The position numbers and the translations under genes were made by a program. Below, piece after piece: positions 1 to 64,000 of a DNA stretch of 64,000 nucleotides (within the stretch, counting starts at the first letter, position 1; each line of letters starts with the position of its first letter). Under the pieces are notes generated by a model. The model did not search any database. It had not been told where the DNA came from and saw only the letters and a program-made list of their open reading frames with translations. Source of the DNA: Brucella pituitosa (GTDB lineage Bacteria > Pseudomonadota > Alphaproteobacteria > Rhizobiales > Rhizobiaceae); assembly GCF_003049685.1 (NCBI RefSeq), contig NZ_PYSY02000007.1, positions 62,001 to 126,000 on the forward strand, given 5' to 3'.

Positions 1-1083
1 GCGCATGCCTGTCCCGGCATCACGCGCCGCCAGCTACAGCAGATGGCAATCTGGCATTTTCGCGAAGAGACATTCGCGCTGGCGCTCGCCAAACTGGTTG
101 AGGCTCATCACTCTGCCCCGTTCTCAACAGTATTCGGCTCGCACACAATTTCCTCATCGGACGGACAACATTTCCATCTTGGCGACGGTGGCGAAGTCGC
201 AGGCGGCGTCAATGGCAGGTATGGAAACAATCCGATTATCAAACTCTACACCGCGATCTCTGTTCGCTACGCGCCCTTTCATACAAAAATCATAGCCGCA
301 ACGGCTAGTGAAGCCGTTCACGTGCTTGACGCATTGCTGGAAACTGATGCTGGTCTTAATATCGTCCGTCACCACGTTGATGGCGGCGGCGTCAGCGATC
401 TTGTATTCGCCCTCTGTCATGCACTCGGCTTCGCATTCGTGCCGCGCATTCCCGATCTCGATGGGCGATGTCTCTATGGCTTCGAACCGGCCAAGCAATA
501 TGGAATTCTGCATAATGTTATGGGTGGTCGGATAGATACCGATCTGATCAGGGCGCATTGGGACGATATTTTGCGCCTTATGACCTCGCTGCGTACGCGC
601 ACCGTCAGCGCCTCGCTCATGCTGAAGCGATTGTCGGCGACAACGAGGCAAAGCGGCCTTGCCCAGGCGTTGCGCCAGATGGGCCGGATTGAACGAACCC
701 TCTTCACCCTCGACTGGATCAACGACGAGCAATTGCGTAAGACAACTACCGCTGAATTGAACAAGGGCGAAAGTCGGAACAGTCTCGTGCGAGCCGTCAA
801 TCTTCATCGTCTCGGTCGTTTCCGCGATCGCAGTCAGGGAAACCTTTCGATCCGGGCTTCCGCGCTCAACCTGGTTGTCACTGCAATTATTCATTGGAAC
901 ACAATCTACACCGGCCGCGTCGTCGATGCCCTGCGCAATGCGGGCCAGACAATCCCGGATCATCTGCTGGCTAGCTTGTCACCGCTCACATGGGAGCATG
1001 TGAACCTGACCGGCGATTACCTCTGGGAAGAAAAACCGACATTCGACGAAAACGGCTTCCGCGTAATTCCGTTCTCCCCATGA
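1..1083 (+). CDS. tnpA: Tn3-family transposase, C-terminal part (5' end outside window)
   Basis: The reading frame is open from the first base, so this is the last 360 or so residues of a transposase usually near 1000 residues long. It carries the Tn3-family DDE core: an SSDGQ motif near residue 53, the HVDGGGVSDLVFAL block with the second acidic residue near residue 124, and the closing LSPLTWEHVNLTGDYLW block that holds the conserved glutamate. The enzyme performs replicative transposition and forms cointegrates. The gene ends at 1083; a GGGG-type transposon end could lie just after it (around 1085-1109 read in reverse), but I could not pair it with a second end. The remnants that follow fit a transposon boundary. 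Confidence 0.9.
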   Translation, partial: AHACPGITRRQLQQMAIWHFREETFALALAKLVEAHHSAPFSTVFGSHTISSSDGQHFHLGDGGEVAGGVNGRYGNNPIIKLYTAISVRYAPFHTKIIAATASEAVHVLDALLETDAGLNIVRHHVDGGGVSDLVFALCHALGFAFVPRIPDLDGRCLYGFEPAKQYGILHNVMGGRIDTDLIRAHWDDILRLMTSLRTRTVSASLMLKRLSATTRQSGLAQALRQMGRIERTLFTLDWINDEQLRKTTTAELNKGESRNSLVRAVNLHRLGRFRDRSQGNLSIRASALNLVVTAIIHWNTIYTGRVVDALRNAGQTIPDHLLASLSPLTWEHVNLTGDYLWEEKPTFDENGFRVIPFSP

Positions 1084-1113
1084 TCCGCCTGCCGTATATC
1101 TGTGCCCCTTTAA

Positions 1114-1563
1114 TGTTCAGGGGCCAAGGTAGAGAACACAGCAACCGGCACCGGCAATCCGCCATCGGGGCCGCCGACCACATCGCCACCCGACACGGTG
1201 ACCGTGCCGCCGGCACAGACGCCTGCGCTGACGCTCGACAAGACCGGCACGCTCAATGATCAGAACGGCAACGGCCTGATCGATCTGGGCGAGACGATCA
1301 CCTATTCGTTCCTGGTCACCAACACCGGCAACGTCACCATGACCAATGTCACGGTCGACGATCCACTGCTGGCCAATGCCGGGGTGTCGCTCGACCAAGG
1401 GCCCCAGACGTTGGCACCGGGGGCGAGCTTCACCTTCACGGCGACCTATACGCCAGTGCAGGCTGACATCGATGCCGGCAAGGTAGAGAACACAGCAACC
1501 GGCACCGGCAATCCGCCATCGGGGCCGCCGACCACATCGCCACCCGACACGGTGACCGTGCGA
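1114..1563 (+). pseudogene. Fragment of a repeat-rich (DUF11/DUF7507-like) surface protein
   Basis: About 150 codons encode one full and one partial copy of an immunoglobulin-like repeat of the kind found tandemly in very large exported adhesin-like proteins (motifs LDKTGTLNDQNGNGLIDLGE and YSFLVTNTGNVTMTNVTV). An 83-bp direct repeat at 1125-1207 and 1479-1561 marks the repeat period of 354 bp (118 codons). There is no signal peptide, start or anchor, and the frame leaves the repeat at about 1561 and ends at 1641 in unrelated sequence. It is a stranded internal piece of a much larger gene. Confidence 0.7.
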
Positions 1564-1729
1564 GGCCATAGATTTGCATGCCGCACAGGGCTGGCGCACC
1601 CGAAAGGGGCGTCCCTTGGAGCGCTTGGCCCCTGTCGATGAGGTTAAAGAAGCCCTCGACGATATCGCACAAGGGCTTGACCTCCTTGAATCCGGTCTGC
1701 GCAAGCTGCGCGGTCGGTTGTCGTCGTGA
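1562..1729 (+). pseudogene. Short C-terminal gene remnant, unidentified
   Basis: A 55-codon open stretch in a second frame (EAIDLHAAQGWRTRKG to KLRGRLSS, stop at 1727-1729) has ordinary coding character and a charged, helical composition, but no start codon. It lies between the surface-protein fragment and the LysR remnant and is probably the tail of another gene cut by the rearrangements here. I do not recognise the family. Confidence 0.3.
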
Positions 1730-2331
1730 CGGCGTCCCAGGCTCTGGTCGCGATCTGGCTTCTTGCTCGCCTGGAAGACTTCTCGGCGAAATGGCCGAAT
1801 GTCGACGTTCGGCTGGACGTTTCTGATCGAGTGATCGATCTGGCTCAGGGTGAGGCGGACATCGGCATCCAATATGGGTTGGGCGACTGGAAGGGAGTAA
1901 AGTCCAAGTACCTCATGGGCGAGGAAATCATTGCTGTCTGCCACAACAGGCTACTGCGCGAGGGGAGGGAGGTGACCGCAGGCTGGATCGCGGAACAGAC
2001 ACTCATCCACGACGGCACGCCGCATCCGGGTGGGGACTTTCCGAATTGGAGCGAATGGCTGACACGTGCGGGCGCGAACCATGTTCCCGACGACCGTGGA
2101 TTGAAGATCAACTCCACGGCTGCGGTCATCAATGCGGCGGTCGCAGCCCGCGGGATAGCGTTGGTGCGTAAGGCTCTGGTAGCTCAGGAGATTGACAGCG
2201 GTCGTCTCGTCCACCTCATGCCCGACATTCGCTGGCCCGTCAAATGGGCCTACTATGTCGTCGCATCGCCAAAAGCCCTGCCTCGATATGAAGTTAATGC
2301 CTTTCACCACTGGCTTTCCACCCTGAGTTAA
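1708..2331 (+). pseudogene. LysR-family regulator, substrate-binding domain only
   Basis: The 200 or so residues match the periplasmic-binding-protein-like effector domain of GcvA-type LysR regulators (DFSAKWPNVDVRLDVSDRVI, DLAQGEADIGIQYG, then NSTAAVINAAVAARGIALVR). The N-terminal winged HTH of about 90 residues that every functional LysR protein has is missing: sequence before about 1708 is unrelated and in other frames. The GTG at 1726 could start translation, but the product could not bind DNA in the usual way. I call it a 5'-truncated pseudogene. Confidence 0.75.
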
Positions 2332-2614
2332 TGCAGTAACACAAGGCAGCTAGATCTACTGCAACCTCCGAAACCGGACCGACCGCTTCAGGCCTCATTC
2401 CAGTCGTCCGAATTGGACGAACGTGCATTCTTGACTGGCAATCAGAGCGACTGTTTTAGATTTTGTCCCAAAAGGCTGTCCGTAATGCTAACTATTTCCG
2501 TAACCTGTTAGCATAATATATGGTCAGGTGGTGAAGCTCTGTCCATAATCAGTCGTTTTCGGACAGGGGAGGTAAAATATCTTCACGTGCGCCCTGCAAA
2601 ATTCGTGATCCTGC
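2332..2614. other. Intergenic region with a dyad
   Basis: No gene is supported. The one structure is a dyad at 2485-2514, ATGCTAAC ... GTTAGCAT with 14 bases between the arms, which could be a protein-binding site or a leftover recombination site. Confidence 0.3.
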
Positions 2615-2926
2615 CTAGCTCATTTTCGAATCTTTAGGCATATCCTCCTCGTTTTCAACCATCTCCAATATTTTCAGTTGCTCTTTGAGAACCTCTTTCA
2701 TGATATTCTCGATTTCGGCCACCCGCATTCCATGATCCGCCAGCTGAACAACCAATCTGGAAATTTCGCTATCTCTCACTTCGTCATGAATCTGCCATTT
2801 CGATATTGCCGTATAGTCATCGGGATGTTGCTTTGATTTCTGCCTAGCCTTGTTAATCCCCAGCCGCGCGGCATTCTCAACTAAGAATTCAGTAAGGTCA
2901 GGACGATGCTTCGGTTTTTTGGTCAT
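2615..2926 (-). CDS. Hypothetical protein, 103 aa
   Basis: An acidic, helical small protein with no signal peptide or membrane segment; the C-terminal half (HGMRVAEIENIMKEVLKEQL) suggests a coiled coil or dimer helix. The start at 2926 is chosen over the upstream ATG at 2971 because GAGGG stands about 7 bases before it. It is divergent from the GIY-YIG gene at 3053. I do not recognise the family. Confidence 0.55.
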   Translation of the reverse strand: MTKKPKHRPDLTEFLVENAARLGINKARQKSKQHPDDYTAISKWQIHDEVRDSEISRLVVQLADHGMRVAEIENIMKEVLKEQLKILEMVENEEDMPKDSKMS

Positions 2927-3052
2927 TCGTTGATCCCTCAACCTTTGGTGGTAATCAAGATAATGCATCACAATATTGCATCCCTCAACACCTTGAAAAG
3001 AAAGGGCAGGGCAGGGGATGCAGATCGAATAAGTTATGCCATAATCTAGGCC

Positions 3053-3754
3053 ATGGAGAAACTGCCGACGCTAGCGCCTCATGGTGAACGATCAGATTCA
3101 GGTAACTTGCGGGAACTGCTTAAAGCATTCGCGACAATGAGGAACATACCTCATCCGATGCCAATTTCGGAGCTTTTGCGCTGCACTTCATACGAACGCA
3201 CCGCTGCCTTTCTCGACCACGGTCCAATTTATAGCGCCCGATACTGCCCCATAGATTTCAACAATACTGTCTACCCGACAAAGTGGGGTAAATCTGATAT
3301 AATGCGGACGGTTGGTTACGCCCTCTCGAACGAGAATGCCCTACGTGGATGGGCAGCCCTATTGGAATTCATCGCAAACCGGGCAAGAGGTCTACCCGGA
3401 CTGTATGTCTTTCTAGATGTCGACGAACGCCCCCTGTACGTCGGAAAAGCTTGCTCGGTGAAAAATCGGCTATTACAACATCTTAGTGGGTACGGGAGCA
3501 TGAGAGCACGAGATCAAATCCTACAATTGACGCACTATGTCCGCGCATTCTATGCGGACGATGGAGAGTACATCCTCGCGTCAGAAGACGACCTAATTTC
3601 CGAATATGACCCACCCGGCAACCGGCGTCTGTCTATTGAAAAGTGGCTAGACTTTGCTTCACCACGACTAACCGCTCAAACCTCTAAGTCGTCCAGAACT
3701 GAACAATCACCTCCAACCCCTTTTCACGCGAATACTCTTGTTCCCTCCCGCTAA
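3053..3754 (+). CDS. GIY-YIG-like nuclease domain protein
   Basis: A 233-residue protein with a GIY-YIG-type core in the middle: GLYVFLDVDERPLYVGKA (about residues 115-132) corresponds to the two tyrosine strands, followed by a helix with a conserved arginine (RLLQHL). The family cuts DNA with one metal ion and occurs in repair enzymes, homing endonucleases and restriction enzymes. The first 110 residues and the low-complexity, Ser/Thr/Pro-rich C-terminus match nothing I know. It is a single-gene unit. The fold call is fairly good; the biological role is unknown. Confidence 0.6.
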   Translation: MEKLPTLAPHGERSDSGNLRELLKAFATMRNIPHPMPISELLRCTSYERTAAFLDHGPIYSARYCPIDFNNTVYPTKWGKSDIMRTVGYALSNENALRGWAALLEFIANRARGLPGLYVFLDVDERPLYVGKACSVKNRLLQHLSGYGSMRARDQILQLTHYVRAFYADDGEYILASEDDLISEYDPPGNRRLSIEKWLDFASPRLTAQTSKSSRTEQSPPTPFHANTLVPSR

Positions 3755-3761
3755 CGACCCC

Positions 3762-3800
3762 TTCAAGCCCCCCTCTTAAGCTCAACCGCGTCCACCATCT
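3762..3800. repeat. 39-bp direct repeat, copy 1
   Basis: This stretch (TTCAAGCCCCC ... CGTCCACCATCT) recurs at 4724-4762 with four mismatches. The two copies flank the small genes at 3825-4645, and each lies just downstream of a leftward gene or gene pair. Confidence 0.7.
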
Positions 3801-3824
3801 TCCAAATGTTCGGGCCAACCGGCC

Positions 3825-4238
3825 CTAATTGTGCGGCGGACGGAGTAGGCAGAACTCTTCGCCTCGGAAGCGAAGCGCGACATAGCTGCATTGGTTCATG
3901 TGATCGATCAGACAGGCTTGTTCCGGTTTTGCCATTTCCTCCATCGTGCAGCGCTCTTTCGCACATGATTGCGTGTACATCTGCCCGGTAGGAATATGTA
4001 CAACGAAAAGAGAAGTCACCGGCCCCTTCGGGTCGAGTGCTTCATATGCGGCTGTCAATCTCTCAAAGACCGCACGTTCTTCCCCCACAGGGTTTAGGGC
4101 GATCCCCATTTCGCCAACTTCACCGACCATTTTCATGTAGCGCAGATGTTCTTTGTCAGAACATACAAGCCGGTCAGCCTTTGCAGGAAAGGAAGTCGCA
4201 AAGACAATCGCGCTGACAACAACCGCTATCTTCCGCAT
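3825..4238 (-). CDS. Exported hypothetical protein, 137 aa
   Basis: The N-terminus is a good Sec signal peptide (MRKIAVVVSAIVFATSFPAKA, cleavage after AKA), so the mature protein of about 116 residues should be periplasmic. It has six cysteines, probably paired. It lies 26 bp after the membrane-protein gene at 4265-4645 and may be cotranscribed with it. The two genes sit between the 39-bp direct repeats at 3762 and 4724. Family and function are unknown. Confidence 0.6.
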   Translation of the reverse strand: MRKIAVVVSAIVFATSFPAKADRLVCSDKEHLRYMKMVGEVGEMGIALNPVGEERAVFERLTAAYEALDPKGPVTSLFVVHIPTGQMYTQSCAKERCTMEEMAKPEQACLIDHMNQCSYVALRFRGEEFCLLRPPHN

Positions 4239-4264
4239 GATTATACAATCCGTCCGTGCTTGCT

Positions 4265-4645
4265 TTATGCCTCATCATCCACACTGGCTAAAGGCTGGCG
4301 GGTGCGGAACCACAAATACAGGATTCCGATCGGTGCAACGAAGATCGCAAACGCCCAGAGGCATGCGTTGACGAACCATTTGAGCATGAACAGCATGATC
4401 GCGTTCATAAAAATCACGTTGTTCCCGAAGGCCAGATCGCGAAGTTCATCCCAGACTAGCTTCGCGAACGGAAAGAGCAATGTGCTCAGCGAGGCGAAAA
4501 CGATCAGGCCGACAGGCGAACCATTCTTGATTTCGGCGCTCAGCGCCATGCCGATCATAAGGGCAAAAAAGATCAGCCCGATCAAATAAGAACGGATGAG
4601 ATAGGACGGTTGCACCCCGCCAAAAATACGACGCAAAAAGTTCAT
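4265..4645 (-). CDS. Inner-membrane hypothetical protein, 126 aa
   Basis: Three or four hydrophobic spans are visible (about residues 16-36, 45-60, 77-95 and 94-112). It lies downstream of dotD-dotC-dotB in the same orientation, but 180 bp and a repeat separate them, so membership in the transfer operon is uncertain. No Dot/Icm family is recognised. Confidence 0.6.
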   Translation of the reverse strand: MNFLRRIFGGVQPSYLIRSYLIGLIFFALMIGMALSAEIKNGSPVGLIVFASLSTLLFPFAKLVWDELRDLAFGNNVIFMNAIMLFMLKWFVNACLWAFAIFVAPIGILYLWFRTRQPLASVDDEA

Positions 4646-4723
4646 TCGTTTATATCCTTACGTTGCCTACAAAGATGCCTCTGCCTATATTCGTGTTGGA
4701 CGCGGTTGTAGAACCTCAATTGG

Positions 4724-4762
4724 TTCAAGCCCCCCGCTAAATTTCAACCGCGTCCACCATCT
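4724..4762. repeat. 39-bp direct repeat, copy 2
   Basis: Partner of 3762-3800, same orientation, 35 of 39 positions identical. It lies between the end of dotB and the membrane-protein gene. Confidence 0.7.
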
Positions 4763-4829
4763 CTCGATCTGCTTAGGTTGTGCTGGCTTTCACTTAGTCA
4801 GGATCTTCAACCAAGCAACCGTGATGCGC

Positions 4830-6050
4830 CTACTGGCCGAGAAAGATCGAGCCGAGATGCGTCCGCGCCATTTCTTCGGTCAAAAGCCCTTCCTGCATCT
4901 TGATCTCGATGCTCCGGTCCAATGATTGCGCCACGATGTTCGTGTTGGTCCGGGCTTCTTTGAACAAATCGCGTGTAACTTTCGTCCAGTTTTCGACCGG
5001 CTGCGAAATATAGCGATCCCGCACATCGTCGGTGAACACCATGAATTCACGGATAGCAAAGCGTCCGCTCAAGTCCGGTGTCGGCACAAGATGCTGAGCA
5101 ATGAGAACCTTCAAGGACGTGATCAGGTCATAAGCCCGGCTGACTTGTTCCTCTGGCGGGAACTCGTTGACGATACGCCGAAGCGCTTCTGCAACAGATC
5201 CTGCATGGGTCGTCGTGTTGACGATATGGCCTTGAACGGACGCGGCAAGACAACCCGACATGGATTCATAGTCTCGCGCTTCACCGACATTGATAATATG
5301 AGGCGCGCGCCTGAGCGAAGCCCAGATTGCCTTGCCAAATGTCGGAATGTTGCGTCCTTCGCCAATTTCGGACTGCGCGATGAAGGAAGGGGAGTCGAGA
5401 TTTTCGTCAAGCACGTCCCGGAAGGTGTATTCAATCGGCGCCTGATAATCGATGATCTTGCGCGGATTATCCTTGTTCACAAGATGCGCGTGCGTGATCG
5501 CCGCCATCGTTGTTGATTTGCCGTGGCCGGTGCCGCCTGCGATGATGATCACGCCATTCTTGGGATTTAGAAAATCCCGGATTTCATGCTCAAGCGCAAC
5601 GCTGTCCATTGTCGGCGTTTTGATCGGCAGCGAGCGCACCGAAATCTCCACACCATCCGATCCATCCACATTTATGCCGGTGGCGTTAATGCGGTAGCGG
5701 CGGCGGGTTTTGCGGTCGATGACAATTTCATGCGCAAAGTCCAAAGGGCGACCCTGCTTTATGATCCCGGCGGCGTCGGCTGATCGCCACAAGGCCGAAA
5801 GGATCATATCGACTTCGGACAGATTGAAGATGCGCTTGGAACCGAAATACTGACGCCCGCTAATCTGAACGTGCAACCGGCTTTCCGACATGATGGAAAA
5901 ATCGGATGCGCCACGGTTGGACGCGCCCGCGAACAGATGATTAATCAGTTCAAGATTGGTGTCGAAACGAACGGGTTCCTCATTAAGAAGGGGAACATAA
6001 TTCCCCTTCGGATCATACTCTTCTGCAGAAAGCTTTTTCTGGTCGATCAT
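4830..6050 (-). CDS. dotB: DotB/TraJ-type secretion ATPase
   Basis: This is the VirB11/PilT-like hexameric ATPase of type IVB (Dot/Icm, IncI) secretion and conjugation systems; it works on the cytoplasmic side of the inner membrane. The 406 residues have a family-like length, an N-terminal domain (1-160), a Walker A loop GGTGHGKST at about 172-180, an Asp box region (IIDYQAPIEYTF), and a HIVNTTTHAGS His-box segment. It is the last gene of dotD-dotC-dotB, the same order as traH-traI-traJ on IncI plasmid R64. dotC ends 3 bp before its start, so translation is probably coupled. Nothing looks broken. Confidence 0.93.
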   Translation of the reverse strand: MIDQKKLSAEEYDPKGNYVPLLNEEPVRFDTNLELINHLFAGASNRGASDFSIMSESRLHVQISGRQYFGSKRIFNLSEVDMILSALWRSADAAGIIKQGRPLDFAHEIVIDRKTRRRYRINATGINVDGSDGVEISVRSLPIKTPTMDSVALEHEIRDFLNPKNGVIIIAGGTGHGKSTTMAAITHAHLVNKDNPRKIIDYQAPIEYTFRDVLDENLDSPSFIAQSEIGEGRNIPTFGKAIWASLRRAPHIINVGEARDYESMSGCLAASVQGHIVNTTTHAGSVAEALRRIVNEFPPEEQVSRAYDLITSLKVLIAQHLVPTPDLSGRFAIREFMVFTDDVRDRYISQPVENWTKVTRDLFKEARTNTNIVAQSLDRSIEIKMQEGLLTEEMARTHLGSIFLGQ

Positions 6051-6053
6051 GAG

Positions 6054-6923
6054 CTATTTATCGACCCTGCGCGTGATCGGCTTCCACTTCTTCGGGTTCG
6101 TAACAAAGGTGGCGTCATTATCGATACGAACACGACGCTGACCGATAAACAGTTCGTCATGCGTGCCCTTGGCGCGAACTTCGCTGGAAGAAATCAGAAG
6201 CGACTTAATCAGGCCAGCTTCAACCAGACGCCGGTACTCGATCATGCCCGCATAATCTCGCCGCAAGAGATTGAGATTGATCTGTAACGCTTCCTCGGCC
6301 TGTCTGCGTCCTTCTGACCAGCCTTCCGCCATATACTTATCCCAGACGGCGCGTTCTTCCTTATCGACGGGCAAAAATTGCTCGTCGGGTTCGGTCGCTT
6401 TGTCGAGCGGCATCACAAGGTAGTCGCGCCAGGTCGGAATAACACCGACAATGCGGCCCGGCTTTTCAATCCGGTAATACTCGTCCGCTGCCACGCTTTC
6501 GCGCCCGCCTTTGGTGATTGTGAGCGCTTCGGTGGCGCGTGTCACAACGGGCGGCACGACATAGCCTGCCTCACGCGGAGCGGTGTAAACGACTGCGCTG
6601 AAATTGAACTCTTCCGAAAGCTGTGGCGATTTGCGCTCCAGCTCGGCCATGATTTCATAAGCGCGCCTTTCAAAGCCCGCCTGCGCGGCGTAGGAGATGG
6701 CTGCATCTCGCAAAATCTCAACCCGCGCCCGCTCAACGCCAGCGCCGGGGTTTCCACTACGGGTACGTTTGGCAAACTGCTCGTAGGTTGCCGGGACGTA
6801 ACTTGCGCCGGTCAACTTGTCTGGGCCGCCGATAAGAGGCGGCGGCGCATCTATGTCTGTCTTAGTGGTTGTGCAGCCGGCAATCGTCATCGACGCCAGA
6901 ACAAAGGAAACCGTCAACCGCAT
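6054..6923 (-). CDS. dotC: DotC/TraI outer-membrane core lipoprotein
   Basis: A lipoprotein with lipobox TIAGC (lipidated Cys17), 289 residues. The conserved DotC block is clear: GVIPTWRDYLVMPL in the middle and WDKYMAEGWSEGRRQAEEAL followed by RRDYAGMIEYRRLVEAG near the C-terminus. In Dot/Icm systems DotC and DotD form the outer-membrane ring and help target DotH to the outer membrane. The gene overlaps the dotD stop codon by about one base, so the unit is tightly coupled. Confidence 0.92.
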   Translation of the reverse strand: MRLTVSFVLASMTIAGCTTTKTDIDAPPPLIGGPDKLTGASYVPATYEQFAKRTRSGNPGAGVERARVEILRDAAISYAAQAGFERRAYEIMAELERKSPQLSEEFNFSAVVYTAPREAGYVVPPVVTRATEALTITKGGRESVAADEYYRIEKPGRIVGVIPTWRDYLVMPLDKATEPDEQFLPVDKEERAVWDKYMAEGWSEGRRQAEEALQINLNLLRRDYAGMIEYRRLVEAGLIKSLLISSSEVRAKGTHDELFIGQRRVRIDNDATFVTNPKKWKPITRRVDK

Positions 6924-7426
6924 TAATACAGCCTCGTATCGTCAATATGGGCAACCGGGCTGCGCTCCGGACGCTTGTAGCGCACGGTAATGCTCTTGTG
7001 CCTCTGGTCGATGGTGATCCGGACAAGGCCATGCGCCTGCAACAAGCCTTCTTCCATAATGCCGTAAGCAGTGTCGTTGTGACGATTGACCGCCACAAGG
7101 GCAGGCGCTCCGGGGCGTTCGCCATACTTGCGAACGCTGTAGCCGATTTTCGCCGCCGTCGATTTGATAAGGTCTTCAACAGGGCCGTTAAAGATCGCGC
7201 TCATGGGCATCATAAGAGCGCCAGACGGCGGTTCTTTGTGAACGAGAGTTATTACCCCAACGGGTCTTTGATTGAATGCGGACTTCTCTAGATAAACGAA
7301 TTTCTTTTCTTCATCTATGTCAGTAATACTTTTATCGACCATCAATCCAACATCTTTTGTATGGAAATTAGTCGTTTGTGCGCAGCCAGCGAGCAATAGC
7401 GCCCCCGTTGCAACAATAATCCGCAT
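6923..7426 (-). CDS. dotD: DotD/TraH outer-membrane core lipoprotein
   Basis: A 167-residue lipoprotein (LLLAGC, lipidated Cys15). The C-terminal half (GPVEDLIKSTAAKIGYSVRKYG) has the N0/secretin-like fold signature of DotD family proteins. It is first in the dotD-dotC-dotB unit; the 72-bp gap to the relaxase gene upstream in the same direction leaves room for its own promoter or for read-through. Confidence 0.88.
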   Translation of the reverse strand: MRIIVATGALLLAGCAQTTNFHTKDVGLMVDKSITDIDEEKKFVYLEKSAFNQRPVGVITLVHKEPPSGALMMPMSAIFNGPVEDLIKSTAAKIGYSVRKYGERPGAPALVAVNRHNDTAYGIMEEGLLQAHGLVRITIDQRHKSITVRYKRPERSPVAHIDDTRLY

Positions 7427-7498
7427 CCGATTATCTCCCTTGTTGCAGGAGATTAATCACAGTTTCCAATATATTACAATCTGGTTTTTCTGGCTAAA

Positions 7499-10400
7499 TC
7501 AGACTTCTATCTCATTCCCACGACTTTGCGACAGACTTTGGCTTTGCCCGAGGCTATAGGCGCTCGAATGGAGGTCGATGCTCTGTTCGGCAGATTTAAC
7601 ATGCTGAACCTGTGTTGCAAGCTCTGAGGCAATCGCCGGATCGATCGTTGCGGCAACTCGATTAAACCGCTCGCTTTCGGTTGGGCTTGTCTCGAACCTT
7701 CCAAATCGTTCGGTGAAGGCCGACATGAACTCTCCGATTTCCCGGCGTGCCTGCTTGCCTTCGTCACTGTTCAATAGCTGCTCCTTGTTCGCACCATCGT
7801 CATTGAACTTCTCAATGAAATTGGTAGCGCCCTGCGACAGTCCCGGTAATCCGGTCTGCATTTGCTGCCTGAACAATGTCTCCTTCTGGGTAACATCCTG
7901 CGTGACGTTCTCATAGCGGGATGCGAAATGCCTCATGGCACTTACCGCTGCTGGAATAGCAGCGATTGCAGCGGCGCGCTCTTCATTCGGTCGTCCAAAG
8001 AAATTGCGCTTGCCGTGCATGTCTCCGATCTGCTCCGGATTCTTCTGCATCATCGCAAGCGTGTCATGAACATTGACGCCATTACGAACGTCATTGATGA
8101 ACAGCTTCGCAATTGCCCCCGCGTCTGTGTAACACTGCGCTAGATCTTTCTGCATGTAATTCGCGGCTTTCACAGTTTCCGGGTGGCTGGCCGCGATCCG
8201 CGAAACAATCTTTGCAATATCTTCATTGAATACCGGCATTGCTGGAACCAACTCCTTGTCAGGGGTTCTCCATAGAGAGACAGATTTTTCATAAGCCGCC
8301 TCGATGCGATTATCCTTACTTTCGCTATGAATAAGCTTGGCGACTTCGAGTTGATTAACGGCAAAGCTTGCACGGGCAAGACTGTGCAGGGCAGGCCAAT
8401 CGCCTTCAATCTTTTGCTGATCCGCTGCGGAGAACTGCGATAGGGCAGGGGCAAGTTTCTCAGCATTAAACTTTTGTCCCGCCGCAAGGATCGTAGTCGG
8501 TCCCATCACGTCTTTAAGGCCCGCCATAAATGTTCGAACCTCTCGTGAGTGACTTCCATCGACGAACGCGTTCTGGCTGGTATTTATCACTTCCTTGCGT
8601 GATCTATCGGTGTCCATGCGTTCGGCATGTTCAAACGTGTGCTGCAATCTGGCAACGACTTGGCGAACGTTGTCCGGCATGACGGGATAAACGCGCAATG
8701 TCTGTGCCGGTACTGGCGATGTAACCGGCGACGGGTTTACCGGCGACCTGACAGATTGAGCCCTTTGTTCGGGCGTTGACTGAATTTCTTGCGACGGGAA
8801 TAGACGCTGACGAACGGACCGCAAACGCTCGGTTACTTGCTCAAGTCTGCCTTTCCAATGATTGACTGTTCGCTCGACTGCCGCTTTCCAGTCTGACGGC
8901 GTACCAAGATCGCGCCGCTCCATAAAGCCACGCAATGCATCTGCATAGTCCTGCGTATGGCGATGAAGGAATGAAACGTCCTTCTGCCGATCATTGGACA
9001 ACCGATTGAGAAAATCATCACGATCCTTGAATGCATCCGGACTGGTGATCAGGCGAACATTGTCTCGATGACGGGTCAAGGCAACATAGCTCAACTGAGC
9101 GTCCATCATGCTCGTTGCATAAATAAAGGCATCGTCAACGGTCTTGCCCTGCGACTTATGAATGGTCTGGGCATATCCATGCGTGAACGAATTATAGCGC
9201 GCCGTATCGATACTGACCGTTTTACCATTATCGACTTCAACTGAAATAGAACGGGTTTTCTGATCGTATTCGGTGATGAAGCCGACCGAGCCGTTTTTCA
9301 AACCCGTTTCATAATCACCCTCAAGGAAGATGATCTTGTCGCCAATCGCAAACGATTTGGTTCCCTTGCTCGTCGTTAGAGAAAACTCGTCTTGTAAACC
9401 GCCTGCATCTTTCAAAAGCGAACGCGCATATTGATTGAGCGCTTCCACATCGTCATTGCGATGTGTGAGGATAATTGCATCGTTGCCCGCGTTCCAGCTT
9501 TGCCCCCATTCTTGGACAATCTGCTTTCGAGCATCAACACCCTTGGCGCTGATCTGAATATTACCAAGCGCTTCATGACGCTCAAGCGCCTGCCGCGTTT
9601 CGCCTCTTGCCAAATGCAATGAAGCTGCAACATGCTCCGGATTGCATTGACGAATGATCCCCGTAAGTTCGCGATAACCCACATTCTCCGCAATACCCCG
9701 GAATGCAGCACCTGACATGATTGGTTGAAGCTGACGATGATCGCCTACGACAATAAGCTTGGCACCGGCCTTTTCGACATGTTCAACAATGGTACGCATT
9801 TGCTGCGACGAAACCATGCCAGCTTCGTCCAGCACGAATACATCACCGGCTTGTAGGTTACGCTTATCTCTTTCCCAATTCACCTCCCATGAGCGAATTG
9901 TCCGGCTATTGATCCCGCTAGATTCACGAAGCCCGTCAACAGCAACACCAGCCAGGGCAGCGCCGTATACCCGCGCTCCATTGGCTTCATAAGCCTGTCG
10001 CACGACATTCATTACTGTTGACTTACCAGCACCCGCGTAGCCAACAACCGTTGCAATACCTTGGGCTTGCGTAACGTACCGAATAACCGCCTTCTGTTCG
10101 TCCGAAAGCGAAAAGCCCTTGTCTTTCTCAAACGAATTAATCGAAGCCTGAACGCGCTTTTCAGGAACATAGAACGTGTCTTGCCCGTGAAGCTTCTCGG
10201 CGTTCTCAAGAATGCTGTATTCGTTTTCAAAGACGGCCCGCGTGGTATAAGTAGCAGGCGTAATCTCTTTATCCGAAACAGGATCATAAACAGGGGCGGC
10301 GAGTGCGATTAGATTATCTGATGCGCCAATGCGAAGAATGACGCTTTGATAGTCTGCCCGGTTATCTGTGTATTTAAACACCTCTCGCGCTATGTCCCGA

Positions 10401-11248
10401 TCATTGAAGACGGATTTCTGAGCCGTAATTTTATCGAGAATAATTTCCGGATTATCCAGTACAGCTTGACGATTGATCGACTGGATTTCGTTGTTGCGCT
10501 CGATGCGATCTGATTGACCACCATTGGCAACGATTGCATTAGCACCGACACCAATATGGGTTGTCGGAACGAGCGCTATTCCCTGTTCTTCATAGGAACG
10601 ATGGTCAACGCGAACATCATGGCCATGCATCGCCAGATGATGGTTTTGCACATTGGCCCATGCTTCACGAATGCCCGGAAGATCGAGCTTGCATATACCG
10701 AAAAGGGAATACTGAATCTTGCCGTTCTTGTCCCGACTGACATTCCCTTCGTTATCAAGAACGGGCTTCATGACCGGTCCGAAACCGTCCTCTGCAAGCG
10801 GCCTCGTCTGAACCATTATATGGACATGCGGATTTTCCGGGACGGCATGATAAGACCAGTCCGCCACCAAACCACGTGATGTCAGTTTTTCCGAAACGAA
10901 CTGTCGAACAAGATCAATGTTCTGATCACTGGTCAGTTCGATGGGCAAGGCAAGCACAATTTCATTGGCTAACCGCGAATTGATACGGGTATTATGATGC
11001 TCGACCTGCGACCAGAATTTTTGCGAAGGCTGATCGCCCGGCAACTCAGATAGCTCCCTGACCCATTTTGGCGATCCTTCGGGAATAGCAAACTCCGAAT
11101 GGATGACGGCAGGCTTGTTGCTATAGGAGTGATATTGGCCGGTAGATTCATTGATCAGGTTCGCGGCACGGCGATAGGCGACAGCCGCAACGGCACTTTG
11201 CCCCCGCGCTATACTGAACTCCTTTACACTCAGATGATAAATCGCCAT
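7499..11248 (-). CDS. traA: TraA-type conjugative relaxase-helicase (MOBQ)
   Basis: This large protein (1249 aa) nicks the plasmid at oriT and unwinds the transferred strand. The N-terminal MobA/MobL relaxase domain (about 1-230) has the family opening MAIYHLSVKEFSIARGQSAV and the metal-binding histidines H134, H141 and H143. A RecD/TraI-like helicase follows, with Walker A GYAGAGKST at about 403-411 and a DEAGM Walker B near 478. The C-terminal third is helical. The start at 11248 is the conserved family start; a TTG at 11290 would add 14 residues but falls in the oriT. The relaxase type is that of Ti plasmids and RSF1010, not the NikB type normally paired with IncI transfer machines. Confidence 0.93.
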   Translation of the reverse strand: MAIYHLSVKEFSIARGQSAVAAVAYRRAANLINESTGQYHSYSNKPAVIHSEFAIPEGSPKWVRELSELPGDQPSQKFWSQVEHHNTRINSRLANEIVLALPIELTSDQNIDLVRQFVSEKLTSRGLVADWSYHAVPENPHVHIMVQTRPLAEDGFGPVMKPVLDNEGNVSRDKNGKIQYSLFGICKLDLPGIREAWANVQNHHLAMHGHDVRVDHRSYEEQGIALVPTTHIGVGANAIVANGGQSDRIERNNEIQSINRQAVLDNPEIILDKITAQKSVFNDRDIAREVFKYTDNRADYQSVILRIGASDNLIALAAPVYDPVSDKEITPATYTTRAVFENEYSILENAEKLHGQDTFYVPEKRVQASINSFEKDKGFSLSDEQKAVIRYVTQAQGIATVVGYAGAGKSTVMNVVRQAYEANGARVYGAALAGVAVDGLRESSGINSRTIRSWEVNWERDKRNLQAGDVFVLDEAGMVSSQQMRTIVEHVEKAGAKLIVVGDHRQLQPIMSGAAFRGIAENVGYRELTGIIRQCNPEHVAASLHLARGETRQALERHEALGNIQISAKGVDARKQIVQEWGQSWNAGNDAIILTHRNDDVEALNQYARSLLKDAGGLQDEFSLTTSKGTKSFAIGDKIIFLEGDYETGLKNGSVGFITEYDQKTRSISVEVDNGKTVSIDTARYNSFTHGYAQTIHKSQGKTVDDAFIYATSMMDAQLSYVALTRHRDNVRLITSPDAFKDRDDFLNRLSNDRQKDVSFLHRHTQDYADALRGFMERRDLGTPSDWKAAVERTVNHWKGRLEQVTERLRSVRQRLFPSQEIQSTPEQRAQSVRSPVNPSPVTSPVPAQTLRVYPVMPDNVRQVVARLQHTFEHAERMDTDRSRKEVINTSQNAFVDGSHSREVRTFMAGLKDVMGPTTILAAGQKFNAEKLAPALSQFSAADQQKIEGDWPALHSLARASFAVNQLEVAKLIHSESKDNRIEAAYEKSVSLWRTPDKELVPAMPVFNEDIAKIVSRIAASHPETVKAANYMQKDLAQCYTDAGAIAKLFINDVRNGVNVHDTLAMMQKNPEQIGDMHGKRNFFGRPNEERAAAIAAIPAAVSAMRHFASRYENVTQDVTQKETLFRQQMQTGLPGLSQGATNFIEKFNDDGANKEQLLNSDEGKQARREIGEFMSAFTERFGRFETSPTESERFNRVAATIDPAIASELATQVQHVKSAEQSIDLHSSAYSLGQSQSLSQSRGNEIEV

Positions 11249-11288
11249 GGCGAAAGCACTACCATAAAGAAGTTTTGAAAAAAACTTC

Positions 11289-11334
11289 AAAGTGCGCCCT
11301 TAGAGAACTTTCGTTCGCTTCGCTCTCAGTTCTC
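11289..11334. other. oriT: Candidate oriT (MOBQ nic region plus inverted repeat)
   Basis: AAAGTGCGCCCTTA at 11289-11302 closely matches the RSF1010/Ti-type nic core (AAGTGCGCCCT). It is followed by an inverted repeat, GAGAACT at 11303-11309 and AGTTCTC at 11328-11334, at the place where MOBQ origins carry their relaxase-binding hairpin. It lies just upstream of the relaxase gene and between traA (leftward) and traC-traD-coupling protein (rightward), the same arrangement as the Ti plasmid oriT. The exact nick has not been shown. Confidence 0.8.
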
Positions 11335-11639
11335 CGGGACTGGTGCCGTGGAGAACTCATCGCGATTAACAACAAACGCCGAACACATATCGGCAGAATA
11401 GCTAGGAGCAAGACTTTCTCGGGTGATGGTGTATTGACTTCCGCCGGATTCGTTGACCGATACGCACCTCGATCATTCCACAATAAGCGCAGACGGATAT
11501 AGGCTGTTCCGTTGACTATTCGTTTTAATATGGCTTCATCTGATTTCAATAAATCGTCCGCGCTACGCGCGGGATTATCCGCTATGATTGACATGCGGGT
11601 CTCGTCCGGCCCGACGCGGTTCACATACGTCAATCGCAT

Positions 11640-11975
11640 AGAGGGGGAATAATCAGACGCATCGAGCGTCAGATTATTCGACCTACACTATTCCTACAGC
11701 GCTATTTGAGTTGCGCGGAATAGCTTCGGTATCAGCGCCATTTCCTGATACCATTATGAGCAGGGTAAGCCCTATCTCATAATACAAATCGCATCGAACG
11801 ATTTTTATTATCTACCTCCGCCAGCCCTACAGCGCTATTTGGGTTGCGCGGGCTGGCTCCGGTTATCAGCGCCTTTTTCTGCATTCTTGCGCATGTTTCT
11901 TGCGTCGATAAGAGATAGCCATTACAAGATTAAACGTAACTTCTAATATCTTAGAAACGGAAAGGAACACATTTC
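11640..11975. other. Hairpin cluster between oriT and traC
   Basis: No protein gene is supported here, but perfect or near-perfect hairpins are packed closely: AATAATC ... GATTATT around 11648-11679; CTATTCC/GGAATAG at 11688-11723; GGTATCAG/CTGATACC about 11728-11752; ATTATGAG/CTCATAAT about 11753-11783; and CCAGCCC/GGGCTGG at 11821-11856. The second and last share the same interior (CCTACAGCGCTATTTG then GTTGCGCGG) while their outer stems differ in a base-pair-preserving way. Binding sites for accessory transfer proteins or a structured RNA leader for traC are both possible. Confidence 0.6.
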
Positions 11976-12185
11976 ATGGCGCGTCCTAAAGGCACAAAAT
12001 CGGTCTCACAGATTGAAGCTGAAATTGCCGCTCTCCAAGCGCAGCTTCAAGAGGCAACAGCGGCTCAAGCGCAAAAGATTGGCGAACTGGCAATAGAATG
12101 CGGGTTGCTTGATGTTCCAACCGCTGAACTCAAGAAAGCGTTTCAGGAATTGGCAAAACGATTTCGCGACAGCGCCGATAAGTGA
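11976..12185 (+). CDS. traC: TraC-like conjugal transfer accessory protein
   Basis: A 69-residue protein with the TraC (Ti plasmid) pattern: basic N-terminus (MARPKGTKS), a coiled-coil helix (IEAEIAALQAQLQEA), then QKIGELAIECGLLDVPTAELKKAF. It is expected to be a DNA-binding accessory of the relaxosome. A ribosome site (AAAGGAA) precedes the ATG. It opens the rightward operon traC-traD-small peptide-coupling protein, which faces traA across oriT as in Ti plasmids. It is shorter than the pTi protein. Confidence 0.7.
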   Translation: MARPKGTKSVSQIEAEIAALQAQLQEATAAQAQKIGELAIECGLLDVPTAELKKAFQELAKRFRDSADK

Positions 12186-12234
12186 TCTCGGTCGGCTTAG
12201 AAACCGACTGCGTAATCTGAAAGGTAAGCTTGCA

Positions 12235-12432
12235 ATGCTGAAAAAGTCAGACCGCGCTAAGGATGCGCATGAGAAAATCCAGTTGGGCGGGCTTGCCGTT
12301 AAAGCCGGGCTAAGAAATGCCGATAAGGCGTTTCTGCTCGGTGTTCTGATCACGGCAGCGAGGCAGCAAGACGATAGCGCATATGTCCACGAAATGACCG
12401 CGATTGGCAAAGAGGCGTTCAAGAATGATTGA
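12235..12432 (+). CDS. traD: TraD-like conjugal transfer accessory protein
   Basis: A 65-residue protein with the Ti TraD core: HEKIQLGGLAVKAGLRNADK followed by AFLLGVLITAA. The ATG at 12235 with AAAGG upstream is preferred; a longer in-frame reading would overlap traC out of frame. The family accompanies TraA and TraC in rhizobial DNA transfer and replication operons and is thought to act in the relaxosome. Its stop overlaps the start of the next small ORF. Confidence 0.7.
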   Translation: MLKKSDRAKDAHEKIQLGGLAVKAGLRNADKAFLLGVLITAARQQDDSAYVHEMTAIGKEAFKND

Positions 12433-12535
12433 AAAGGAACCGCGTCCGTCTTGGTCGGCATATACATTTATCGGCATCAGTTTGGCGGTACTTTCGGTGC
12501 TGGCCTTCGTCTACGGCTACCTTTTACGTGATTGA
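12425..12535 (+). CDS. Small single-span membrane peptide, 36 aa
   Basis: This short ORF starts 8 bases before the traD stop (ATGATTGA overlap) and ends 3 bases before the coupling-protein start, so it sits in a fully coupled operon. It has a short polar N-terminus (MIEKEPRPSWSAY), one hydrophobic segment (about residues 14-32) and a basic tail. The position suggests a partner of the membrane-anchored coupling protein. No family is known to me. Confidence 0.55.
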   Translation: MIEKEPRPSWSAYTFIGISLAVLSVLAFVYGYLLRD

Positions 12536-12538
12536 CCT

Positions 12539-14206
12539 ATGAGCAGTTCAAGGCTTTCGTTTCGTGAAAGCCTGACCTGCTATTTGCCTTTTTATCCTTC
12601 TCGCTGTGTCGATCTGATTGCGTCCCATGGCGGATTTGCGCCAGAAAAAATGTTAAATTACCAGATAACAATTGCATCGCCACTGGTGGCGCTTCTGTTG
12701 CTCGGGGGTTTTGTAATCTGGTTTCATTATATGCGTGTGAAACCGATAGACATTCTCAGCGGCTTGACCGTTGGCCGTTTGCCGGATCTTCTCGACGCTG
12801 CCAGATACGAACAGAAAACTAGCAAGTATCCTGCGGTACCAGGCATCCATATGTTTGACGGCTGGCACGTGTCTTTGCCGCGTGAAACGCGCCACTTCAA
12901 TATCATTGGCGCTCCCGGTGGCGGTAAAACCATAATTATGTCGCGCATGATTCATGCTGCTGTTGAGCGGAATGACAAAGTTATTATCTTCGATCAAAAG
13001 GGCGATTACACCAAAATCGTTCCACCCAATATTGTCGGTGCCATGGGGTATGAACCGACAATTCTAAGCCCCACGGATGACCGTTCGGCTGTCTGGGATA
13101 TTGCGAGGGATTTGGTTGTTTCACAGGAAGCAATTGAGCTTGCCAATCGTCTTGTGCCTCAAGCGGCCAATCGATTTTTCTCTGACAGTGCGCGGGCAGT
13201 GCTGGCGGTTTGCATCATTAAACTAATGGCGACCAATCCGGGTAAATGGACATGGGCTGACCTTCTGGAAGAGACCAGAAAGGACAATGAAACACTTCTG
13301 GCGACGGCATTAAAGTACAGCCGTGGTACAAATCTCTTCCTTGAAGCTGATTTCAAACAGGTCATGTCCACGCGATCCACGCTTGAAGCGCATATGGGAA
13401 TGCTGGATATGCTGGCGACCGCATGGCCGTCTTATGAGGGAAAGAAACTGTTCTCGATCCGCGAATGGTTGAAGGACGAAGTTAAATTCGGAACCGTCAT
13501 TATCAAGCATGATGGTCAGTTTTCCGCGCTGTCAGACGCTTGGATTTCCTCTATTTACGCGATTGCGATCAATACCGTTACTGACAGCAAATCGCTAAAC
13601 GATGACGATTTGCGGCGCATATGGTTCTTCATGGATGAATGGGCGCAACTCCCGCACATCAACCAGTTTCAGACCTTTGTTACCGTTGGCCGGTCCAAGG
13701 GTATTTGCGTTGTTCTTGGGTTGCAGGATGCCGCTCAGGTATCAGAGAAATATGGTCAAGACGCGCTAAAGACGCTCATGGCGAGCGTGGGCACGACGAT
13801 AATTGTGCAAGTGAACCACGGCGAAACGGCGCTGACGTTAGAACGCTATTTCGGAAAAACCAGTTATCTTGAATGGAAGCGCAAGCCTTTGGGGACATTG
13901 GGCGGCTTGCAATGGGTTGATAACCGCGTGGAAGAAGCGCCGTTTCGCTCTACTGAATTTAGCACCTTGCTCGGAACCGATAAGCACGGCGTTAGGTGCT
14001 TGGTGTCTGGCGTAGGTGAGCATTTATATAAGGTCGTCGTACCGCTTGAAGCCTCATTCACTGATAAGGCACGCGATCCTGCTATACCGGCTGAATGGAC
14101 GACGACATTCAAGGTTGACGGCAAATTCGCGACCGATTATGAAATTGCCGCCTATATCGCAGGCGTTAAAAGTCGCCAGAAAGCCGATATGAAATCGGGC
14201 GATTAA
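12539..14206 (+). CDS. Type IV coupling protein (TraD/TrwB-like)
   Basis: The 555-residue membrane-anchored hexameric ATPase links the relaxosome to the secretion channel. One clear transmembrane span lies at about 43-63; Walker A GAPGGGKT at 124-131; DQKGDY motif after strand 2; Walker B FFMDEWAQLP near 363-372. The motor domain resembles TrwB/TraD coupling proteins, and the protein is much shorter than DotL/TrbC, the usual partner of I-type machines. By position it corresponds to traG of Ti plasmids. The ATG at 12539 has only a weak ribosome site and is probably coupled to the preceding peptide; ATG at 12650 is an alternative. Confidence 0.88.
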   Translation: MSSSRLSFRESLTCYLPFYPSRCVDLIASHGGFAPEKMLNYQITIASPLVALLLLGGFVIWFHYMRVKPIDILSGLTVGRLPDLLDAARYEQKTSKYPAVPGIHMFDGWHVSLPRETRHFNIIGAPGGGKTIIMSRMIHAAVERNDKVIIFDQKGDYTKIVPPNIVGAMGYEPTILSPTDDRSAVWDIARDLVVSQEAIELANRLVPQAANRFFSDSARAVLAVCIIKLMATNPGKWTWADLLEETRKDNETLLATALKYSRGTNLFLEADFKQVMSTRSTLEAHMGMLDMLATAWPSYEGKKLFSIREWLKDEVKFGTVIIKHDGQFSALSDAWISSIYAIAINTVTDSKSLNDDDLRRIWFFMDEWAQLPHINQFQTFVTVGRSKGICVVLGLQDAAQVSEKYGQDALKTLMASVGTTIIVQVNHGETALTLERYFGKTSYLEWKRKPLGTLGGLQWVDNRVEEAPFRSTEFSTLLGTDKHGVRCLVSGVGEHLYKVVVPLEASFTDKARDPAIPAEWTTTFKVDGKFATDYEIAAYIAGVKSRQKADMKSGD

Positions 14207-14229
14207 TCGTTCGTTCCGGAGATTGGAAA

Positions 14230-14250
14230 GACGCCTAACGGCGTCTTTTT
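14230..14250 (+). terminator. Rho-independent terminator after the coupling protein gene
   Basis: GACGCC, loop TAAC, GGCGTC, then five T residues, 24 bases after the stop codon. It closes the traC-traD-coupling protein operon. Confidence 0.85.
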
Positions 14251-14507
14251 ATCATCCGGGGGGTTGCGAGAATGGTTACATGCATGGTGCGGGTTTGTAC
14301 CCGTTTCATGTCGTCTCGCTCGCGTTGCGTGATGATGACGCGATACGTGTCATCTGTCAGGCGAGCAATTTCATACTGAATATGCCTGCTATGGCCGCTC
14401 CACCAACCGCGCTCAAGCAGCGCTGAGATATGGCGTTTGTTGCTGGCTGTCAGGTGCCGACCTTCGATAAGACGGATTGCGTAATTTGCCTTTTCAGCGT
14501 CTTCCAT
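14235..14507 (-). CDS. Hypothetical basic protein, 90 aa
   Basis: The ATG at 14507 has GGAG 8 bases upstream, so the longer reading to 14801 is rejected. The protein has an Arg/Lys-rich composition and a helical first half (NYAIRLIEGRHLTASNKRH) followed by strand-like segments (YEIARLTDDTYRVIIT). It ends inside the terminator of the convergent coupling-protein gene. Its 5' leader shares a 31-base structured block with the leaders at 18.3 and 38.4 kb. Function unknown. Confidence 0.55.
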   Translation of the reverse strand: MEDAEKANYAIRLIEGRHLTASNKRHISALLERGWWSGHSRHIQYEIARLTDDTYRVIITQRERDDMKRVQTRTMHVTILATPRMIKRRR

Positions 14508-14933
14508 TTTCTGCGCTCCATTAATCGCCCCATTGGGCGAGACCTCTTCCCTGTGATCGGGGAAGCAACAGCTTTCCCCGGTCATAGGGGGGAGGGCGCA
14601 GCCCGATCCCCGGCCAAAAGGCGGTCTGTGAAGGGGTCGGGGCAAAACAAAACGGAAGGTTCGGGCGTAAGCCTGAAAGCCGATTTTTTTGACGCGACAA
14701 GCGGCTCGCCGCGCTTGCCCCTTCACTGATCGTCTTTTCGATGGCAGGGGGGCGGTGTCAGGCTTGTATGCCTTGGCATTCCATTTTCGCGGCTGGTGCA
14801 TAACGCCAGGTGCGACTATGGCCGTGTTATTTCTGTCTCGTCTTTAGTCTCGCAGCCAAATTGGTTCTCGGTCAGGGTCGGGGGGAATGGCGGATGATCG
14901 CAGCCGGAAGGCTGCGATCTTCCGGTTGCCTGT
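14508..14933. other. Structured non-coding leader region
   Basis: No gene is supported. The region contains GC-rich dyads (GGGGAAG ... CTTTCCCC near 14560-14580) and the block AACGGAAGGTTCGGGCG ... AGCCTGAAAGCCG (about 14650-14682), which is shared with the two 290-bp leader repeats elsewhere in the window. It lies upstream of the leftward gene at 14235-14507. Confidence 0.5.
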
Positions 14934-15116
14934 TTAGGTTTTGTCGGCTTTGCTGACGCTCGTTTGATAGCTGATCTCGACTTTCGCGATGAACGGAAGC
15001 GAGAGTGTGACGGAAAATTTAAACTGGCCCGCACGGGTCAGTTTCGAGATTTGCCGGTTGATAAACTGGCGCAAGCGGCGTCCGGTCTTCTGGCAAAATG
15101 CGATGAGTGTTTTCAT
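14934..15116 (-). CDS. Small basic protein, 60 aa (left copy of a divergent pair)
   Basis: An excellent ribosome site (AGGAGG) stands before the ATG at 15116. The product is basic and helical at the start (MKTLIAFCQKTGRRLRQFIN) and strand-like later (FKFSVTLSLPFIAKVEISYQ). A homologous, partly decayed copy runs in the opposite direction from 15320, and the sequence between them is an imperfect inverted repeat. No family is recognised. Confidence 0.5.
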   Translation of the reverse strand: MKTLIAFCQKTGRRLRQFINRQISKLTRAGQFKFSVTLSLPFIAKVEISYQTSVSKADKT

Positions 15117-15319
15117 GGTGCTTGTCCTCCTGAAAGTGGTTGTGCGCAATCGCGTAGCTCGAATACGGCAGTAGCGGACGCGCGCACCGCTTGCGGTCGA
15201 AACGGAGCGTAGCGGAGTGGAGAACCCCGAAGGGGTTGCGCGTATAAGGCCGCGGATGCCGTATCGTGCGAAGCGATTAGATTGCGCATGGCCACTTTCA
15301 GGAAAAGAGGACAAGCACC
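15117..15319. repeat. Imperfect inverted repeat between divergent small genes
   Basis: GCTTGTCCTCCTGAAAGTGG at 15120-15139 is mirrored by CCACTTTCAGG ... AGGACAAGC at about 15292-15318, and TGCGCAATC with TACGGCA by TGCCGTA with GATTGCGCA further inside. The duplicated unit therefore includes the promoter-proximal leader of each small gene. Both ribosome sites are inside it. Confidence 0.65.
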
Positions 15320-15480
15320 ATGAAAACACGGAGGTACAGGCCACGGACGCCCCGCCAGTTTATCAACCGGCAAATCTCGACCGAACGAAGTTCGGTTTCC
15401 GTCACACTCTCGCTGGAGTGGAGCTGGATCAGCAAACGACCGTTGACGCCGACAAAACCTAAACCGGCAAACTGGATGAG
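15320..15480 (+). pseudogene. Right copy of the small basic gene, frame-shifted
   Basis: Nucleotide blocks match the left copy (CGCCAGTTTATCAACCGG, TTTCCGTCACACTCTCGCT, GACAAAACCTAAAC). The start and ribosome site (AGAGGA) are intact, but deletions shift the frame, so the original C-terminal residues (QTTVDADKT) are read in another frame ending at 15462 and the start frame runs on to 15622. It looks like a decayed inverted duplicate. Confidence 0.5.
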
Positions 15481-15608
15481 CCGCTTGCGGGTCATCCACC
15501 ATTCCGGGGGGAGGAGCGCGAGGAACCGGGGACCGGGGGGTTCCTCGTACCGTTCGGTGCCCGCTCGATGCGGGCGCCGGACGGTTTGGGGTTTAGGCCA
15601 TAGCCCGA

Positions 15609-15893
15609 TTATGCGCGGATAGCTCGCGCCACCATATCGGGAGCTTGTTCAATTACCTTCAAGAACAGCATTGCGGCGCGATCTGGTTGCCGCCGTTTTT
15701 GCTCCCAATCCTTGATTGTGCCAGCGGGCAGGCCGTACCGCTTTGCAAATTCGGCCTGCGATAGTTTGAAGCGTTTACGGATCGCCGCAACGTCAATGCT
15801 TTCAGGGACGAAAACGGCTGCGGGTTCTGCTCGCCTTTGTGCGATTGCCAGCGCTTCATTTGCACTCTGGATAAGCTCTTTTCCAAAGGTCAT
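15609..15893 (-). CDS. HTH regulator, HigA/NadS-like orphan antitoxin
   Basis: A 94-residue protein whose C-terminal two thirds is a XRE-type HTH with the signature IRKRFKLSQAEFAKRYGLP then GTIKDWEQKRRQPD, typical of antitoxin-type regulators in the HigA-2/NadS group. Its usual RelE-like toxin partner is absent. A paralogue of the same layout lies just upstream at 15920. It may act as an autoregulator or an orphan plasmid regulator. Confidence 0.75.
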   Translation of the reverse strand: MTFGKELIQSANEALAIAQRRAEPAAVFVPESIDVAAIRKRFKLSQAEFAKRYGLPAGTIKDWEQKRRQPDRAAMLFLKVIEQAPDMVARAIRA

Positions 15894-15919
15894 GCCTTAT
15901 CCTTTCACCACCTTTATGA

Positions 15920-16216
15920 TCAGGCTGCGGATAATGCGCGTTCGACCGCTTCGGGTTCTTTATCGATGATGGTAAGCAACAATCTTGACGGTCCATCGAT
16001 GTTAGATCGGCCTTGTTCCCAATCCCGTACCCGACCAAATGAGAAACCATATCGGGCCGCAAACTCCCTTTGCGAAAGGCCGGTCTTGCGGCGAATAGAC
16101 TTCACATCAACCGATGGCGGGATATGAACCACAAAATCCGCCGCATCGGCTTCCCCCTTCGCAAATGCCAATGCTTCCTTTGCACCCTGCAAGATGCGTG
16201 AACCTGCTTTGCTCAT
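15920..16216 (-). CDS. HTH regulator, HigA/NadS-like orphan antitoxin
   Basis: A 98-residue paralogue of the downstream gene at 15609: SIRRKTGLSQREFAARYGFS and RVRDWEQGRSNIDGP form the HTH. AGGAGA precedes the ATG at 16216, which fixes the start over a longer reading. No toxin gene is adjacent. The two genes are 26 bp apart and likely cotranscribed; they look like a tandem duplication. Confidence 0.75.
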   Translation of the reverse strand: MSKAGSRILQGAKEALAFAKGEADAADFVVHIPPSVDVKSIRRKTGLSQREFAARYGFSFGRVRDWEQGRSNIDGPSRLLLTIIDKEPEAVERALSAA

Positions 16217-16322
16217 TTCAATGTCTCCTGCTCTTGATTTGCCTCGCTGCCGAGTGCTTCCGCCACTCGCAGGCAACGCTGTCAGCAGTTTGCGGAGTTC
16301 GTTCCGTTCTGCTTGTTCCGGG

Positions 16323-16496
16323 CTAAAGCGTTATCCCGTTTTTACAGACAAAAGCGCCTTTGTCTGTAAGGGTAGCATTCTGGGTATTGCAGACCTTTTC
16401 GGCTTTATGGGGCTTTTGGGTCGTTGTTTTGTTAGTGACGCATCCCGCAAGCGCAATCATAGCGATTATGGGACCAATAAGCAGAAATTTACTCAT
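16323..16496 (-). CDS. Small lipoprotein, 57 aa
   Basis: The N-terminus is a lipoprotein signal with lipobox ALAGC (Cys19); the mature peptide has about 39 residues with two further cysteines (VCNTQ and VCKNG). The stop is at 16323. It overlaps the end of the higA gene by 4 bases, so it may be the last gene of the higBA transcript. Function unknown. Confidence 0.6.
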   Translation of the reverse strand: MSKFLLIGPIIAMIALAGCVTNKTTTQKPHKAEKVCNTQNATLTDKGAFVCKNGITL

Positions 16497-16810
16497 GGTT
16501 TGAGGGCCGGAGTTGGTTCGCCGGTATGAATTGGCTTCAACGAAAGTCTTAAACCAAGAGCGTTTGCGACCTTCATTACAGTTGCCAGACTTGGATTACC
16601 ATTGCCCGATAGCGCTTTGTCCAGCCCTTGGCGGCTCATTCCGACTTCGCGGGCAAGCTGGCTTAGATTGCGAGCGCGGGCAACGTCTCCAAGCGCGGCT
16701 GCGATTAATGCAGGATCTCCATCCTCCATCACGGCTTCAATATAAGCCGCAATGTCGTCTTCTGTTCTGAGATAGTTTGCCGCGTCATAGCGTCTGAATT
16801 GAACTTCCAT
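16493..16810 (-). CDS. higA: HigA-type antitoxin
   Basis: A 105-residue antitoxin: the N-terminal half interacts with the toxin (YDAANYLRTEDDIAAYIEAV), the C-terminal half is a XRE HTH (LSQLAREVGMSRQGLDKALS, NPSLATVMKVANALG). It is 5 bp downstream of the toxin gene; toxin-first order is usual for this TA type. The complex should repress the promoter at 17119-17147, where two copies of a palindromic operator lie. Confidence 0.88.
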   Translation of the reverse strand: MEVQFRRYDAANYLRTEDDIAAYIEAVMEDGDPALIAAALGDVARARNLSQLAREVGMSRQGLDKALSGNGNPSLATVMKVANALGLRLSLKPIHTGEPTPALKP

Positions 16811-16815
16811 TGTCG

Positions 16816-17112
16816 TTATTCCTTCCATTGCCCTGCAATGTCCTTTGCCAAGGCTATATCCCTGCTCTGACTTCCCTTGTCGCCTCCGCAAAGAAGCACC
16901 ACAATTACAGGGCCGCGCCGCATGAAATAGACCCGATAACCGGGTCCATGGTCGATCCTCATTTCGGAAATGCCTTCGCCTACCGGCTTAACATCGCCGG
17001 GATTTCCAAGGCTTAATCGACGCATCCGGGCTTGAATCCTTGCCCGAGCCTGACGGTCGCGCAGTGCCCCAATCCAGCGGGAAAAAATGTCGGTTTCAAT
17101 GAGTTCGATCAT
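16816..17112 (-). CDS. higB: HigB/RelE-type toxin (phage Gp49-like family)
   Basis: A 98-residue RelE/ParE superfamily toxin: the N-terminus (ETDIFSRWIGALRDRQARAR), a GNPGDVKPVGEGISEMRID segment and GPGYRVYFMRRGPVIVVLLC near residues 57-76 are family signatures. The toxin is predicted to cleave ribosome-bound mRNA. The ATG at 17112 falls at the expected transcription start of its own promoter, so the message may be leaderless. Confidence 0.88.
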   Translation of the reverse strand: MIELIETDIFSRWIGALRDRQARARIQARMRRLSLGNPGDVKPVGEGISEMRIDHGPGYRVYFMRRGPVIVVLLCGGDKGSQSRDIALAKDIAGQWKE

Positions 17113-17157
17113 ATGTCAACTATAGTTGCTAAGTGGAAATATGTCAACCGCAGTTGC
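17113..17157 (-). promoter_or_regulatory. higBA promoter with duplicated operator
   Basis: Read leftward, TTGACA (17147-17142), a 17-base spacer and TATAGT (17124-17119) form a near-consensus sigma-70 promoter. Two copies of a GCAAC-T/C-A-GTTGACATAT element overlap the -35 and -10; each contains a CAAC ... GTTG dyad. This fits autorepression by the HigBA complex. The -10 ends 6 bases before the higB ATG. Confidence 0.8.
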
Positions 17158-17399
17158 TATTTCCATAGTGCTAACTGTCGTTTGTTCCTGAGCGCATCAC
17201 GGCGCACAATAAAGCGATATCCGTCCCATTCGTGCCAGCATTCCCACCCTGACGGGGTTGCCCGACCATACCAGACCCGGACTTTGACGCGATCCGCGTC
17301 AACGTCCTCGACAATCTCAACGGTAAAAGAGCCGCCAAGCCCGGAATCTGTGTCGTAAACTTCAACGCTTGACCGGCGTTTGTTGCCAAATTCGTTCAT
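17157..17399 (-). CDS. Hypothetical protein, 80 aa
   Basis: A perfect AGGAGG precedes the ATG at 17399. The short protein is strand-rich (FTVEIVEDVDADRVKVRVWY) with several tryptophans, perhaps a small beta-barrel. It follows the methyltransferase gene by 11 bp and is probably cotranscribed with it. I do not recognise a family. Confidence 0.6.
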   Translation of the reverse strand: MNEFGNKRRSSVEVYDTDSGLGGSFTVEIVEDVDADRVKVRVWYGRATPSGWECWHEWDGYRFIVRRDALRNKRQLALWK

Positions 17400-17410
17400 G
17401 GCCGTACCTC

Positions 17411-18250
17411 CTAGAAAAACGCCAGTTGTTCGGCGGGGCGGGCGGGGGCGGTGACGGGATTTGCAGCGATACGCTGGATTTCCCTTTCGCGGCGTTCTCG
17501 CGCTTCTGCAAAATCGAAACAGGCGATTTCGCAGATGATGCTTGTATCTTTCCATTCATCTTTGAAAATCGACGTATCGACGCCAGCGCCGGATTCCATG
17601 GTCAAGCCGGTCAGTTTCTCGAACTCGACGCCACGGCCATTCATGCGGCGTTCGTAATAGGGCCGTCCGGAATACTGGAAGCTTGCCGATTGCTGCTGAA
17701 TGATAAAGGTTCCGTAGTCGGCCATTTGCGATGCAATATCGATCACGTGAAATTCAAAATCGGGGCCGTGATAACGGGGGCCGTTTTCTGTGCGACGAAC
17801 GCGACCAAAGGGCGGGTTTCCAATGGCCCAATCAAAAGGTTTTCCGCCTAGATCATCGTGCCACCATTCGCGCCAGTCGAAAACATCGGCGCAAATCCAT
17901 TGTGCATCCGGTACGAGTTTTTTCCCGATTTCGACATATCGCGGGTTGCGTTCGATACAAGTCACCGATGCGGGTTCGGTTGCCCAACGGCTGCGGGCAA
18001 TCGTGAAGTAGGACAAAACGCCAATGCCCGCGCAAAGATCGATGACGCGGCCTTGTCCTGCATCAATGGCAAAATCTGCCGCCATATCGTAGGGCGTGAA
18101 AAAGGCACCTGCATGAGCATTGTTGAAGTCAGCGCCTTCATGCCAGTTGTTGAAAACAAACTCGCGTTCATCTTCCGTGAGACGATCTTTCGACAAAATG
18201 CGTTCTGCCTCCGCATGTGCCTTGCGCTGCGCTCTGGTCAGTTTAGCCAT
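17411..18250 (-). CDS. DNA adenine methyltransferase-like protein
   Basis: A 279-residue class I methyltransferase: motif I VIDLCAGIGVLSY (about residues 68-80), then the catalytic motif IV AIGNPPFGRV, the NPPF form found in N6-adenine DNA methylases and related enzymes. Plasmid leading regions often carry such genes to protect incoming DNA from restriction. The ATG at 18250 follows the conserved 290-bp leader also found before ardC at 38.4 kb. It is an orphan: no restriction enzyme is next to it. Confidence 0.78.
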   Translation of the reverse strand: MAKLTRAQRKAHAEAERILSKDRLTEDEREFVFNNWHEGADFNNAHAGAFFTPYDMAADFAIDAGQGRVIDLCAGIGVLSYFTIARSRWATEPASVTCIERNPRYVEIGKKLVPDAQWICADVFDWREWWHDDLGGKPFDWAIGNPPFGRVRRTENGPRYHGPDFEFHVIDIASQMADYGTFIIQQQSASFQYSGRPYYERRMNGRGVEFEKLTGLTMESGAGVDTSIFKDEWKDTSIICEIACFDFAEARERREREIQRIAANPVTAPARPAEQLAFF

Positions 18251-18530
18251 ATCGAAAGTACCTTTTGCCAGTGGGCGAAGCCGCGCCCTTTGTCGGGTAA
18301 TGCCCTGTGCATTAACCCCGGCAGAGGGGGCGGGCGCAGACCGCCCCCAGACAGTGTGATTTTCAGTCAAGGATTGCAGACGGAAGAAAAACGGAAGGTT
18401 CGGGCGCAGCCTGAAAGCCGTTCTTCTTCCGGCTGCAACGCTTTGCGCTTGTCCATTGACGGAAAATTGCACTGGCGATAGGGGCAAAAGAAAAAAGGAA
18501 AATAATAAGCCCGCTTTTAGCGGGCTTCCT
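18244..18530 (-). repeat. About 290-bp hairpin-rich leader repeat, copy 1
   Basis: From the start codon of the methyltransferase gene back to a terminator, this sequence is nearly identical to 38356-38640. Hairpins include GGGTAATGC/GCATTAACCC, GGGGGCGG/CCGCCCCC and a long stem CGGAAGAAAAACGG with CCGTTCTTCTTCCG. Differences between the copies fall in loops or small bulges. It is the 5' leader and promoter region of the downstream gene. Confidence 0.85.
18509..18525 (-). terminator. Terminator of the gene at 18583
   Basis: GCCCGCT, loop TTT, AGCGGGC; read leftward it is followed by a T-rich stretch (TTATTATTTTCC). It ends the leftward gene at 18583-19029. Confidence 0.7.
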
Positions 18531-18582
18531 AATATTCTGAAAAATTATGCTTTTGACGGTTTTATGAGCTTGAAGTCGCTAT

Positions 18583-19029
18583 TCACGATGGCTCTTGGAT
18601 GGAAATCACCTTGACGTCAAAATTTTTGCATTGGTTATCGTGGCAGATGCCGTTTATCCAGATTTGACCGTTTCCGAACATTATTCCCTTATAATTGACG
18701 AACAGATCTTCATACTTCTGCGAAGTGATCGCCTTGGTAATGGCGGGCGTCATGATGCCATCGTAGTGCTGAGCAAAGTCTTTGGCAGTTCTGATATGAA
18801 CTTCCTTACCATGGACCTTTACGCCAATCGGGTAACTCACAAGCCCGGCCACGGCGTTAGCATCATGTGCGGAAACGGCTTTCTGTAAGGCGTGGATGAC
18901 CGTTTGGTATTTGGTGTGATCCCCTAAAAGATCATCAATCGTCTGATTTATGTTTGTGTCCTGTGCGCTTACAGAGGTGGAATATGCGATACTGGCTAGT
19001 GCAAAGAGAAAGATCGAACTCTTCTTCAT
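18583..19029 (-). CDS. Exported hypothetical protein, 148 aa
   Basis: A Sec signal peptide (SSIFLFALASIAYSTSVSAQ, cleavage after SAQ or VSA) is followed by a 120-residue domain with an NTF2-like feel: helix (TVIHALQKAVSAHDANAVAG), then strands (YPIGVKVHGKEVHI, GIMFGNGQIWINGIC). It is likely periplasmic. AGGGG precedes the ATG at 19029. It is monocistronic, with terminator downstream. Function unknown. Confidence 0.65.
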   Translation of the reverse strand: MKKSSIFLFALASIAYSTSVSAQDTNINQTIDDLLGDHTKYQTVIHALQKAVSAHDANAVAGLVSYPIGVKVHGKEVHIRTAKDFAQHYDGIMTPAITKAITSQKYEDLFVNYKGIMFGNGQIWINGICHDNQCKNFDVKVISIQEPS

Positions 19030-19172
19030 GAGCATCCCCTAATAAAGTCCAGTGACCGTGATACACTGAGACGCTAACACAGAGTATTTCAACATAACAG
19101 CTTTGTGAGATTAGATGCTAATCGTTACTATCTTTCATAAGACAAAAGCCGAAAGGCGTAGCAGAGCACGAC

Positions 19173-19196
19173 AAAAAGCCCGCCGTTCTGGCGGGC
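19173..19196 (-). terminator. Terminator of the DUF736 gene
   Basis: GCCCGCC, loop of five, GGCGGGC, followed leftward by five T residues. Confidence 0.8.
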
Positions 19197-19215
19197 TTAT
19201 TTTGTAATTGGCCGC

Positions 19216-19530
19216 TTATGGGCGGTTCCAGATGATGGCGAACACGTCCGGGTCGTCCTGGCCTGCGGCTTGTCCGAGATTGGCGATGATGCGATGCGGC
19301 AGTTCGGGGGTGTCGATGGTGACGGAGACGTATTCGCTTCCGCTCTGCTGCCCTTTCTTGATCCATGCGGCTCCAACTTCCGAGCGGTTGGACAGGATGC
19401 GGAAATCAGGGGCTTTTTCGCTCGTGCGTTCGATCGGAACAAAGGTGACGGGTGCATTGAGTGTAAGAGTGCGCAGATGGCCTTCGTAAGAGCCGTTTTC
19501 CTTGCGGGTGACGTAACCGATGGTAGCCAT
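19216..19530 (-). CDS. DUF736 family protein
   Basis: A 104-residue cytoplasmic protein matching DUF736, very common on rhizobial and other alphaproteobacterial plasmids and conjugative elements: MATIGYVTRKENGSYEGHL at the start, RTSEKAPDFRI in the middle, EYVSVTIDTPELP then IIANLG near the end. The biochemical role is not established. AAGGAG precedes the ATG. It is a single-gene unit with its own terminator. Confidence 0.88.
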   Translation of the reverse strand: MATIGYVTRKENGSYEGHLRTLTLNAPVTFVPIERTSEKAPDFRILSNRSEVGAAWIKKGQQSGSEYVSVTIDTPELPHRIIANLGQAAGQDDPDVFAIIWNRP

Positions 19531-19974
19531 GTTCTTTCTCCTTGATCGAGGGCCAATTCCCTTCGTGCAAATCGGTAAGACTGCCGTAAAAGCGCGGGGC
19601 GCAAGGTTCGGTTAAGTCAATTTTGGAGCGTAAGCGGCCGCGAGGAAGGCCGTCAGGCCGGGGAAAATTGACGTTGCGTAAACGCATAACCGTGGCCTTG
19701 CGACGCGCGCGCGGCGGTCCAGATTTTGCGTTCGAAGGGATTGTAGCCGGCCTTGATCTCTTTGGAGAAAAACGAGGCTGCGCTACCGGCTCAACCGCAA
19801 GGAACACGGCTCTTGCGAAGGTCTGGGGCTGGTATCGTCAACGCTCCTGTTGCTTTGTTCCCGCGCAAGGTGCCGGGTTGACCGCTGATTTCCGCATCCC
19901 GTCCAATCTGGCGGAGTTAACCAGTCTGGTAACGGGAATTTGGCATTTGCGGCGAGGATGAGTACACTTTGCGC
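19531..19974. other. Non-coding stretch
   Basis: About 440 bases with no gene that I can support. Open frames exist on both strands, but they lack ribosome sites and protein-like composition. It holds the promoter of the DUF736 gene. Confidence 0.4.
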
Positions 19975-20163
19975 ATGGATAACCCCGAACTTGCAGATGC
20001 TTTCAGGAATGCTCTGATCGAGCTTGCGAACCGCGAAGGGATCGAAGCGGCTTTGCAATCTGCGGCGCTCACGCTGAGCTATTACTATAACAGCCAGCCT
20101 GCAGGCTTTTCGCGCAACAGCGGCCCGGTTCTGTTTGCGCCGGACAGTTCCGCCAACGATTAG
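19975..20163 (+). CDS. Hypothetical protein, 62 aa
   Basis: A short acidic helical protein (MDNPELADAFRNALIELANR), no signal peptide. The start may be TTG at 19969, because the only GAGG lies further upstream. No relatives are recognised; weakly supported. Confidence 0.35.
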   Translation: MDNPELADAFRNALIELANREGIEAALQSAALTLSYYYNSQPAGFSRNSGPVLFAPDSSAND

Positions 20164-20284
20164 AAGCCTTTTCATTAAAGGAAGACACGCTCGGTTACGT
20201 TTGACCAAGCGCAAAGCAACGCTGCGCCTGGTCAAACGGAGACGGGGCCGATTTGACTATTTTATCCACATTTCGGCTTGCCAG

Positions 20285-20318
20285 TTGACACCGGCACGCA
20301 TGAGAACATAATAGGAAC
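20285..20318 (+). promoter_or_regulatory. SOS promoter with LexA box
   Basis: TTGACA at 20285-20290 and CATAAT at 20307-20312 form a promoter. GAAC at 20304-20307, seven bases, GAAC at 20315-20318 is a perfect alphaproteobacterial LexA box that overlaps the -10. LexA should repress the polymerase operon until DNA damage. Confidence 0.85.
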
Positions 20319-20397
20319 ATCTTCACAGAAATGGAATGTATTCCTGCGCGCTATGTGCGCCGGAGTGGATTCGTTCGTCCTTGTAAACGGAGCAACA

Positions 20398-21666
20398 ATG
20401 CGCAAGCCAGAGACCATTGAGCGGGTCTATATGGATTTCGACGGTTTTTTCGCTTCCGTTGAAATGCTGGCAGACAAGCGGCTGCGTGGTCGTCCGGTTG
20501 GCGTTGTGCCGTTTGAAGGGACAACGCGCACGTCAATTATCGCTTGTTCGCGTGAGGCAAAGATACGTGGCGTCAAGAATGTGATGCCGGTCGATGAAGC
20601 AAGGCGGCTGTGTCCGGACATAGTTCTGGTGCCGCAAAAGCCTGACCTTTATCGACGGGCGCATAATGCCTTGTTGTCGGAAATTGAAGCCGTCATTCCC
20701 ATCGATACGGCAAAATCCATCGACGAGCTGACGTGTCGGCTTGATGAAAATGCCCGCGCAGACCCCGAAGGGCTGGCCCGCAATGTCAAGGATGCAATCT
20801 TCGAGCTGGTAGGGCCATGGATCACATGCAGCATGGGATTTGCAGCCAACCGCCAGCTTGCCAAGATGGCCTGCAAGGCAAGCAAGCTTAGCGACGCGGG
20901 CGGCTATGGCAATGGCGTGGCGATCTGGCGTCCCGAAGCGATGCCCGCGCCACTGATGGCCGTGAATATGGAAGATATTCCCGGCGTCGGCGGCAATATG
21001 GCAAAGCGGCTTTATCGGGCTGGCATTTTCACGACTGAACAGCTTTACGCAATTCAGCCAAAACACATGCGCAAGCTGTGGGGCAACGTAACCGGCGAGC
21101 GCATGTGGTATGCGCTGCATGGCTACGATATTCAGGCTCCCGCGTCCAAGCGAGGCATGTTCGGCCATGGCCGCGTCCTTCCACCAGAAAGCCGGACAAT
21201 AAGCGGCGCATTAGAAATCACCCGCCTGCTTTTGACAAAAGCGGCGCGGCGGATGCGCCGTGAAAATTTCTATGCGTCGGGTCTTTGGCTTTGGCTATCG
21301 ATCCGGGACGGGTCTTGGATGGGCCAGCGGCAATTGCCGGTCGTCAATGACGACCAGGCTGTTATGTCAGCGCTGGCGGAACTTTGGGCCGAGGTCGCAA
21401 AGACCTATCCGCGTGGACTGACGATCTTTCGGGTTGGCGTAACGCTTTACGATCTTTCCGACGCCAGCGAACGGCAGTTGGACTTACTGAACAATGATGA
21501 TCGTCAACGGCGTCGATGGGAATCCGCATCGATGGCGATAGATCGTCTCAACACGCGCTATGCCGGTACGGTTGTGAGCGTTGGCGAATGGCGACCGCCG
21601 AAAGGCGGTCATGCCGGGGGAAAGATCAGCTTTACCCGCATACCTTCGGCGGAAGATTTTTGGTGA
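20398..21666 (+). CDS. Y-family translesion DNA polymerase (DinB/Pol IV-like)
   Basis: A 422-residue Y-family polymerase. Catalytic acids are visible at D13 (YMDFDGFFASVE) and D109-E110 (KSIDEL); the helix-hairpin-helix DIPGVGGNMAKRLYRAGI lies near residues 185-205, and the little-finger domain covers the last 170 or so. Length and layout fit DinB/UmuC. The ATG at 20398 follows GGAG. It copies past DNA lesions at low fidelity. It sits behind a LexA box and is followed 4 bp later by a small zinc-binding-like protein, so the pair forms an SOS operon, as on other plasmids carrying error-prone polymerases. Confidence 0.88.
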   Translation: MRKPETIERVYMDFDGFFASVEMLADKRLRGRPVGVVPFEGTTRTSIIACSREAKIRGVKNVMPVDEARRLCPDIVLVPQKPDLYRRAHNALLSEIEAVIPIDTAKSIDELTCRLDENARADPEGLARNVKDAIFELVGPWITCSMGFAANRQLAKMACKASKLSDAGGYGNGVAIWRPEAMPAPLMAVNMEDIPGVGGNMAKRLYRAGIFTTEQLYAIQPKHMRKLWGNVTGERMWYALHGYDIQAPASKRGMFGHGRVLPPESRTISGALEITRLLLTKAARRMRRENFYASGLWLWLSIRDGSWMGQRQLPVVNDDQAVMSALAELWAEVAKTYPRGLTIFRVGVTLYDLSDASERQLDLLNNDDRQRRRWESASMAIDRLNTRYAGTVVSVGEWRPPKGGHAGGKISFTRIPSAEDFW

Positions 21667-21670
21667 CAAT

Positions 21671-21922
21671 ATGGGCTGGAAACAACAACTGCGCGCAAGC
21701 GATTTGAGCGAGACGGATAAACTTGAAGCACGATGCCGCATTTGCGGGCATGTGCATTATCTGACGCGTGAGATCCTATGCACCGATGCCGAAGCAAGCC
21801 AGCGTTATATTGACGAGGTGGAAGCACAATCGACATGTCGGGCACGCGGCTGCAAGGGCCGGGTACGTCTGGCGAAAGTGCGGCTCGATGAAATGAGCGG
21901 TTTTGTCGGTGGATTGGCATAG
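21671..21922 (+). CDS. Small cysteine-rich protein, 83 aa
   Basis: Two cysteine clusters (CRICGHVHYL near residues 22-31 and CRARGCKGRV near 56-65) suggest one zinc ribbon. It starts 4 bp after the polymerase gene, in the same SOS-controlled unit, and could be a DNA-binding partner. The family is not recognised. Confidence 0.6.
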   Translation: MGWKQQLRASDLSETDKLEARCRICGHVHYLTREILCTDAEASQRYIDEVEAQSTCRARGCKGRVRLAKVRLDEMSGFVGGLA

Positions 21923-21931
21923 GCGCTATCG

Positions 21932-22912
21932 TCACGTGTCGCCCTTTATCTCGAAAATATCGGCATTGTCGGCAGCCTCGCGAAGCCCCTTGAACAAAGC
22001 GTGGCGCAACTTGCCATCGTCGGTCCAAGCCCGATATTCGATTTCAGCGATGTATTCGGGCCGGGCGAACACCGCATTTTTGCGTTTGAGTGCAACGGGC
22101 GGTTTTGTGACCGGAATAGCTTCCAGGCGCATTTTCAGGTCGCGGGCCATTTTATGGCTGAAACCGGTTCCGACGCCACCGACATAAACAAGGCTTTTGC
22201 CTTTGCGCGCTCCAAGCAAAAGCCGGGAAATTGCGCCGCGCATCGTCGTGGACGGCTCAAAGCCGACAATGACGAAGCTGTCGCTCTGGATGCATTTGAT
22301 TTTCTGCCATTCGCCATGTCTCCCCGGTCTGTAAGGGCTATCAAGCCTTTTGGCGATAATGCCCTCCAGATCATGTGCGCATGCGATTTTGAAAAATGCC
22401 TCTCCATCGGCTTCCATTGTCTCGGAAAAGCGGATGACCGGCGAGGGTCTTGCGCTAAGCAGACTGGCGAGCTTTGCGCGCCGCTCGCGCAAGGGCATGC
22501 CTGTCAGATCGCGCCCGTCCAGATAGAGAAGATCGAAGACGTAAAAGAGGGATTCAGCGGCAAAGCGCTTGCCGCCACGGCCACCAAGCGCCCGTTGCAA
22601 GGCTCCGAAATCAGACCGCCCGCTATCATCAAGTACAACAGCCTCACCATCAAGGATCATTGAAGCGTGGCCGAGATCCAGAGCGGCTTGCGCGATGTGG
22701 TTGAATCGGGGCGTCCAGTCATGACCGCCACGGGTCAGGACACGCAGGCGGTTCGGCTCAACGTGGATCGCAAGACGATAGCCATCCCATTTGACCTCAA
22801 AACCCCAATCTGGCCCTTTTGGCGGGCGTGGAACCAACAGCGCCAGACACGGCTCTATGCGTTCCGGCATTGGGTCGAAAACGGTTTGCGAAGATTTAAT
22901 TGAACGCGCCAT
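21932..22912 (-). CDS. ATP-dependent DNA ligase (LigD/LigC type)
   Basis: The 326-residue protein has the ligase motif I EVKWDGYR with the adenylated lysine K41, motif III FYVFDLLYLDG, motif IV DLEGIIAKRLDSPY and motif V WQKIKC, followed by an OB-fold domain. It corresponds to the ligase module of bacterial NHEJ LigD, standing alone without polymerase or phosphoesterase domains; no Ku gene is in view. It is convergent with the SOS polymerase unit. A role in repair of plasmid breaks is likely but not shown here. Confidence 0.9.
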   Translation of the reverse strand: MARSIKSSQTVFDPMPERIEPCLALLVPRPPKGPDWGFEVKWDGYRLAIHVEPNRLRVLTRGGHDWTPRFNHIAQAALDLGHASMILDGEAVVLDDSGRSDFGALQRALGGRGGKRFAAESLFYVFDLLYLDGRDLTGMPLRERRAKLASLLSARPSPVIRFSETMEADGEAFFKIACAHDLEGIIAKRLDSPYRPGRHGEWQKIKCIQSDSFVIVGFEPSTTMRGAISRLLLGARKGKSLVYVGGVGTGFSHKMARDLKMRLEAIPVTKPPVALKRKNAVFARPEYIAEIEYRAWTDDGKLRHALFKGLREAADNADIFEIKGDT

Positions 22913-23109
22913 ACTGCATAAACGTGCCAGACGTGTTTTTGTGTCATCGCACGAAAAAATGGCATGATTGCAAAAGCGATCGTTACCCGCATGGGCCGAG
23001 ACGGCTTGCTGGCTCGGTGAGCAAAGCGAATAGAGCGCGGTCGCGACAGCGGTTTGTCCTGAATTATATTCTGCTTGGTTTGAATAGCTTAAAAGATGGG
23101 AACGAAACC

Positions 23110-23370
23110 ATGAGCGAAGAACAGAAAATACGCGGGCCGCGCAAACTTGGCGATTATCCCGACCGCGATATTCACTGCCAAGAGGCTCTGGAAGATGCCT
23201 TTATAGCGCTGACAGATCGTGGCGTGGATGCGGGATGGGTCCAAATCGAAGTGCTTCAAGCGCTCCACGAGTTAGCCAAAAACCACTTGATGCGCGATTT
23301 TGCGACAGAAGTTGACGAAGACAATATTGCGACTGTCATTCGCTCGATGCGCCATGATAAAAATGACTAG
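23110..23370 (+). CDS. Hypothetical protein, 86 aa
   Basis: An acidic cytoplasmic protein (IHCQEALEDAFIALTDRGVD, AGWVQIEVLQALHELAKNH); mostly helical. ATG at 23110 with GGGAA upstream is chosen over an unsupported long reading from 22900. No known family. Confidence 0.55.
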   Translation: MSEEQKIRGPRKLGDYPDRDIHCQEALEDAFIALTDRGVDAGWVQIEVLQALHELAKNHLMRDFATEVDEDNIATVIRSMRHDKND

Positions 23371-23608
23371 CGAAGCAACGAAGATTGCGCGTTAGGATAA
23401 GACTGAAAGAATTGGAGAACCTTTTGAAACCGTGTACGAATTTTATTGCTCTGACCGCTCTTGCGATGACTGTTTCTGCATGTTCCACGACTTCAAGCAG
23501 TGACGTGAATACAGTTACGACAAAGGAAGTGAAGACGGTACAATTCAAAGGCTCGGACGTACAAGTTTCTTGGGACAGGACAGCAAAGACGGAAGCCACG
23601 CTAACTTA

Positions 23609-24540
23609 GAGCCTGAATCATAATGAATGTAATGATATCAGGCTCTTGCGATACGCCGTGTGAGGAAGCGGATATTTGCGATGTATATCCACGCTTCGGA
23701 AGAAGCGATAGTTTTCTCGAAGTCTTTGGCCAGTCTGCGACACCTTCCCAGCCATGCAAATGTTCGCTCGACCACCCATCGGCGTGGCAGGGCTTCGAAA
23801 CCGTTGGCCTGATCGGAGCGCTTGACGATTTCCAGTGTAAACTTTCCGACCTTTTCCAGCCTGCCTCTGAGCTTGGGGCCTGCATATCCGCCGTCAGCAA
23901 AGATATGTCGCAGCCACGGCCATCGTTTGAGTATGGTTTTCAAGACGTCCGGTGCGCCATCGCGATCCTGAATACCCGCAGAATGGATCACCAGACCAAC
24001 CATCAAGCCAAGGGTATCAACGACAATGTGACGCTTACGTCCGCTAATCTTCTTTCCCGCGTCAAAGCCCCGTATTCCGCCACTTTCCGTGGTTTTAACT
24101 GACTGGCTGTCGATGACGCCAGCCGTTGGACTGGGCTGCCTGTCAGCCTGCTCACGCGCCAGCATCACAAGCGTGTTGTTGATGGTACGCAGCAAGCCTT
24201 CATCGCGCCAGCGGTAGAAGTATTTCTGTACCGTCGAGAATGGTGGGAAATCGGTTGGCAGAAGCCGCCACGCACCGCCAGAAGATGCGATATAAAGAAG
24301 CGCGTTTACCACCTCACGCAGATCCGTTTTGCGAGGGCGACCAAGGTATCTGGGCGAAGGCATCAGCGGTTCGATCACTGACCATTCCGCATCCGTTAAA
24401 TCAGTTGCATAGCGCGAATTGCGTCGTACATAGTGGCGGCGAGCGGTTACTGTCCAGGCCATTGTGATCTCCATCGAATGTAAGCAATCCGATTGGATCA
24501 TAACCTACTGTAATCGCTCAACCCTTTTTGGAACAGGCTC
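23609..24540. mobile_element. IS5-family insertion sequence (932 bp)
   Basis: Both ends read GAGCCTG inward, and both sides are flanked by TTA (23606-23608 and 24541-24543), a 3-bp TNA duplication typical of the IS1031 group of IS5. One transposase gene fills the leftward strand. The left tip also holds an internal dyad (GAGCCTGA ... TCAGGCTC). The insertion appears complete and potentially active. Confidence 0.9.
23638..24462 (-). CDS. tnpA: IS5-family transposase
   Basis: A single-frame DDE transposase of 274 residues: N-terminal DUF4096-like part (DLTDAEWSVIEPLMP), GGAWRLLPTDFPP, the first catalytic Asp in GVIDSQSVKTTE, the second in HIFADGGYAG, and the Y-(2)-R-(3)-E-(6)-K-like block in RRWVVERTFAWLGRCRRLAKDFE. 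Length is normal. The ATG at 24462 has GGAG upstream. Confidence 0.93.
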   Translation of the reverse strand: MAWTVTARRHYVRRNSRYATDLTDAEWSVIEPLMPSPRYLGRPRKTDLREVVNALLYIASSGGAWRLLPTDFPPFSTVQKYFYRWRDEGLLRTINNTLVMLAREQADRQPSPTAGVIDSQSVKTTESGGIRGFDAGKKISGRKRHIVVDTLGLMVGLVIHSAGIQDRDGAPDVLKTILKRWPWLRHIFADGGYAGPKLRGRLEKVGKFTLEIVKRSDQANGFEALPRRWVVERTFAWLGRCRRLAKDFEKTIASSEAWIYIANIRFLTRRIARA

Positions 24541-24727
24541 TTACAACGATGAATTGTCGATTTGGAGTAATGACGCGGAAAAATTGATTTCAACGGCCAC
24601 CGGCTGCAAGGCAGATTCCGGCGTCATTCACTATCCGAAGGCCCGAAAGGGATTCCAAGCAATTACTATGCCGATTAACTGCCAATAAATGGCCGCTCCA
24701 GGTATCGACCACGAAAAGGAAACAACC

Positions 24728-25009
24728 ATGAAAACCGTTCTCATGGCGTCTGCGGCGCTGATTATTGTGTCCAACCCGGCCCTTGCTCAAGGATTCACCA
24801 CGAATGAGCCTGCTCAGTTGACCGAGGGGCAAAAATCCATCGTGGAGCTTGTGTCAGAAGGCTTTGAAATTAAAGGAACGGTCGGACCGCTTATCATTCT
24901 GCAGGATGATAAGTCCCTGTTTGGTTGCTCGGCAGCACGTACCGGCCCAGCTGATATAAAGACGGGTGTAATCCCTGCGCAAAAAATTCCATGCGTTCCG
25001 ATTAAATAA
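24728..25009 (+). CDS. Exported hypothetical protein, 93 aa
   Basis: Sec signal peptide (MKTVLMASAALIIVSNPALA) and a short mature domain with a cysteine pair (FGCSAARTG, IPCVPIK). GGAAAC precedes the ATG. It lies 39 bp after the interrupted lipoprotein gene and may have been in one operon with it. Confidence 0.6.
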   Translation: MKTVLMASAALIIVSNPALAQGFTTNEPAQLTEGQKSIVELVSEGFEIKGTVGPLIILQDDKSLFGCSAARTGPADIKTGVIPAQKIPCVPIK

Positions 25010-25020
25010 GAATAAAAGCA

Positions 25021-25036
25021 GCGGCCTACGGGCCGC
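25021..25036. terminator. Bidirectional terminator between convergent genes
   Basis: GCGGCC, loop TACG, GGCCGC, followed by TTCATTT rightward and by GCTTTTATTC leftward; it separates the genes ending at 25009 and 25042. Confidence 0.75.
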
Positions 25037-25041
25037 TTCAT

Positions 25042-25614
25042 TTATCTGCTTTTGCCAAACAGGCCGCGTGAGGCTTCAAGCCTCTTTTCCATGTCCTTTT
25101 GATATTGGACTAGATTTGCGATCATTTCCGCATAAACGTCCGTAAGATCGCCTTTTAAGATCGTCACTTCGTCATCTTCGGCAATGACGGTTTCACCAGA
25201 ACGGTTGACGCCATAAAATGAACTGCCATTGCCCCAAATCTTGATGAGCGGCAAAACGTTTTCGATGCCTTTGGCTATGAGCCTATCATGCGTTTCGGCA
25301 ATGCTCGCAAATTCGGGTAGATCGGGCGCATCAATACCAAGCAAAGTCACGCCGCGATAAAAGGTCCATGCGGGCGCTATGTCGCCCTCTTTTGGAGCTG
25401 GCCAGACTTCTTCGCGCGCGCAAACGGCCAAGCCATTGCAATTCCCCGAACTGACAAAATCCCTGTAGTAGTCTGGAAGTTTGATTTCGGTCTGAGCTTC
25501 GATCTTTTCGATATCGTTATTCGCTGCTGCCACAGCACGAAGAACCTGAAAATTTGAGGAATCGAGAGGCTCTAATATTTCCCAGATTTTCCGGTGAAAT
25601 TCTTTTCCGTTCAT
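25042..25614 (-). CDS. SMI1/KNR4 (SUKH) family protein
   Basis: The 190-residue protein has the SUKH fold pattern: an N-terminal helix pair, IKLPDYYRDFVSSGNCNGLA near residues 44-63 and the central WTFYRGVTLLGI segment. In bacteria the superfamily is mostly immunity proteins against secreted nuclease toxins. No toxin gene is adjacent. A second small gene follows 26 bp upstream in the same direction, at 25641. Confidence 0.65.
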   Translation of the reverse strand: MNGKEFHRKIWEILEPLDSSNFQVLRAVAAANNDIEKIEAQTEIKLPDYYRDFVSSGNCNGLAVCAREEVWPAPKEGDIAPAWTFYRGVTLLGIDAPDLPEFASIAETHDRLIAKGIENVLPLIKIWGNGSSFYGVNRSGETVIAEDDEVTILKGDLTDVYAEMIANLVQYQKDMEKRLEASRGLFGKSR

Positions 25615-25640
25615 AGGTAAGTTATTGCCCTTTCATGGTG

Positions 25641-25967
25641 TCAGATCATAAGACCAAGACGTTCTGCAAGACTTGGTACGGGCTTTTCTCCTGCCTCGCG
25701 CATCATTTCGATGATCGCGCTGTGTTCAAGCGCACCGATCTTGTAGCCTCTGCGCTTCACTTCATTGAGCAAGGTTTCGAGGGTTGGGTATTCGTCCAGA
25801 ATGTTACCAAGCCAGATTTCCGGTCTGTCATCTTCCGGGTCTTGGTTGACAAAGCCCTGAAAAAAGAACGATCTCATTGGACGATCGTAACCAATTGCGC
25901 CTTCTTCGTCGGTTTCGTCGTCTTTCAGAACCAAGATTCTGTACCGGCTCACGGCGAATAACCCCAT
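25641..25967 (-). CDS. Hypothetical protein, 108 aa
   Basis: Acidic cytoplasmic protein with strand-helix mix (YRILVLKDDETDEEGAIGYD, LEHSAIIEMMREAGEKPVPS). It is upstream of the SUKH gene in the same orientation and might form a two-gene unit with it. Start codon uncertain, as a GTG 15 bases further in is possible. No family recognised. Confidence 0.5.
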   Translation of the reverse strand: MGLFAVSRYRILVLKDDETDEEGAIGYDRPMRSFFFQGFVNQDPEDDRPEIWLGNILDEYPTLETLLNEVKRRGYKIGALEHSAIIEMMREAGEKPVPSLAERLGLMI

Positions 25968-26246
25968 TCCTTGTGCGATGGATCGTCTGCAACGTATCCG
26001 CGATTAGAATAATGTGTACCATATTGGTACATGAAGAGCAGTTATTCACAGTCAATCAAACGATTACAACTGCTCGTGGCTGCTCTTAACTAGTTCCTAA
26101 TGTGGCGAAAATGGGGCTTGATATAGCAACATTACTGTTGTTTTATGTTTAGACAGATTTGCAGTCCAAAACTGATCCTAAGAAGCAGGAAGCATTATTT
26201 AATAGCCTCTTCCTGTATTGATCCAAGTTCGACTATTAGGAAGCTA
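25968..26246. promoter_or_regulatory. Intergenic region with a 17-bp palindrome
   Basis: TGTACCA-TAT-TGGTACA at 26015-26031 is a perfect dyad, probably an operator. No gene is supported in the rest. Confidence 0.4.
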
Positions 26247-26507
26247 ATGGTTTCTCTTATTGCTCAATTATTAGGCGGATTTCTCGGCGGTTCCGTGTTC
26301 GGGAAAATCGTTCATGTCGCTGATGTGGGTGCGTTCTGGAATGCCGTGATGGGCACATTGGGCGGGGTGGCAGGCGGACAATTGATCGGTTTCATCCTCG
26401 GCAAGACGGATCGAAGGCATGACTTGCGCTTCCTGCGTACGCCGCGTGGAAATGGCGATCACCAAAGTTCCCGGAGTAATGTCGGCCTCGGTAAATCTCG
26501 CCACTGA
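26247..26507 (+). pseudogene. Small glycine-rich membrane protein gene, truncated by the copper island
   Basis: ATG with AGGA at good distance; the first 54 or so residues form two hydrophobic, glycine-rich spans ([35 protein letters not shown]) like small membrane proteins of other Rhizobiales. From about 26408 the frame enters copA sequence out of frame, so the last 30 residues are artefactual. Its 3' end was evidently replaced by the incoming copper genes. Confidence 0.55.
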
Positions 26508-28848
26508 AACGGCTGCGGTTGGCTTCAATGGTCCGATGAAAACTCAAGAGGTCATGGCCGCCATTCAAGGCGCAGGATATGAGGTCGGTACCGAGGTCTC
26601 CGAAATCGGCATCGAAGGCATGACCTGCGCCTCGTGCGTACGCCGCGTGGAATTGGCGATTGCCGCAGTACCCGGCGTCGTCAAGGCCTCGGTCAACCTA
26701 GCCACTGAACGCGCCACTGTTGAAACGGTGGCGGGTACACCGTCCACCGCTATAGATGCCGCGATCCGGCAGGCAGGCTATGAACCGAGCCGCCAGACTG
26801 CTGCGGCAACGGACGGCGACGCCCGCCAGGAAGCAAAGGACCGGGAACTACGGAGCTTGAAACGGGACTTGTCGATAGCGGCAGTCCTGACGCTTCCCAT
26901 CTTCGTTCTCGAAACGGGGTCTCACCTTATTCCGGCGATGCATCATTGGCTTCTGACTGTCGTCGGACAACAACCTCTCTATATTCTCTACTTCGTTCTG
27001 GCGACCATCGTCCAGTTCGGTCCCGGGTTGCGGTTTTATAAAAAGGGTTTGCCCGCCCTCGCCCGTTTTGCTCCAGAGATGAACTCACTGGTCATATTGG
27101 GATCGAGTACTGCGTGGGCCTATTCGGTCATTGCGACGTTCGCCCCGCATGTGCTGCCTGAGGGCACTGCTTACGTCTACTATGAGGCATCCGCCGTCAT
27201 CATTACGCTGATCCTGCTCGGACGGTTTCTGGAAGCAAAAGCCAAGGGACGCACGAGCGAGGCAATCAAAAGGCTGATGGGCCTTCAGGCAAAATCCGCC
27301 CGCGTCGAGCGCAACGGCGAATTTGTCGACGTCGCCCTTCAGGACGTGCAGGTCGGCGACATCATCCAGGTACGCCCCGGCGACAAGGTCCCGGTCGACG
27401 GCGAGGTTCTCGGCGGTTCATCCTATGTGGACGAATCCATGATATCGGGCGAACCAATCCCTGTGGCCAAGACGGCAGGTAACGAAGTTATCGGCAGCAC
27501 AATCAACAAGACCGGTAGCTTCACCTACCGGGCCACAAAGGTCGGGTCGGACACCCTGCTCGCCCAGATCATCAAGATGGTGGAAACCGCGCAGGGCTCT
27601 AAGCTGCCGATCCAGGCACTCGTCGACAAGGTCACGGCATGGTTCGTCCCTGCGGTCGTGGCGGCTGCGGCCTTGACGTTCGTTACCTGGCTGCTGTTCG
27701 GTCCGGACCCAGCCCTCACTCTCGCTCTGGTCAACGCGGTTGCGGTGCTGATCATCGCCTGCCCCTGTGCAATGGGGCTGGCGACGCCTACCTCGATTAT
27801 GGTCGGCACGGGTCGCGCCGCCGAGCTTGGCATCCTCTTCCGCAATGGCGAAGCCCTGCAAACGTTGAAGGGTACCCACGTCGTAGCCCTCGACAAGACG
27901 GGAACGCTTACAGCAGGCCGTCCTGAACTGACCGACGTCCAAGTGGCCGAAGGATTCGACCGCGCGCCTGTGCTGTCGCTGATCGCTTCGGTTGAAGCCT
28001 CTTCGGAACATCCGGTTGCGGCGGCCATTGTCGCAGCGGCGAAGTCGGAAGGCATCAAAATCGATGACGCCCAAGACTTTGAAGCGATTCCCGGATATGG
28101 AGTCACCGCCAATATCGGCGGCGTCACCGTCTCCGTGGGGGCTGACCGCTACATGGAGAAACTCGGCGTCAATGTCGGCGTTTTCGCAACTATAGCCGGG
28201 CAAATGGGTCATGACGCCAAGACACCGCTCTACGCGGCTGTCGATGGCAGGCTTGCCGCGATCGTTGCGGTCTCCGATCCGATCAAGCCAACAACGGCCG
28301 AGGCCATTCGTGCGATGCATGGGCTTGGCCTGAAGGTTGCTATGATCACGGGAGACAACCGCCGGACTGCAGAAGCCATAGCCGCGAAACTGGGCATCGA
28401 CGAGATCGTTGCCGAAGTCCTGCCGGACGGCAAGGTCGAGGCGGTCAAGCGCCTGAGGGCTGGCGGCCGGACAGTCACGTTTGTCGGTGACGGCATCAAT
28501 GACGCGCCGGCGCTTGCTGAAGCCGATGTCGGTATTGCCATCGGCACCGGGACCGATGTGGCTATCGAAAGCGCCGATGTCGTGTTGATGTCTGGCGACC
28601 TGCTCGGGGTGACCAATGCGATCGCCCTGTCCAAGGAGACGATGCGTAACATAGCCCAGAACCTGTTCTGGGCATTCGCCTACAATGTCAGCCTGATCCC
28701 GGTTGCGGCGGGCGTGCTCTATCCCGTTACAGGAACCTTGCTCTCGCCGATGCTGGCTGCGGGGGCAATGGCGCTTTCGAGCGTCTTTGTTCTCGGAAAT
28801 GCGGTGCGGCTGAAACGCTTCACCGCTCCGGTTCGGGCATCTGCCTGA
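26419..28848 (+). CDS. copA: Copper-exporting P1B-type ATPase, 5' end lost
   Basis: The 809-residue protein pumps Cu(I) out of the cytoplasm. Two N-terminal metal-binding domains have CxxC at C3/C6 and C70/C73; then eight membrane spans, the TGES-like loop (MISGEP), CPC metal site near 447-449, DKTGT phosphorylation site near 492 and the MITGD/GDGIND hinge. Homologues start 10 to 20 residues before the first MTCASC; here in-frame sequence back to 26386 lacks a good start, and a stop at 26383 follows unrelated sequence. The gene has lost its start and probably uses the internal ATG at 26419. Expression signals would also be lost. Confidence 0.9.
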
Positions 28849-28857
28849 GACATCCAA

Positions 28858-28889
28858 TGTCACGGCCTTTACCACGGCCGTGACAACTC
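28858..28889 (+). terminator. Terminator after copA
   Basis: TGTCACGGCC ... GGCCGTGACA (28858-28867 with 28876-28885) followed by ACTCTTTT. It lies between convergent genes and may serve both. Confidence 0.75.
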
Positions 28890-28903
28890 TTTTGTTCAAA
28901 TCC

Positions 28904-30853
28904 CTATTCCACATCGATCACCAGCATGAGGCCGCCACCGCCCTTCATTTCGACATTGTTGTTGGTCGTGTGATGCGGGATGTGACAGTGGACGAGCCAT
29001 TTGCCGGGGCGCTGCGCACGCCAAAGTACATCGTAGCGTTGTCCCGGCGCGACATTCACGGTATCCGCCATATACCGGGCAGATTCCTGCAACGTTTCCC
29101 CGTCAACCGCGGCCACCTGGAACGGTCCGCCGTGGATGTGCATGGGATGGATGGCGGTCGTGTGTGATCCGACAAACCGCACTTTCAGCAGCTGCCCCTG
29201 CTTCATCTTGATGGTGTCCGTGGCCGGAAACGCCTTTCCGTTGATGGTGAAGAAGTTCGGAAAGCCGCCCTCCATCGGCATCGACGGAAAAGTCAGCCAC
29301 TCCCGTTTCAACCATTCCTGCAACTGAACGGTATATTCTAGATCGGCGACGATATCGTCGGCCGGGTCTTTCGGATCGATTATCAGTGCGCCGTAAAGGC
29401 CAAGCGACTGCTGGCGATCGACATGGTCGTGCGTGTGATAGAAATAGGTGCCGTGCTGTCCAACGGTATACTCATACGTGAAGCTCTTGCCCGGTTGGAT
29501 CGGCTCCTGCGTGATTTCAGCGGGACCGTCCATCTCGTTGGGCAGGATCAGCCCGTGCCAATGGATCGTGGTGCTTTCGGGCAGCTTATTGGTGACATTG
29601 ATGCGGATGCGGTCGCCCTCGGTCACGCGAAGCGTGGGACCCGGCACCTCGCCGTTATAGGCATACGCCTCGACCGTTTCTCCGGGCAGGATCGACCACC
29701 GGATGACCGACGCCTCGAGATCGAACACCTTCACTCCATCTTCGATGCGGGGTTCCAACACCTTGCCTCCCTGGGCATCATCTTCGGCCTTGAAGGCTGT
29801 AAGTCGAGGATCGACGGCAGCCATGTCGCGCATGGAATCGGCCGGGGTGTCGAAATCCATGATCATACCCGGAGCCATAATCGTGCCGCCGACTTCGTGC
29901 GCCGTGAGCTGCATGTTGACCTTGGTAAACGGATACGCGAAGCCGCCGACCAGCATCAATGTGGTGAATGTCGCCATTGCGGCAACCTGCGTGCGTGTCG
30001 GGGCGAAAGCGGGAGGCAGACCCCCACTGTGTTGGCCGTGAGCGGATTTCTTGTCCTGCCCATGTTTGCCTTGTTGCGGTTGGTTGTCCTGATCAGGCGC
30101 ACTGTGTCCTTCGTGCGCACTCGACTTTGCTTTTGCGTGGTGGGCATGCGCTGCTTGCGCCACGCGCTCCTTGCGCTCGGTCATCAGGCCGTGCTTGAGT
30201 CCTTTGGAGACCAGCCAGACATTGAAGGGATACGCCACCGCGAAACCGACACCGATGCCGAGAGCCATGACTCCCCAGAACAGGAGTTCTCCCGGCCACA
30301 TGGCACGCATGTCGCGGCCCATCATCAGTATGGCCATTACCGGAGCCATCCCCGCCATCATGGCGTTCATGCTGATGAATTCAGGCATGAACGAGTTGCG
30401 GACATTCTCCCAATAGGTACCGCCCATCATGTTCTTCATGAACAGCGCCTGAAAGATGAACAGGCCCACGGCAAAGCCAGCGATATACTCGATGATAATG
30501 TCCACCCACATGGGCAAACCGATCACTGCAGTGATGGTGGCCGCGATGATGATCCCGGTGGCGTCGCCCGCGACACAGTGAATGGTGCTGCCGATGCCCT
30601 GCTTCCACAGCGGCTGTATGAATTCTTCATGGGTGCCGGGTCTCGGCTCCTTGTCGGCCAGCACGTAGAGCAGGAGGCCGACAGGTCCGAGATAGAGGGT
30701 GACGAGAATGAAACCCCACTTCATCACGGCCGGTTCGGGATTGTTGTGGAATTGGTCCCACGCCACGTAGGCCGTGCTGATTGCGGCGAGGACAAACCAG
30801 GCTGCAAGGATGTAATCGATCGGTTGAACGAACATGGTAGGCTCTCCGTGCAC
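28904..30853 (-). CDS. DUF4396 membrane domain fused to a multicopper oxidase
   Basis: A 649-residue fusion. The N-terminal 220 or so residues are a DUF4396-like domain with about six membrane spans; a His/Lys/Gln-rich linker (about 230-290) follows, then one more span near 295-320 and a multicopper oxidase. All copper ligand blocks are present: IHWHGLILP, YFYHTHDH, HPMHIHGGPF and HCHIPHH. The enzyme probably oxidises Cu(I) in the periplasm while anchored in the membrane. It is first in a leftward copper operon but oriented toward copA. Separate-protein versions are usual; the fusion is notable. Confidence 0.85.
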   Translation of the reverse strand: MHGEPTMFVQPIDYILAAWFVLAAISTAYVAWDQFHNNPEPAVMKWGFILVTLYLGPVGLLLYVLADKEPRPGTHEEFIQPLWKQGIGSTIHCVAGDATGIIIAATITAVIGLPMWVDIIIEYIAGFAVGLFIFQALFMKNMMGGTYWENVRNSFMPEFISMNAMMAGMAPVMAILMMGRDMRAMWPGELLFWGVMALGIGVGFAVAYPFNVWLVSKGLKHGLMTERKERVAQAAHAHHAKAKSSAHEGHSAPDQDNQPQQGKHGQDKKSAHGQHSGGLPPAFAPTRTQVAAMATFTTLMLVGGFAYPFTKVNMQLTAHEVGGTIMAPGMIMDFDTPADSMRDMAAVDPRLTAFKAEDDAQGGKVLEPRIEDGVKVFDLEASVIRWSILPGETVEAYAYNGEVPGPTLRVTEGDRIRINVTNKLPESTTIHWHGLILPNEMDGPAEITQEPIQPGKSFTYEYTVGQHGTYFYHTHDHVDRQQSLGLYGALIIDPKDPADDIVADLEYTVQLQEWLKREWLTFPSMPMEGGFPNFFTINGKAFPATDTIKMKQGQLLKVRFVGSHTTAIHPMHIHGGPFQVAAVDGETLQESARYMADTVNVAPGQRYDVLWRAQRPGKWLVHCHIPHHTTNNNVEMKGGGGLMLVIDVE

Positions 30854-30885
30854 AATTCATTGGCGTTGACGGCAAATGCCGACTG

Positions 30886-31521
30886 TTACTGGACCTTTTC
30901 CCGAAATTTGGTGTGACAGGCCCAACATTCCTGCATCATGAGATGAAAGGCATGCTCGGCCGGAATCTTGCTGATGTCTTGTTTTTCGTCCCGACCTGCC
31001 CTGCGTTTCCAAAGAAGACTGCTGCCCGTAGTGGACACCGAAGCGCCCATCCGCATGTCCTGCGATATTCCGTCCGGTGCCTTGTCCGCCGATGCGGAAA
31101 CAACGGCGGCAAACTCAGCGACCTTGCGGGCGAGTGCGTCAAACTCGTCATGCGACAGTTCAATTTCGGTTTTCGCAGCTGACGGCGGGCCGAGCGACAT
31201 GGCGGGAAATTCCTTAATGAGCGCGTCGCCGGACCGAGTCTTGATCGTTTCGGCTGCCTGCTTGAAGTCGGAGGCGCTATAGGGAATCTTGCCTTCAAAC
31301 ATCCCCGCTATGGTCTTGCCCGCCTTCGCCATTTCCTTCATGGATTCCTGCCGCATCTTGACGATGCCGCGGATTTCGGGGTCCGCCCAAGCGCCCGAAA
31401 AAAGTGCGCACGAAACCCCGACGGTCAAAGCAACCGTAAAACCGTACGTCTGTCTGCAGACGTGCAAGTACGAAATCGCATATGTTTTCCCGGCAACATC
31501 GAGGCAAAGTAAAGCTTCCAC
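30886..31521 (-). CDS. Cytochrome c'-like exported protein
   Basis: The C-terminal CWACH haem-binding motif in a helical context (FHLMMQECWACHTKFREK) and a protein of about 130 mature residues fit the cytochrome c' / c556 family. A signal peptide (GFTVALTVGVSCALFSGAWA) is preceded by an atypical leader; the GTG at 31521 or TTG at 31467 could be the start. It lies 32 bp upstream of the oxidase gene and may accept electrons in copper handling. That link is inferred from position only. Confidence 0.75.
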   Translation of the reverse strand: MEALLCLDVAGKTYAISYLHVCRQTYGFTVALTVGVSCALFSGAWADPEIRGIVKMRQESMKEMAKAGKTIAGMFEGKIPYSASDFKQAAETIKTRSGDALIKEFPAMSLGPPSAAKTEIELSHDEFDALARKVAEFAAVVSASADKAPDGISQDMRMGASVSTTGSSLLWKRRAGRDEKQDISKIPAEHAFHLMMQECWACHTKFREKVQ

Positions 31522-31587
31522 TTACTGGAAGCACAAGCGGAAATCCGCGCGGGCGGCACTATTATTGCCACCCGCGCGTGACTGGCT

Positions 31588-31923
31588 TCAGGCGGCCATT
31601 TTCCTGCAGGATTCGGCGCAGCGGCGGCAGGCGTCGACACATTCCTGCATGTCGCCGATCCTCTCGCAGTCGTCCGCACACTCCGCACATATCTCCGCGC
31701 ACTCTCCGCAAGTATGCTTGTGATGCGGTGAGCCGATAAGCATGAAGTGGGCCGACGTCCGGCAGATTTCAGCACAGGCGAGCATCAATGTGAAATGCTT
31801 CTTCTCGGTATGCTCGCCGCCCTTCTCAAGGCAGTGTCCGGTTGCGGTGGAAAGGCATGTCGCGTAACAGGCCAGGCAATGTTCGATGCAGGCTTTCATG
31901 TCGGCGTTTGTATGGTTCATCAT
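31588..31923 (-). CDS. Four-helix-bundle copper-binding protein (Csp/DUF326-like)
   Basis: A 111-residue cysteine-rich protein with the regular CxxxC spacing of copper storage proteins (CIEHCLACYATC, CGECAEICAECADDCE, CVDACRRCAESC), about 16 Cys. There is no signal peptide, so it is cytosolic like Csp3. It would bind many Cu(I) ions inside a four-helix bundle. It belongs to the leftward copper cluster. Confidence 0.9.
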   Translation of the reverse strand: MMNHTNADMKACIEHCLACYATCLSTATGHCLEKGGEHTEKKHFTLMLACAEICRTSAHFMLIGSPHHKHTCGECAEICAECADDCERIGDMQECVDACRRCAESCRKMAA

Positions 31924-31948
31924 GATGATCCTCCTTCTTCGTTTAACG

Positions 31949-32401
31949 TCATTTCGCTTGCTTGTCCAGCCATGTCGTCATGTCGGCAATTTCCTTGGTC
32001 TGGGCATCGATGACCTTTTGGGCCATGTCTTTCGCCCACGGGTCATCCCCGTTCTTGAGTTCGGCGTTGGCCATATTGATCGCGCCCTGATGGTGGACGA
32101 TCATGCCGCACACGAATGCTACATCCGGGTCCTTCGCCATCATGCCCTGCATGGCGGCAGGCTTCATCATGCCCATCATGGCGTCCATAAGATCGGAATG
32201 CGCAGCGTCCATCTTGGGCATCTTATGCATTGGGGTGCGGGTTTTCGACATTTTCATGCCGTCGGCAGCTTTGCAGGCGGCAGGCATTTCGGAAGCCATT
32301 GCATCCATCTTATGGTCCTTGCTCATCGCTTCCTGTGACAAGGCAAACGAAGTACCTCCGAGCAGCATCACGGCAGTCAGTATTGGAGTTAAAATACGCA
32401 T
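31949..32401 (-). CDS. DUF305 periplasmic copper-associated protein
   Basis: Signal peptide (LTPILTAVMLLGGTSFALSQ), a Met/His/Lys-rich segment (MKMSKTRTPMHKMPKMDA) and the DUF305 core DPDVAFVCGMIVHHQGAINM then TKEIADMTTWL. Members such as CopM bind copper in the periplasm. It is upstream of the Csp gene by 25 bp, likely one operon. Confidence 0.85.
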   Translation of the reverse strand: MRILTPILTAVMLLGGTSFALSQEAMSKDHKMDAMASEMPAACKAADGMKMSKTRTPMHKMPKMDAAHSDLMDAMMGMMKPAAMQGMMAKDPDVAFVCGMIVHHQGAINMANAELKNGDDPWAKDMAQKVIDAQTKEIADMTTWLDKQAK

Positions 32402-32481
32402 TGTTTTCTTCCTTCACGAAACGTGGATTGAATCAATGCCTCCGCCGGAACGCGTGAGGCATAACGTTGAAACGAGTGAAG

Positions 32482-32826
32482 TCAGATCGTTTGCGGAGGT
32501 CGCTCATGCCGTGCGGAGGGGTGGCTGACGGTCATCAGGTTCGTGAGATCGGCAACCTTTAGTCTTGTTTCAGCAACGGCAAAGAAAGGGGCACCGATCT
32601 CGGTTGCCACCCAGCAGTGTCCAATCGAGCAGCATTGTGCCTGCCCCGAAGGATATTTAGCAGTGTGCTTATCACCGGAGGTCCGATGTTCCTTGGCGCA
32701 GTCTGCTATTGCCTGATTGGTTGTCGTGAAATGATTGTCGGCACGCGCTGGCATGGTTCCCGCCGCCAGAACGACGGCCAAAAGGCAAGCTATAAGGATT
32801 TGGGTGAACCTTGCGATGTCGAACAT
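32482..32826 (-). CDS. Exported hypothetical protein of the copper cluster, 114 aa
   Basis: A signal peptide (ILIACLLAVVLAAGTMPARA) is followed by a short domain with three cysteines and a CCSIGHCW motif that could bind metal. It resembles small exported proteins next to copper genes in Rhizobiales, but I cannot name the family. Confidence 0.6.
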   Translation of the reverse strand: MFDIARFTQILIACLLAVVLAAGTMPARADNHFTTTNQAIADCAKEHRTSGDKHTAKYPSGQAQCCSIGHCWVATEIGAPFFAVAETRLKVADLTNLMTVSHPSARHERPPQTI

Positions 32827-32913
32827 GCTCGAGTGTGGCCTCCATCCCCGAAACGGCGGCAGGCAGATATTGTTCCCATCGCAGAAGAATGTGCGTTCGC
32901 CTCAGGATCCGGT

Positions 32914-33708
32914 CTACGCGGCAGGAAACAACTCGTCGGTCAATCCGAGCGCCCTGTAGATCAATAAACCCAGCCATTCATGCGCGGCGAGATCGGATGT
33001 GGCAAGGCCGGCGGCAATCGTCGCCACGGGTCTCCGGAGGTCAGCGCTGCCGCGGGTACGGTAATCCACGGGATAGGGAATGATTTTGGCTCCGGCCGCC
33101 CGAAAACATGCGACAGCACGCGGCATGTGGCTCGCGGAAGTGACGAGCAGCCATTGTTCCCCGGGTTTCGTCTGAAATACCGCCGCGCTTTGCGATCCGT
33201 TTTCGCAGGTGTTGCGGGACAGCTCTTCAACTGTGATGCGGCTCTCAGGCACACCAATCTCCACCAGCACATCCCTGGCGATCTGCGATTCCGTTGGAGT
33301 GTTGTCATGGACAAGGTGATTTGCTCCACCCGAAAGAAGGAGACGGGCCTCAGGGTAATCCCGGGCGAGCTCGGCGGTCGCCGTCACCCGTTCGCCCGCT
33401 TCGTTGAGCGCCGGACTGTGGCGCTCGCCTGTGATATGGGTGTCGACCGCGCCGCCGAGCATTACGATGCCTGCCACCGATCCCGAAATCGTGGGTTGCG
33501 GAAAACGGTCCTCCAAAACCATCAGGGCCGCGGGCCCGAGCGGAGACCAGCCGACGACGGCAAACAGGAAGGCAGAAATCACCAACAGCGAAACTCCGGC
33601 TCGTCGGATTCCGAAGAGCAAAGCCAACATGCCGAGAACACCAAGAATACCTATGAAATTCGACGGCAATATCAGATAGCCGAGCACTTTGGATATTATG
33701 AAAAACAT
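32914..33708 (-). CDS. YdcF/ElyC family (DUF218) membrane protein
   Basis: A 264-residue protein: two N-terminal membrane spans (1-55), then the DUF218 domain with GIVMLGGAVDTHI, LLLSGGANH, ELSRNTCENG and TSASHMPRAVACF, all in the usual order. ElyC acts in cell-envelope (undecaprenyl-phosphate, peptidoglycan or ECA) metabolism in E. coli. It stands at the end of the copper block; a link to copper stress is only positional. Confidence 0.88.
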   Translation of the reverse strand: MFFIISKVLGYLILPSNFIGILGVLGMLALLFGIRRAGVSLLVISAFLFAVVGWSPLGPAALMVLEDRFPQPTISGSVAGIVMLGGAVDTHITGERHSPALNEAGERVTATAELARDYPEARLLLSGGANHLVHDNTPTESQIARDVLVEIGVPESRITVEELSRNTCENGSQSAAVFQTKPGEQWLLVTSASHMPRAVACFRAAGAKIIPYPVDYRTRGSADLRRPVATIAAGLATSDLAAHEWLGLLIYRALGLTDELFPAA

Positions 33709-33820
33709 TCAAGGCTCCGCGTTGCGTACCGTTCGAAATATCGGCGCAATTAATGCTGTATCGCGTGTGGAATGTCCAACGGGATCAAGCGGTAACCGGG
33801 AACTATGTAAATGGACAGTT

Positions 33821-34201
33821 TCACGAGATCGGGGGCTGCAGGCAAACTGCCCGCCAGAGTTCATTTTTCCATTTGTCATGGAACGACGCATTCAAGCCCG
33901 CAACAACCCGGTATTCCTTGCCTCCGACAAATATCTTTCCGGGAGTCTCGCGGCATTTCACGAGCGCTTTGTGTAAACCGTTGTCACGATAAACCGATGA
34001 ATCCGTCCCATCGGTTTCGACAAGATTTATGGTGACGCCATAATCGTATTCCTGTTGCAACAATGCCGAGCTTGAAGTCAGTGCCATGGTAACGGTGGTT
34101 TGATCACCGAATGTTTCTGTATGGAAAATGACGGGCTCCGCATAGGCAACATTTGCTCCGAAAAGCGATGCAACAAGCATGCTCATCGATAGGTTGCGCA
34201 T
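33821..34201 (-). CDS. Exported hypothetical protein, 126 aa
   Basis: Signal peptide (MRNLSMSMLVASLFGANVAYA) and a beta-rich domain (TVTMALTSSSALLQQEYDYG, ALVKCRETPGKIFVGGKEYR, LWRAVCLQ) with two cysteines that could pair. Probably periplasmic. Family not recognised. Confidence 0.6.
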   Translation of the reverse strand: MRNLSMSMLVASLFGANVAYAEPVIFHTETFGDQTTVTMALTSSSALLQQEYDYGVTINLVETDGTDSSVYRDNGLHKALVKCRETPGKIFVGGKEYRVVAGLNASFHDKWKNELWRAVCLQPPIS

Positions 34202-34377
34202 GACTGCACTCCTCGCAATACTCCCTGAGAGAGTATAGCAGATATTGCGTTCGGAGCGTATGGAAATGTTGCAGAGAGGTACTTCTACCCTCGGGCTCCG
34301 CCAACCGGTACTACAAAAACGAGAGCCAATCCTTCAGTTCCGGAAATGCGTTCGATTGGTAACAATGGTTAATCGAT

Positions 34378-34568
34378 CGCAAACATGTTTGCGCATATCA
34401 TGAGTACCAGGGCAATCTGCAATTACACGCTCTGACGGAAAACACATGTTTTCCGTCTGCAACTGCGATCAGCAGTAATACGGCGATCCTGGATGCTTAT
34501 ATTTATATGGAAAACCCTGTCGGAATGATGCTATGTACGAATACATCAAGAATATGGTTTTTCGTACA
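34378..34568. other. res-like site with three dyads
   Basis: Three dyads precede the resolvase gene: a 16-bp perfect palindrome CGCAAACATGTTTGCG (34378-34393), a 10-bp stem GACGGAAAAC/GTTTTCCGTC (34434-34457), and TGTACGAA/TTCGTACA (34534-34541 with 34561-34568), the last reaching the start codon. This three-subsite layout fits a resolvase recombination site and operator. The rest of 34202-34377 shows nothing. Confidence 0.55.
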
Positions 34569-35155
34569 TGCTTGTTGGATATATGCGTGTTTCATCCATA
34601 GATGATCGTCAAAATGTTGACCTGCAACGGGATGCTCTGATTGCTGCGGGCGTCGATGAGCGTCATCTGCATTCCGACAAGGCAAGCGGTGCTCGCGACG
34701 ATCGGCCGGGATTGAAATCATGTCTGGCAGATTTGAGATCCGGTGATTGCCTGATCGTCTGGAAACTTGATCGTCTCGGCCGTTCCCTGCCGCACCTGCT
34801 GTCGATCATCAACGATCTCAAGAGCCGAGGCATATCGTTTCGTTCCTTGACCGAACAGATGGACACGACGACAGCGCAGGGCGAACTTTTCTTTTCGCTC
34901 TTCGGCGCCCTTGCTCAATATGAACGTTCCCTCACTCAGGAAAGGGTGAATGCGGGATTGGCAGCAGCGCGCCGACGAGGACGTAAGGGTGGCAGGCCAC
35001 TCGCGATTGATCCCGAAAAGATGGAACAGATCCTCGCAGCCTTGAAAGCCGGAACGAGCAAAGCGTCCGTCTGCCGATCATTCAACATTCCTCGATCGAC
35101 ACTCATCGATACATTGAGCCGCATCGGCTGGAATGGTGCAATCACACAGGCCTGA
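34568..35155 (+). CDS. Serine resolvase/invertase
   Basis: A 195-residue small serine recombinase: catalytic Ser9 in GYMRVSS, the LDRLGRSLPHLL block, QGELFFSLFGALAQYERSL, the extended E-helix region and a C-terminal HTH (KASVCRSFNIPRSTLIDTLS). It would cut and rejoin DNA at the adjacent dyads, to resolve cointegrates or dimers. The matching Tn3-type transposase is not next to it; only a transposase end is at the far left of the window. Confidence 0.92.
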   Translation: MLVGYMRVSSIDDRQNVDLQRDALIAAGVDERHLHSDKASGARDDRPGLKSCLADLRSGDCLIVWKLDRLGRSLPHLLSIINDLKSRGISFRSLTEQMDTTTAQGELFFSLFGALAQYERSLTQERVNAGLAAARRRGRKGGRPLAIDPEKMEQILAALKAGTSKASVCRSFNIPRSTLIDTLSRIGWNGAITQA

Positions 35156-35163
35156 TACTGGGT

Positions 35164-35436
35164 GTGTTCACGGTTCGTCCAAAGTCGCGTACGATTTCGC
35201 GGTGTTCTTGTCGTGACCCCTGCAAGAGACTGAACACAACCGAGTGTCAGCTTGCGAGCCGGTTAGGATTATCGCGTGCGGCGCTCAAATCAATCGAACG
35301 TCCGGATGCGCCGCTATATCTGCAACTTGCACTGACTGCCATGATGGACGGCTTGCAGCCCTACCCGATGTTTGTACGCGCTGCGTATCACTCCGAAATT
35401 CCGGCCGATCCGGTTCAATTGAGGCTTGTTCGATAA
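35164..35436 (+). CDS. Possible degraded HTH protein
   Basis: The stretch TECQLASRLGLSRAALKSIE with LQLALTAM after it looks like part of a XRE-type HTH, but the first 25 residues look non-coding and the ribosome site is poor. It may be the remnant of a regulator. Low support. Confidence 0.25.
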   Translation: MFTVRPKSRTISRCSCRDPCKRLNTTECQLASRLGLSRAALKSIERPDAPLYLQLALTAMMDGLQPYPMFVRAAYHSEIPADPVQLRLVR

Positions 35437-35458
35437 TCAGTTCCGAAGGGCAACGGAC

Positions 35459-36361
35459 ATGATGACGAAACTGACTGCAATTTCCTTGGTGGTTGTAGCC
35501 GCGGCTTTTCCCGATACAGCAATGGCCGCTTCATGCGGCTCTGGAATTTCGGGTCAAAGCCCCGCCGTGAAGATGCTGCAAAGGCAGTTATCGGCTTTGC
35601 GCTCGATCCAGCGCGGGCGCGGCTGCAAGCCCGGTGACACGGGCGGCGGACTTTTCAATGCCTGCCGTGAAGTGGGGATGAAAATCAATGAGGTGCAGTA
35701 GGAGTTACGCGCTACTGCGGCTGCAAATAATGAATGCAAGGCCGAAGCCCGAACAGCCAAGGCGCCTACCAAGCCGAAAGCCATGAAGGTGTCGGCTGCA
35801 GGCAATGCTCGACCACAACCAGCAACGGAAGCCCCGAAAAAGGTGCGCGGGCCGAAAAATGCCCTTCAATACTGTGTGCGCCTGTCGGATGGCTATTATT
35901 TCCCGACGCCCAATTCGCAGTACAAGCAAAAAGGCGGTACGGATGCCGCTCTCATTCAATGCAAGATGATCTGCAAGACCGACGCTATGGCGGTTTATAT
36001 CAACGACCAAAACGAAGAAGCCGCCGATATGGTTTCGGTCCTGACTGGTGAGGTCTATGCGGATCTCGCAACAGCTTATGATTATCACGGTGAAGGTAAG
36101 TTCGAACGCTGCGATTGGAACGGCTACGTTCGGAAAGTCAGTTCGGGCTTTGCGGCCAAAAGGCAATCGAAGCACCTTGCCGATGCCGTCTTACCAAAAC
36201 CGGGTGTGAGGCCAGACGATCAAGACCCGGTGGCTGTGGCTGAAATTCCATCGCAATCGCTTCGTCCCGCCCCTTCACGCTCAATCCGTATTGTAGGTCC
36301 AGCCTTTATACCCGACGCCGACAACAAGGCATTCGGTCGAATGCGCCGTCATCAAAACTGA
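35459..36361 (+). pseudogene. DUF2865 exported protein gene with an in-frame stop
   Basis: From the ATG at 35459 (AAGGG upstream) the frame gives a signal peptide (LTAISLVVVAAAFPDTAMA) and a domain with CGSG and RGCKPGD, hits TAG at 35699-35701, and continues in the same frame to 36361. The second part has the DUF2865 signature (ALQYCVRLSDGYYFPTPNSQ and ALIQCKMICKTDAMAVYIN). Together it is a normal family member of about 300 residues, common in Rhizobiales. A single nonsense change (or read error) interrupts it. Confidence 0.75.
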
Positions 36362-36395
36362 AACCAGCCAAGCGGCATTTTCTATGGGAGCGTTC

Positions 36396-36773
36396 ATGAC
36401 AAAGCTGAAACTCAGATACTTATTGCTTGCACTGGTCCCGCTGGCGGTTGCCGGCTGCGTTACAGCGGAGGAGGTCGATCAGGACACATGTGCCTCTTTC
36501 GGTTTCAAGCCAGGTACAGACGCATTCGCAAACTGCATGATGGAGCAAAGCGCCCGCGCTGACGAAAAAAGACGGGAATGGGAACGAGAGGACCGAGCGC
36601 GTGAGGAACGCAAGCGCGAGCGCAAGAAGGAAAAGGAACGCCGTCGCCGCGAGGAAAGCGAGATAGACAATCGGCCACAATTCGACCGGGACGGCAATCC
36701 GAACTTTGACACGCAAGGCAATTACATGGGCTGCCATGGCGTGGGTTGTGACGTTGATAATCCTGACGACTAG
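36396..36773 (+). CDS. Small lipoprotein with charged coiled-coil segment
   Basis: Lipobox AVAGC in a good signal peptide, then DTCASFGFKPGTDAFANCMM (a motif common in small exported proteins), a highly charged Glu/Arg/Lys helix (about residues 50-90) and a Cys pair near the end (GCHGVGCDVD). 125 residues. ATG at 36396 with GGAG upstream. Function unknown. Confidence 0.65.
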   Translation: MTKLKLRYLLLALVPLAVAGCVTAEEVDQDTCASFGFKPGTDAFANCMMEQSARADEKRREWEREDRAREERKRERKKEKERRRREESEIDNRPQFDRDGNPNFDTQGNYMGCHGVGCDVDNPDD

Positions 36774-36940
36774 TCGCATCGGGCTATCGACACCCGCATG
36801 CGCGTGAGCGCCAAAAAGGTTGAGCGCAACAATGATGGGGGGGAAACGGAACGCGGTTTCCTCACCGCTGCGCTCAAGACAAATGTAACGAATAAAAAAA
36901 TGGGAAGGCAAGCCGGTTTTCAAAAACGGGTGAGATAACA

Positions 36941-37291
36941 ATGCACAATATCGACCGTGGTTTCCTTGTCGAACACCAACTGAGATCAGCAACCGAAGAT
37001 GATTTGCAAAAAGCGGTAAGTGATGCCTGCGATTTTATCATAAGGCTCAAAAAATCCGGGCTTAATATCATCCTTCCCGACGATCAGGATCAATGCAGGG
37101 ATCGATTTGAATTACTGGTCAATCTTTTGATGACCGAAAAAGGCTTTCCCGGTGATCGCCCGGATTGGCTGACGGACCAGATGATGCAAAGCGCCGCGTA
37201 TACAATCGGCGCTCGCATTTATAGTATGCAACCACATTTGGTTGAACCGTCGCTGCGGGATCGTATGAAAGCCGTGATCAACGAAAATTAG
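36941..37291 (+). CDS. Hypothetical protein, 116 aa
   Basis: Cytoplasmic, helical (ATEDDLQKAVSDACDFIIRL, WLTDQMMQSAAYTIGARIY). No family recognised. A GC-rich hairpin (37309-37329) follows its stop. Confidence 0.55.
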   Translation: MHNIDRGFLVEHQLRSATEDDLQKAVSDACDFIIRLKKSGLNIILPDDQDQCRDRFELLVNLLMTEKGFPGDRPDWLTDQMMQSAAYTIGARIYSMQPHLVEPSLRDRMKAVINEN

Positions 37292-37308
37292 ACTACGCCA
37301 TAAGAAGC

Positions 37309-37329
37309 GCGGTCCCGCGTTGGGACCGC
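37309..37329. other. GC-rich hairpin before a small hydrophobic ORF
   Basis: GCGGTCCC, loop GCGTT, GGGACCGC. There is no T-run, so a simple terminator is doubtful. It ends 3 bases before the ATG at 37332 and could hide its ribosome site. Confidence 0.5.
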
Positions 37330-37331
37330 AC

Positions 37332-37442
37332 ATGTATAGAGAATTGATGATAGAGCTATTCGGGATTCCGGGGATAGGAATCTACCTCGTCGCATTGTTG
37401 GGTTTGATGGTCGTATTGGTTGTCTGGGTGCTTTTATCGTAA
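37332..37442 (+). CDS. Small hydrophobic peptide, 36 aa
   Basis: A short amphipathic start (MYRELMIELFG) and a long hydrophobic helix (about residues 14-36). No Shine-Dalgarno is visible; the hairpin at 37309-37329 occupies its place. Size and layout recall type I toxin peptides, but no antisense RNA is identified. Speculative. Confidence 0.35.
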   Translation: MYRELMIELFGIPGIGIYLVALLGLMVVLVVWVLLS

Positions 37443-37469
37443 GAGCTAAATTGATAACGAACCGCACCG

Positions 37470-37994
37470 TTAATTGTGGCGACGGTACGTCCACGGCTGA
37501 TCAAAATCGAGTGCCCAAAGGCCGACTTTTCCCTGTTTCGCTGTTTGCTCGATCTGCTCGTAAACAGGTTCGGTGACGCGGCCCTTGTAACGGTAGGCGA
37601 CTGCTAGGCCCTGCCGGATTAGCTCTGCGGCAAAGTCCGGAATCTCGTCATTGCCACAGGTTGCCAGCAACCGCTTATACGTGTCTTGTCCGTCAATCTG
37701 GCATGTGATTGTCTTATTCGCTGTCCAGCGGATAAGCGCTGCTTTCGCGTCCGTGCCACAGTCGATTGTCTGGCCGAGCGGCGATCTGGCCTTTTGCGAT
37801 ATTTCGCAGGCGTCAACGCCGGTAAGTCGGATTTTCTGGCCGTTCTCGACCAGTTTCAGCGTATCACCATCCACAACATTGACGACAAGTCCGCTTCTTT
37901 CCTCTCCAGCCGCCGCGTTCGCATTTCCGGTCAGATGGAGCGCGATCACCAAACCGAACGAAACGCTCGATGTGAGACGATATAAAGCGCGCAT
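37470..37994 (-). CDS. Exported thermonuclease-like (SNase) protein
   Basis: Signal peptide (SSVSFGLVIALHLTGNANA) and a staphylococcal-nuclease-like domain: VVDGDTLKLVENGQKIRLTG with the catalytic Asp/Arg region, GVDACEISQ, AELIRQGLAVAYRY and EQTAKQGKVGLWA. 174 residues. AGGAGA precedes the ATG at 37994. Parallel genes next to ardC are common in plasmid leading regions. It probably degrades nucleic acid in the periplasm or outside the cell. Confidence 0.85.
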   Translation of the reverse strand: MRALYRLTSSVSFGLVIALHLTGNANAAAGEERSGLVVNVVDGDTLKLVENGQKIRLTGVDACEISQKARSPLGQTIDCGTDAKAALIRWTANKTITCQIDGQDTYKRLLATCGNDEIPDFAAELIRQGLAVAYRYKGRVTEPVYEQIEQTAKQGKVGLWALDFDQPWTYRRHN

Positions 37995-38361
37995 AGGGGC
38001 ATTCTCCTGCGTTGGTATCTGTCGCACTATCCTCGCCCGTCGCTTCGTCGGTGTCGGTGCGCTGGATGCTGCCAGCGTAAACGATGGTGGTTCCCGTTTC
38101 GCCTTTGCGCACGTGGGCTTTTAGCGCTGCGGCCTGCTTGTAAGTAAACCAGTAAGGCGAGTTATAGCCTTTGTCTGCGGCTTCACTCCACAAAAGCAAG
38201 ACATTGATACCGCGATATGGTTCGCCGGTCGAACGGATGGGAAATGAAGCTACACCTTCGCCATCCTGCCAAGGCTGCAACCAAGGGCGCTTGCCTTCTT
38301 CCAGCATGGCAATGATCTTGTTGGTAATCTCCTGATAAACATCGCGCCGTGGACTAGCCAT
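37864..38361 (-). pseudogene. ardC: ardC-like antirestriction gene, 3' truncated
   Basis: The first 115 or so residues are the ArdC N-terminal (DUF1738) ssDNA-binding domain: YQEITNKIIAMLEEGKRPWL, GEPYRGINVLLLW, SPYWFTYKQAAALKAHVRKG and TTIVYAG. After about 38010 the frame runs into the upstream part of the nuclease gene in another frame. The C-terminal metallopeptidase-like domain of a full ArdC (about 300 residues) is missing, so a deletion joined the two genes. The 290-bp leader in front is intact. Confidence 0.75.
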
Positions 38362-38640
38362 ATCCGAAATCCTTTTGCCAGTGGGCGAAGCCGCGCCCTT
38401 TGTCGGGTAATGCCTCGTGCATTAACCCCGGCAGAGGGGGCGGGCGCAGACCGCCCCCAGACAGTGTGATTTTCAGTCAAGGATTGCAGACGGAAGAAAA
38501 ACGGAAGGTTCGGGCGCAGCCTGAAAGCCGTTTTTGTTCCGGCTGCAACGCTTTGCGCTTGTCCATTGACGGAAAATTGCACTGGCGATAGGGGCAAAAG
38601 AAAAAGGAAAAGAACAAGCCCGCTAAAAGCGGGCTTCCTA
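38356..38640 (-). repeat. About 290-bp hairpin-rich leader repeat, copy 2
   Basis: Nearly identical to 18244-18530 from the start codon to the terminator hairpin. Changes: loop CCTCGTG for CCCTGTG, CCGTTTTTGTTCC for CCGTTCTTCTTCC, and small indels in the A-rich stretch; stems are kept. It precedes the ardC remnant. Confidence 0.85.
38618..38634 (-). terminator. Terminator of the gene at 38680
   Basis: GCCCGCT, loop AAA, AGCGGGC, followed leftward by TTGTTCTTTT. Confidence 0.7.
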
Positions 38641-38679
38641 ATAGTTTCATATGAAGTTTCTTATGCGATTTTTAATTAT

Positions 38680-39102
38680 TTAAAATCGCACCTGCAATTT
38701 CGGGATAATGATATTTCCGGCGTGATCCTTCACAAGTACAAAATCCGGATTAAACCCGGCAAGACCGTTTCTATTGATCAAAACCAAATAATCATTCTCT
38801 ATTAAAAAGTTCTTTAATCGCCATACCGTGTTATAATTAACATCGGCCCAATTCGCCAATGAAGCAGAGTCAGCAACCGTTGCATCTTCAAAATGGTTCT
38901 CCACCATTTGATCAAGAATTAAAGGCCACTTTTTTCTTGTGAAAACGGGATGCGCCTTAATTCTGTCAAGAATTTCTTTGTTTACACCACTTTCACCGCC
39001 TGCCAGTTCTGCTTCAACTGGCACGCCATCAAAATAAACAAGCTTTTGCTTTATTTTTCTTTTGTTTGACATATCTCGTTTAACACCATCCCCGCGATTC
39101 AT
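38680..39102 (-). CDS. Hypothetical protein with possible winged-helix segment, 140 aa
   Basis: The second half (ASLANWADVNYNTVWRLKNF then LIENDYLVLINR) looks like a helix-turn-helix and wing. The codon use is more AT-rich than that of its neighbours, which suggests separate origin. Start may be ATG at 39072. No family recognised. Confidence 0.5.
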   Translation of the reverse strand: MNRGDGVKRDMSNKRKIKQKLVYFDGVPVEAELAGGESGVNKEILDRIKAHPVFTRKKWPLILDQMVENHFEDATVADSASLANWADVNYNTVWRLKNFLIENDYLVLINRNGLAGFNPDFVLVKDHAGNIIIPKLQVRF

Positions 39103-39322
39103 TTCGGACGGAGGATAGCAAAATTTTACTGAAAAACAACATTATCATCGAATCCGCTCCTATAAGTAAGAGTTGATGCAACGGAATGTATAGATTAATA
39201 CATGGAATAGAGTTTTTAATTTTGAATAACATCCATTTCGCACATGAAAATACATCATTCATACAAATATAGATATCCGTTCATATACTATAGTTGTATA
39301 ATTGTTTCAAAGCCGTTTAGAC

Positions 39323-39631
39323 TCATCGGGACTGCCGGTATTCAAATCCATAGTCTATGGCTGATCTGGCTTTAAAGCTTGGTCGGACAGGTCTATTAGA
39401 GCCTGCTAATGCAGATCGAACAGCCCTGAACGCGCTTGAGGGGCGATACTTGAATACGCGAAACGCGCCAAACATGATCGCCGCAAAAACCAACAATTCA
39501 AAAGTCCACCATCGGATATGGAACAAGAAAATCGGCAGAAATATAATGAAATATCCATCCAGCATGAAGAATGATGGATTTCTCATTGTTTCTCGCCACT
39601 TAATGGTTCGTCCGTAAATATCTCCATCCAT
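39323..39631 (-). CDS. icmT: IcmT/TraK-like transfer protein
   Basis: A 102-residue membrane protein with the IcmT pattern: KWRETMRNPSFFMLDGYFII, then LPIFLFHIRWWTFELLVFAA with two close membrane spans, and a basic tail. The ATG overlaps the dotG stop codon by one base (TAATG), so the two are coupled. IcmT is an inner-membrane component of type IVB systems. Confidence 0.8.
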   Translation of the reverse strand: MDGDIYGRTIKWRETMRNPSFFMLDGYFIIFLPIFLFHIRWWTFELLVFAAIMFGAFRVFKYRPSSAFRAVRSALAGSNRPVRPSFKARSAIDYGFEYRQSR

Positions 39632-40959
39632 TATTCGAATCCGCCGGTGTCGATAGAAGCCGATTGTGGCAATTCCACGCTTTGCAGGAAGAGGACGCCC
39701 ACGGTCTTACCGGCATTGAGTTTGACAAGCGGCCCTTTTGGCGCTGACTGCTCAATGTCTTGCGCCATGCGCTGACCAACTTTACCAGCTCCCGCATATA
39801 GTCCCTGCTCAAACCGTGGCTTATTTCGTGATACCGTGGCGTAATTGGAGCCATAGATTACCTGATCGCCACTTTCAGAAAGCGTTTGCCCCAGACCTTC
39901 AATAAATGAGGCGGCAATCAACGGCGCATAGCGTGAGAACAGTCGCCTATCGACTTCGGATTTCACCGCAATCGAACCTTTGGTGGCGTCAACTGCATAG
40001 GCGGAAGCTGGCGCTTCGCGGCCATCGGCAAACACAATCCGGTCAAACTGAACGATAAGTGCATTCGTCGTGTTGTTCTTCTGAAACGCACCAATCATGC
40101 GGGCCTTATAAAGCGGGCCTTTCTTCATGATTTCTACGACCACGGGGCCGGGTGTATCGGAATCAGTACTGTTGATTACGCGACCGAATGCAAACTGACC
40201 GGCATTGATCGCGTTGTTTGGCAAACCGTCGCCGGTAACAAGTCCGGAAGCTTGCGCCGCCTGTTGGCGCTCAAGCGCTTCCTGCCTGCGCTGTTCCGGC
40301 GTCTTATACAAGGTCTGATTGAGGACAATCGTGTTCGTGGAGCCGACAGGTGCCCATCCACTTTGATATTCCCGCGCCTGACCGGCGATCTGTGCTGCCA
40401 GTTGATTGATACGCGAATAGTCAGGTGGCGGCGGAGCCTGCTCGGCCTTTTTCGTTACAATCGCCTCGCGTACTTCTGGCTCTGGCGTATTGGCGGGCGC
40501 AACTGGCTTGCGGAAGTTCGTTTGTGCCTTGGGCTTTTCGTCAATATCGCGCAACGGCTCGTCGGGCGTCGCAATAAAGCTGCTTCCGTCTTTCTCCGCC
40601 TGTTGCGAACCTTCACGATTAACTGTGTCGAGACTTTGCTTATAGCGCTCGCTTTCGGCAAGCTGCTGGCCTGCGGGTGTCGTGTCAATCGACGGCGGGC
40701 GCGATATACGCGAACCGCCCGTAAACTCGTTGTTCCATGCCTTGTAGACAGTCAGTGCCACCCCGGCCAGGAGGAACGCACCAACTGCCACCAGAAGCGG
40801 CTTGTTCTTATTGCCGCGCTTGCTCCGGTTGATCACGGTCGAACGCAAGCCGACATTTTCCACGTCTTCAATTGACTGCTTCGCTGGATCTTGCTTCGAC
40901 GCTTCGCCATTGTCAGACGATCCCGACGAATTGGCATTCTTTTCATTATCGTCGATCAA
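39631..40959 (-). CDS. dotG: DotG/IcmE/TraO core-channel protein
   Basis: A 442-residue inner-membrane-anchored core protein: cytoplasmic N-terminus, membrane span near 53-70 (LLVAVGAFLLAGVALTVY), Pro/Gln/Glu-rich periplasmic region, and a conserved C-terminal VirB10/TrbI-like domain (GPLYKARMIGAFQKNNTTNA, LIVQFDRIVFADGREAPASA). It lacks the very long pentapeptide repeats of Legionella DotG, as IncI TraO does. Start is TTG at 40959, overlapping the dotH stop (TTGA); no nearby ATG exists. Confidence 0.9.
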   Translation of the reverse strand: MIDDNEKNANSSGSSDNGEASKQDPAKQSIEDVENVGLRSTVINRSKRGNKNKPLLVAVGAFLLAGVALTVYKAWNNEFTGGSRISRPPSIDTTPAGQQLAESERYKQSLDTVNREGSQQAEKDGSSFIATPDEPLRDIDEKPKAQTNFRKPVAPANTPEPEVREAIVTKKAEQAPPPPDYSRINQLAAQIAGQAREYQSGWAPVGSTNTIVLNQTLYKTPEQRRQEALERQQAAQASGLVTGDGLPNNAINAGQFAFGRVINSTDSDTPGPVVVEIMKKGPLYKARMIGAFQKNNTTNALIVQFDRIVFADGREAPASAYAVDATKGSIAVKSEVDRRLFSRYAPLIAASFIEGLGQTLSESGDQVIYGSNYATVSRNKPRFEQGLYAGAGKVGQRMAQDIEQSAPKGPLVKLNAGKTVGVLFLQSVELPQSASIDTGGFE

Positions 40960-42029
40960 TTTGAAATCCTCACGCGTTCAATGGTGCCGTTACGCGAAAT
41001 CAGGGCAACAGGTGTTTTTTTGATGCGATAGGCGTGCACGCCGCCCGGTCCAGTCAGAACAGAGGACCACGAAGGGGAAACAAGCGTATTCTGGGTGCGG
41101 ACATAATAGTCACCGGAATAGGACCAAACGTCCGTGTCTGGATCGGTCGTGCGAAGTTGAACCGCGCCTTTCGGCATCCCCGCGCCTTGCACGAATGCCA
41201 TCATCACATTGTCGCTCGGCGCGACCTTGGTTGAAACAGTCGTTGGGTTGACGGCGGCATTGGGGCCGTAGGCTTCAACCGTAATATCGCGGCGCGCAAT
41301 TGCTGTGCCTTGGCTCGTCTGGAGATTAAGCACAATCGGGCGGCTTTCTTCGACCAGAGAGACGATTAAGTTGGAATAGCCGTGCGGTTGCAATGCACTG
41401 ATTGCCAGCTTGTTTGAACCTTCCTGCATAGCGTAGACCTGAAAACGATCTGCGCGCCCGACAACATAAGAAGCGACAGGCCACGCTTTTCCCGTTCGAT
41501 CATAAAAGCTGATGACAGAAACGGTGTCAGGGGCGGTTGATATTGTCGATATCGCCTTGCTCGGTTTCAGCGAAAGCCGGATGGCATCGCTTATGAGCGT
41601 CGGCTTTACGCCAGACGGCGGTTCCGATGCGGCTCTTTGGTTTTCATCCACGCGCCTGCGATAATCACGGATCATGTCTGGCGTCATAGGCATAAGCGAC
41701 TGCACGGCAGAACCATATGCTGTGGCTTCTTCTGGCGATAATGGCCGGTCAAGCTCGTCCAGCGATTGAAGCAAATGGTTTGTCCCGATGATTGGCGGCA
41801 ACTCGTCCTTGTTCTGATTACGCGCACCGGAACTAGAGGACGGTCGCGTTTGCCCAAAGCGCGACGGATCGGGCCTTTGCTGCGCATTAGTTTGCGATGA
41901 CATGACCGGTTGTGCCGTCTGTGTTTGCTGTGGCAATTGGGCGGCAGGAATATCGCTGGCCGATTGCGCGTAGGCGGAAGAAACCAAGGGCAACAGTGTG
42001 AGCGCCGCTGACAAAATGGATCGCTTCAT
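40956..42029 (-). CDS. dotH: DotH/IcmK/TraN outer-membrane core protein
   Basis: A 357-residue exported protein with signal peptide (LSAALTLLPLVSSAYAQS), a disordered Gln/Pro-rich region to about 90, then the conserved DotH domain (PDMIRDYRRRVDENQRA, SVISFYDRTGKAWPVASYVV, VNPTTVSTKVAPSDNVMM). With DotC and DotD it builds the outer-membrane ring. It starts 3 bp after dotI. Confidence 0.9.
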   Translation of the reverse strand: MKRSILSAALTLLPLVSSAYAQSASDIPAAQLPQQTQTAQPVMSSQTNAQQRPDPSRFGQTRPSSSSGARNQNKDELPPIIGTNHLLQSLDELDRPLSPEEATAYGSAVQSLMPMTPDMIRDYRRRVDENQRAASEPPSGVKPTLISDAIRLSLKPSKAISTISTAPDTVSVISFYDRTGKAWPVASYVVGRADRFQVYAMQEGSNKLAISALQPHGYSNLIVSLVEESRPIVLNLQTSQGTAIARRDITVEAYGPNAAVNPTTVSTKVAPSDNVMMAFVQGAGMPKGAVQLRTTDPDTDVWSYSGDYYVRTQNTLVSPSWSSVLTGPGGVHAYRIKKTPVALISRNGTIERVRISN

Positions 42030-42032
42030 AGG

Positions 42033-42671
42033 TCAGGCTCCCGGCGCTGCATTGAAATTCGAGACTGCAATTGTGCGGGGGTATTCACTGGATTCCATTC
42101 GCGTCAAAGCGAGTGTGACCGTGAAATTTTGTCCCGTAACCTGCGTTGACGACTGATAAGTCACCCGCAACGGCAATTGGACGATCCATTCATAGATGCC
42201 GTCCGGGTTAAGGCCCTCACGCACGATGACTGCGCGCTGTGCGACGGCAGTTGTATTAAGGCGCTGATTTTTGACCAGTTCGAGCTGACCGCTTTTATTC
42301 ACGGCGTCCACGAATGAGTTCCAACCGCGAGGCTTTGAGAAATAAGGCTTCATGTCCTCAAATTCCGCACGGTAATTCGAGAACGAATAGGTGAGCGACC
42401 GCGTAGCGGCTTCTGTGGCAAAATTAGCCACTTCTGCGGGACTCAAATGCGGCTGCGATACCGGAATGATCGGCGTAATGCTTCCATCGGAGTTCGTAGC
42501 AAAGTAGACCGGCGCGGGCTTGCTGAGCGCCAAAGCCACAGCGGCGGCAGTGCTGATAACAGTCGTTGCGGCAAGCGCCAGGGCGACAAAACTCATACGA
42601 CGATAGGCGACCTTGTACGTGTCCGCCCGCGTGAGAATGGATTCAATCTTACCGTAATCGTGACTAGTCAT
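42033..42671 (-). CDS. dotI: DotI/IcmL/TraM inner-membrane protein
   Basis: A 212-residue VirB8-like component: short cytoplasmic N-terminus, one membrane span near residues 27-49 (FVALALAATTVISTAAAV), and a periplasmic NTF2-like domain (ATRSLTYSFSNYRAEFEDMK, EWIVQLPLRVTYQSSTQV). The ATG at 42671 overlaps the dsbC-like stop in ATGACTAG, which settles the start against a longer reading. It forms the DotI-DotJ-type ring that links the coupling complex to the core. Confidence 0.9.
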   Translation of the reverse strand: MTSHDYGKIESILTRADTYKVAYRRMSFVALALAATTVISTAAAVALALSKPAPVYFATNSDGSITPIIPVSQPHLSPAEVANFATEAATRSLTYSFSNYRAEFEDMKPYFSKPRGWNSFVDAVNKSGQLELVKNQRLNTTAVAQRAVIVREGLNPDGIYEWIVQLPLRVTYQSSTQVTGQNFTVTLALTRMESSEYPRTIAVSNFNAAPGA

Positions 42672-43712
42672 TTTTACCCTTGCCGTCTGTCTTGCCGGTA
42701 GCAACGATTGTCTTGATCTTCGTTTCATCTAGTGCACCGGCTAACACTTGGTCGCCCTTGTCGTCTTTGTAGAGAAAGAATGGCACCTGCCTGATCCCGT
42801 TCTTGCGCACCCATTTGACGTTGCGCTCCATGCCGGACACCACCTTTTGGTCCATTTCGCTATCAGGCATAGGGGTGCGTTCCGGAGAACCGGAAATGAT
42901 CTCGTCGGAATGCTTGATGAAGGCAACGCCTGGATTTTTTTCATGGATGAAACTCACGGCAAGCTGGAACGAAAGCCGCGAGAGAATAGGCGTTGGAATG
43001 ATGCGCAACTCAATGTCGCCGCGATCCATATATGGCTTTAGCTCGACAAACGACCGGGCACACCAAGGGCAGCGAGGATCTGCAAACATGTAAAGCACGG
43101 GCGCACCCGGCTTGAACTTGTTTGCCTGTACCCACATGGAAAAAGTCATCCGCCTGCTGGCGGAACTCGGCCAAATCCTTCGCGACAGGTATAGAGGCAT
43201 CGTTCATTCCACTAGCCTGCGCGGCATCAAAAGTGGTTGCGGGGGGCGCTCTGCGGTTCGGTCTGCGCGGTGGCGGGCTGCTGCACATTAGTCTGCGGCG
43301 GTGTCTGCGGAACCCTCTGCACGCTAGGCGAGGCCGGGGCCGCTTGTGCCGCCTGCAATGCGGTAGATTCCGGCGCTTTTGAACCGGCTAAAGCCGGAGC
43401 CGTCATTCCCGTGAACGAACCGGAAATATCCTGACCGTCGGGACCAATGATTTTGCCCCGAATAAGAATACCATCTTTGGAGGTAAGAACAGTCTCCGGA
43501 TTCTGGTTAGGAAGCTGGACAGTCCAAACCTGAAACCCATCCATTTTGAATAATCGTTGCGTCTTAATACTGTCTTTAAAGAGAACTTTTTGAATATACG
43601 GCGTAAATTCCTCTTGATCTGGCGCTTTTATATTGACTTCTTGTGCGCTCGCATCCTTAATAACAATCATCGTCATTGATGCAATTAATGTTTTTGCTAT
43701 CGATAATCTCAT
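42664..43712 (-). pseudogene. DsbC/DsbG-like disulfide isomerase of the transfer operon, split by two insertions
   Basis: Three frames make one protein. 43712-43227 gives a signal peptide (TLIASMTMIVIKDASA), a DsbC-type N-terminal domain (TSKDGILIRGKIIGPDGQD) and a linker; 43263-43146 continues (TTFDAAQASGMNDASIPVAK); 43142-42664 is the thioredoxin-like domain with active site DPRCPWC. Removing one G:C from the six-base run near 43241-43246 and one A:T from the five-base run 43140-43144 yields a single 348-residue product. It is first in the leftward operon and would form disulfides in periplasmic transfer proteins. As written the gene cannot make the full enzyme. Confidence 0.78.
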
Positions 43713-43842
43713 TAGATGCTGATCCGTAAAAGATTGTGGATTTTGGGGTAAAATGATGTATTAGGATTCAATAGGCAAGCCTTAATAGGCATTATCCGCC
43801 ATAAAATCTAAGATATTGGAATCGGGGTCGACGGCGAAGCGC
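43713..43842. promoter_or_regulatory. Divergent promoter region of the two T4SS operons
   Basis: The only space between the leftward (dsbC-like to icmT) and rightward (dotF-like to dotA) transfer operons. It is AT-rich and must hold both promoters; I see no clear operator. Confidence 0.5.
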
Positions 43843-44403
43843 ATGGCAATACAATGGGATGGCAGGACCGGCGATGAACGATTCGCAACGCGGATAGCGT
43901 CGGTGGTGATTGTATCGGCGGTTATATCAACGGCGTGCAGCTATGCGGTTTTCAAGATGCAAGCGCCTGCGACCGTTAAGCCGAATACTGGCGAGATTAC
44001 TAAATTACAAAGTGAGACGGCGGGATTAGAGGCAAGTCTGAGGGATCAGATTGCCGAAACTGCGGCTCTTCGGCGCGAAATGGCGGTCCTGACAAGCGAC
44101 AATGGCATCATTGCCCGACTAGTCGGACACATCAAAACATTGCGCGAGCAAAATCAGATGTTGTCTGAAATCGTCACGCGATCCGGCAATACTGCGCCCG
44201 ATATGGGTGAGAGGTTTCCAGCCAATGGTCTTGCGGCATCGGGAATGGACGGTGCCGCAATGACAGAACAAAACGTAGCCTCCCCTACCCGGCTCATGGT
44301 GGTAACGCCACCCCAGAAAAAGGAAGCCGAGCCGCAACCCGCTCCCGCGAAAGAGACCAAGGCCGAACCTTCCGACAAACCAGAAACCAAAGACGGGGTC
44401 TGA
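43843..44403 (+). CDS. DotF/IcmG/TraP-like protein (by position)
   Basis: A 186-residue protein with one membrane span near residues 18-37 (ASVVIVSAVISTACSYAVF), a coiled coil (EITKLQSETAGLEASLRDQI to MAVLTSDN) and a disordered Pro/Lys/Glu tail. That is the layout of DotF/IcmG, and the place (before icmC and icmD) equals traP of R64. Sequence alone does not prove it. ATG at 43843 chosen; TTG at 43816 possible. Confidence 0.6.
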   Translation: MAIQWDGRTGDERFATRIASVVIVSAVISTACSYAVFKMQAPATVKPNTGEITKLQSETAGLEASLRDQIAETAALRREMAVLTSDNGIIARLVGHIKTLREQNQMLSEIVTRSGNTAPDMGERFPANGLAASGMDGAAMTEQNVASPTRLMVVTPPQKKEAEPQPAPAKETKAEPSDKPETKDGV

Positions 44404-44408
44404 TAAGC

Positions 44409-44957
44409 ATGGAGGGGCTTGTCGGACTTCTCGAAAGAACAGCGGCTTTAATGCCGCAATTCCAGTCTCTGGTTGTAGCAATCTGCTATGTGATTGGACT
44501 GATTTGCGCGGTTAATTCGTTGCGTGGGTTTGCAGCCGTTGGCGATAGAAGTCAGGCTTCGACAGGCTGGTCACAAGCGGGATGGCATGGCCCCGCATTT
44601 CTGCTGATTATTGCGATAAGCTTTGTTTCGCTTTCAAGCGTCATATCGGCATTTCTTATGTCGTTCTTCGGGATGGATCAAACCTATGCGGCAAGCGAAG
44701 TGTTTGCTTACGCGCCCGAACTTCTCAAACCCGTCAATAATGAAATGGGGACGCGCGTAGTTATCGCTGTGGTCCGCATATTCCAGTTCGTCGGCCTGAT
44801 TGCATTCGCCCGTGGCATCTACGTGGCCAACATGTCGGCCATTTATCCCTATCGCGGAATGGTCGCAAAAGGTCTGACGCACATGATCGGCGGGGTTCTT
44901 CTCATGAACCTCCCCGCTGTTCTGCAAAAACTTCAAGAACACCTGTTGGGCAACTAG
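44409..44957 (+). CDS. icmC: IcmC(DotE)/TraQ-like membrane protein
   Basis: A 182-residue protein with four membrane spans; the ending GGVLLMNLPAVLQKLQEHLLG and WHGPAFLLIIAISF are typical of the IcmC/DotV family. It starts 5 bp after the dotF-like gene and precedes icmD by 6 bp. In R64 the same place is held by traQ. Confidence 0.8.
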   Translation: MEGLVGLLERTAALMPQFQSLVVAICYVIGLICAVNSLRGFAAVGDRSQASTGWSQAGWHGPAFLLIIAISFVSLSSVISAFLMSFFGMDQTYAASEVFAYAPELLKPVNNEMGTRVVIAVVRIFQFVGLIAFARGIYVANMSAIYPYRGMVAKGLTHMIGGVLLMNLPAVLQKLQEHLLGN

Positions 44958-44963
44958 GAGCAA

Positions 44964-45347
44964 ATGATGATTGCCAAGATGAAAACGTCCCTTCTGACCG
45001 CTGCGGCGGTAATCGCAACTGCGCCAGCCTTCGCGCAATCGCAAGGCGGACTTGGTGACATGGCGACCAGCCTGCGCACCGACTCCGTTGGTCCGGTTGC
45101 AGATCTGATCGGCTCACTTGCATTTGTCGCGGGCATTATCTCCGCAATCTTTGGCTTGTGGACGCTGTTTCAGCATCGTCGCAACCCGCATGATCCCAAT
45201 AGCGGTGTCAGCAAGGCCATAATGTCCTTCATCGTCGCTGCCGGTCTCGTTGGTATTCCGGCATATCTGGGGGTGGGCGTTGCTACCTTCTTCGGCTCTG
45301 GTGCCGAAACCACCTCTGTTGACGGCTCTTTGCGCTCGATAAACTAG
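44964..45347 (+). CDS. icmD: IcmD(DotP)/TraR-like membrane protein
   Basis: A 127-residue protein with a cleavable-looking signal (LLTAAAVIATAPAFA) and two further spans (LIGSLAFVAGIISAIFGLW, IVAAGLVGIPAYLGVGVA), with the IcmD linker FQHRRNPHDPNSG. AGGAG precedes the ATG pair. icmB starts right after its stop. Confidence 0.85.
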   Translation: MMIAKMKTSLLTAAAVIATAPAFAQSQGGLGDMATSLRTDSVGPVADLIGSLAFVAGIISAIFGLWTLFQHRRNPHDPNSGVSKAIMSFIVAAGLVGIPAYLGVGVATFFGSGAETTSVDGSLRSIN

Positions 45348-48300
45348 ATGGCTTTTGTTCGTGACACACTGAAAGGGCTTGCTTATTTCCTGAGCGGCCC
45401 CGTCCTGCGCAAGTCTCTGGAAAGCTATTGCCGTCTGGTGACGGCAAATAGCGATAATGCCCTTGTTGCTGATGACGGCTCGCTCGTCAGTGTGTTTCGA
45501 CTGGAGGGTTGCCGGAGCATTAAAGGTTCGGCAGAACTGTCAAAAGACGTGTCAGAGCTGCGTTTGTCGCTTGCTTCGCAATTCGGTGAACGTGGCTTTA
45601 CACTTCAATTCTGGTTCGGCCATTTGCCCGAAGTCGGGCGGGCCGATCTGGAAAATATCTTGGCGGGTACGGCATCTGTTGCGAGGAATGCCGAACTCGA
45701 TGTGAGCGATCTTCTTGAGGAACGCGCTTCACGCTTGCCTGACAAGCTGAGCGGCGAACGCGCCTACATCGTCCTGTGGTCGCGGCCAGCGCTGCTTTCG
45801 CGAGAAGAAAGCCGTAGCTCCGCCGCCGTTGTCACAGACGAATTGAAGCAATTGCCTCATGCGCCTACCGCACAATTACCAATGCCGGCTTTGCCCGCAT
45901 TGTTGACCCGCCATAATTCCATCGTTGAGTCATTGCAGCGCGAAACGCGCCGCTGCGGCTTCGACATTGAATTGTTGGACGTTCGCGAGGCATTGAGTGA
46001 AATCAAAGGCGTACTCAATCCCGAGTTTCTGGCGGCTAGCAACAATTGGAAGGCGGTTTTGCCCGGCGACCATTTGCGGGCAAAAAATGCCTGACACGGA
46101 ATTGCAGAACAAGGGCAAGGATTTTTCACATCTGCTCTGGCCGTCCCTTAGTTCCCAGATCATGTCCGAAGGCAGCACGCTTCTAAGCGACCGCATTTTT
46201 GAGTTTGGCTCAAAAATCTATTGCGGCTTTGATGTGGTGCTTGGCCCCGAACAGGTCGTCAACTTCAACGACTTGATTTCGCGTGTGCTTGATCAGAGGC
46301 GCAAAATATCTTGGCGTGTCTCCATGCTGGTCGATAGCGGCGGTTTTCAGGGGGCAAACCTTCAAGGAAACCTACGCGAGCCTGCTCACCTTTACCGGAA
46401 GAATAATGAACGGTCGCATCAAACGGGCATTTGAGGCGGCACGTGAAATCAATGGTGACGGTGAAACTATTGTTCGCTGGCGCGCTTCTTTCGCGGCATG
46501 GTGTGACCGTGGCGAAGAAAAGCAACTGCTTTCCGATATCGCCACACTTCGCCAGACCGTCCATGGTTGGGGCAACACCCAGACCGATATGCAGGTTGGC
46601 GATCCCGTTGAATGCATCATGTCCTCGACAATGGGACTTAATGCTGCGTCTACCGCTCCCGTTGCATCGGCTTATCTGACGGACGTGTTCGCGCTTGCGC
46701 CATTATCGCGCCCGTCCAGTCCGTGGCGGCGTGGCGCGATCCTGTTCCGCACAAAGGACGGTAAGCTTTGGCCGTATAATCCCGGATCGTCCCGCCAACT
46801 TGGTTGGGTTGATATTATTGTCGGCCAACCGGGTTCGGGCAAATCGGTTCTGTCTAATTCCATGAACCTGTCCATTGCCCTGTCGCCGCAAGTCGGACGG
46901 TCCAAAACAGGCGCATCATTGCTGCCGCGCATTTACATCATCGATATTGGCCCTTCAAGCCAGGGGCTTATACAACTGATCAAGGATGCACTGCCAGCAT
47001 CGCGCCGTCATGAAGCGATGCATTTGCGGCTGCAAAATCGCGAAGAATATTCCGTCAATCCGTTCGACCTGAACTTGTGCGTTCAAAAGCCATTTCCTTA
47101 CGAACTGGAATTTCTCGTCAATCTCGTTTGCCTGTGCTGCACTGCCGATGATCGGGAAAGTCCTTATGACGGCATTAGCGCCTTGGCGCGTGCGGCAATT
47201 AACGAAGCATACGAGTATTATTCGGAGGACATGAACCCGAAACGCTATTCGAGAACCGATAGCGTTGACGTTGATAATGCGCTTGATGCTCTGGGATATG
47301 AAACGGACGCGCAAACGACGTGGTGGGAAGTCGTCAAGTTCCTGTTTGATAAGGACAAGCATCACGAGGCAACGCTTGCGCAGCGCTTTGCGGTGCCTGT
47401 CATGGCCGATCTGGTGAGCATGTCCAACCGCGAAACGGTCAAAGAGCCGTTCCGGGAAATGCGCGTTGAATCAACGAGTGAATCGGTCGTGGTTGCGTTC
47501 CAGCGCATGGTGACTGCCGCCTGTCGTGACTTCCCGATCCTTGCCCGCCCTACCCGCTTTAGTGTCGCGGACGCTCGTATTATCGCATTTGATTTGGAAG
47601 CAGTGACTTCCAACACCGGGGCACATGCACATCGCCAGTCGGCGGTTATGTACATGCTGACCCGCCATACAATCACGTCTGATTTCTGGCTGCACGAAGA
47701 CGATCTGGATAAGGTTTCCATTCCAGCCAATGTTCGCGCCTATCACTTGGAAAGGGTGACGAACAATAAACAGATGCAAAAGCGCCTCGCCTACGATGAA
47801 TATCATCGAACCGGCAATCTGGCGTTCTTCCGCAAGCAAAATGAAAATGATGCCCGCGTTGGGCGTAAGACTGGTGTCCAACAGGTCTACGCTTCGCAGC
47901 TGATCGACGACTTCGATAGAGAAGTTCAGGAACTCGCGAACAATTTCTTTTTCTGCAATGTACCGTCCGAAGGTGCCATCAGGTCGATAGGTGAGAATTT
48001 CAATTTCTCACCGACAATCCAGTCGGTCTTGCGCGGTCTGAACGGCCCGATTGCAGGACAAGGCGCTCCCTTCGTAGCGATGATGAAGCTGAAAACCGGC
48101 ATCTACACGCAATATTTGTTCAACGACATTGGCCCGATTGAGAGTTGGGCGCTTTCCACCACCCAAGGCGATACTGCCTTGCGCTCGCTCATTTACGAAG
48201 CGTTCGGCCCCAAAATGGGCCGACGCGTTTTGGCGAAGCGCTTCCCGCAAGGTACGGCGTCCGAACTGATCGAAGTGCGCAAAACCGAGATGGAAGCGCG

Positions 48301-48385
48301 CGGTGTCGTTGTCGATGAAAGCGCCAAAGAAAACCTGATCCGACAGATTGCAGACGAAATTATCAGAGGGTTCCGGGATGTTTAG
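45348..48385 (+). pseudogene. icmB: IcmB/DotO/TraU ATPase gene, split by two single-base insertions
   Basis: VirB4-like energising ATPase of the type IVB machine. Three reading frames (45348-46087; 46088-46352; 46353-48385) make one protein of 1011 residues, the length of DotO (1009) and TraU. Shifts occur at an A6 run (46082-46087) and a G5 run (46350-46354); one base less in each restores the frame (RAKMPDTELQ and GGFQGQTFKETY). The last part has Walker A GQPGSGKSVLS and Walker B-like IIAFDLEAV. Without a working IcmB the transfer machine should be dead, so a sequencing error is a serious alternative. Confidence 0.88.
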
Positions 48386-49226
48386 AGCATTACTTTTCAT
48401 GAGCATTGGCTGCGCATCAACGCTTGTCGGTTTGTCCGACGCATTGGCCCGCGACGAACTGCGCTATCTGAAATTTCAACCAGAAATCAAAGTCGATTTT
48501 GACGGTTCGGATTCCCAGGCGACGAGTACAGCCCGCAAAATGTATGGCAAGAAATTTCGCCTTGTCGATGCAAAGCGCGTCTGGCTCAAGGAGCCTGACG
48601 ATGGCTATGAGCAAATGGTTGTTCGTCTTTCGACGGAACGTACCTGCACGGATAATTGCACCTATGCCGTCCTGTTCTACGATGACAAGCAATGGCTGGA
48701 ATTGTGGCGGGGTACGGCCAAGGAATTTCAGCTTGGGCCGCTAGGCGATAACGGAATGCGCGGAATCTATGATGGATCGCGCATGTGGCAATGGACCGGC
48801 GATGAATACTGGCCGGGGCTTGCCGAATACAAATTCCTTTATCGCGATGCCAAGCCAGAGGAAAAGCGGGCAGTCGATGCGGCGCTATCAGCCGGTACAG
48901 GTGAGAAGCGCGACGACACGACCTATTCGGTTCTCGATCTTCCTTTGAAGAACGGAACCGGCGCAATCGTTTCCATTCAAAGCCCATATTATTGCGGGCA
49001 ATTGAATTGTCCGGCTTTCGTTCTCAATGAGAAGTCGGAACTTGTCGGCAATTACGATGCCATTGAATCGCAAGCCGGTGCCTCTCCGCTTCGCGATAAG
49101 GACGCCAACCCGCTTATTGAAACCGTCACGTCCAAGGGACTGACCGTATATCAGCTTGGCGGGTTGAAGCCAGATTTCACCATTGATGCCCAAACACCCA
49201 TCATTGCCGGGAGGGACCGCAAATGA
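48378..49226 (+). CDS. Exported transfer-operon protein, 282 aa
   Basis: Signal peptide (LLFMSIGCASTLVGLSDALA) and a beta-rich periplasmic domain with a Cys pair (RTCTDNCTYAVLFYDD) and another (YYCGQLNCPAFVLN). ATG at 48378 overlaps the icmB stop (ATGTTTAG). It occupies the traV region by order but is not recognisable as TraV. Probably an extra envelope factor of this lineage. Confidence 0.65.
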   Translation: MFRALLFMSIGCASTLVGLSDALARDELRYLKFQPEIKVDFDGSDSQATSTARKMYGKKFRLVDAKRVWLKEPDDGYEQMVVRLSTERTCTDNCTYAVLFYDDKQWLELWRGTAKEFQLGPLGDNGMRGIYDGSRMWQWTGDEYWPGLAEYKFLYRDAKPEEKRAVDAALSAGTGEKRDDTTYSVLDLPLKNGTGAIVSIQSPYYCGQLNCPAFVLNEKSELVGNYDAIESQAGASPLRDKDANPLIETVTSKGLTVYQLGGLKPDFTIDAQTPIIAGRDRK

Positions 49227-49969
49227 ATGCTCGTCGCTTTTTCGGATCAAGCATTCTTGCGCTATCGCTGGCGTTTGGATCCTTTGCAGCCTTGGCAGAC
49301 TATAACGACAGCATTGCCAAGTATGAGGGCGGCAACTCCTATTCCATCATGAACCAAGGCGGCTCGTCCGCTCTGGGACGCTACCAGATAACAGCCGGAA
49401 CATGGGCAAATCTCGGCTATATTTCTTACAATGGTTCCGGCAGCAAATCGGATTATTCGAATTATTCCTTTACGGATAAGGCAACCGCTGCGGGTGTTAG
49501 CTCGGTCAGCGATCTTCGTTATTCGTCTGCGGGCGCAAGTCTGCAAGACAGGGCTAATCAGGAATTGGCATCGGAGAATTGGGCTTCCATGTCTTCGCAG
49601 ACACGCGGACTTGTCGGGCAGACCGTCAATGGCGTTCTCATTACCGAAGATGGATTGTTGCAGGCATCGCATTTTCTGGGTGCGGGCGCTCTCAATCAAT
49701 GGGTCGCATCCGGATTTGACCCAAGCGTATTGCCCGCAAGCTACCTGACCGCAAACGGCTTCAAATCCTACGAGGAATTGCAAGCCTACGTCATGAAACG
49801 CATGGCGAACGGTGCTGGCAACTCCGGTATCAGCAACGGCATAGGCGGTGCGCCTGCTGGCGGCGATCCCATGTTTCAGGACACGGCAGGCTTTCCGGGC
49901 ATCGGCAATGTCCGGCCCGTTCTTATTCAGGAAAGGCCGCCGTTTCAGGGCGAAAAGGAGAACCTGTAA
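49223..49969 (+). CDS. Lysozyme-like peptidoglycan hydrolase of the transfer operon
   Basis: Signal peptide (FFGSSILALSLAFGSFAALA), then a lysozyme-like start: SIAKYEGGNSYSIMNQGG with a probable catalytic Glu near residue 35 and SALGRYQITAGTWANLGY, the pattern of phage-lysozyme/transglycosylase folds. 248 residues, with a Gly-rich end. It likely opens the cell wall for the secretion channel, the job VirB1 has elsewhere. The start overlaps the preceding stop by 4 bp. Confidence 0.75.
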   Translation: MNARRFFGSSILALSLAFGSFAALADYNDSIAKYEGGNSYSIMNQGGSSALGRYQITAGTWANLGYISYNGSGSKSDYSNYSFTDKATAAGVSSVSDLRYSSAGASLQDRANQELASENWASMSSQTRGLVGQTVNGVLITEDGLLQASHFLGAGALNQWVASGFDPSVLPASYLTANGFKSYEELQAYVMKRMANGAGNSGISNGIGGAPAGGDPMFQDTAGFPGIGNVRPVLIQERPPFQGEKENL

Positions 49970-50520
49970 TGCGCAAGCTTCTTTTGAGTATTTTGTTGCT
50001 GGCTGCTCCAGCGGCGGCACATGCCGAAGTTGGCGATGACCTTTTCCAAGGCGCGGGCGAAGGTTGTCTTGAAACGGTGAAAGTCAGCCTCAAGGACGCA
50101 ATCAACAGCGGCATTGAGGGCGAAGTCAAACGGCAGGAAGCGGCATTGAAAATGCCTGCTCCTTTATCCGGTCTAAGCTGCCTTGATAGCCTGATGGACA
50201 CCAATCTGGATATTGCGATCACGATTCCCGACCTGTCCGCAATTTTCAACAAGGCTTTGTCTGATGCGGAAAATCAGGTTTGCTCGATGGCGCAAGAGCA
50301 AATTAGCAAGCTGACCGAGCCGCTGCAGAACGCATTTCAGTTTCCGCAATTGCAGGGTCTCAATCTTCCCGGCATGGGCGCCAGCGGTGGTCCGGACATT
50401 GATTTCAGCATCGGGCAAGGCGGGATCGGCCAAAGCGGTTCAAACGTGCAGGATTCCGGCCCGCGAGAAAACGCGCAGTCCATCATGAACGATCTTTACC
50501 AGAATTTGTACGGGAACTGA
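49969..50520 (+). CDS. Exported transfer-operon protein, 183 aa
   Basis: Signal peptide (LLLSILLLAAPAAAHA), helical mature part with four cysteines (EGCLETVKV, SGLSCLDSLMD, NQVCSMAQEQ) and a Gly-rich tail. It starts at the stop of the previous gene. Similar in style to TraW/TrbC-like periplasmic proteins, but the family is not recognised. Confidence 0.6.
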   Translation: MRKLLLSILLLAAPAAAHAEVGDDLFQGAGEGCLETVKVSLKDAINSGIEGEVKRQEAALKMPAPLSGLSCLDSLMDTNLDIAITIPDLSAIFNKALSDAENQVCSMAQEQISKLTEPLQNAFQFPQLQGLNLPGMGASGGPDIDFSIGQGGIGQSGSNVQDSGPRENAQSIMNDLYQNLYGN

Positions 50521-50524
50521 GCCG

Positions 50525-51637
50525 ATGAAGAAGATTGCATTTCTGGCTGCGGCGTCATTCGTCTCGATCATGGCAGGGTCACAGTCGGCATTGGCGGATT
50601 GCGATTGCGGTAGCATTCGCAACATCGTCAATGACGGGGTGAACCGCGTTAATGACCACACGACAGATGTTGGCAATGATATTGCCAATACGATCTTGCA
50701 GGGCGTTGCGCAGCTTAGCGCCTACTCCAAACGGGCAACGGAAGCTCAAAAGCGCATTACCGAAGCTGCACAAGTCAATGACGTGACCAGACAGAAGCAA
50801 ATTGCACGCGGTATCGCTGAAAGTGGACGCTATGATCCTGCTTCTTCGGCATGTGTGGATCTGTCCGGCATATTCTCCATCGGTAAGGCGGGCGGTGGCC
50901 AAGGATTGAGCGGCAAGGACATTACCAATGCCTCCCGCAATTGGTCTTATGGCAATGAAGATATCGGCGCACCGGTTGCCCAGGGCGGACTTGCTGTCGC
51001 CAACGCCATTATTACCGATCGTGACCGCTTTAAGGGTGTCGGCGGCTTTGCCGATCCGACAAGCGATGCCCGTCTGATCACTGACGCCATCACGCTTGAT
51101 ACGACGAAGAAAGAAATTGCAGGTGCACATATCCGGCTCGTAAACAATATTGTCGATCCGATCCCGGCCAAGCCCATTACGGAAGCCGAAAGCAAAACGC
51201 CAGCGGGCCGTGCACAGATTGCAGCCCGTGAAGTCGATGCAAGCCGTAGATCAGCCGCACATGCCATCATGAGCTACATTGGCGATCTGGCGACCCCTAC
51301 GGGTAGCTCGGAATTGGCTCAATGGGCAAAGAAAGCCGCGCCGCAAGGTTATCCCTATCAGATTGGTGATCAGGTATCGCAATTGCAGGCGATGGATATT
51401 TTCGTGCGCTCCCGCTTCCCGAACGCCAAATGGCATGAACAGCTTGCGCGTATGTCGCCAGATGCTGTTCAGCGCGAACAGTTGCTTGCAACCGCGCTAA
51501 CACAACAAATCGAATGGATGCGTTTTGATCTGGAGCGCCGCAATGCGATCGCTCTGGCTGCTGTCCTTTCCACGATTCTGGATAACCGCGACACGCACAC
51601 GACGAATATTCCGATGGAAGCAGGTAGCGGAACCTGA
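50525..51637 (+). CDS. IcmX/TraW-like exported protein
   Basis: Signal peptide (FLAAASFVSIMAGSQSALA) followed by DCDCGSIRNIV and a long helical domain of 340 residues. Position before the icmV-like and dotA genes equals traW in R64, whose product is IcmX-like. The sequence match I can see by eye is weak, so the call rests mainly on order, size and export signal. Confidence 0.55.
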   Translation: MKKIAFLAAASFVSIMAGSQSALADCDCGSIRNIVNDGVNRVNDHTTDVGNDIANTILQGVAQLSAYSKRATEAQKRITEAAQVNDVTRQKQIARGIAESGRYDPASSACVDLSGIFSIGKAGGGQGLSGKDITNASRNWSYGNEDIGAPVAQGGLAVANAIITDRDRFKGVGGFADPTSDARLITDAITLDTTKKEIAGAHIRLVNNIVDPIPAKPITEAESKTPAGRAQIAAREVDASRRSAAHAIMSYIGDLATPTGSSELAQWAKKAAPQGYPYQIGDQVSQLQAMDIFVRSRFPNAKWHEQLARMSPDAVQREQLLATALTQQIEWMRFDLERRNAIALAAVLSTILDNRDTHTTNIPMEAGSGT

Positions 51638-51666
51638 TCTGCATTCGATCAGAGAGGATAAGCCTC

Positions 51667-52182
51667 ATGGCTGACAGAGAAAAGAAAGAGCGATTTGGAG
51701 TCTTTGGCCGATATGTTCGGTGGCGAGCTCAATCATATCAGGATGTCGGTCGTGGCGCACGGCAAGGATATAAAGCCGCAAAAGACGGCTTGGGAGCCTT
51801 TCGCACTTATCCCAAGCCAGAAGAAGGCGGCTTTTCCTTTCAAGATGATGACGGCGGCTATCGCCGTTTCTGGCATCTGGTCGGTGATCTTGGTGAGGAG
51901 GATATTCAGGCCGCAATTTATAAGTGGGACCGAGAGAACTCCATTTTTCTCGGTTCTGCCGCCGTTTGTCTGGCGCTCATTCCCACGCTCTATTTCTTTT
52001 ACACCCTGTCACTGACAGGTATTTTCAGCCTCATTTTGCTTAGCTGCGCCTTTTTCCTGCTGGCCGTGCGCGCTTCCTATCGCGGCTGGCAGATAAGGCA
52101 GCGACGCATGGGATCAATGCGCGGATTTCTCTTTGGCAAAAACCGTGGATCGACCGAAATAAGGAAAGTCACCGATGATTAA
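51667..52182 (+). CDS. IcmV/TraX-like membrane protein
   Basis: A 171-residue protein: basic N-terminus with Tyr/Arg-rich YVRWRAQSYQDVGRGARQGY, then two close membrane spans (AAVCLALIPTLYFFYTLSL, ILLSCAFFLLAVRASY) and a basic tail. IcmV has this layout and is encoded beside dotA in Legionella; in R64 traX precedes traY. The stop overlaps the dotA start (ATGATTAA). Confidence 0.65.
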   Translation: MADREKKERFGVFGRYVRWRAQSYQDVGRGARQGYKAAKDGLGAFRTYPKPEEGGFSFQDDDGGYRRFWHLVGDLGEEDIQAAIYKWDRENSIFLGSAAVCLALIPTLYFFYTLSLTGIFSLILLSCAFFLLAVRASYRGWQIRQRRMGSMRGFLFGKNRGSTEIRKVTDD

Positions 52183-54448
52183 ACGCTTGCTATGGTCATG
52201 GATGACGTTCTTAGCCTTTGCGGTTTCTAAGGCCAGCGCCGCCGAGGAAATCAATGTCGTTGATATTATTAGTGGCAATGGCGATCCACGAACCAATTCC
52301 TATCTGAATATGATCTTCGGGCCGCTCTTCGACGGGCCGAACGACGAAACACTCATTTCGACGCTGATGTTTAATTTCAACGTCCTGTTCTTCTCAATAG
52401 GGCTGGTAATTTTCGTCTACAACGTCTTCATCGCGACTGCCGATACCGCCAATGAGGGCGAAGTTCTCGGTAGTCGCCACTCCACAATCTGGGTTCCGGT
52501 CCGTATCGTTATCGCAGCCGCTGCGCTAGCTCCGGTTCATCCCGGCGGCTACAATTCGGCGCAAGTCGTTTCAGCCTATATCGTCAAGGTCGGAACCGCG
52601 TCCGCAACTTTCTTCTGGGACCAGACCGCCAAACTGGTTGTCGAGCAAAAAGTGCCGGTGCTTGCCGCCGATACCGATAGTGCAGACGGCCAGTTTTTGC
52701 AGGCTCTGTTTCGCATGGAACTGTGCCGTGCCGTCTATAATTATGAAGTCGCCAAGGCTGGCGACGACATGAAGGGCATTTCTGCGACATGGAGTACTCT
52801 GGCCGGTGTTCGTGTTCTGCAATACGGCCTTCCGGAAGATAGCGCGGCCTGTGGCAAAGTCTCGTTGCCTACCGAAACTGTTGGCTTCCGGCGTCTGGCC
52901 GAAACTGCCAATACGACCGGCAAGGATGATCTGAGCAAAACAGTCAGCGCCAAGTTCAATGAGCTTCTGCAAGGCCAGCAGGCAAACGTTGTCGTCATGG
53001 CGAATGCGTTTTCCAAAGTGGCGGACGAGCTGGCCGTCGCAGTCTCCACAAGACAGATCTTGCCCGCCTACCGCAACCTTGCCACCGATATGGAACTGTG
53101 GCGCGGCATGCAGAGCGAGCTATTATCAAAATACATCGGTACGGACCGGATTAATCAGTCTGCGCAAACAGCGTTTAATCAGAGTGACGATATAAAAATC
53201 ATCACACCGGGCGACAGCAAGGAACAAAAGCTTTCCATCAACGTGACAAATGGGGGCTGGTCGCAGGCCGGTTTCTATTATCAGTTGATTTCCCGCCTTT
53301 CGTCGGATGCTAACTCAGTTGGATTGATGATGCCGACGACTACACCAGGCGGTGCTATTGGCGGTGCGTCCAATCCAAGCGGCTCGTCCTTTACTGCGCT
53401 GTCATCACAATATGCGGCCAACAACACCTACATTTTTGGCTCTGCCGAAGGTGATGCAAAGAAATTCCTCAACCAGATAACCGCCACCTATAACGGAACC
53501 GTTGAATGGTGGAACGAATCTGTCGCCCGGAGCGGTATCAAGGCGTTCACAAATGAGCGTCTGGCCTTCGCAGATAATGGCGGCGATCTGGCCAACATCC
53601 TTCCAACTTCAGGCGGGATGCTGGAGAGCATTGCTCTCTTTGCGCCGGATTCCTCTGTAACAGATCCAATGAATGCCCTTGTTCTGTTCGGCATCCAACT
53701 TACCGCTGTCGCGGGAATTGCCACGGCAGCTATCGTCTTATTTGGTGGCATGCCTTGGATCGGCGGGGCAGCAACTACGCTTGGCACGATTATGGGGCCT
53801 GCATTACTCGGATTGATGATTTTTGGAAGCACGCTTGCCTTTGTCATGCCGATGATGCCGAGCATCATCTGGGTAATGGCTCTAATCTCCTTCATCATTC
53901 TTGTCATCGAAGCCATATTCGCCGCACCGCTATGGACCATAGCGCACTTTTCGATGGGCGGGCATGGCCTGACTGGTTCCCATGCTCGCAAGGGATATGT
54001 CTTGCTGCTCTCCTTGCTCCTGACGCCAACTTTGATGTTGTTTGGGTTCCTAGCCGGCATGATCGTATTTCGCATTGCCGGCAATCTATTGAACGCCGGT
54101 CTCTATTACGCGCTAACTTCCTCGCAGTCCCTTGCGGCAGATAGTTGGGCAAGCTTTGCTTGGTATGCGGGGATGGTCGTAATTGGGATATTTATCATCT
54201 TCGTTTATCTGGCAATCATTGAACTATCGTTCTCGCTGATTGCTTCTTTTCCAGGACGTGTATTCCGTTGGTTCGATGATATTGGCGATCAATTGGACAG
54301 CCAGTCGTCATTGCGTACTGGTCTGAGTGCTGCGGGGCAAATGAAGGCCACGGATATTGGTGCAGGCAAGGCATTTGGATCATTAAATGGTCGACGACAG
54401 CAGCGCTTGGACGAAGAAAACAGAGCCAAACGGCTCGGAAGCGATTAA
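52175..54448 (+). CDS. dotA: DotA/TraY polytopic membrane protein
   Basis: A 757-residue protein with signal-like first span, a further span near 62-85, a large periplasmic loop (about 130-500) and a cluster of C-terminal spans (ALVLFGIQLTAVAGIATAAI; FGSTLAFVMPMMPSIIWVMA; APLWTIAHFSMGGHGLTGS, a block well conserved in DotA/TraY). It ends the rightward operon, as traY does in R64. No separate exclusion gene (excA-like) follows. Confidence 0.93.
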   Translation: MIKRLLWSWMTFLAFAVSKASAAEEINVVDIISGNGDPRTNSYLNMIFGPLFDGPNDETLISTLMFNFNVLFFSIGLVIFVYNVFIATADTANEGEVLGSRHSTIWVPVRIVIAAAALAPVHPGGYNSAQVVSAYIVKVGTASATFFWDQTAKLVVEQKVPVLAADTDSADGQFLQALFRMELCRAVYNYEVAKAGDDMKGISATWSTLAGVRVLQYGLPEDSAACGKVSLPTETVGFRRLAETANTTGKDDLSKTVSAKFNELLQGQQANVVVMANAFSKVADELAVAVSTRQILPAYRNLATDMELWRGMQSELLSKYIGTDRINQSAQTAFNQSDDIKIITPGDSKEQKLSINVTNGGWSQAGFYYQLISRLSSDANSVGLMMPTTTPGGAIGGASNPSGSSFTALSSQYAANNTYIFGSAEGDAKKFLNQITATYNGTVEWWNESVARSGIKAFTNERLAFADNGGDLANILPTSGGMLESIALFAPDSSVTDPMNALVLFGIQLTAVAGIATAAIVLFGGMPWIGGAATTLGTIMGPALLGLMIFGSTLAFVMPMMPSIIWVMALISFIILVIEAIFAAPLWTIAHFSMGGHGLTGSHARKGYVLLLSLLLTPTLMLFGFLAGMIVFRIAGNLLNAGLYYALTSSQSLAADSWASFAWYAGMVVIGIFIIFVYLAIIELSFSLIASFPGRVFRWFDDIGDQLDSQSSLRTGLSAAGQMKATDIGAGKAFGSLNGRRQQRLDEENRAKRLGSD

Positions 54449-54474
54449 AACTAACGGCTATCCAGAATAAAAAA

Positions 54475-54499
54475 ATACCGGCTCAAAGCCGGTATTTTT
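54475..54499. terminator. Terminator after dotA
   Basis: ATACCGGC, loop TCAAA, GCCGGTAT then TTTT; an A-rich stretch on the other side lets it also serve the convergent gene at 54521. Confidence 0.85.
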
Positions 54500-54520
54500 G
54501 TAAATCGTCTAAGCCAATGG

Positions 54521-54874
54521 TCAATCAAACGGCAAACAATATTTGCGTATGGCCAGACCGACTAGAAATAATGCTGGTGCTACCACAAACATCACGATTT
54601 TGAGTGACGTCATAGTGCCAGTATCATCTAAAAGAATGCGTCCTGTACCAAGCCCCATTGTAAACAGAAACAAACCCATAAATACAACGCCCGGGACCAT
54701 GCATAGAACAGACAAGGGAACGAACACGGCAAAGCGTACCGCTTTTTCCGTCTTCGAAATCGGCCCATATGCTTCACGGTCAAACACGGGCCGTAGATAT
54801 CTTGGCAACATGGCGCTATTCCATCCGATCTTGTTTCGGCGGATTATTCCATATCCCAAAACAGATTCCAACAT
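54521..54874 (-). CDS. Membrane hypothetical protein, 117 aa
   Basis: Two or three spans (VFVPLSVLCMVPGVVFMGLF, IVMFVVAPALFLVGLAI). GAGGT stands 9 bases before the ATG at 54874; ATG at 54811 is another option. It stands opposite dotA. A role in entry exclusion would fit the place but is unproven. Confidence 0.5.
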   Translation of the reverse strand: MLESVLGYGIIRRNKIGWNSAMLPRYLRPVFDREAYGPISKTEKAVRFAVFVPLSVLCMVPGVVFMGLFLFTMGLGTGRILLDDTGTMTSLKIVMFVVAPALFLVGLAIRKYCLPFD

Positions 54875-54886
54875 CCTACTTTTACC

Positions 54887-55288
54887 TCACCAGACCCGTC
54901 CCGGCCATGATGGTTCGGACACCAACGCATCGAAGGCAGTATCAGCCGAGACAAGCTTCAATCCGCGCGTGATCGCTGTTGCCGCGATGAACCTGTCAAA
55001 TGGATCGCGGTGCGCCCATTCTAACGTAGCTGCAAGAAGGCTTGCCTCTGCCGATACTTCCACAAGTCGTCCGCCCTGTTCGTCGGCAAGCCCGACCAAC
55101 CGGGGGAGAAACGGCTCCATTTCCGGCCATTTGCCCAGCCGGACCTTTTGTCCAATCTCGAACAAGCTAATGGCGCTGATTGAAACCGTCTCTGCCTGCT
55201 CAATGGCCTCCGTGGCAATGACTGAGAGGCGGGCGTCCGCCGTCAGCGACCAGGTCCATGTGTGGGTGTCGAGCAGGATATGCTTCAC
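54887..55288 (-). CDS. vapC: VapC-type PIN-domain toxin
   Basis: A 133-residue PIN domain: first acidic residue in ILLDTHTWTWSL (Asp7), Glu in SLFEIGQKV, and DPFDRFIAATAI with the third and fourth acids near 100, then LVSADTAFDAL. The family cleaves tRNA or rRNA. The GTG start at 55288 overlaps the antitoxin stop (GTGA). Confidence 0.9.
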   Translation of the reverse strand: MKHILLDTHTWTWSLTADARLSVIATEAIEQAETVSISAISLFEIGQKVRLGKWPEMEPFLPRLVGLADEQGGRLVEVSAEASLLAATLEWAHRDPFDRFIAATAITRGLKLVSADTAFDALVSEPSWPGRVW

Positions 55289-55518
55289 TCGCCACCCTCC
55301 CAAAGCGCCAACTCATCGTCGCTCATCGGCTCGAAGAAATCGGGTCCAGATCCTGTCAGTTGCCCTTTCAACAGGCCAATCGTGAATCCGTTCTGAGGAA
55401 CGGGGACGATCCTTACGACGGGACGCTTGCCCTTGGCGATGATAACCTCTTCGCCTGCCAGTGCCGCCTCGATAAGCTTTGACAAGTTTGTTTTTGCCGC
55501 GTGGACTGTGACCTGCAT
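55285..55518 (-). CDS. Phd/YefM-type antitoxin
   Basis: A 77-residue antitoxin: MQVTVHAAKTNLSKLIEAAL then GEEVIIAKGKRPVVRIVPV is the Phd DNA-binding half; the C-terminal tail (EPMSDDELALWEGG) wraps the toxin. GGAGG before the ATG at 55518. It is overlapped by vapC and forms the usual TA operon. Confidence 0.9.
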   Translation of the reverse strand: MQVTVHAAKTNLSKLIEAALAGEEVIIAKGKRPVVRIVPVPQNGFTIGLLKGQLTGSGPDFFEPMSDDELALWEGGE

Positions 55519-55526
55519 TTCAGCCT

Positions 55527-55560
55527 CCATTAGCTAACTTAGCTAATATATAAGCTATAA
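55527..55560 (-). promoter_or_regulatory. vapBC operator/promoter region
   Basis: Repeats of AGCTAA (TTAGCTAAC TTAGCTAA) next to TATATAAGCTATA form the expected operator just upstream of the antitoxin gene and overlap a likely -10. Confidence 0.5.
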
Positions 55561-55714
55561 CCTACCCGCGTGCAAGGAGTGGCTTGGGGAGCGGCGAAAG
55601 ACTTCCTTATCCAAATTCAGAGATACCGCGCAGCATAACGGCGACGAAGGTCAAACTGTGCCCACATTCTATTCATAAAGCCGAGTCTAACTTTTAGATG
55701 GGGGTATTTTCAAA

Positions 55715-56164
55715 ATGAATCAGAAGCCGATAATCGCTACGGAAAAGGATCTCCGTAGATCTTCCGCAATTCAGGCTTTATTGACGCAATCGCTAGCCGT
55801 TTTACCTACTGAGATCGGTGACCCCATCCGCCCGGTATCAATTGGTTTTTTCCAGCAACTTTCTCCGCTCCTCAGTTCAGAAGCCAGTGTAACCGCATTA
55901 CGTCGTGCGATCGGTGCATATGTTCATTCTAAACGCTATTATCTCGCTTGCCGCCAGGAAGGCGCCATGCGTTATGATTGCAATGGCAACCCTGTGGAAC
56001 CTGTTTCAGACGATGATCGACAGAACGCTGAAAAATGCTTGTCGACGTTTAAACAGAAAAATACCGAGACTACCAAGCAACATTCCGCCCCTCTTGTGGT
56101 GGCTGATCCACAAAGCAAGAGAGACCTTATCCGTGCTGCTCTGCTTGGCAAAAATCGGGATTGA
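55715..56164 (+). CDS. ProQ/FinO-domain RNA chaperone
   Basis: The 149-residue protein carries the ProQ/FinO fold: QALLTQSLAVLPTEIGDPIR, PVSIGFFQQL, ALRRAIGAYVHSKRYYLACR with the conserved Tyr-Leu pair, then EGAMRYDCNGNPVEPV. Plasmid members (FinO, RocC-like) bind hairpins with 3' U-tails and protect antisense RNAs. Its neighbours are vapBC and repABC, whose predicted ctRNA ends in such a hairpin, so it could act on replication as well as transfer. That target is my inference. Confidence 0.88.
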   Translation: MNQKPIIATEKDLRRSSAIQALLTQSLAVLPTEIGDPIRPVSIGFFQQLSPLLSSEASVTALRRAIGAYVHSKRYYLACRQEGAMRYDCNGNPVEPVSDDDRQNAEKCLSTFKQKNTETTKQHSAPLVVADPQSKRDLIRAALLGKNRD

Positions 56165-56392
56165 ACTATTCGTTCCGATAGGCCCAGATAATCGAGGCCG
56201 TTGCCGAAGAGGGTGAAAAACGACACAAACATCGAAGATTTGCTTGGCTTCGCAACAATGGTATTAACAGTACACGGCGCCTGGATTGTCGGCTTGCCAA
56301 CATACCTCATAGTCTATCGACTACGAAGCTAGACGTGACGCCTTTGACATTACAAGCTTTCTCAAAAGCGCAATGTTCACATAAAAACATAA

Positions 56393-57607
56393 CTATCCCG
56401 CCACGCTCAAATGCTGCGCGTTTGACCTGAGCAGAGCCATGATGACCGGACCAAGTGAAAATTCGCCGCGCTCCGCCCTTGAAGTTAAATCCCGCAAGTA
56501 CCCACCAGCCGATTTGATGTGTCCGGAACGTTCCAGAATGCAGGCAATCACGACGGCTGCATTTTCCTGTCCCATTATTTCGCAGGCCTCCTGATAGGCA
56601 CTTGGACTGACACCAAGCATCGATCGGACCACAACCGCGGCTGACATGAGGTCTCGCCAGTTTGCTATTGAGCCGGCCGGCCCATAATCGGTGATTTGAG
56701 GACATGCCTGCAGCACCATAGCCAATGAGAACGCTTTCAATGGCGTGCTCGTCTTTGGTCCGACTAGAGCTTCGGTTGCCCCCTGCTCTTTTCTAGAGCG
56801 AGGTTCAAATTCAGCGGTGGATTCGGTATTTGAATTCTGTATGTGATGCTCATTATGATCATCATTGCCGCTCATTTCATTGAAATTTGCGTGAATTTCC
56901 AACTGGTTGATGACTTCCTCGCGCAACAACTTCATCTCTTCGAGTAAGCTTTCAACGATTTGACGTGATGGAGAGTGTGGAAGGCGGCTCATAAGATCGA
57001 CGTAAACGGTCTCCATATGAATCCAGTTGCCGGAAATGCCCTCTTCCATCGCTGCTGTAATTAGCTTCCGAACATCGCGACGACAGATGGTCAAAGCTTC
57101 TTTCGCGCGACGGAATAGACGGGCTTCTTCGGCCACCTGCTGGGCCAGCTGCGCGAGTTCTGCATGACGGGCCAACAACGGCTCCAGACTGAAGCCAAAC
57201 GCCTCTTCGACCTTCCCTGCCCTATCCCGGTGCGCATATCGCTTTCCATTCGGGCTATCACGACGCTCAATCAGTCCTGCATCGATGAGCGCTGCGAGCG
57301 CACGGCGAAGCGTTGCGCCGGATATACCGTGGGCACGAACGGTAAGTTGTGCATTGGATGGGAAAACGATCAAACCTGCCTTATCGGACAGCTCGCCATC
57401 CGGATAGAAGCTCAGCAATGCGTTCAATACGGATAGCGCGCGATCTTGAATGCCAAGCATCGTTCGCGCTTCGCATACGTCACGGAACACTTTCCATTTG
57501 TCCACTGCCTGCCCTGTCCTCACTTCGGGCTTGGCAAACTGGCGCTTCACGAGCGCAAGCTTCGCTGGCCGCCGCCCAAAGGGCGTCGTCACATTTCCAA
57601 GCTGCAT
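56393..57607 (-). CDS. repC: RepC replication initiator
   Basis: The 404-residue initiator of repABC replicons: N-terminal winged-helix part (RDVCEARTMLGIQDRALSVL, IVFPSNAQLTVRAHGIS, ATLRRALAALIDAGLI), AT-rich central segment around 250 (the repC origin lies inside these genes) and a C-terminal domain (PQITDYGPAGSIANWRDLM, GGYLRDLTSRAERGEFSLGP). AAGGAAGG precedes the ATG. It is intact. Confidence 0.95.
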   Translation of the reverse strand: MQLGNVTTPFGRRPAKLALVKRQFAKPEVRTGQAVDKWKVFRDVCEARTMLGIQDRALSVLNALLSFYPDGELSDKAGLIVFPSNAQLTVRAHGISGATLRRALAALIDAGLIERRDSPNGKRYAHRDRAGKVEEAFGFSLEPLLARHAELAQLAQQVAEEARLFRRAKEALTICRRDVRKLITAAMEEGISGNWIHMETVYVDLMSRLPHSPSRQIVESLLEEMKLLREEVINQLEIHANFNEMSGNDDHNEHHIQNSNTESTAEFEPRSRKEQGATEALVGPKTSTPLKAFSLAMVLQACPQITDYGPAGSIANWRDLMSAAVVVRSMLGVSPSAYQEACEIMGQENAAVVIACILERSGHIKSAGGYLRDLTSRAERGEFSLGPVIMALLRSNAQHLSVAG

Positions 57608-57659
57608 TGTCTTTCACCTTCCTTTAGGCAAAAGAAATCCACTCACCATAACGGTGCCA

Positions 57660-57755
57660 AAGACTCTTGACAGTGATTCATGGAAATGCGATTCTCAGGT
57701 TCCTACATCCGAGAAGGGCTTCCACGACGGCAACGTTTTGGGAGCTTTTTTCTTT
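57660..57755 (+). ncRNA. Predicted repABC antisense RNA (incA-type ctRNA)
   Basis: Between repB and repC, on the strand opposite to them, TTGACA (57667-57672), a 17-base spacer and GATTCT make a promoter; about 50 bases on, GCTTCC/GGGAGC (57718-57723 with 57740-57745) and a T6 tract make a terminator. repABC plasmids encode in this place the small RNA that blocks repC expression. Expected RNA about 57702-57752. Confidence 0.7.
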
Positions 57756-57804
57756 TTGTGGTCTCTCCATATTGACCCGTTAGTCTTAAGCGGACTAGCG
57801 CCAT

Positions 57805-58791
57805 TCAGGCCTTAAACCGCTCGTTGAACTTTTGAAGCAGTTCCGGCATTCGGTCCGCCAACCATTCGGCGAATGGCGCCTCCTGCTTCGGGATCGTCAT
57901 CACGACACCCGACGGCGTATACTTCATGCGTCCGTAGTTGCGATCGTTAAATGTAAAGTCCCTTGTTTCAATAGGCTCCACGCTATCAGACGCCTTCGCC
58001 ATAGAAGCGACCATTGCGAAACGCGCAGTGCTATCTGCTGCGATAAATTTTTCCGTGCTTATCAGATTGTGGATTGCTTCAAGTCGGCTGTGATCTTTCA
58101 AAGCTTCGGCAAGTGCTGTCCATTTAGGACGCCCGACAGATTTTGCACGACCGATCGCATAGATGATGTCTGCAGGAACCGTTGAGCTAACCTTGAAGAG
58201 ATGCGAGACAGCTGCCTCACTCAGCCCCAATACCGGACATATGGCTCGATGCGAAAACCCAACGTTTTTAAGGTTGACTGCCCACATAGCTTGCTCAATC
58301 CAGGTCAGTCCCTCGCGCACACCATTCTCAAGCGATTGCTCTTCGATTAACTGACGATCTGTAAGCTCTCGTATGAACGCCTTGATTTTGGGTGGCTCGT
58401 TTTGGGAGGATTCTTCCATCAATGACTTTACGGCCGCTAGCCTTCTGTATCCATAAGCCAGTTGATAGTGACCCGGCTTCGATGGATGGGGTCGTACCAA
58501 AACTGGTATCTTCTGTCCTTCGGAAGCAATGGATGCTTTCAACAATTCCAGTTCTTTGTTGGCTTCCTCGTCATTGTCAAACCGATCTTTAAACGGCGAC
58601 CGCTCTATCTTATTCGGATCAAGAGTGACAATACTCTCTTCGCTCAGTTGCGATAGCGCGCGACCTACATTCGAAATGACAGGTGATGAATGACGCCGAG
58701 AAAAAGAATTTAAATCACTATGCTCGATCGGATCGTCGATATCAGCTTTGCCTTCGGCATCTGCCATTCTTTTGAGAATGTTCTTTTTCAT
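57805..58791 (-). CDS. repB: RepB partition protein (ParB-like)
   Basis: A 328-residue ParB family protein: the ParB/Srx domain (LVRPHPSKPGHYQLAYGYRR, LTDRQLIEEQSLENGVREGL), HTH (SHRAICPVLGLSEAAVSHLF) and a RepB-specific C-terminus ending EWLADRMPELLQKFNERF. It binds parS and drives plasmid segregation with RepA. ATG at 58791 overlaps the original repA stop (TAATG). Confidence 0.93.
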   Translation of the reverse strand: MKKNILKRMADAEGKADIDDPIEHSDLNSFSRRHSSPVISNVGRALSQLSEESIVTLDPNKIERSPFKDRFDNDEEANKELELLKASIASEGQKIPVLVRPHPSKPGHYQLAYGYRRLAAVKSLMEESSQNEPPKIKAFIRELTDRQLIEEQSLENGVREGLTWIEQAMWAVNLKNVGFSHRAICPVLGLSEAAVSHLFKVSSTVPADIIYAIGRAKSVGRPKWTALAEALKDHSRLEAIHNLISTEKFIAADSTARFAMVASMAKASDSVEPIETRDFTFNDRNYGRMKYTPSGVVMTIPKQEAPFAEWLADRMPELLQKFNERFKA

Positions 58792-60005
58792 TAGGATCGC
58801 TCCCAAACCTTATGTATCAGGGCAAGGATTTCAAAATTCACGCGGTCCGCGCTTTCTAGGGGCACGCTTGAGTGCTTCACGGCCTACTTCGCCCGGCTCC
58901 AACTCGTAAAGGGTCTTCTTAGCCACTGCCGCACCAGCTATAGCAGTCGATTCAAGTGCTTCCGCGACCAAGACGTCATTGCCAAATAGACGACGCATTA
59001 CACCGGACATGTATTTCTGTGGACCATCGTTTGGATTAACTCTGGTCAATAAGAACTTAAAATGATCATGTTCAAACTGCGCTCCAAATTGGGCTAACGC
59101 TTCGGACAAATCAGAGATCATTATGAGAAACTGATTACAGGAGGCCACATCCAGCATCGCTGGATGGACAGTTACACAATTAAAGACGTTGCCGCATAGA
59201 GTGCAGCAAGAGTCGTATAGCCGAGCGACGGCGGGGTATCTAGAATGACGAGATCGTAATCATCTTGGATCGAGAAAATCGCTCTGCCTAACCTTTCAAA
59301 GAACAGACCAAGTTCATCCCTATTCCGAGACGTCAGATATGATGGCGTATCGAATTCGAAATCCATAAGTTCAAGATTGCCCGGCACCAGATCCACGCCG
59401 GCGAAATACGTGGAACGAATAACTTCCGAAAGCGGACGGCGTTCATCGTCGTAACGCAATGCAGCATATGCAGTTTCATTTTCTCCAAGATCAAACTCGG
59501 GCTGGATCCCGAACATCGACGTCATGGACGCCTGTGGATCTAGATCGATGCAAAGCACTCGATAACCTTGGAGGCCCAGGAAGTGAGCCAGATGGACAGA
59601 GGTTGTCGTCTTGGAGCTACCGCCTTTGAAGTTTGATGTTGCAAGGATCTGCAATCTTTCGCCCGCTCGACGACGTGGCAGCAATTCCAGAGCTCCGTCA
59701 GGTCTTAAATCTGCTAGAAAGGATCTTAGCTGGTTCACCTGATCCAATGTGTATGTGCGACGATTGTTTTCCGCTCGTTCCGGCTGTGGCCCCTTCCCTT
59801 CTATGGTAAGCTGCCGGAGTGTGCTTTCAGGGACATTCAGTAGACGAACGAGATCAAGTGTGGAGAAAGTACGCGTAAATGTCTTACGTGCTTGCGGTGG
59901 ATAAAACGCTTCCCGCATATCCCGCAGTTCCACTGAAAGCTTCGAGGTGTAACCTTCGATCTTTGAAGCGGTATCTCTGACGCTGATAGGAGTGGGTTGA
60001 AGCAT
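58791..60005 (-). pseudogene. repA: repA partition ATPase gene, split by two small insertions
   Basis: ParA-like Walker ATPase of repABC with autorepressor HTH (STLDLVRLLNVPESTLRQL), deviant Walker A NFKGGSSKTTT and VLDTPPSLGY. From ATG 60005 (GAGGAAAGA upstream) the frame ends early at 59172 because of an extra GT in the ACAC/GTGT at 59174-59177; sequence goes on in the next frame (HPAMLDVASCNQFLIMISDL). An extra C in the run 58859-58862 shifts it again; without it the frame ends in TAA overlapping the repB ATG. Repaired, it is 403 residues, normal for RepA. As written it is inactive. Confidence 0.9.
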
Positions 60006-60121
60006 TCTTTCCTCTTGACGGTTATGAACCCGAAAAGCATTCATTACCGTCAAGATACCCATATCTATCGATTCTACAACAGATTTTTCGTTAATGAAAA
60101 GTTAATGCATAAACGAGACGA

Positions 60122-60181
60122 ACTTTACAGTTGTAAAGTTTCTCAAGCACCTTACTTCTTCCGAGCTTTACAACTGTAAAG
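60122..60181. promoter_or_regulatory. Paired palindromes upstream of repA
   Basis: ACTTTACAGTTGTAAAGT (60122-60139) and CTTTACAACTGTAAAG (60166-60181) are two copies of a perfect dyad about 44 bp apart. They are good candidates for RepA/RepB operator or parS-like sites. Confidence 0.6.
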
Positions 60182-61063
60182 TCGCAGAGATGACCACTCT
60201 ATCCCTCTGTCGATTGCTGGCGCCGCAGTCGCCGGCTACGCCTAAAGAAACCGTGATTAGAATCGGCATCCTTAGATGGAACACCATGTGTCATGTCTCC
60301 TGTCTTTCTAAAGGATCTTTGGATGGAAATCATTCTCATAATGGCCGCCACCAACCAATGTCAGCGCATAATTTTTTACTGAACTATGGTTTCGCCAACA
60401 ATCTATGCGAGCTTAATGATGGTGCTGGACCGAAGGATGGTTGCCCTATTAGCAACCTAGGGAACCCTGTCGGGTGGGTTAATTGGCCCATGCAAAGCCA
60501 TTGGTTTGCAAATTCGCTTCCGTTCTTAATGAACCTATAACGCCTTAAGATCCTCAGATAGCGGAGGGTTAATCCATCGGCTGTGCTCCGACGAATAGTC
60601 GAGAACAACAAGCGACCGATCAGTTGTCGCTTTTGTAATGAAAGCCGGCGGCTGTTGGGAGCTTTTCAGATTGGACAATCTAAGAAAATCCATCAATAGA
60701 CGCCGGTTGTGGAGCGCAGTAGTTAGAGACGGCAGCAATCACGCTGATCTACCGGAAGGGTTCTCTGGTTGGTCAGGACTGGATATCTGGACCAATGCCT
60801 CTGATTCCAGTCGAGCTACGTTGTGGCTGCAATCGAGAGAAAAGGTTGGCTAATTCGCTGCGTTATTCAAGCGTCTCTAAGACAACGTAACTCATTTATT
60901 TAGCCATTCGCGACTGACTCGCTCAAGGTAGAAGCGACTTCGAGTCGCTCCTTGTCGCGCGACTGAATCTCAGTGTAGATCAAACGCCGACCACATCTTG
61001 GCGATGTCGTATCGATTACTGAGCGCTTCGCTCAGTATTATGTTGCAGGATCGACCGCTCATG
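60182..61063. other. Non-coding stretch
   Basis: About 880 bases with no supported gene. Short dyads occur at 60933-60949 (AGCGACT/AGTCGCT) and 61019-61035 (CTGAGCG/CGCTCAG), near the 3' end of the large leftward gene; they lack T-runs. Confidence 0.4.
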
Positions 61064-64000
61064 TCAGACGATTGCAACCGACACGGCAACAGGTCCTTTG
61101 CGGTTGAACCGAACTTGGAAGCGGACGTTTGTCCCGATCGAAACGTCCTCGAACTCGCCGCGGGCGATCGATGACTTGTGCGATAATATTTCCTTCGGGT
61201 ATGAGCCAATCCGGATGAAGAACATATGCCCGGAGATTGATTGGACATAGCCGGCCTGCTCTGAGATGCGCCTCGTGAAATGATTCTCTCGATTGGCAAC
61301 AGGCCGAAATGTGGGCGGAGACTTCTCATCAATTTCATCAAATAGGCTGGCGGCTTTGGCCGCTTCGCCTCTTACAAACAGGAACTGAGCGAGATCGAAA
61401 CGCGCCTCATAATTAGCATCTCCGGTCGAATAGGCTCGCCGCAGATGACTCTCGATGAGGTCATCATCACCGGCATTCTCCACGACATGATGACGGGCGA
61501 TCTCGGAATGCACCGCCTTGTCGTCGGGGCTATTGGTCAACGCCTCGTTCAGCACCTTAAGCGCTTCGCCAGCGCGGTCCCGAGAGCGATAAATGCGCGC
61601 CACCCTTATCGCCGCGCCAGAGCCCTTCGGGTTCAGGCGAAGGGCCTTTTCCAATGCGCGTAACGCTCGATCTTCTTGATCCATTTCCTCGCGATAACGC
61701 GCCTCGATCTGGATTATGTCCGGATCGTCGGGGAATTGCTGTAAAGCCAGCCTGATCCGGCTTTCAGCATCGCGTGTTTTCTCCGCAAAAAACATCGCGT
61801 CGTGCTCCTGAGCGTCGTCGCTCAGCTCTCGGTTGAGTTCGACAATCTCGTCGACAAGCATTTTGCATTGGCTCGAGGCCGCAAATCGACTACTGGTCGA
61901 CAGCGAGTTGAGCCGTTCACGGGCTCTCCGGCGCAGCTGGTCTTTAAGCAACGGTGAGTCGACTTTGGTCGCCCGAATTCGATCAATTTCGGCTTGGGTG
62001 TGGATGACGGCTGTGTTTTTCTCATCAATGGCATGGGCCTCATTCGCCCGGCGCTCCGCTTCATCCAGGGAGCCTCGAGGATGGTGAAGTTCGAACAGCG
62101 CCCATTGTTGGTAAAGAAATGCCTGGTTTGGGGCGACTGATATTGCAGCTTCATAGATACGCCGGCCTGGTGAAGGTTCAGCGAAAGTATCGGCAAGTGC
62201 GCGACCTTTTGTAATCTGCTCAAGTGCCTTGGAGTCCGACGAGTACCCAAAATCAAGACCCGAAATTAGGCGGCAGAACTGATCGGCTTTCTCATCATCG
62301 CTTGGGCAAGCCTGCCTGAAGACAAGTTGCGCCACCCGAGGGTGGCGGGTAAGATAGCTGTAGTCACGGGAATACTTGTCTACTTCAGCGCGAACGATGT
62401 TTTGCAGCGGTGCAAAAAACTTCTCTTGATAGTCCGAAAAACTGATGCCGGAGATGCGTGAGATTGTGCCTGCACGGGCGCTGACTTTGTATTGGTGCAT
62501 AGTCGCGATGTCGAGATAAAGCTGTCTTGCTTGCTCAGGGCTAATGCGTTGGTGCTCAAGACGAAGAACGTCTTCGAAAGGCCTGCCTTGCGTTAGCTGA
62601 TGCAGAGCAACAAGCAACTGCCGTTCAGCCACGTTCTCAAATCGCCGAATGCGCTCATCCCTTGTCTCATTGCTGAGCAGACCTAGGCATTTATGCTTCT
62701 CAAGAAGGTCAAGGAGGCCATCGATCTCCTTTCGGGAAAGATACCGTACTTTCAGTTCGGGACCAGGAAACTCGCTCTCCAGCGGATCGCAATAGGTATT
62801 CCAGTCTGAGTCTCTCTCTGCTCCCACCACCACAAGCGGCAGTTTTGCAGCACGGGCGTGCCGAAGTAGGGCGAGCAATTCATGCACATGAAGCCCTACA
62901 TCGTCGACGAATAGGTAGATTGTTTTTCCCGTCAACTCATACAACTCGGAGAACACCTCTGGCCGGAGTGCGCCGTCTGGCCTGAACCAGACGACTAGCA
63001 TATTCGACGCGGTTGCAGCCTCCCAGGCGGATCGTTTCAAAGCAATCGTCTTGCCTGCGCCAGCAGGACCCTTGGCCATTAATAACACGGGTCCGCCAGG
63101 AGCATCGTTCTCAAGAACGGCTTTAAAAAGGATATCGTCTTCGACCTGACGGCGGACGTCCAACCGGTTGACGATAGCCCCCCAACCGGTATCATAGCCT
63201 GAATAGAACTGTTCAGCTGTTTGGGGTTCGAAGGGCATCTCGGCGTGGATGAACGTCAGATCGTCGCGGAGCGACTTGTTCGTTGCGTCTGATTCGAGAC
63301 TATGCGTCTTAAACAGGCGCCGGATCGGGAAATCTGCGACATCGGCCGAGTGTGAAAGACGCCGGAAAAGTGGAGGTATGGCCTCGTCGAGAGTTGCCAT
63401 GAACTCTCCGAAATAGCCCTTGATCAGCTCCACGTTTTTCGTAGCCCAGAACGCGACATCTTCGGCTTCCGCGTTCGGCGTCACCATGTACCAGCGTGGT
63501 CGTCGACCTGGACCAAGATTGTAGATTAGATCCCGGATATGGGAGTCATCAAGGCGATAGCCTACGAAGATGAAGGTGTGTTCGAAAGCCATATCTTGAA
63601 GGCGCAGAAACAGCCGTGAACGGTTTTTTGAGTAGGTCGAGTAAACCTCGCGCGAAAGCACCGGTGGAATATCAGCATCGTGGATGTGATTCAGGCAGCC
63701 ATGAAGTTTTAGATAAGGCACTGGATTTGCAAATTCCCGAAGCCTTTCATCGATGGGCTCATCGTCTTTGACGAGCGGAACAATCTGCTGGATCTTCGTC
63801 GTGACCTCACCTTGTTGGCGCAATTCCTCTTCAACCTCGGCCGGCATGCCGTGGTCGGGATCGATCTCGCGTTGCTGCGGCCGCCATAAATGATGGGCAA
63901 CGAATTTCAGCAACAGGGCTTCGGGCGCGGGGAAGGGCAGGGGCCTGCCGGTTGCAGCCATCGACCAGGCTTCGAGATAGGCCAAATCCGAAGTCAGCGC
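61064..64000 (-). CDS. SIR2-domain / P-loop NTPase / TPR protein, probable anti-phage defence (5' end outside window)
   Basis: At least 978 residues are visible and the frame is open to the window edge. The visible N-terminal part ends a SIR2-like domain (LKLHG near residue 93, VLSREVYSTYSKNRSRLFLR, FIFVGYRLDDSHIRDLIYNL near 139-157, counted from 63985). A P-loop NTPase follows with GPAGAGKT near 306-313 and Walker B YLFVDDVG; then a helical TPR-like array (about 600-880); and a final 55 residues with cold-shock/OB-fold character (GYVQSISGHMFFIRIGSYP, VRFQVRFNRKGPVAVSVAIV). SIR2-STAND proteins (Avs5-type and relatives) deplete NAD on phage sensing. A defence role is inferred from the architecture. 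Confidence 0.8.
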   Translation of the reverse strand, partial: ALTSDLAYLEAWSMAATGRPLPFPAPEALLLKFVAHHLWRPQQREIDPDHGMPAEVEEELRQQGEVTTKIQQIVPLVKDDEPIDERLREFANPVPYLKLHGCLNHIHDADIPPVLSREVYSTYSKNRSRLFLRLQDMAFEHTFIFVGYRLDDSHIRDLIYNLGPGRRPRWYMVTPNAEAEDVAFWATKNVELIKGYFGEFMATLDEAIPPLFRRLSHSADVADFPIRRLFKTHSLESDATNKSLRDDLTFIHAEMPFEPQTAEQFYSGYDTGWGAIVNRLDVRRQVEDDILFKAVLENDAPGGPVLLMAKGPAGAGKTIALKRSAWEAATASNMLVVWFRPDGALRPEVFSELYELTGKTIYLFVDDVGLHVHELLALLRHARAAKLPLVVVGAERDSDWNTYCDPLESEFPGPELKVRYLSRKEIDGLLDLLEKHKCLGLLSNETRDERIRRFENVAERQLLVALHQLTQGRPFEDVLRLEHQRISPEQARQLYLDIATMHQYKVSARAGTISRISGISFSDYQEKFFAPLQNIVRAEVDKYSRDYSYLTRHPRVAQLVFRQACPSDDEKADQFCRLISGLDFGYSSDSKALEQITKGRALADTFAEPSPGRRIYEAAISVAPNQAFLYQQWALFELHHPRGSLDEAERRANEAHAIDEKNTAVIHTQAEIDRIRATKVDSPLLKDQLRRRARERLNSLSTSSRFAASSQCKMLVDEIVELNRELSDDAQEHDAMFFAEKTRDAESRIRLALQQFPDDPDIIQIEARYREEMDQEDRALRALEKALRLNPKGSGAAIRVARIYRSRDRAGEALKVLNEALTNSPDDKAVHSEIARHHVVENAGDDDLIESHLRRAYSTGDANYEARFDLAQFLFVRGEAAKAASLFDEIDEKSPPTFRPVANRENHFTRRISEQAGYVQSISGHMFFIRIGSYPKEILSHKSSIARGEFEDVSIGTNVRFQVRFNRKGPVAVSVAIV

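What the first reader, a model, noticed from the sequence alone, without database searches (positions are those of the whole stretch)
61064..64000. SIR2-STAND-like protein with a C-terminal cold-shock-like domain
The order SIR2, P-loop NTPase, TPR resembles NAD-depleting anti-phage proteins. The last 55 residues carry a pattern close to a cold-shock/OB fold (aromatic FF-I pair, then R-F-V-F spaced strands and GPVAVSV), which I have not seen described at the end of such a protein. An OB-fold at the sensor end might read phage RNA or ssDNA. The gene sits beside repABC, a usual place for plasmid cargo.
Basis: partly seen in the sequence, partly recalled or inferred. Interest (0 to 1): 0.8.

Follow-up and report, generated by a model that had tools for sequence, protein, structure and literature searches.

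The report
Broken sirtuin-STAND gene fused to integrase
A plasmid gene that looks like a bacterial antiviral sensor does end in a real cold-shock (nucleic-acid-binding-type) domain, as its relatives do, but this copy has lost the front half of its sirtuin domain and carries a piece of an unrelated DNA-recombination enzyme there instead, so it probably cannot destroy NAD as its relatives may.

The parts
63809..64000 (-). in-window part of the tyrosine-recombinase N-terminal fragment (protein residues 60-123; the ORF starts at contig C7:126177, 177 bases past the window). No recombinase catalytic domain: Pfam Phage_integrase starts at residue 181 of an intact paralogue
63805..63810 (-). fusion junction: integrase similarity ends and SIR2-family similarity begins, in frame; no clear shared sequence between the two partners in register at the join
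63422..63808 (-). C-terminal half of the SIR2_2 domain (residues 124-252), with the KLHG histidine but without GxGAS and TTNYD
62783..63211 (-). nSTAND_NTPase5 domain (residues 323-465; Walker A GPAGAGKT, Walker B-like IYLFVDD)
61298..61810 (-). TPR region (residues about 790-960)
61067..61264 (-). C-terminal cold-shock domain (residues 972-1037); RNP1-like HMFFI, RNP2-like KEILSH, then GPVAVSV
61064..61066 (-). stop codon of the ORF

Best explanation
The ORF is a chimera. An illegitimate recombination joined, in frame, the first ~123 codons of a plasmid tyrosine recombinase to a SIR2-nSTAND5-TPR-CSD gene from about codon 139 of its intact relatives onward. SHOWN: the two halves, the sharp junction, the loss of the GxGAS motif and catalytic Asn, the intact Walker A, and a cold-shock fold at the C-terminus as in the family. 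INFERRED for intact members: TPR plus CSD form the sensor arm; an infection signal (phage RNA, ssDNA or a protein) lets the STAND ATPase oligomerise, which brings SIR2 domains together to hydrolyse NAD+ and abort infection, as reported for Avs5. INFERRED for the window protein: it may still fold and bind ATP and ligand but has no NADase; it is a decaying remnant, expressed at best from the integrase start.
Against: No test of this family against phage was found in the open-licence papers searched, so the defence role is analogy. The Asn count is biased: the genome-contig scan required TTNYD and one of two viral patterns did. Found without that demand: 7 of 7 plasmid or whole-genome relatives in the alignment have TTNYD, and so has L137, found by its NTPase; but L171, found by its STAND part, has its SIR2 N-part in another frame. 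Low dN/dS mostly reflects evolution before the fusion. Relative-rate counts are mixed: window vs Chelativorans 33 vs 33 (outgroup G007) but 44 vs 19 (outgroup Ahrensia); window vs G007 39 vs 47 and 33 vs 70. The window's RNP residues are partly non-aromatic (M985, L998). Of 109 neighbour ORFs no PADLOC family recurs in more than 2 among the 25 of 43 matched families shown.
Confidence: 0.72

Rival explanations
1. Assembly artefact: the junction is a chimeric join near a contig end, and the real strain has an intact integrase and an intact SIR2-STAND gene.
For: The contig ends 575 bases past the window; integrase paralogues are repeated in the genome; the assembly is listed with 5.55% contamination; no match across the junction was listed for any other of the 200 genomes searched (at most 4 candidates scored per genome) nor among the 40 best of 659 plasmid records; repA next door is split into two frames, which could be sequence error.
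Against: The two partners share no clear sequence at the join, so a repeat-driven misjoin is unlikely; the integrase part differs from the genome's other copies (82-89% DNA identity), so it is a separate copy; the frame is kept across the join; no SIR2 N-half and no intact copy lie elsewhere in an assembly listed as 99.99% complete.
Confidence: 0.12
2. Functional effector swap: the recombinase N-terminal domain, a DNA-contacting part in tyrosine recombinases (recalled), has replaced the SIR2 effector, giving a new ATP-switched, nucleic-acid-sensing DNA binder, or a dominant-negative that dampens intact copies.
For: In-frame fusion at a point before the recombinase catalytic domain; open over 1037 codons; Walker motifs kept. 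STAND proteins often exchange N-terminal effectors (recalled).
Against: No second example of the junction was listed; half a SIR2 domain is still attached, which looks like breakage rather than a swap at a domain boundary; Leu at the RNP2 aromatic position occurs in no other of the 45 members, a hint of decay; no intact partner copy in the genome to dampen.
Confidence: 0.06
3. The CSD of intact members is a structural cap or protein-binding domain, and the protein senses a phage protein, not nucleic acid.
For: The domain diverges from classic CSPs (20 of 45 reach E 0.01 with Pfam CSD); characterised SIR2 and STAND sensors often see proteins (DSR2: tail tube protein, abstracts in the listing; Avs5: phage protein JADA, passage).
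Against: Positions that match the CSP RNP aromatics stay aromatic: 985 in 38, 987 in 42 and 998 in 42 of 45 (that these residues stack on nucleic acid in CSPs is recalled). Sequence and structure point to true CSDs rather than generic OB folds.
Confidence: 0.35

Closest known systems
SAMD9 family (animals and bacteria; Mekhedov, Makarova and Koonin 2017, PMC5445408)
   Different: SAMD9 has AlbA_2 in its core (missing in many bacterial members) and a Walker A with Gly for Lys (GGT/S); the family here has the Lys in 45 of 45 and, in intact members, a SIR2 with its catalytic motifs. The sequence link is weak: SAMD9 chain 37ib_A at E 0.081 with the NTPase-region profile
Avs5 (AVAST type 5)
   Same: SIR2 effector with GAGxS and TTNxD, STAND NTPase, C-terminal repeats; NAD hydrolysis on phage sensing (PMC12931631, passages)
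   Different: Avs5 is described with nSTAND3, and a search of the main text for OB-fold found none; here nSTAND_NTPase5 matches 45 of 45 and nSTAND3 8 of 45. NCBIfam Avs5 scores 18.7 bits against a cut-off of 1000 on one relative; PADLOC Avs5 matches 2 of 45
DSR2 / ThsA sirtuin defence proteins
   Same: SIR2 domain (PADLOC ThsA profile in 45 of 45, Dsr2 profile in 30 of 45)
   Different: Match limited to the SIR2 part in the proteins whose coordinates were shown; NCBIfam Dsr2 25.7 and 29.8 bits against a cut-off of 1400
Tyrosine recombinase found on repABC-type plasmids (donor of the first ~123 codons)
   Same: N-terminus 87-89% identical in the same genome and up to 92% in the genus
   Different: The window ORF has no catalytic domain and the window shows no convincing trace of the integrase 3' part (best other hit E 0.31)

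Membership tests
SIR2 NADase effector (this gene) | GxGAS NAD-binding motif and catalytic Asn in TTNxD | tested here: not met
   absent from the window protein; TTNYD present in its seven intact relatives P0002-P0008 and GxGAS or a near form (one GSGAL) in them
SIR2 NADase effector (this gene) | catalytic His (K-L-H-G) | tested here: met
   YLKLHGC, residues 155-161
nSTAND_NTPase5 (PF25199) | profile match over the curated cut-off | tested here: met
   119.7 bits against 34 for the window protein; 45 of 45 members match at E<=0.01
[quoted passage not shown]
   GPAGAGKT and IYLFVDD
Cold-shock domain | CSD sequence profile | tested here: met
   window alone 18.4 bits, under Pfam's cut-off of 27; family profile against PDB CSDs E 3.6e-11 to 6.2e-10 for the best; 20 of 45 members at E<=0.01 singly
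Cold-shock domain | five-stranded CSD fold | tested here: met
Cold-shock domain | aromatic nucleic-acid-contacting residues of RNP1/RNP2 | tested here: inconclusive
   window M985, F987, L998, H1000; aromatic in 38, 42 and 42 of 45 at the first three, His in 17 of 45 at the last
Avs5 | NCBIfam / PADLOC Avs5 model | tested here: not met
   not hit by the window protein at E<=0.001 (the missing SIR2 half handicaps it); 18.7 bits against 1000 for the intact P0004
SAMD9 family | Walker A GGT/S with Lys replaced | tested here: not met
   Lys in 45 of 45; the feature is from PMC5445408
SAMD9 family | SIR2-like, STAND, TPR, cold-shock-like OB in that order | tested here: met
SAMD9 family | sequence homology of the core | tested here: inconclusive
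   SAMD9 chain 37ib_A E 0.081 with the NTPase-region profile
Anti-phage defence system | protection against phage with NAD loss | not testable with these tools
   needs bench work
Tyrosine recombinase | catalytic domain (PF00589) | tested here: not met
   Pfam finds none in the window protein; in the intact paralogue it spans residues 181-369

The most novel reading that the evidence does not exclude
The intact family is a nucleic-acid-sensing branch of SIR2-STAND immunity: its cold-shock domain reads phage RNA or ssDNA and switches on a catalytically live SIR2 NADase, and it stands close to the bacterial source of the SAMD9 core, in which the OB sensor end was kept while the SIR2 and Walker A motifs decayed. 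The window copy would then be a natural effector-less version that could still bind the ligand.
Probability: 0.25. Interest if true: 0.75.

Novelty: new variant of a known kind. Interest (0 to 1): 0.4.

Why it matters
The window gene itself is a remnant. Its family matters more: SIR2-STAND proteins from Alphaproteobacteria to Bacteroidota (and, by profile, two archaeal records) end in a cold-shock domain at the place where STAND proteins sense, the same order as in human SAMD9, whose OB end is only predicted to bind RNA in the text read. That offers a bacterial system in which to ask whether this end senses RNA. The case also warns that a SIR2-STAND annotation at a window or contig edge can hide a dead effector.

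Tried and rejected
Reading the N-terminus as a new effector domain: rejected, it is an integrase fragment. Looking for the integrase 3' half, which would mean a simple insertion: no convincing match in the window (best E 0.31), and on C7 only integrase residues 7-122 match. Looking for an intact copy or the missing SIR2 half in the genome: none at E<=1. A shared sequence at the crossover: none clear; an ACAA occurs on both sides but two bases out of register. Pfam CSD on the window protein alone is below the curated cut-off, so family profile and structure were used. Context: 109 neighbour ORFs, the nearer ones picked by me from 279 found, gave Phage_integrase 9 and Resolvase 8; PADLOC matched 43 families, 25 shown, none in more than 2 ORFs, type I restriction and SIR2-pAgo among them; no background set was run, so mobile context is suggested and defence context is undecided. 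Family PF25199 at class level is noisy: 351 of 385 genomes match at E<=0.001 and 14 of 14 controls ring, but only 12 of 385, and no control, exceed the cut-off, so no prevalence was derived. SAMD9 homology by sequence stayed weak. Rows dropped before the family counts: of 80 loci, 31 went into the 45-member alignment (left out: 8 truncated or partial, 5 near-duplicates by eye, 2 records already held, 34 distant partial matches); of 10, 6 went in (2 near-duplicates and 2 distant left out); the other 8 rows are the window, two whole-genome relatives and five plasmid relatives. One member (L051) lacks GxGAS only in the ORF piece I cut. Of the 36 distant loci, 17 ORFs were cut and 15 scanned: nSTAND_NTPase5 in 15 of 15, Pfam CSD in 0 of 15; my CSD profile found 3 of 15 at E<0.01.

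Full report
What is there. The window is contig C7:62001-126000 of a 5.5 Mb assembly, and the contig ends 575 bases past the window. Taking in those bases, the minus-strand ORF is 1037 aa long, from C7:126177 to window 61064. Pfam finds, in order, SIR2_2 at residues 137-252 (from profile position 25 of 141), nSTAND_NTPase5 at 323-465 (119.7 bits, cut-off 34), TPRs near 790-960 and CSD at 987-1035 (18.4 bits, below the cut-off of 27). RepA, RepB and RepC are confirmed next to it, with an S-element and a ctRNA of the p42d type.

The front of the protein is not SIR2. Residues 1-125 match the N-termini of tyrosine recombinases: the best same-genus matches are 80-92% identical, others lower, and many plasmid records, mostly of Rhizobium, Sinorhizobium and Agrobacterium with a few of Ochrobactrum, have such integrase genes. 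In the own genome an intact 379-aa paralogue on C6 is 87% identical over its residues 7-122. At DNA level four other copies (C6, C8 and two on C10) stop matching at the same base, a fifth scrap on C8 earlier, and similarity to an intact SIR2-STAND gene of a same-genus genome starts five bases on; the Chelativorans gene aligns from its residue 139, at window 63808. So the junction lies at window 63805-63810, in frame, with no clear sequence shared in register by the two partners. In the intact integrase the catalytic domain begins at residue 181, so the fusion carries none of it, and no convincing integrase 3' part lies in the window.

What was lost. The intact relatives carry GxGAS-type and TTNYD motifs before the junction point. 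The window protein has neither; it keeps KLHG and the Walker motifs. In the 45-member alignment it is the only member without the Asn, but most members were found with a pattern that demands TTNYD. Of members found without that demand, 7 of 7 in the alignment and one more (L137) have it; in L171 the SIR2 N-part is in another frame than the rest. In Avs5, alanine at the TTNxD Asn abolishes immunity, and GAGxS and TTNxD are called characteristic of all known sirtuins (PMC12931631, passages read). From this, and from general knowledge of sirtuins, the window protein should not be an NADase. The own genome has no second copy and no SIR2 N-half. The same junction was listed for no other of 200 genomes (at most 4 candidates scored per genome) and for none of the 40 best of 659 plasmid records.

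How old. Over 912 codons the closest relative (Chelativorans) is 90.4% identical in protein with dS 1.63 and dN/dS 0.033; the same-genus gene G007 is 86.3% identical, with saturated dS. The part after the junction has no stop. I infer a recent fusion after long purifying selection. Relative-rate counts are mixed: window vs Chelativorans 33 vs 33 changes with G007 as outgroup but 44 vs 19 with Ahrensia; window vs G007 39 vs 47 (Ahrensia) and 33 vs 70 (Chelativorans). The window is the only one of 45 with Leu at the RNP2 aromatic position 998.

The family. Members of about 1050 aa with this order occur, by record title, in Alpha- and Gammaproteobacteria, Bacteroidota, Chloroflexi, Planctomycetota-type and Melainabacteria MAGs, and in viral-labelled contigs. 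nSTAND_NTPase5 and SIR2_2 match 45 of 45 and nSTAND3 8 of 45. Shorter relatives of about 800 aa share SIR2 and nSTAND_NTPase5 and end without a CSD-like tail (L091-L095, L097). Among 15 distant relatives, 3 have a CSD by my profile, two of them in records titled as archaea (L096 Methanogenium, L103 Bathyarchaeota), while Pfam CSD matches none of the 15. Of 109 neighbour ORFs scanned out of 279, 9 match Phage_integrase and 8 Resolvase, which suggests mobile settings; no defence family recurs among those shown.

Likely working. For intact members I infer a STAND switch: TPR and CSD sense, the ATPase oligomerises, SIR2 hydrolyses NAD+. This is analogy to Avs5, DSR2 and ThsA; no test of this family was found in the searches of an open-licence library. 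Whether the CSD reads nucleic acid is open. For the window protein the output is gone.

What is known already. [quoted passage not shown] So the architecture is not new. The present family differs by a normal Walker A Lys and a SIR2 with its motifs. Homology of the two is not shown here (SAMD9 chain E 0.081). The Avs5 paper reports structural similarity of PaAvs5 to human SAMD9. In PADLOC the window protein matches SIR2-bearing models over its SIR2 part only, at E<=0.001; in NCBIfam no model reached its cut-off on the four family members tested.

Limits. Only one assembly holds the fusion and no reads were available. The genus is inferred from Ochrobactrum plasmid hits, not named by any tool. 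A full-length model could not be made.

Noticed in passing
window 58831-60062: repA is split into two ORFs in different frames (both pieces match RepA, TIGR03453), a frame break or sequence error in the plasmid's partition gene.
   Followed up: partly
window 54887-55530: A Phd-family antitoxin (22.8 bits, cut-off 20.8) and a weak VapC-like match (21.2 bits, cut-off 80) as neighbouring ORFs beside repC.
   Followed up: partly
L007 about 6254-6517 (contig C7, past the window): A short divergent ORF upstream of the fusion that looks, by eye, like a prevent-host-death antitoxin; my scan of it failed on wrong coordinates. One plasmid hit has such a gene annotated beside the related integrase (H23).
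   Followed up: no
G000 C6, C8, C10 (L002-L006): Four further copies of the same integrase family in one genome, the two on C10 with internal stops, and scraps on C8.
   Followed up: partly
L096, L103: SIR2-nSTAND5 proteins with a CSD-like end in records titled as archaea (Methanogenium, Bathyarchaeota).
   Followed up: partly
L049 and L050: Relatives in Parvibaculum indicum and in an 8.5 kb contig of Rhodopseudomonas sp. AAP120 have the same length and identical last 72 residues: recent transfer or contamination.
   Followed up: no
L171 4129-7265: A viral-labelled relative whose SIR2 N-part lies in another frame than the rest, a second case of a broken effector half.
   Followed up: partly
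L010, L038, L039, L041, L042: A recombinase gene of the serine/resolvase type, by annotation or by eye, lies within about 3 kb of the SIR2-STAND gene in these loci.
   Followed up: partly
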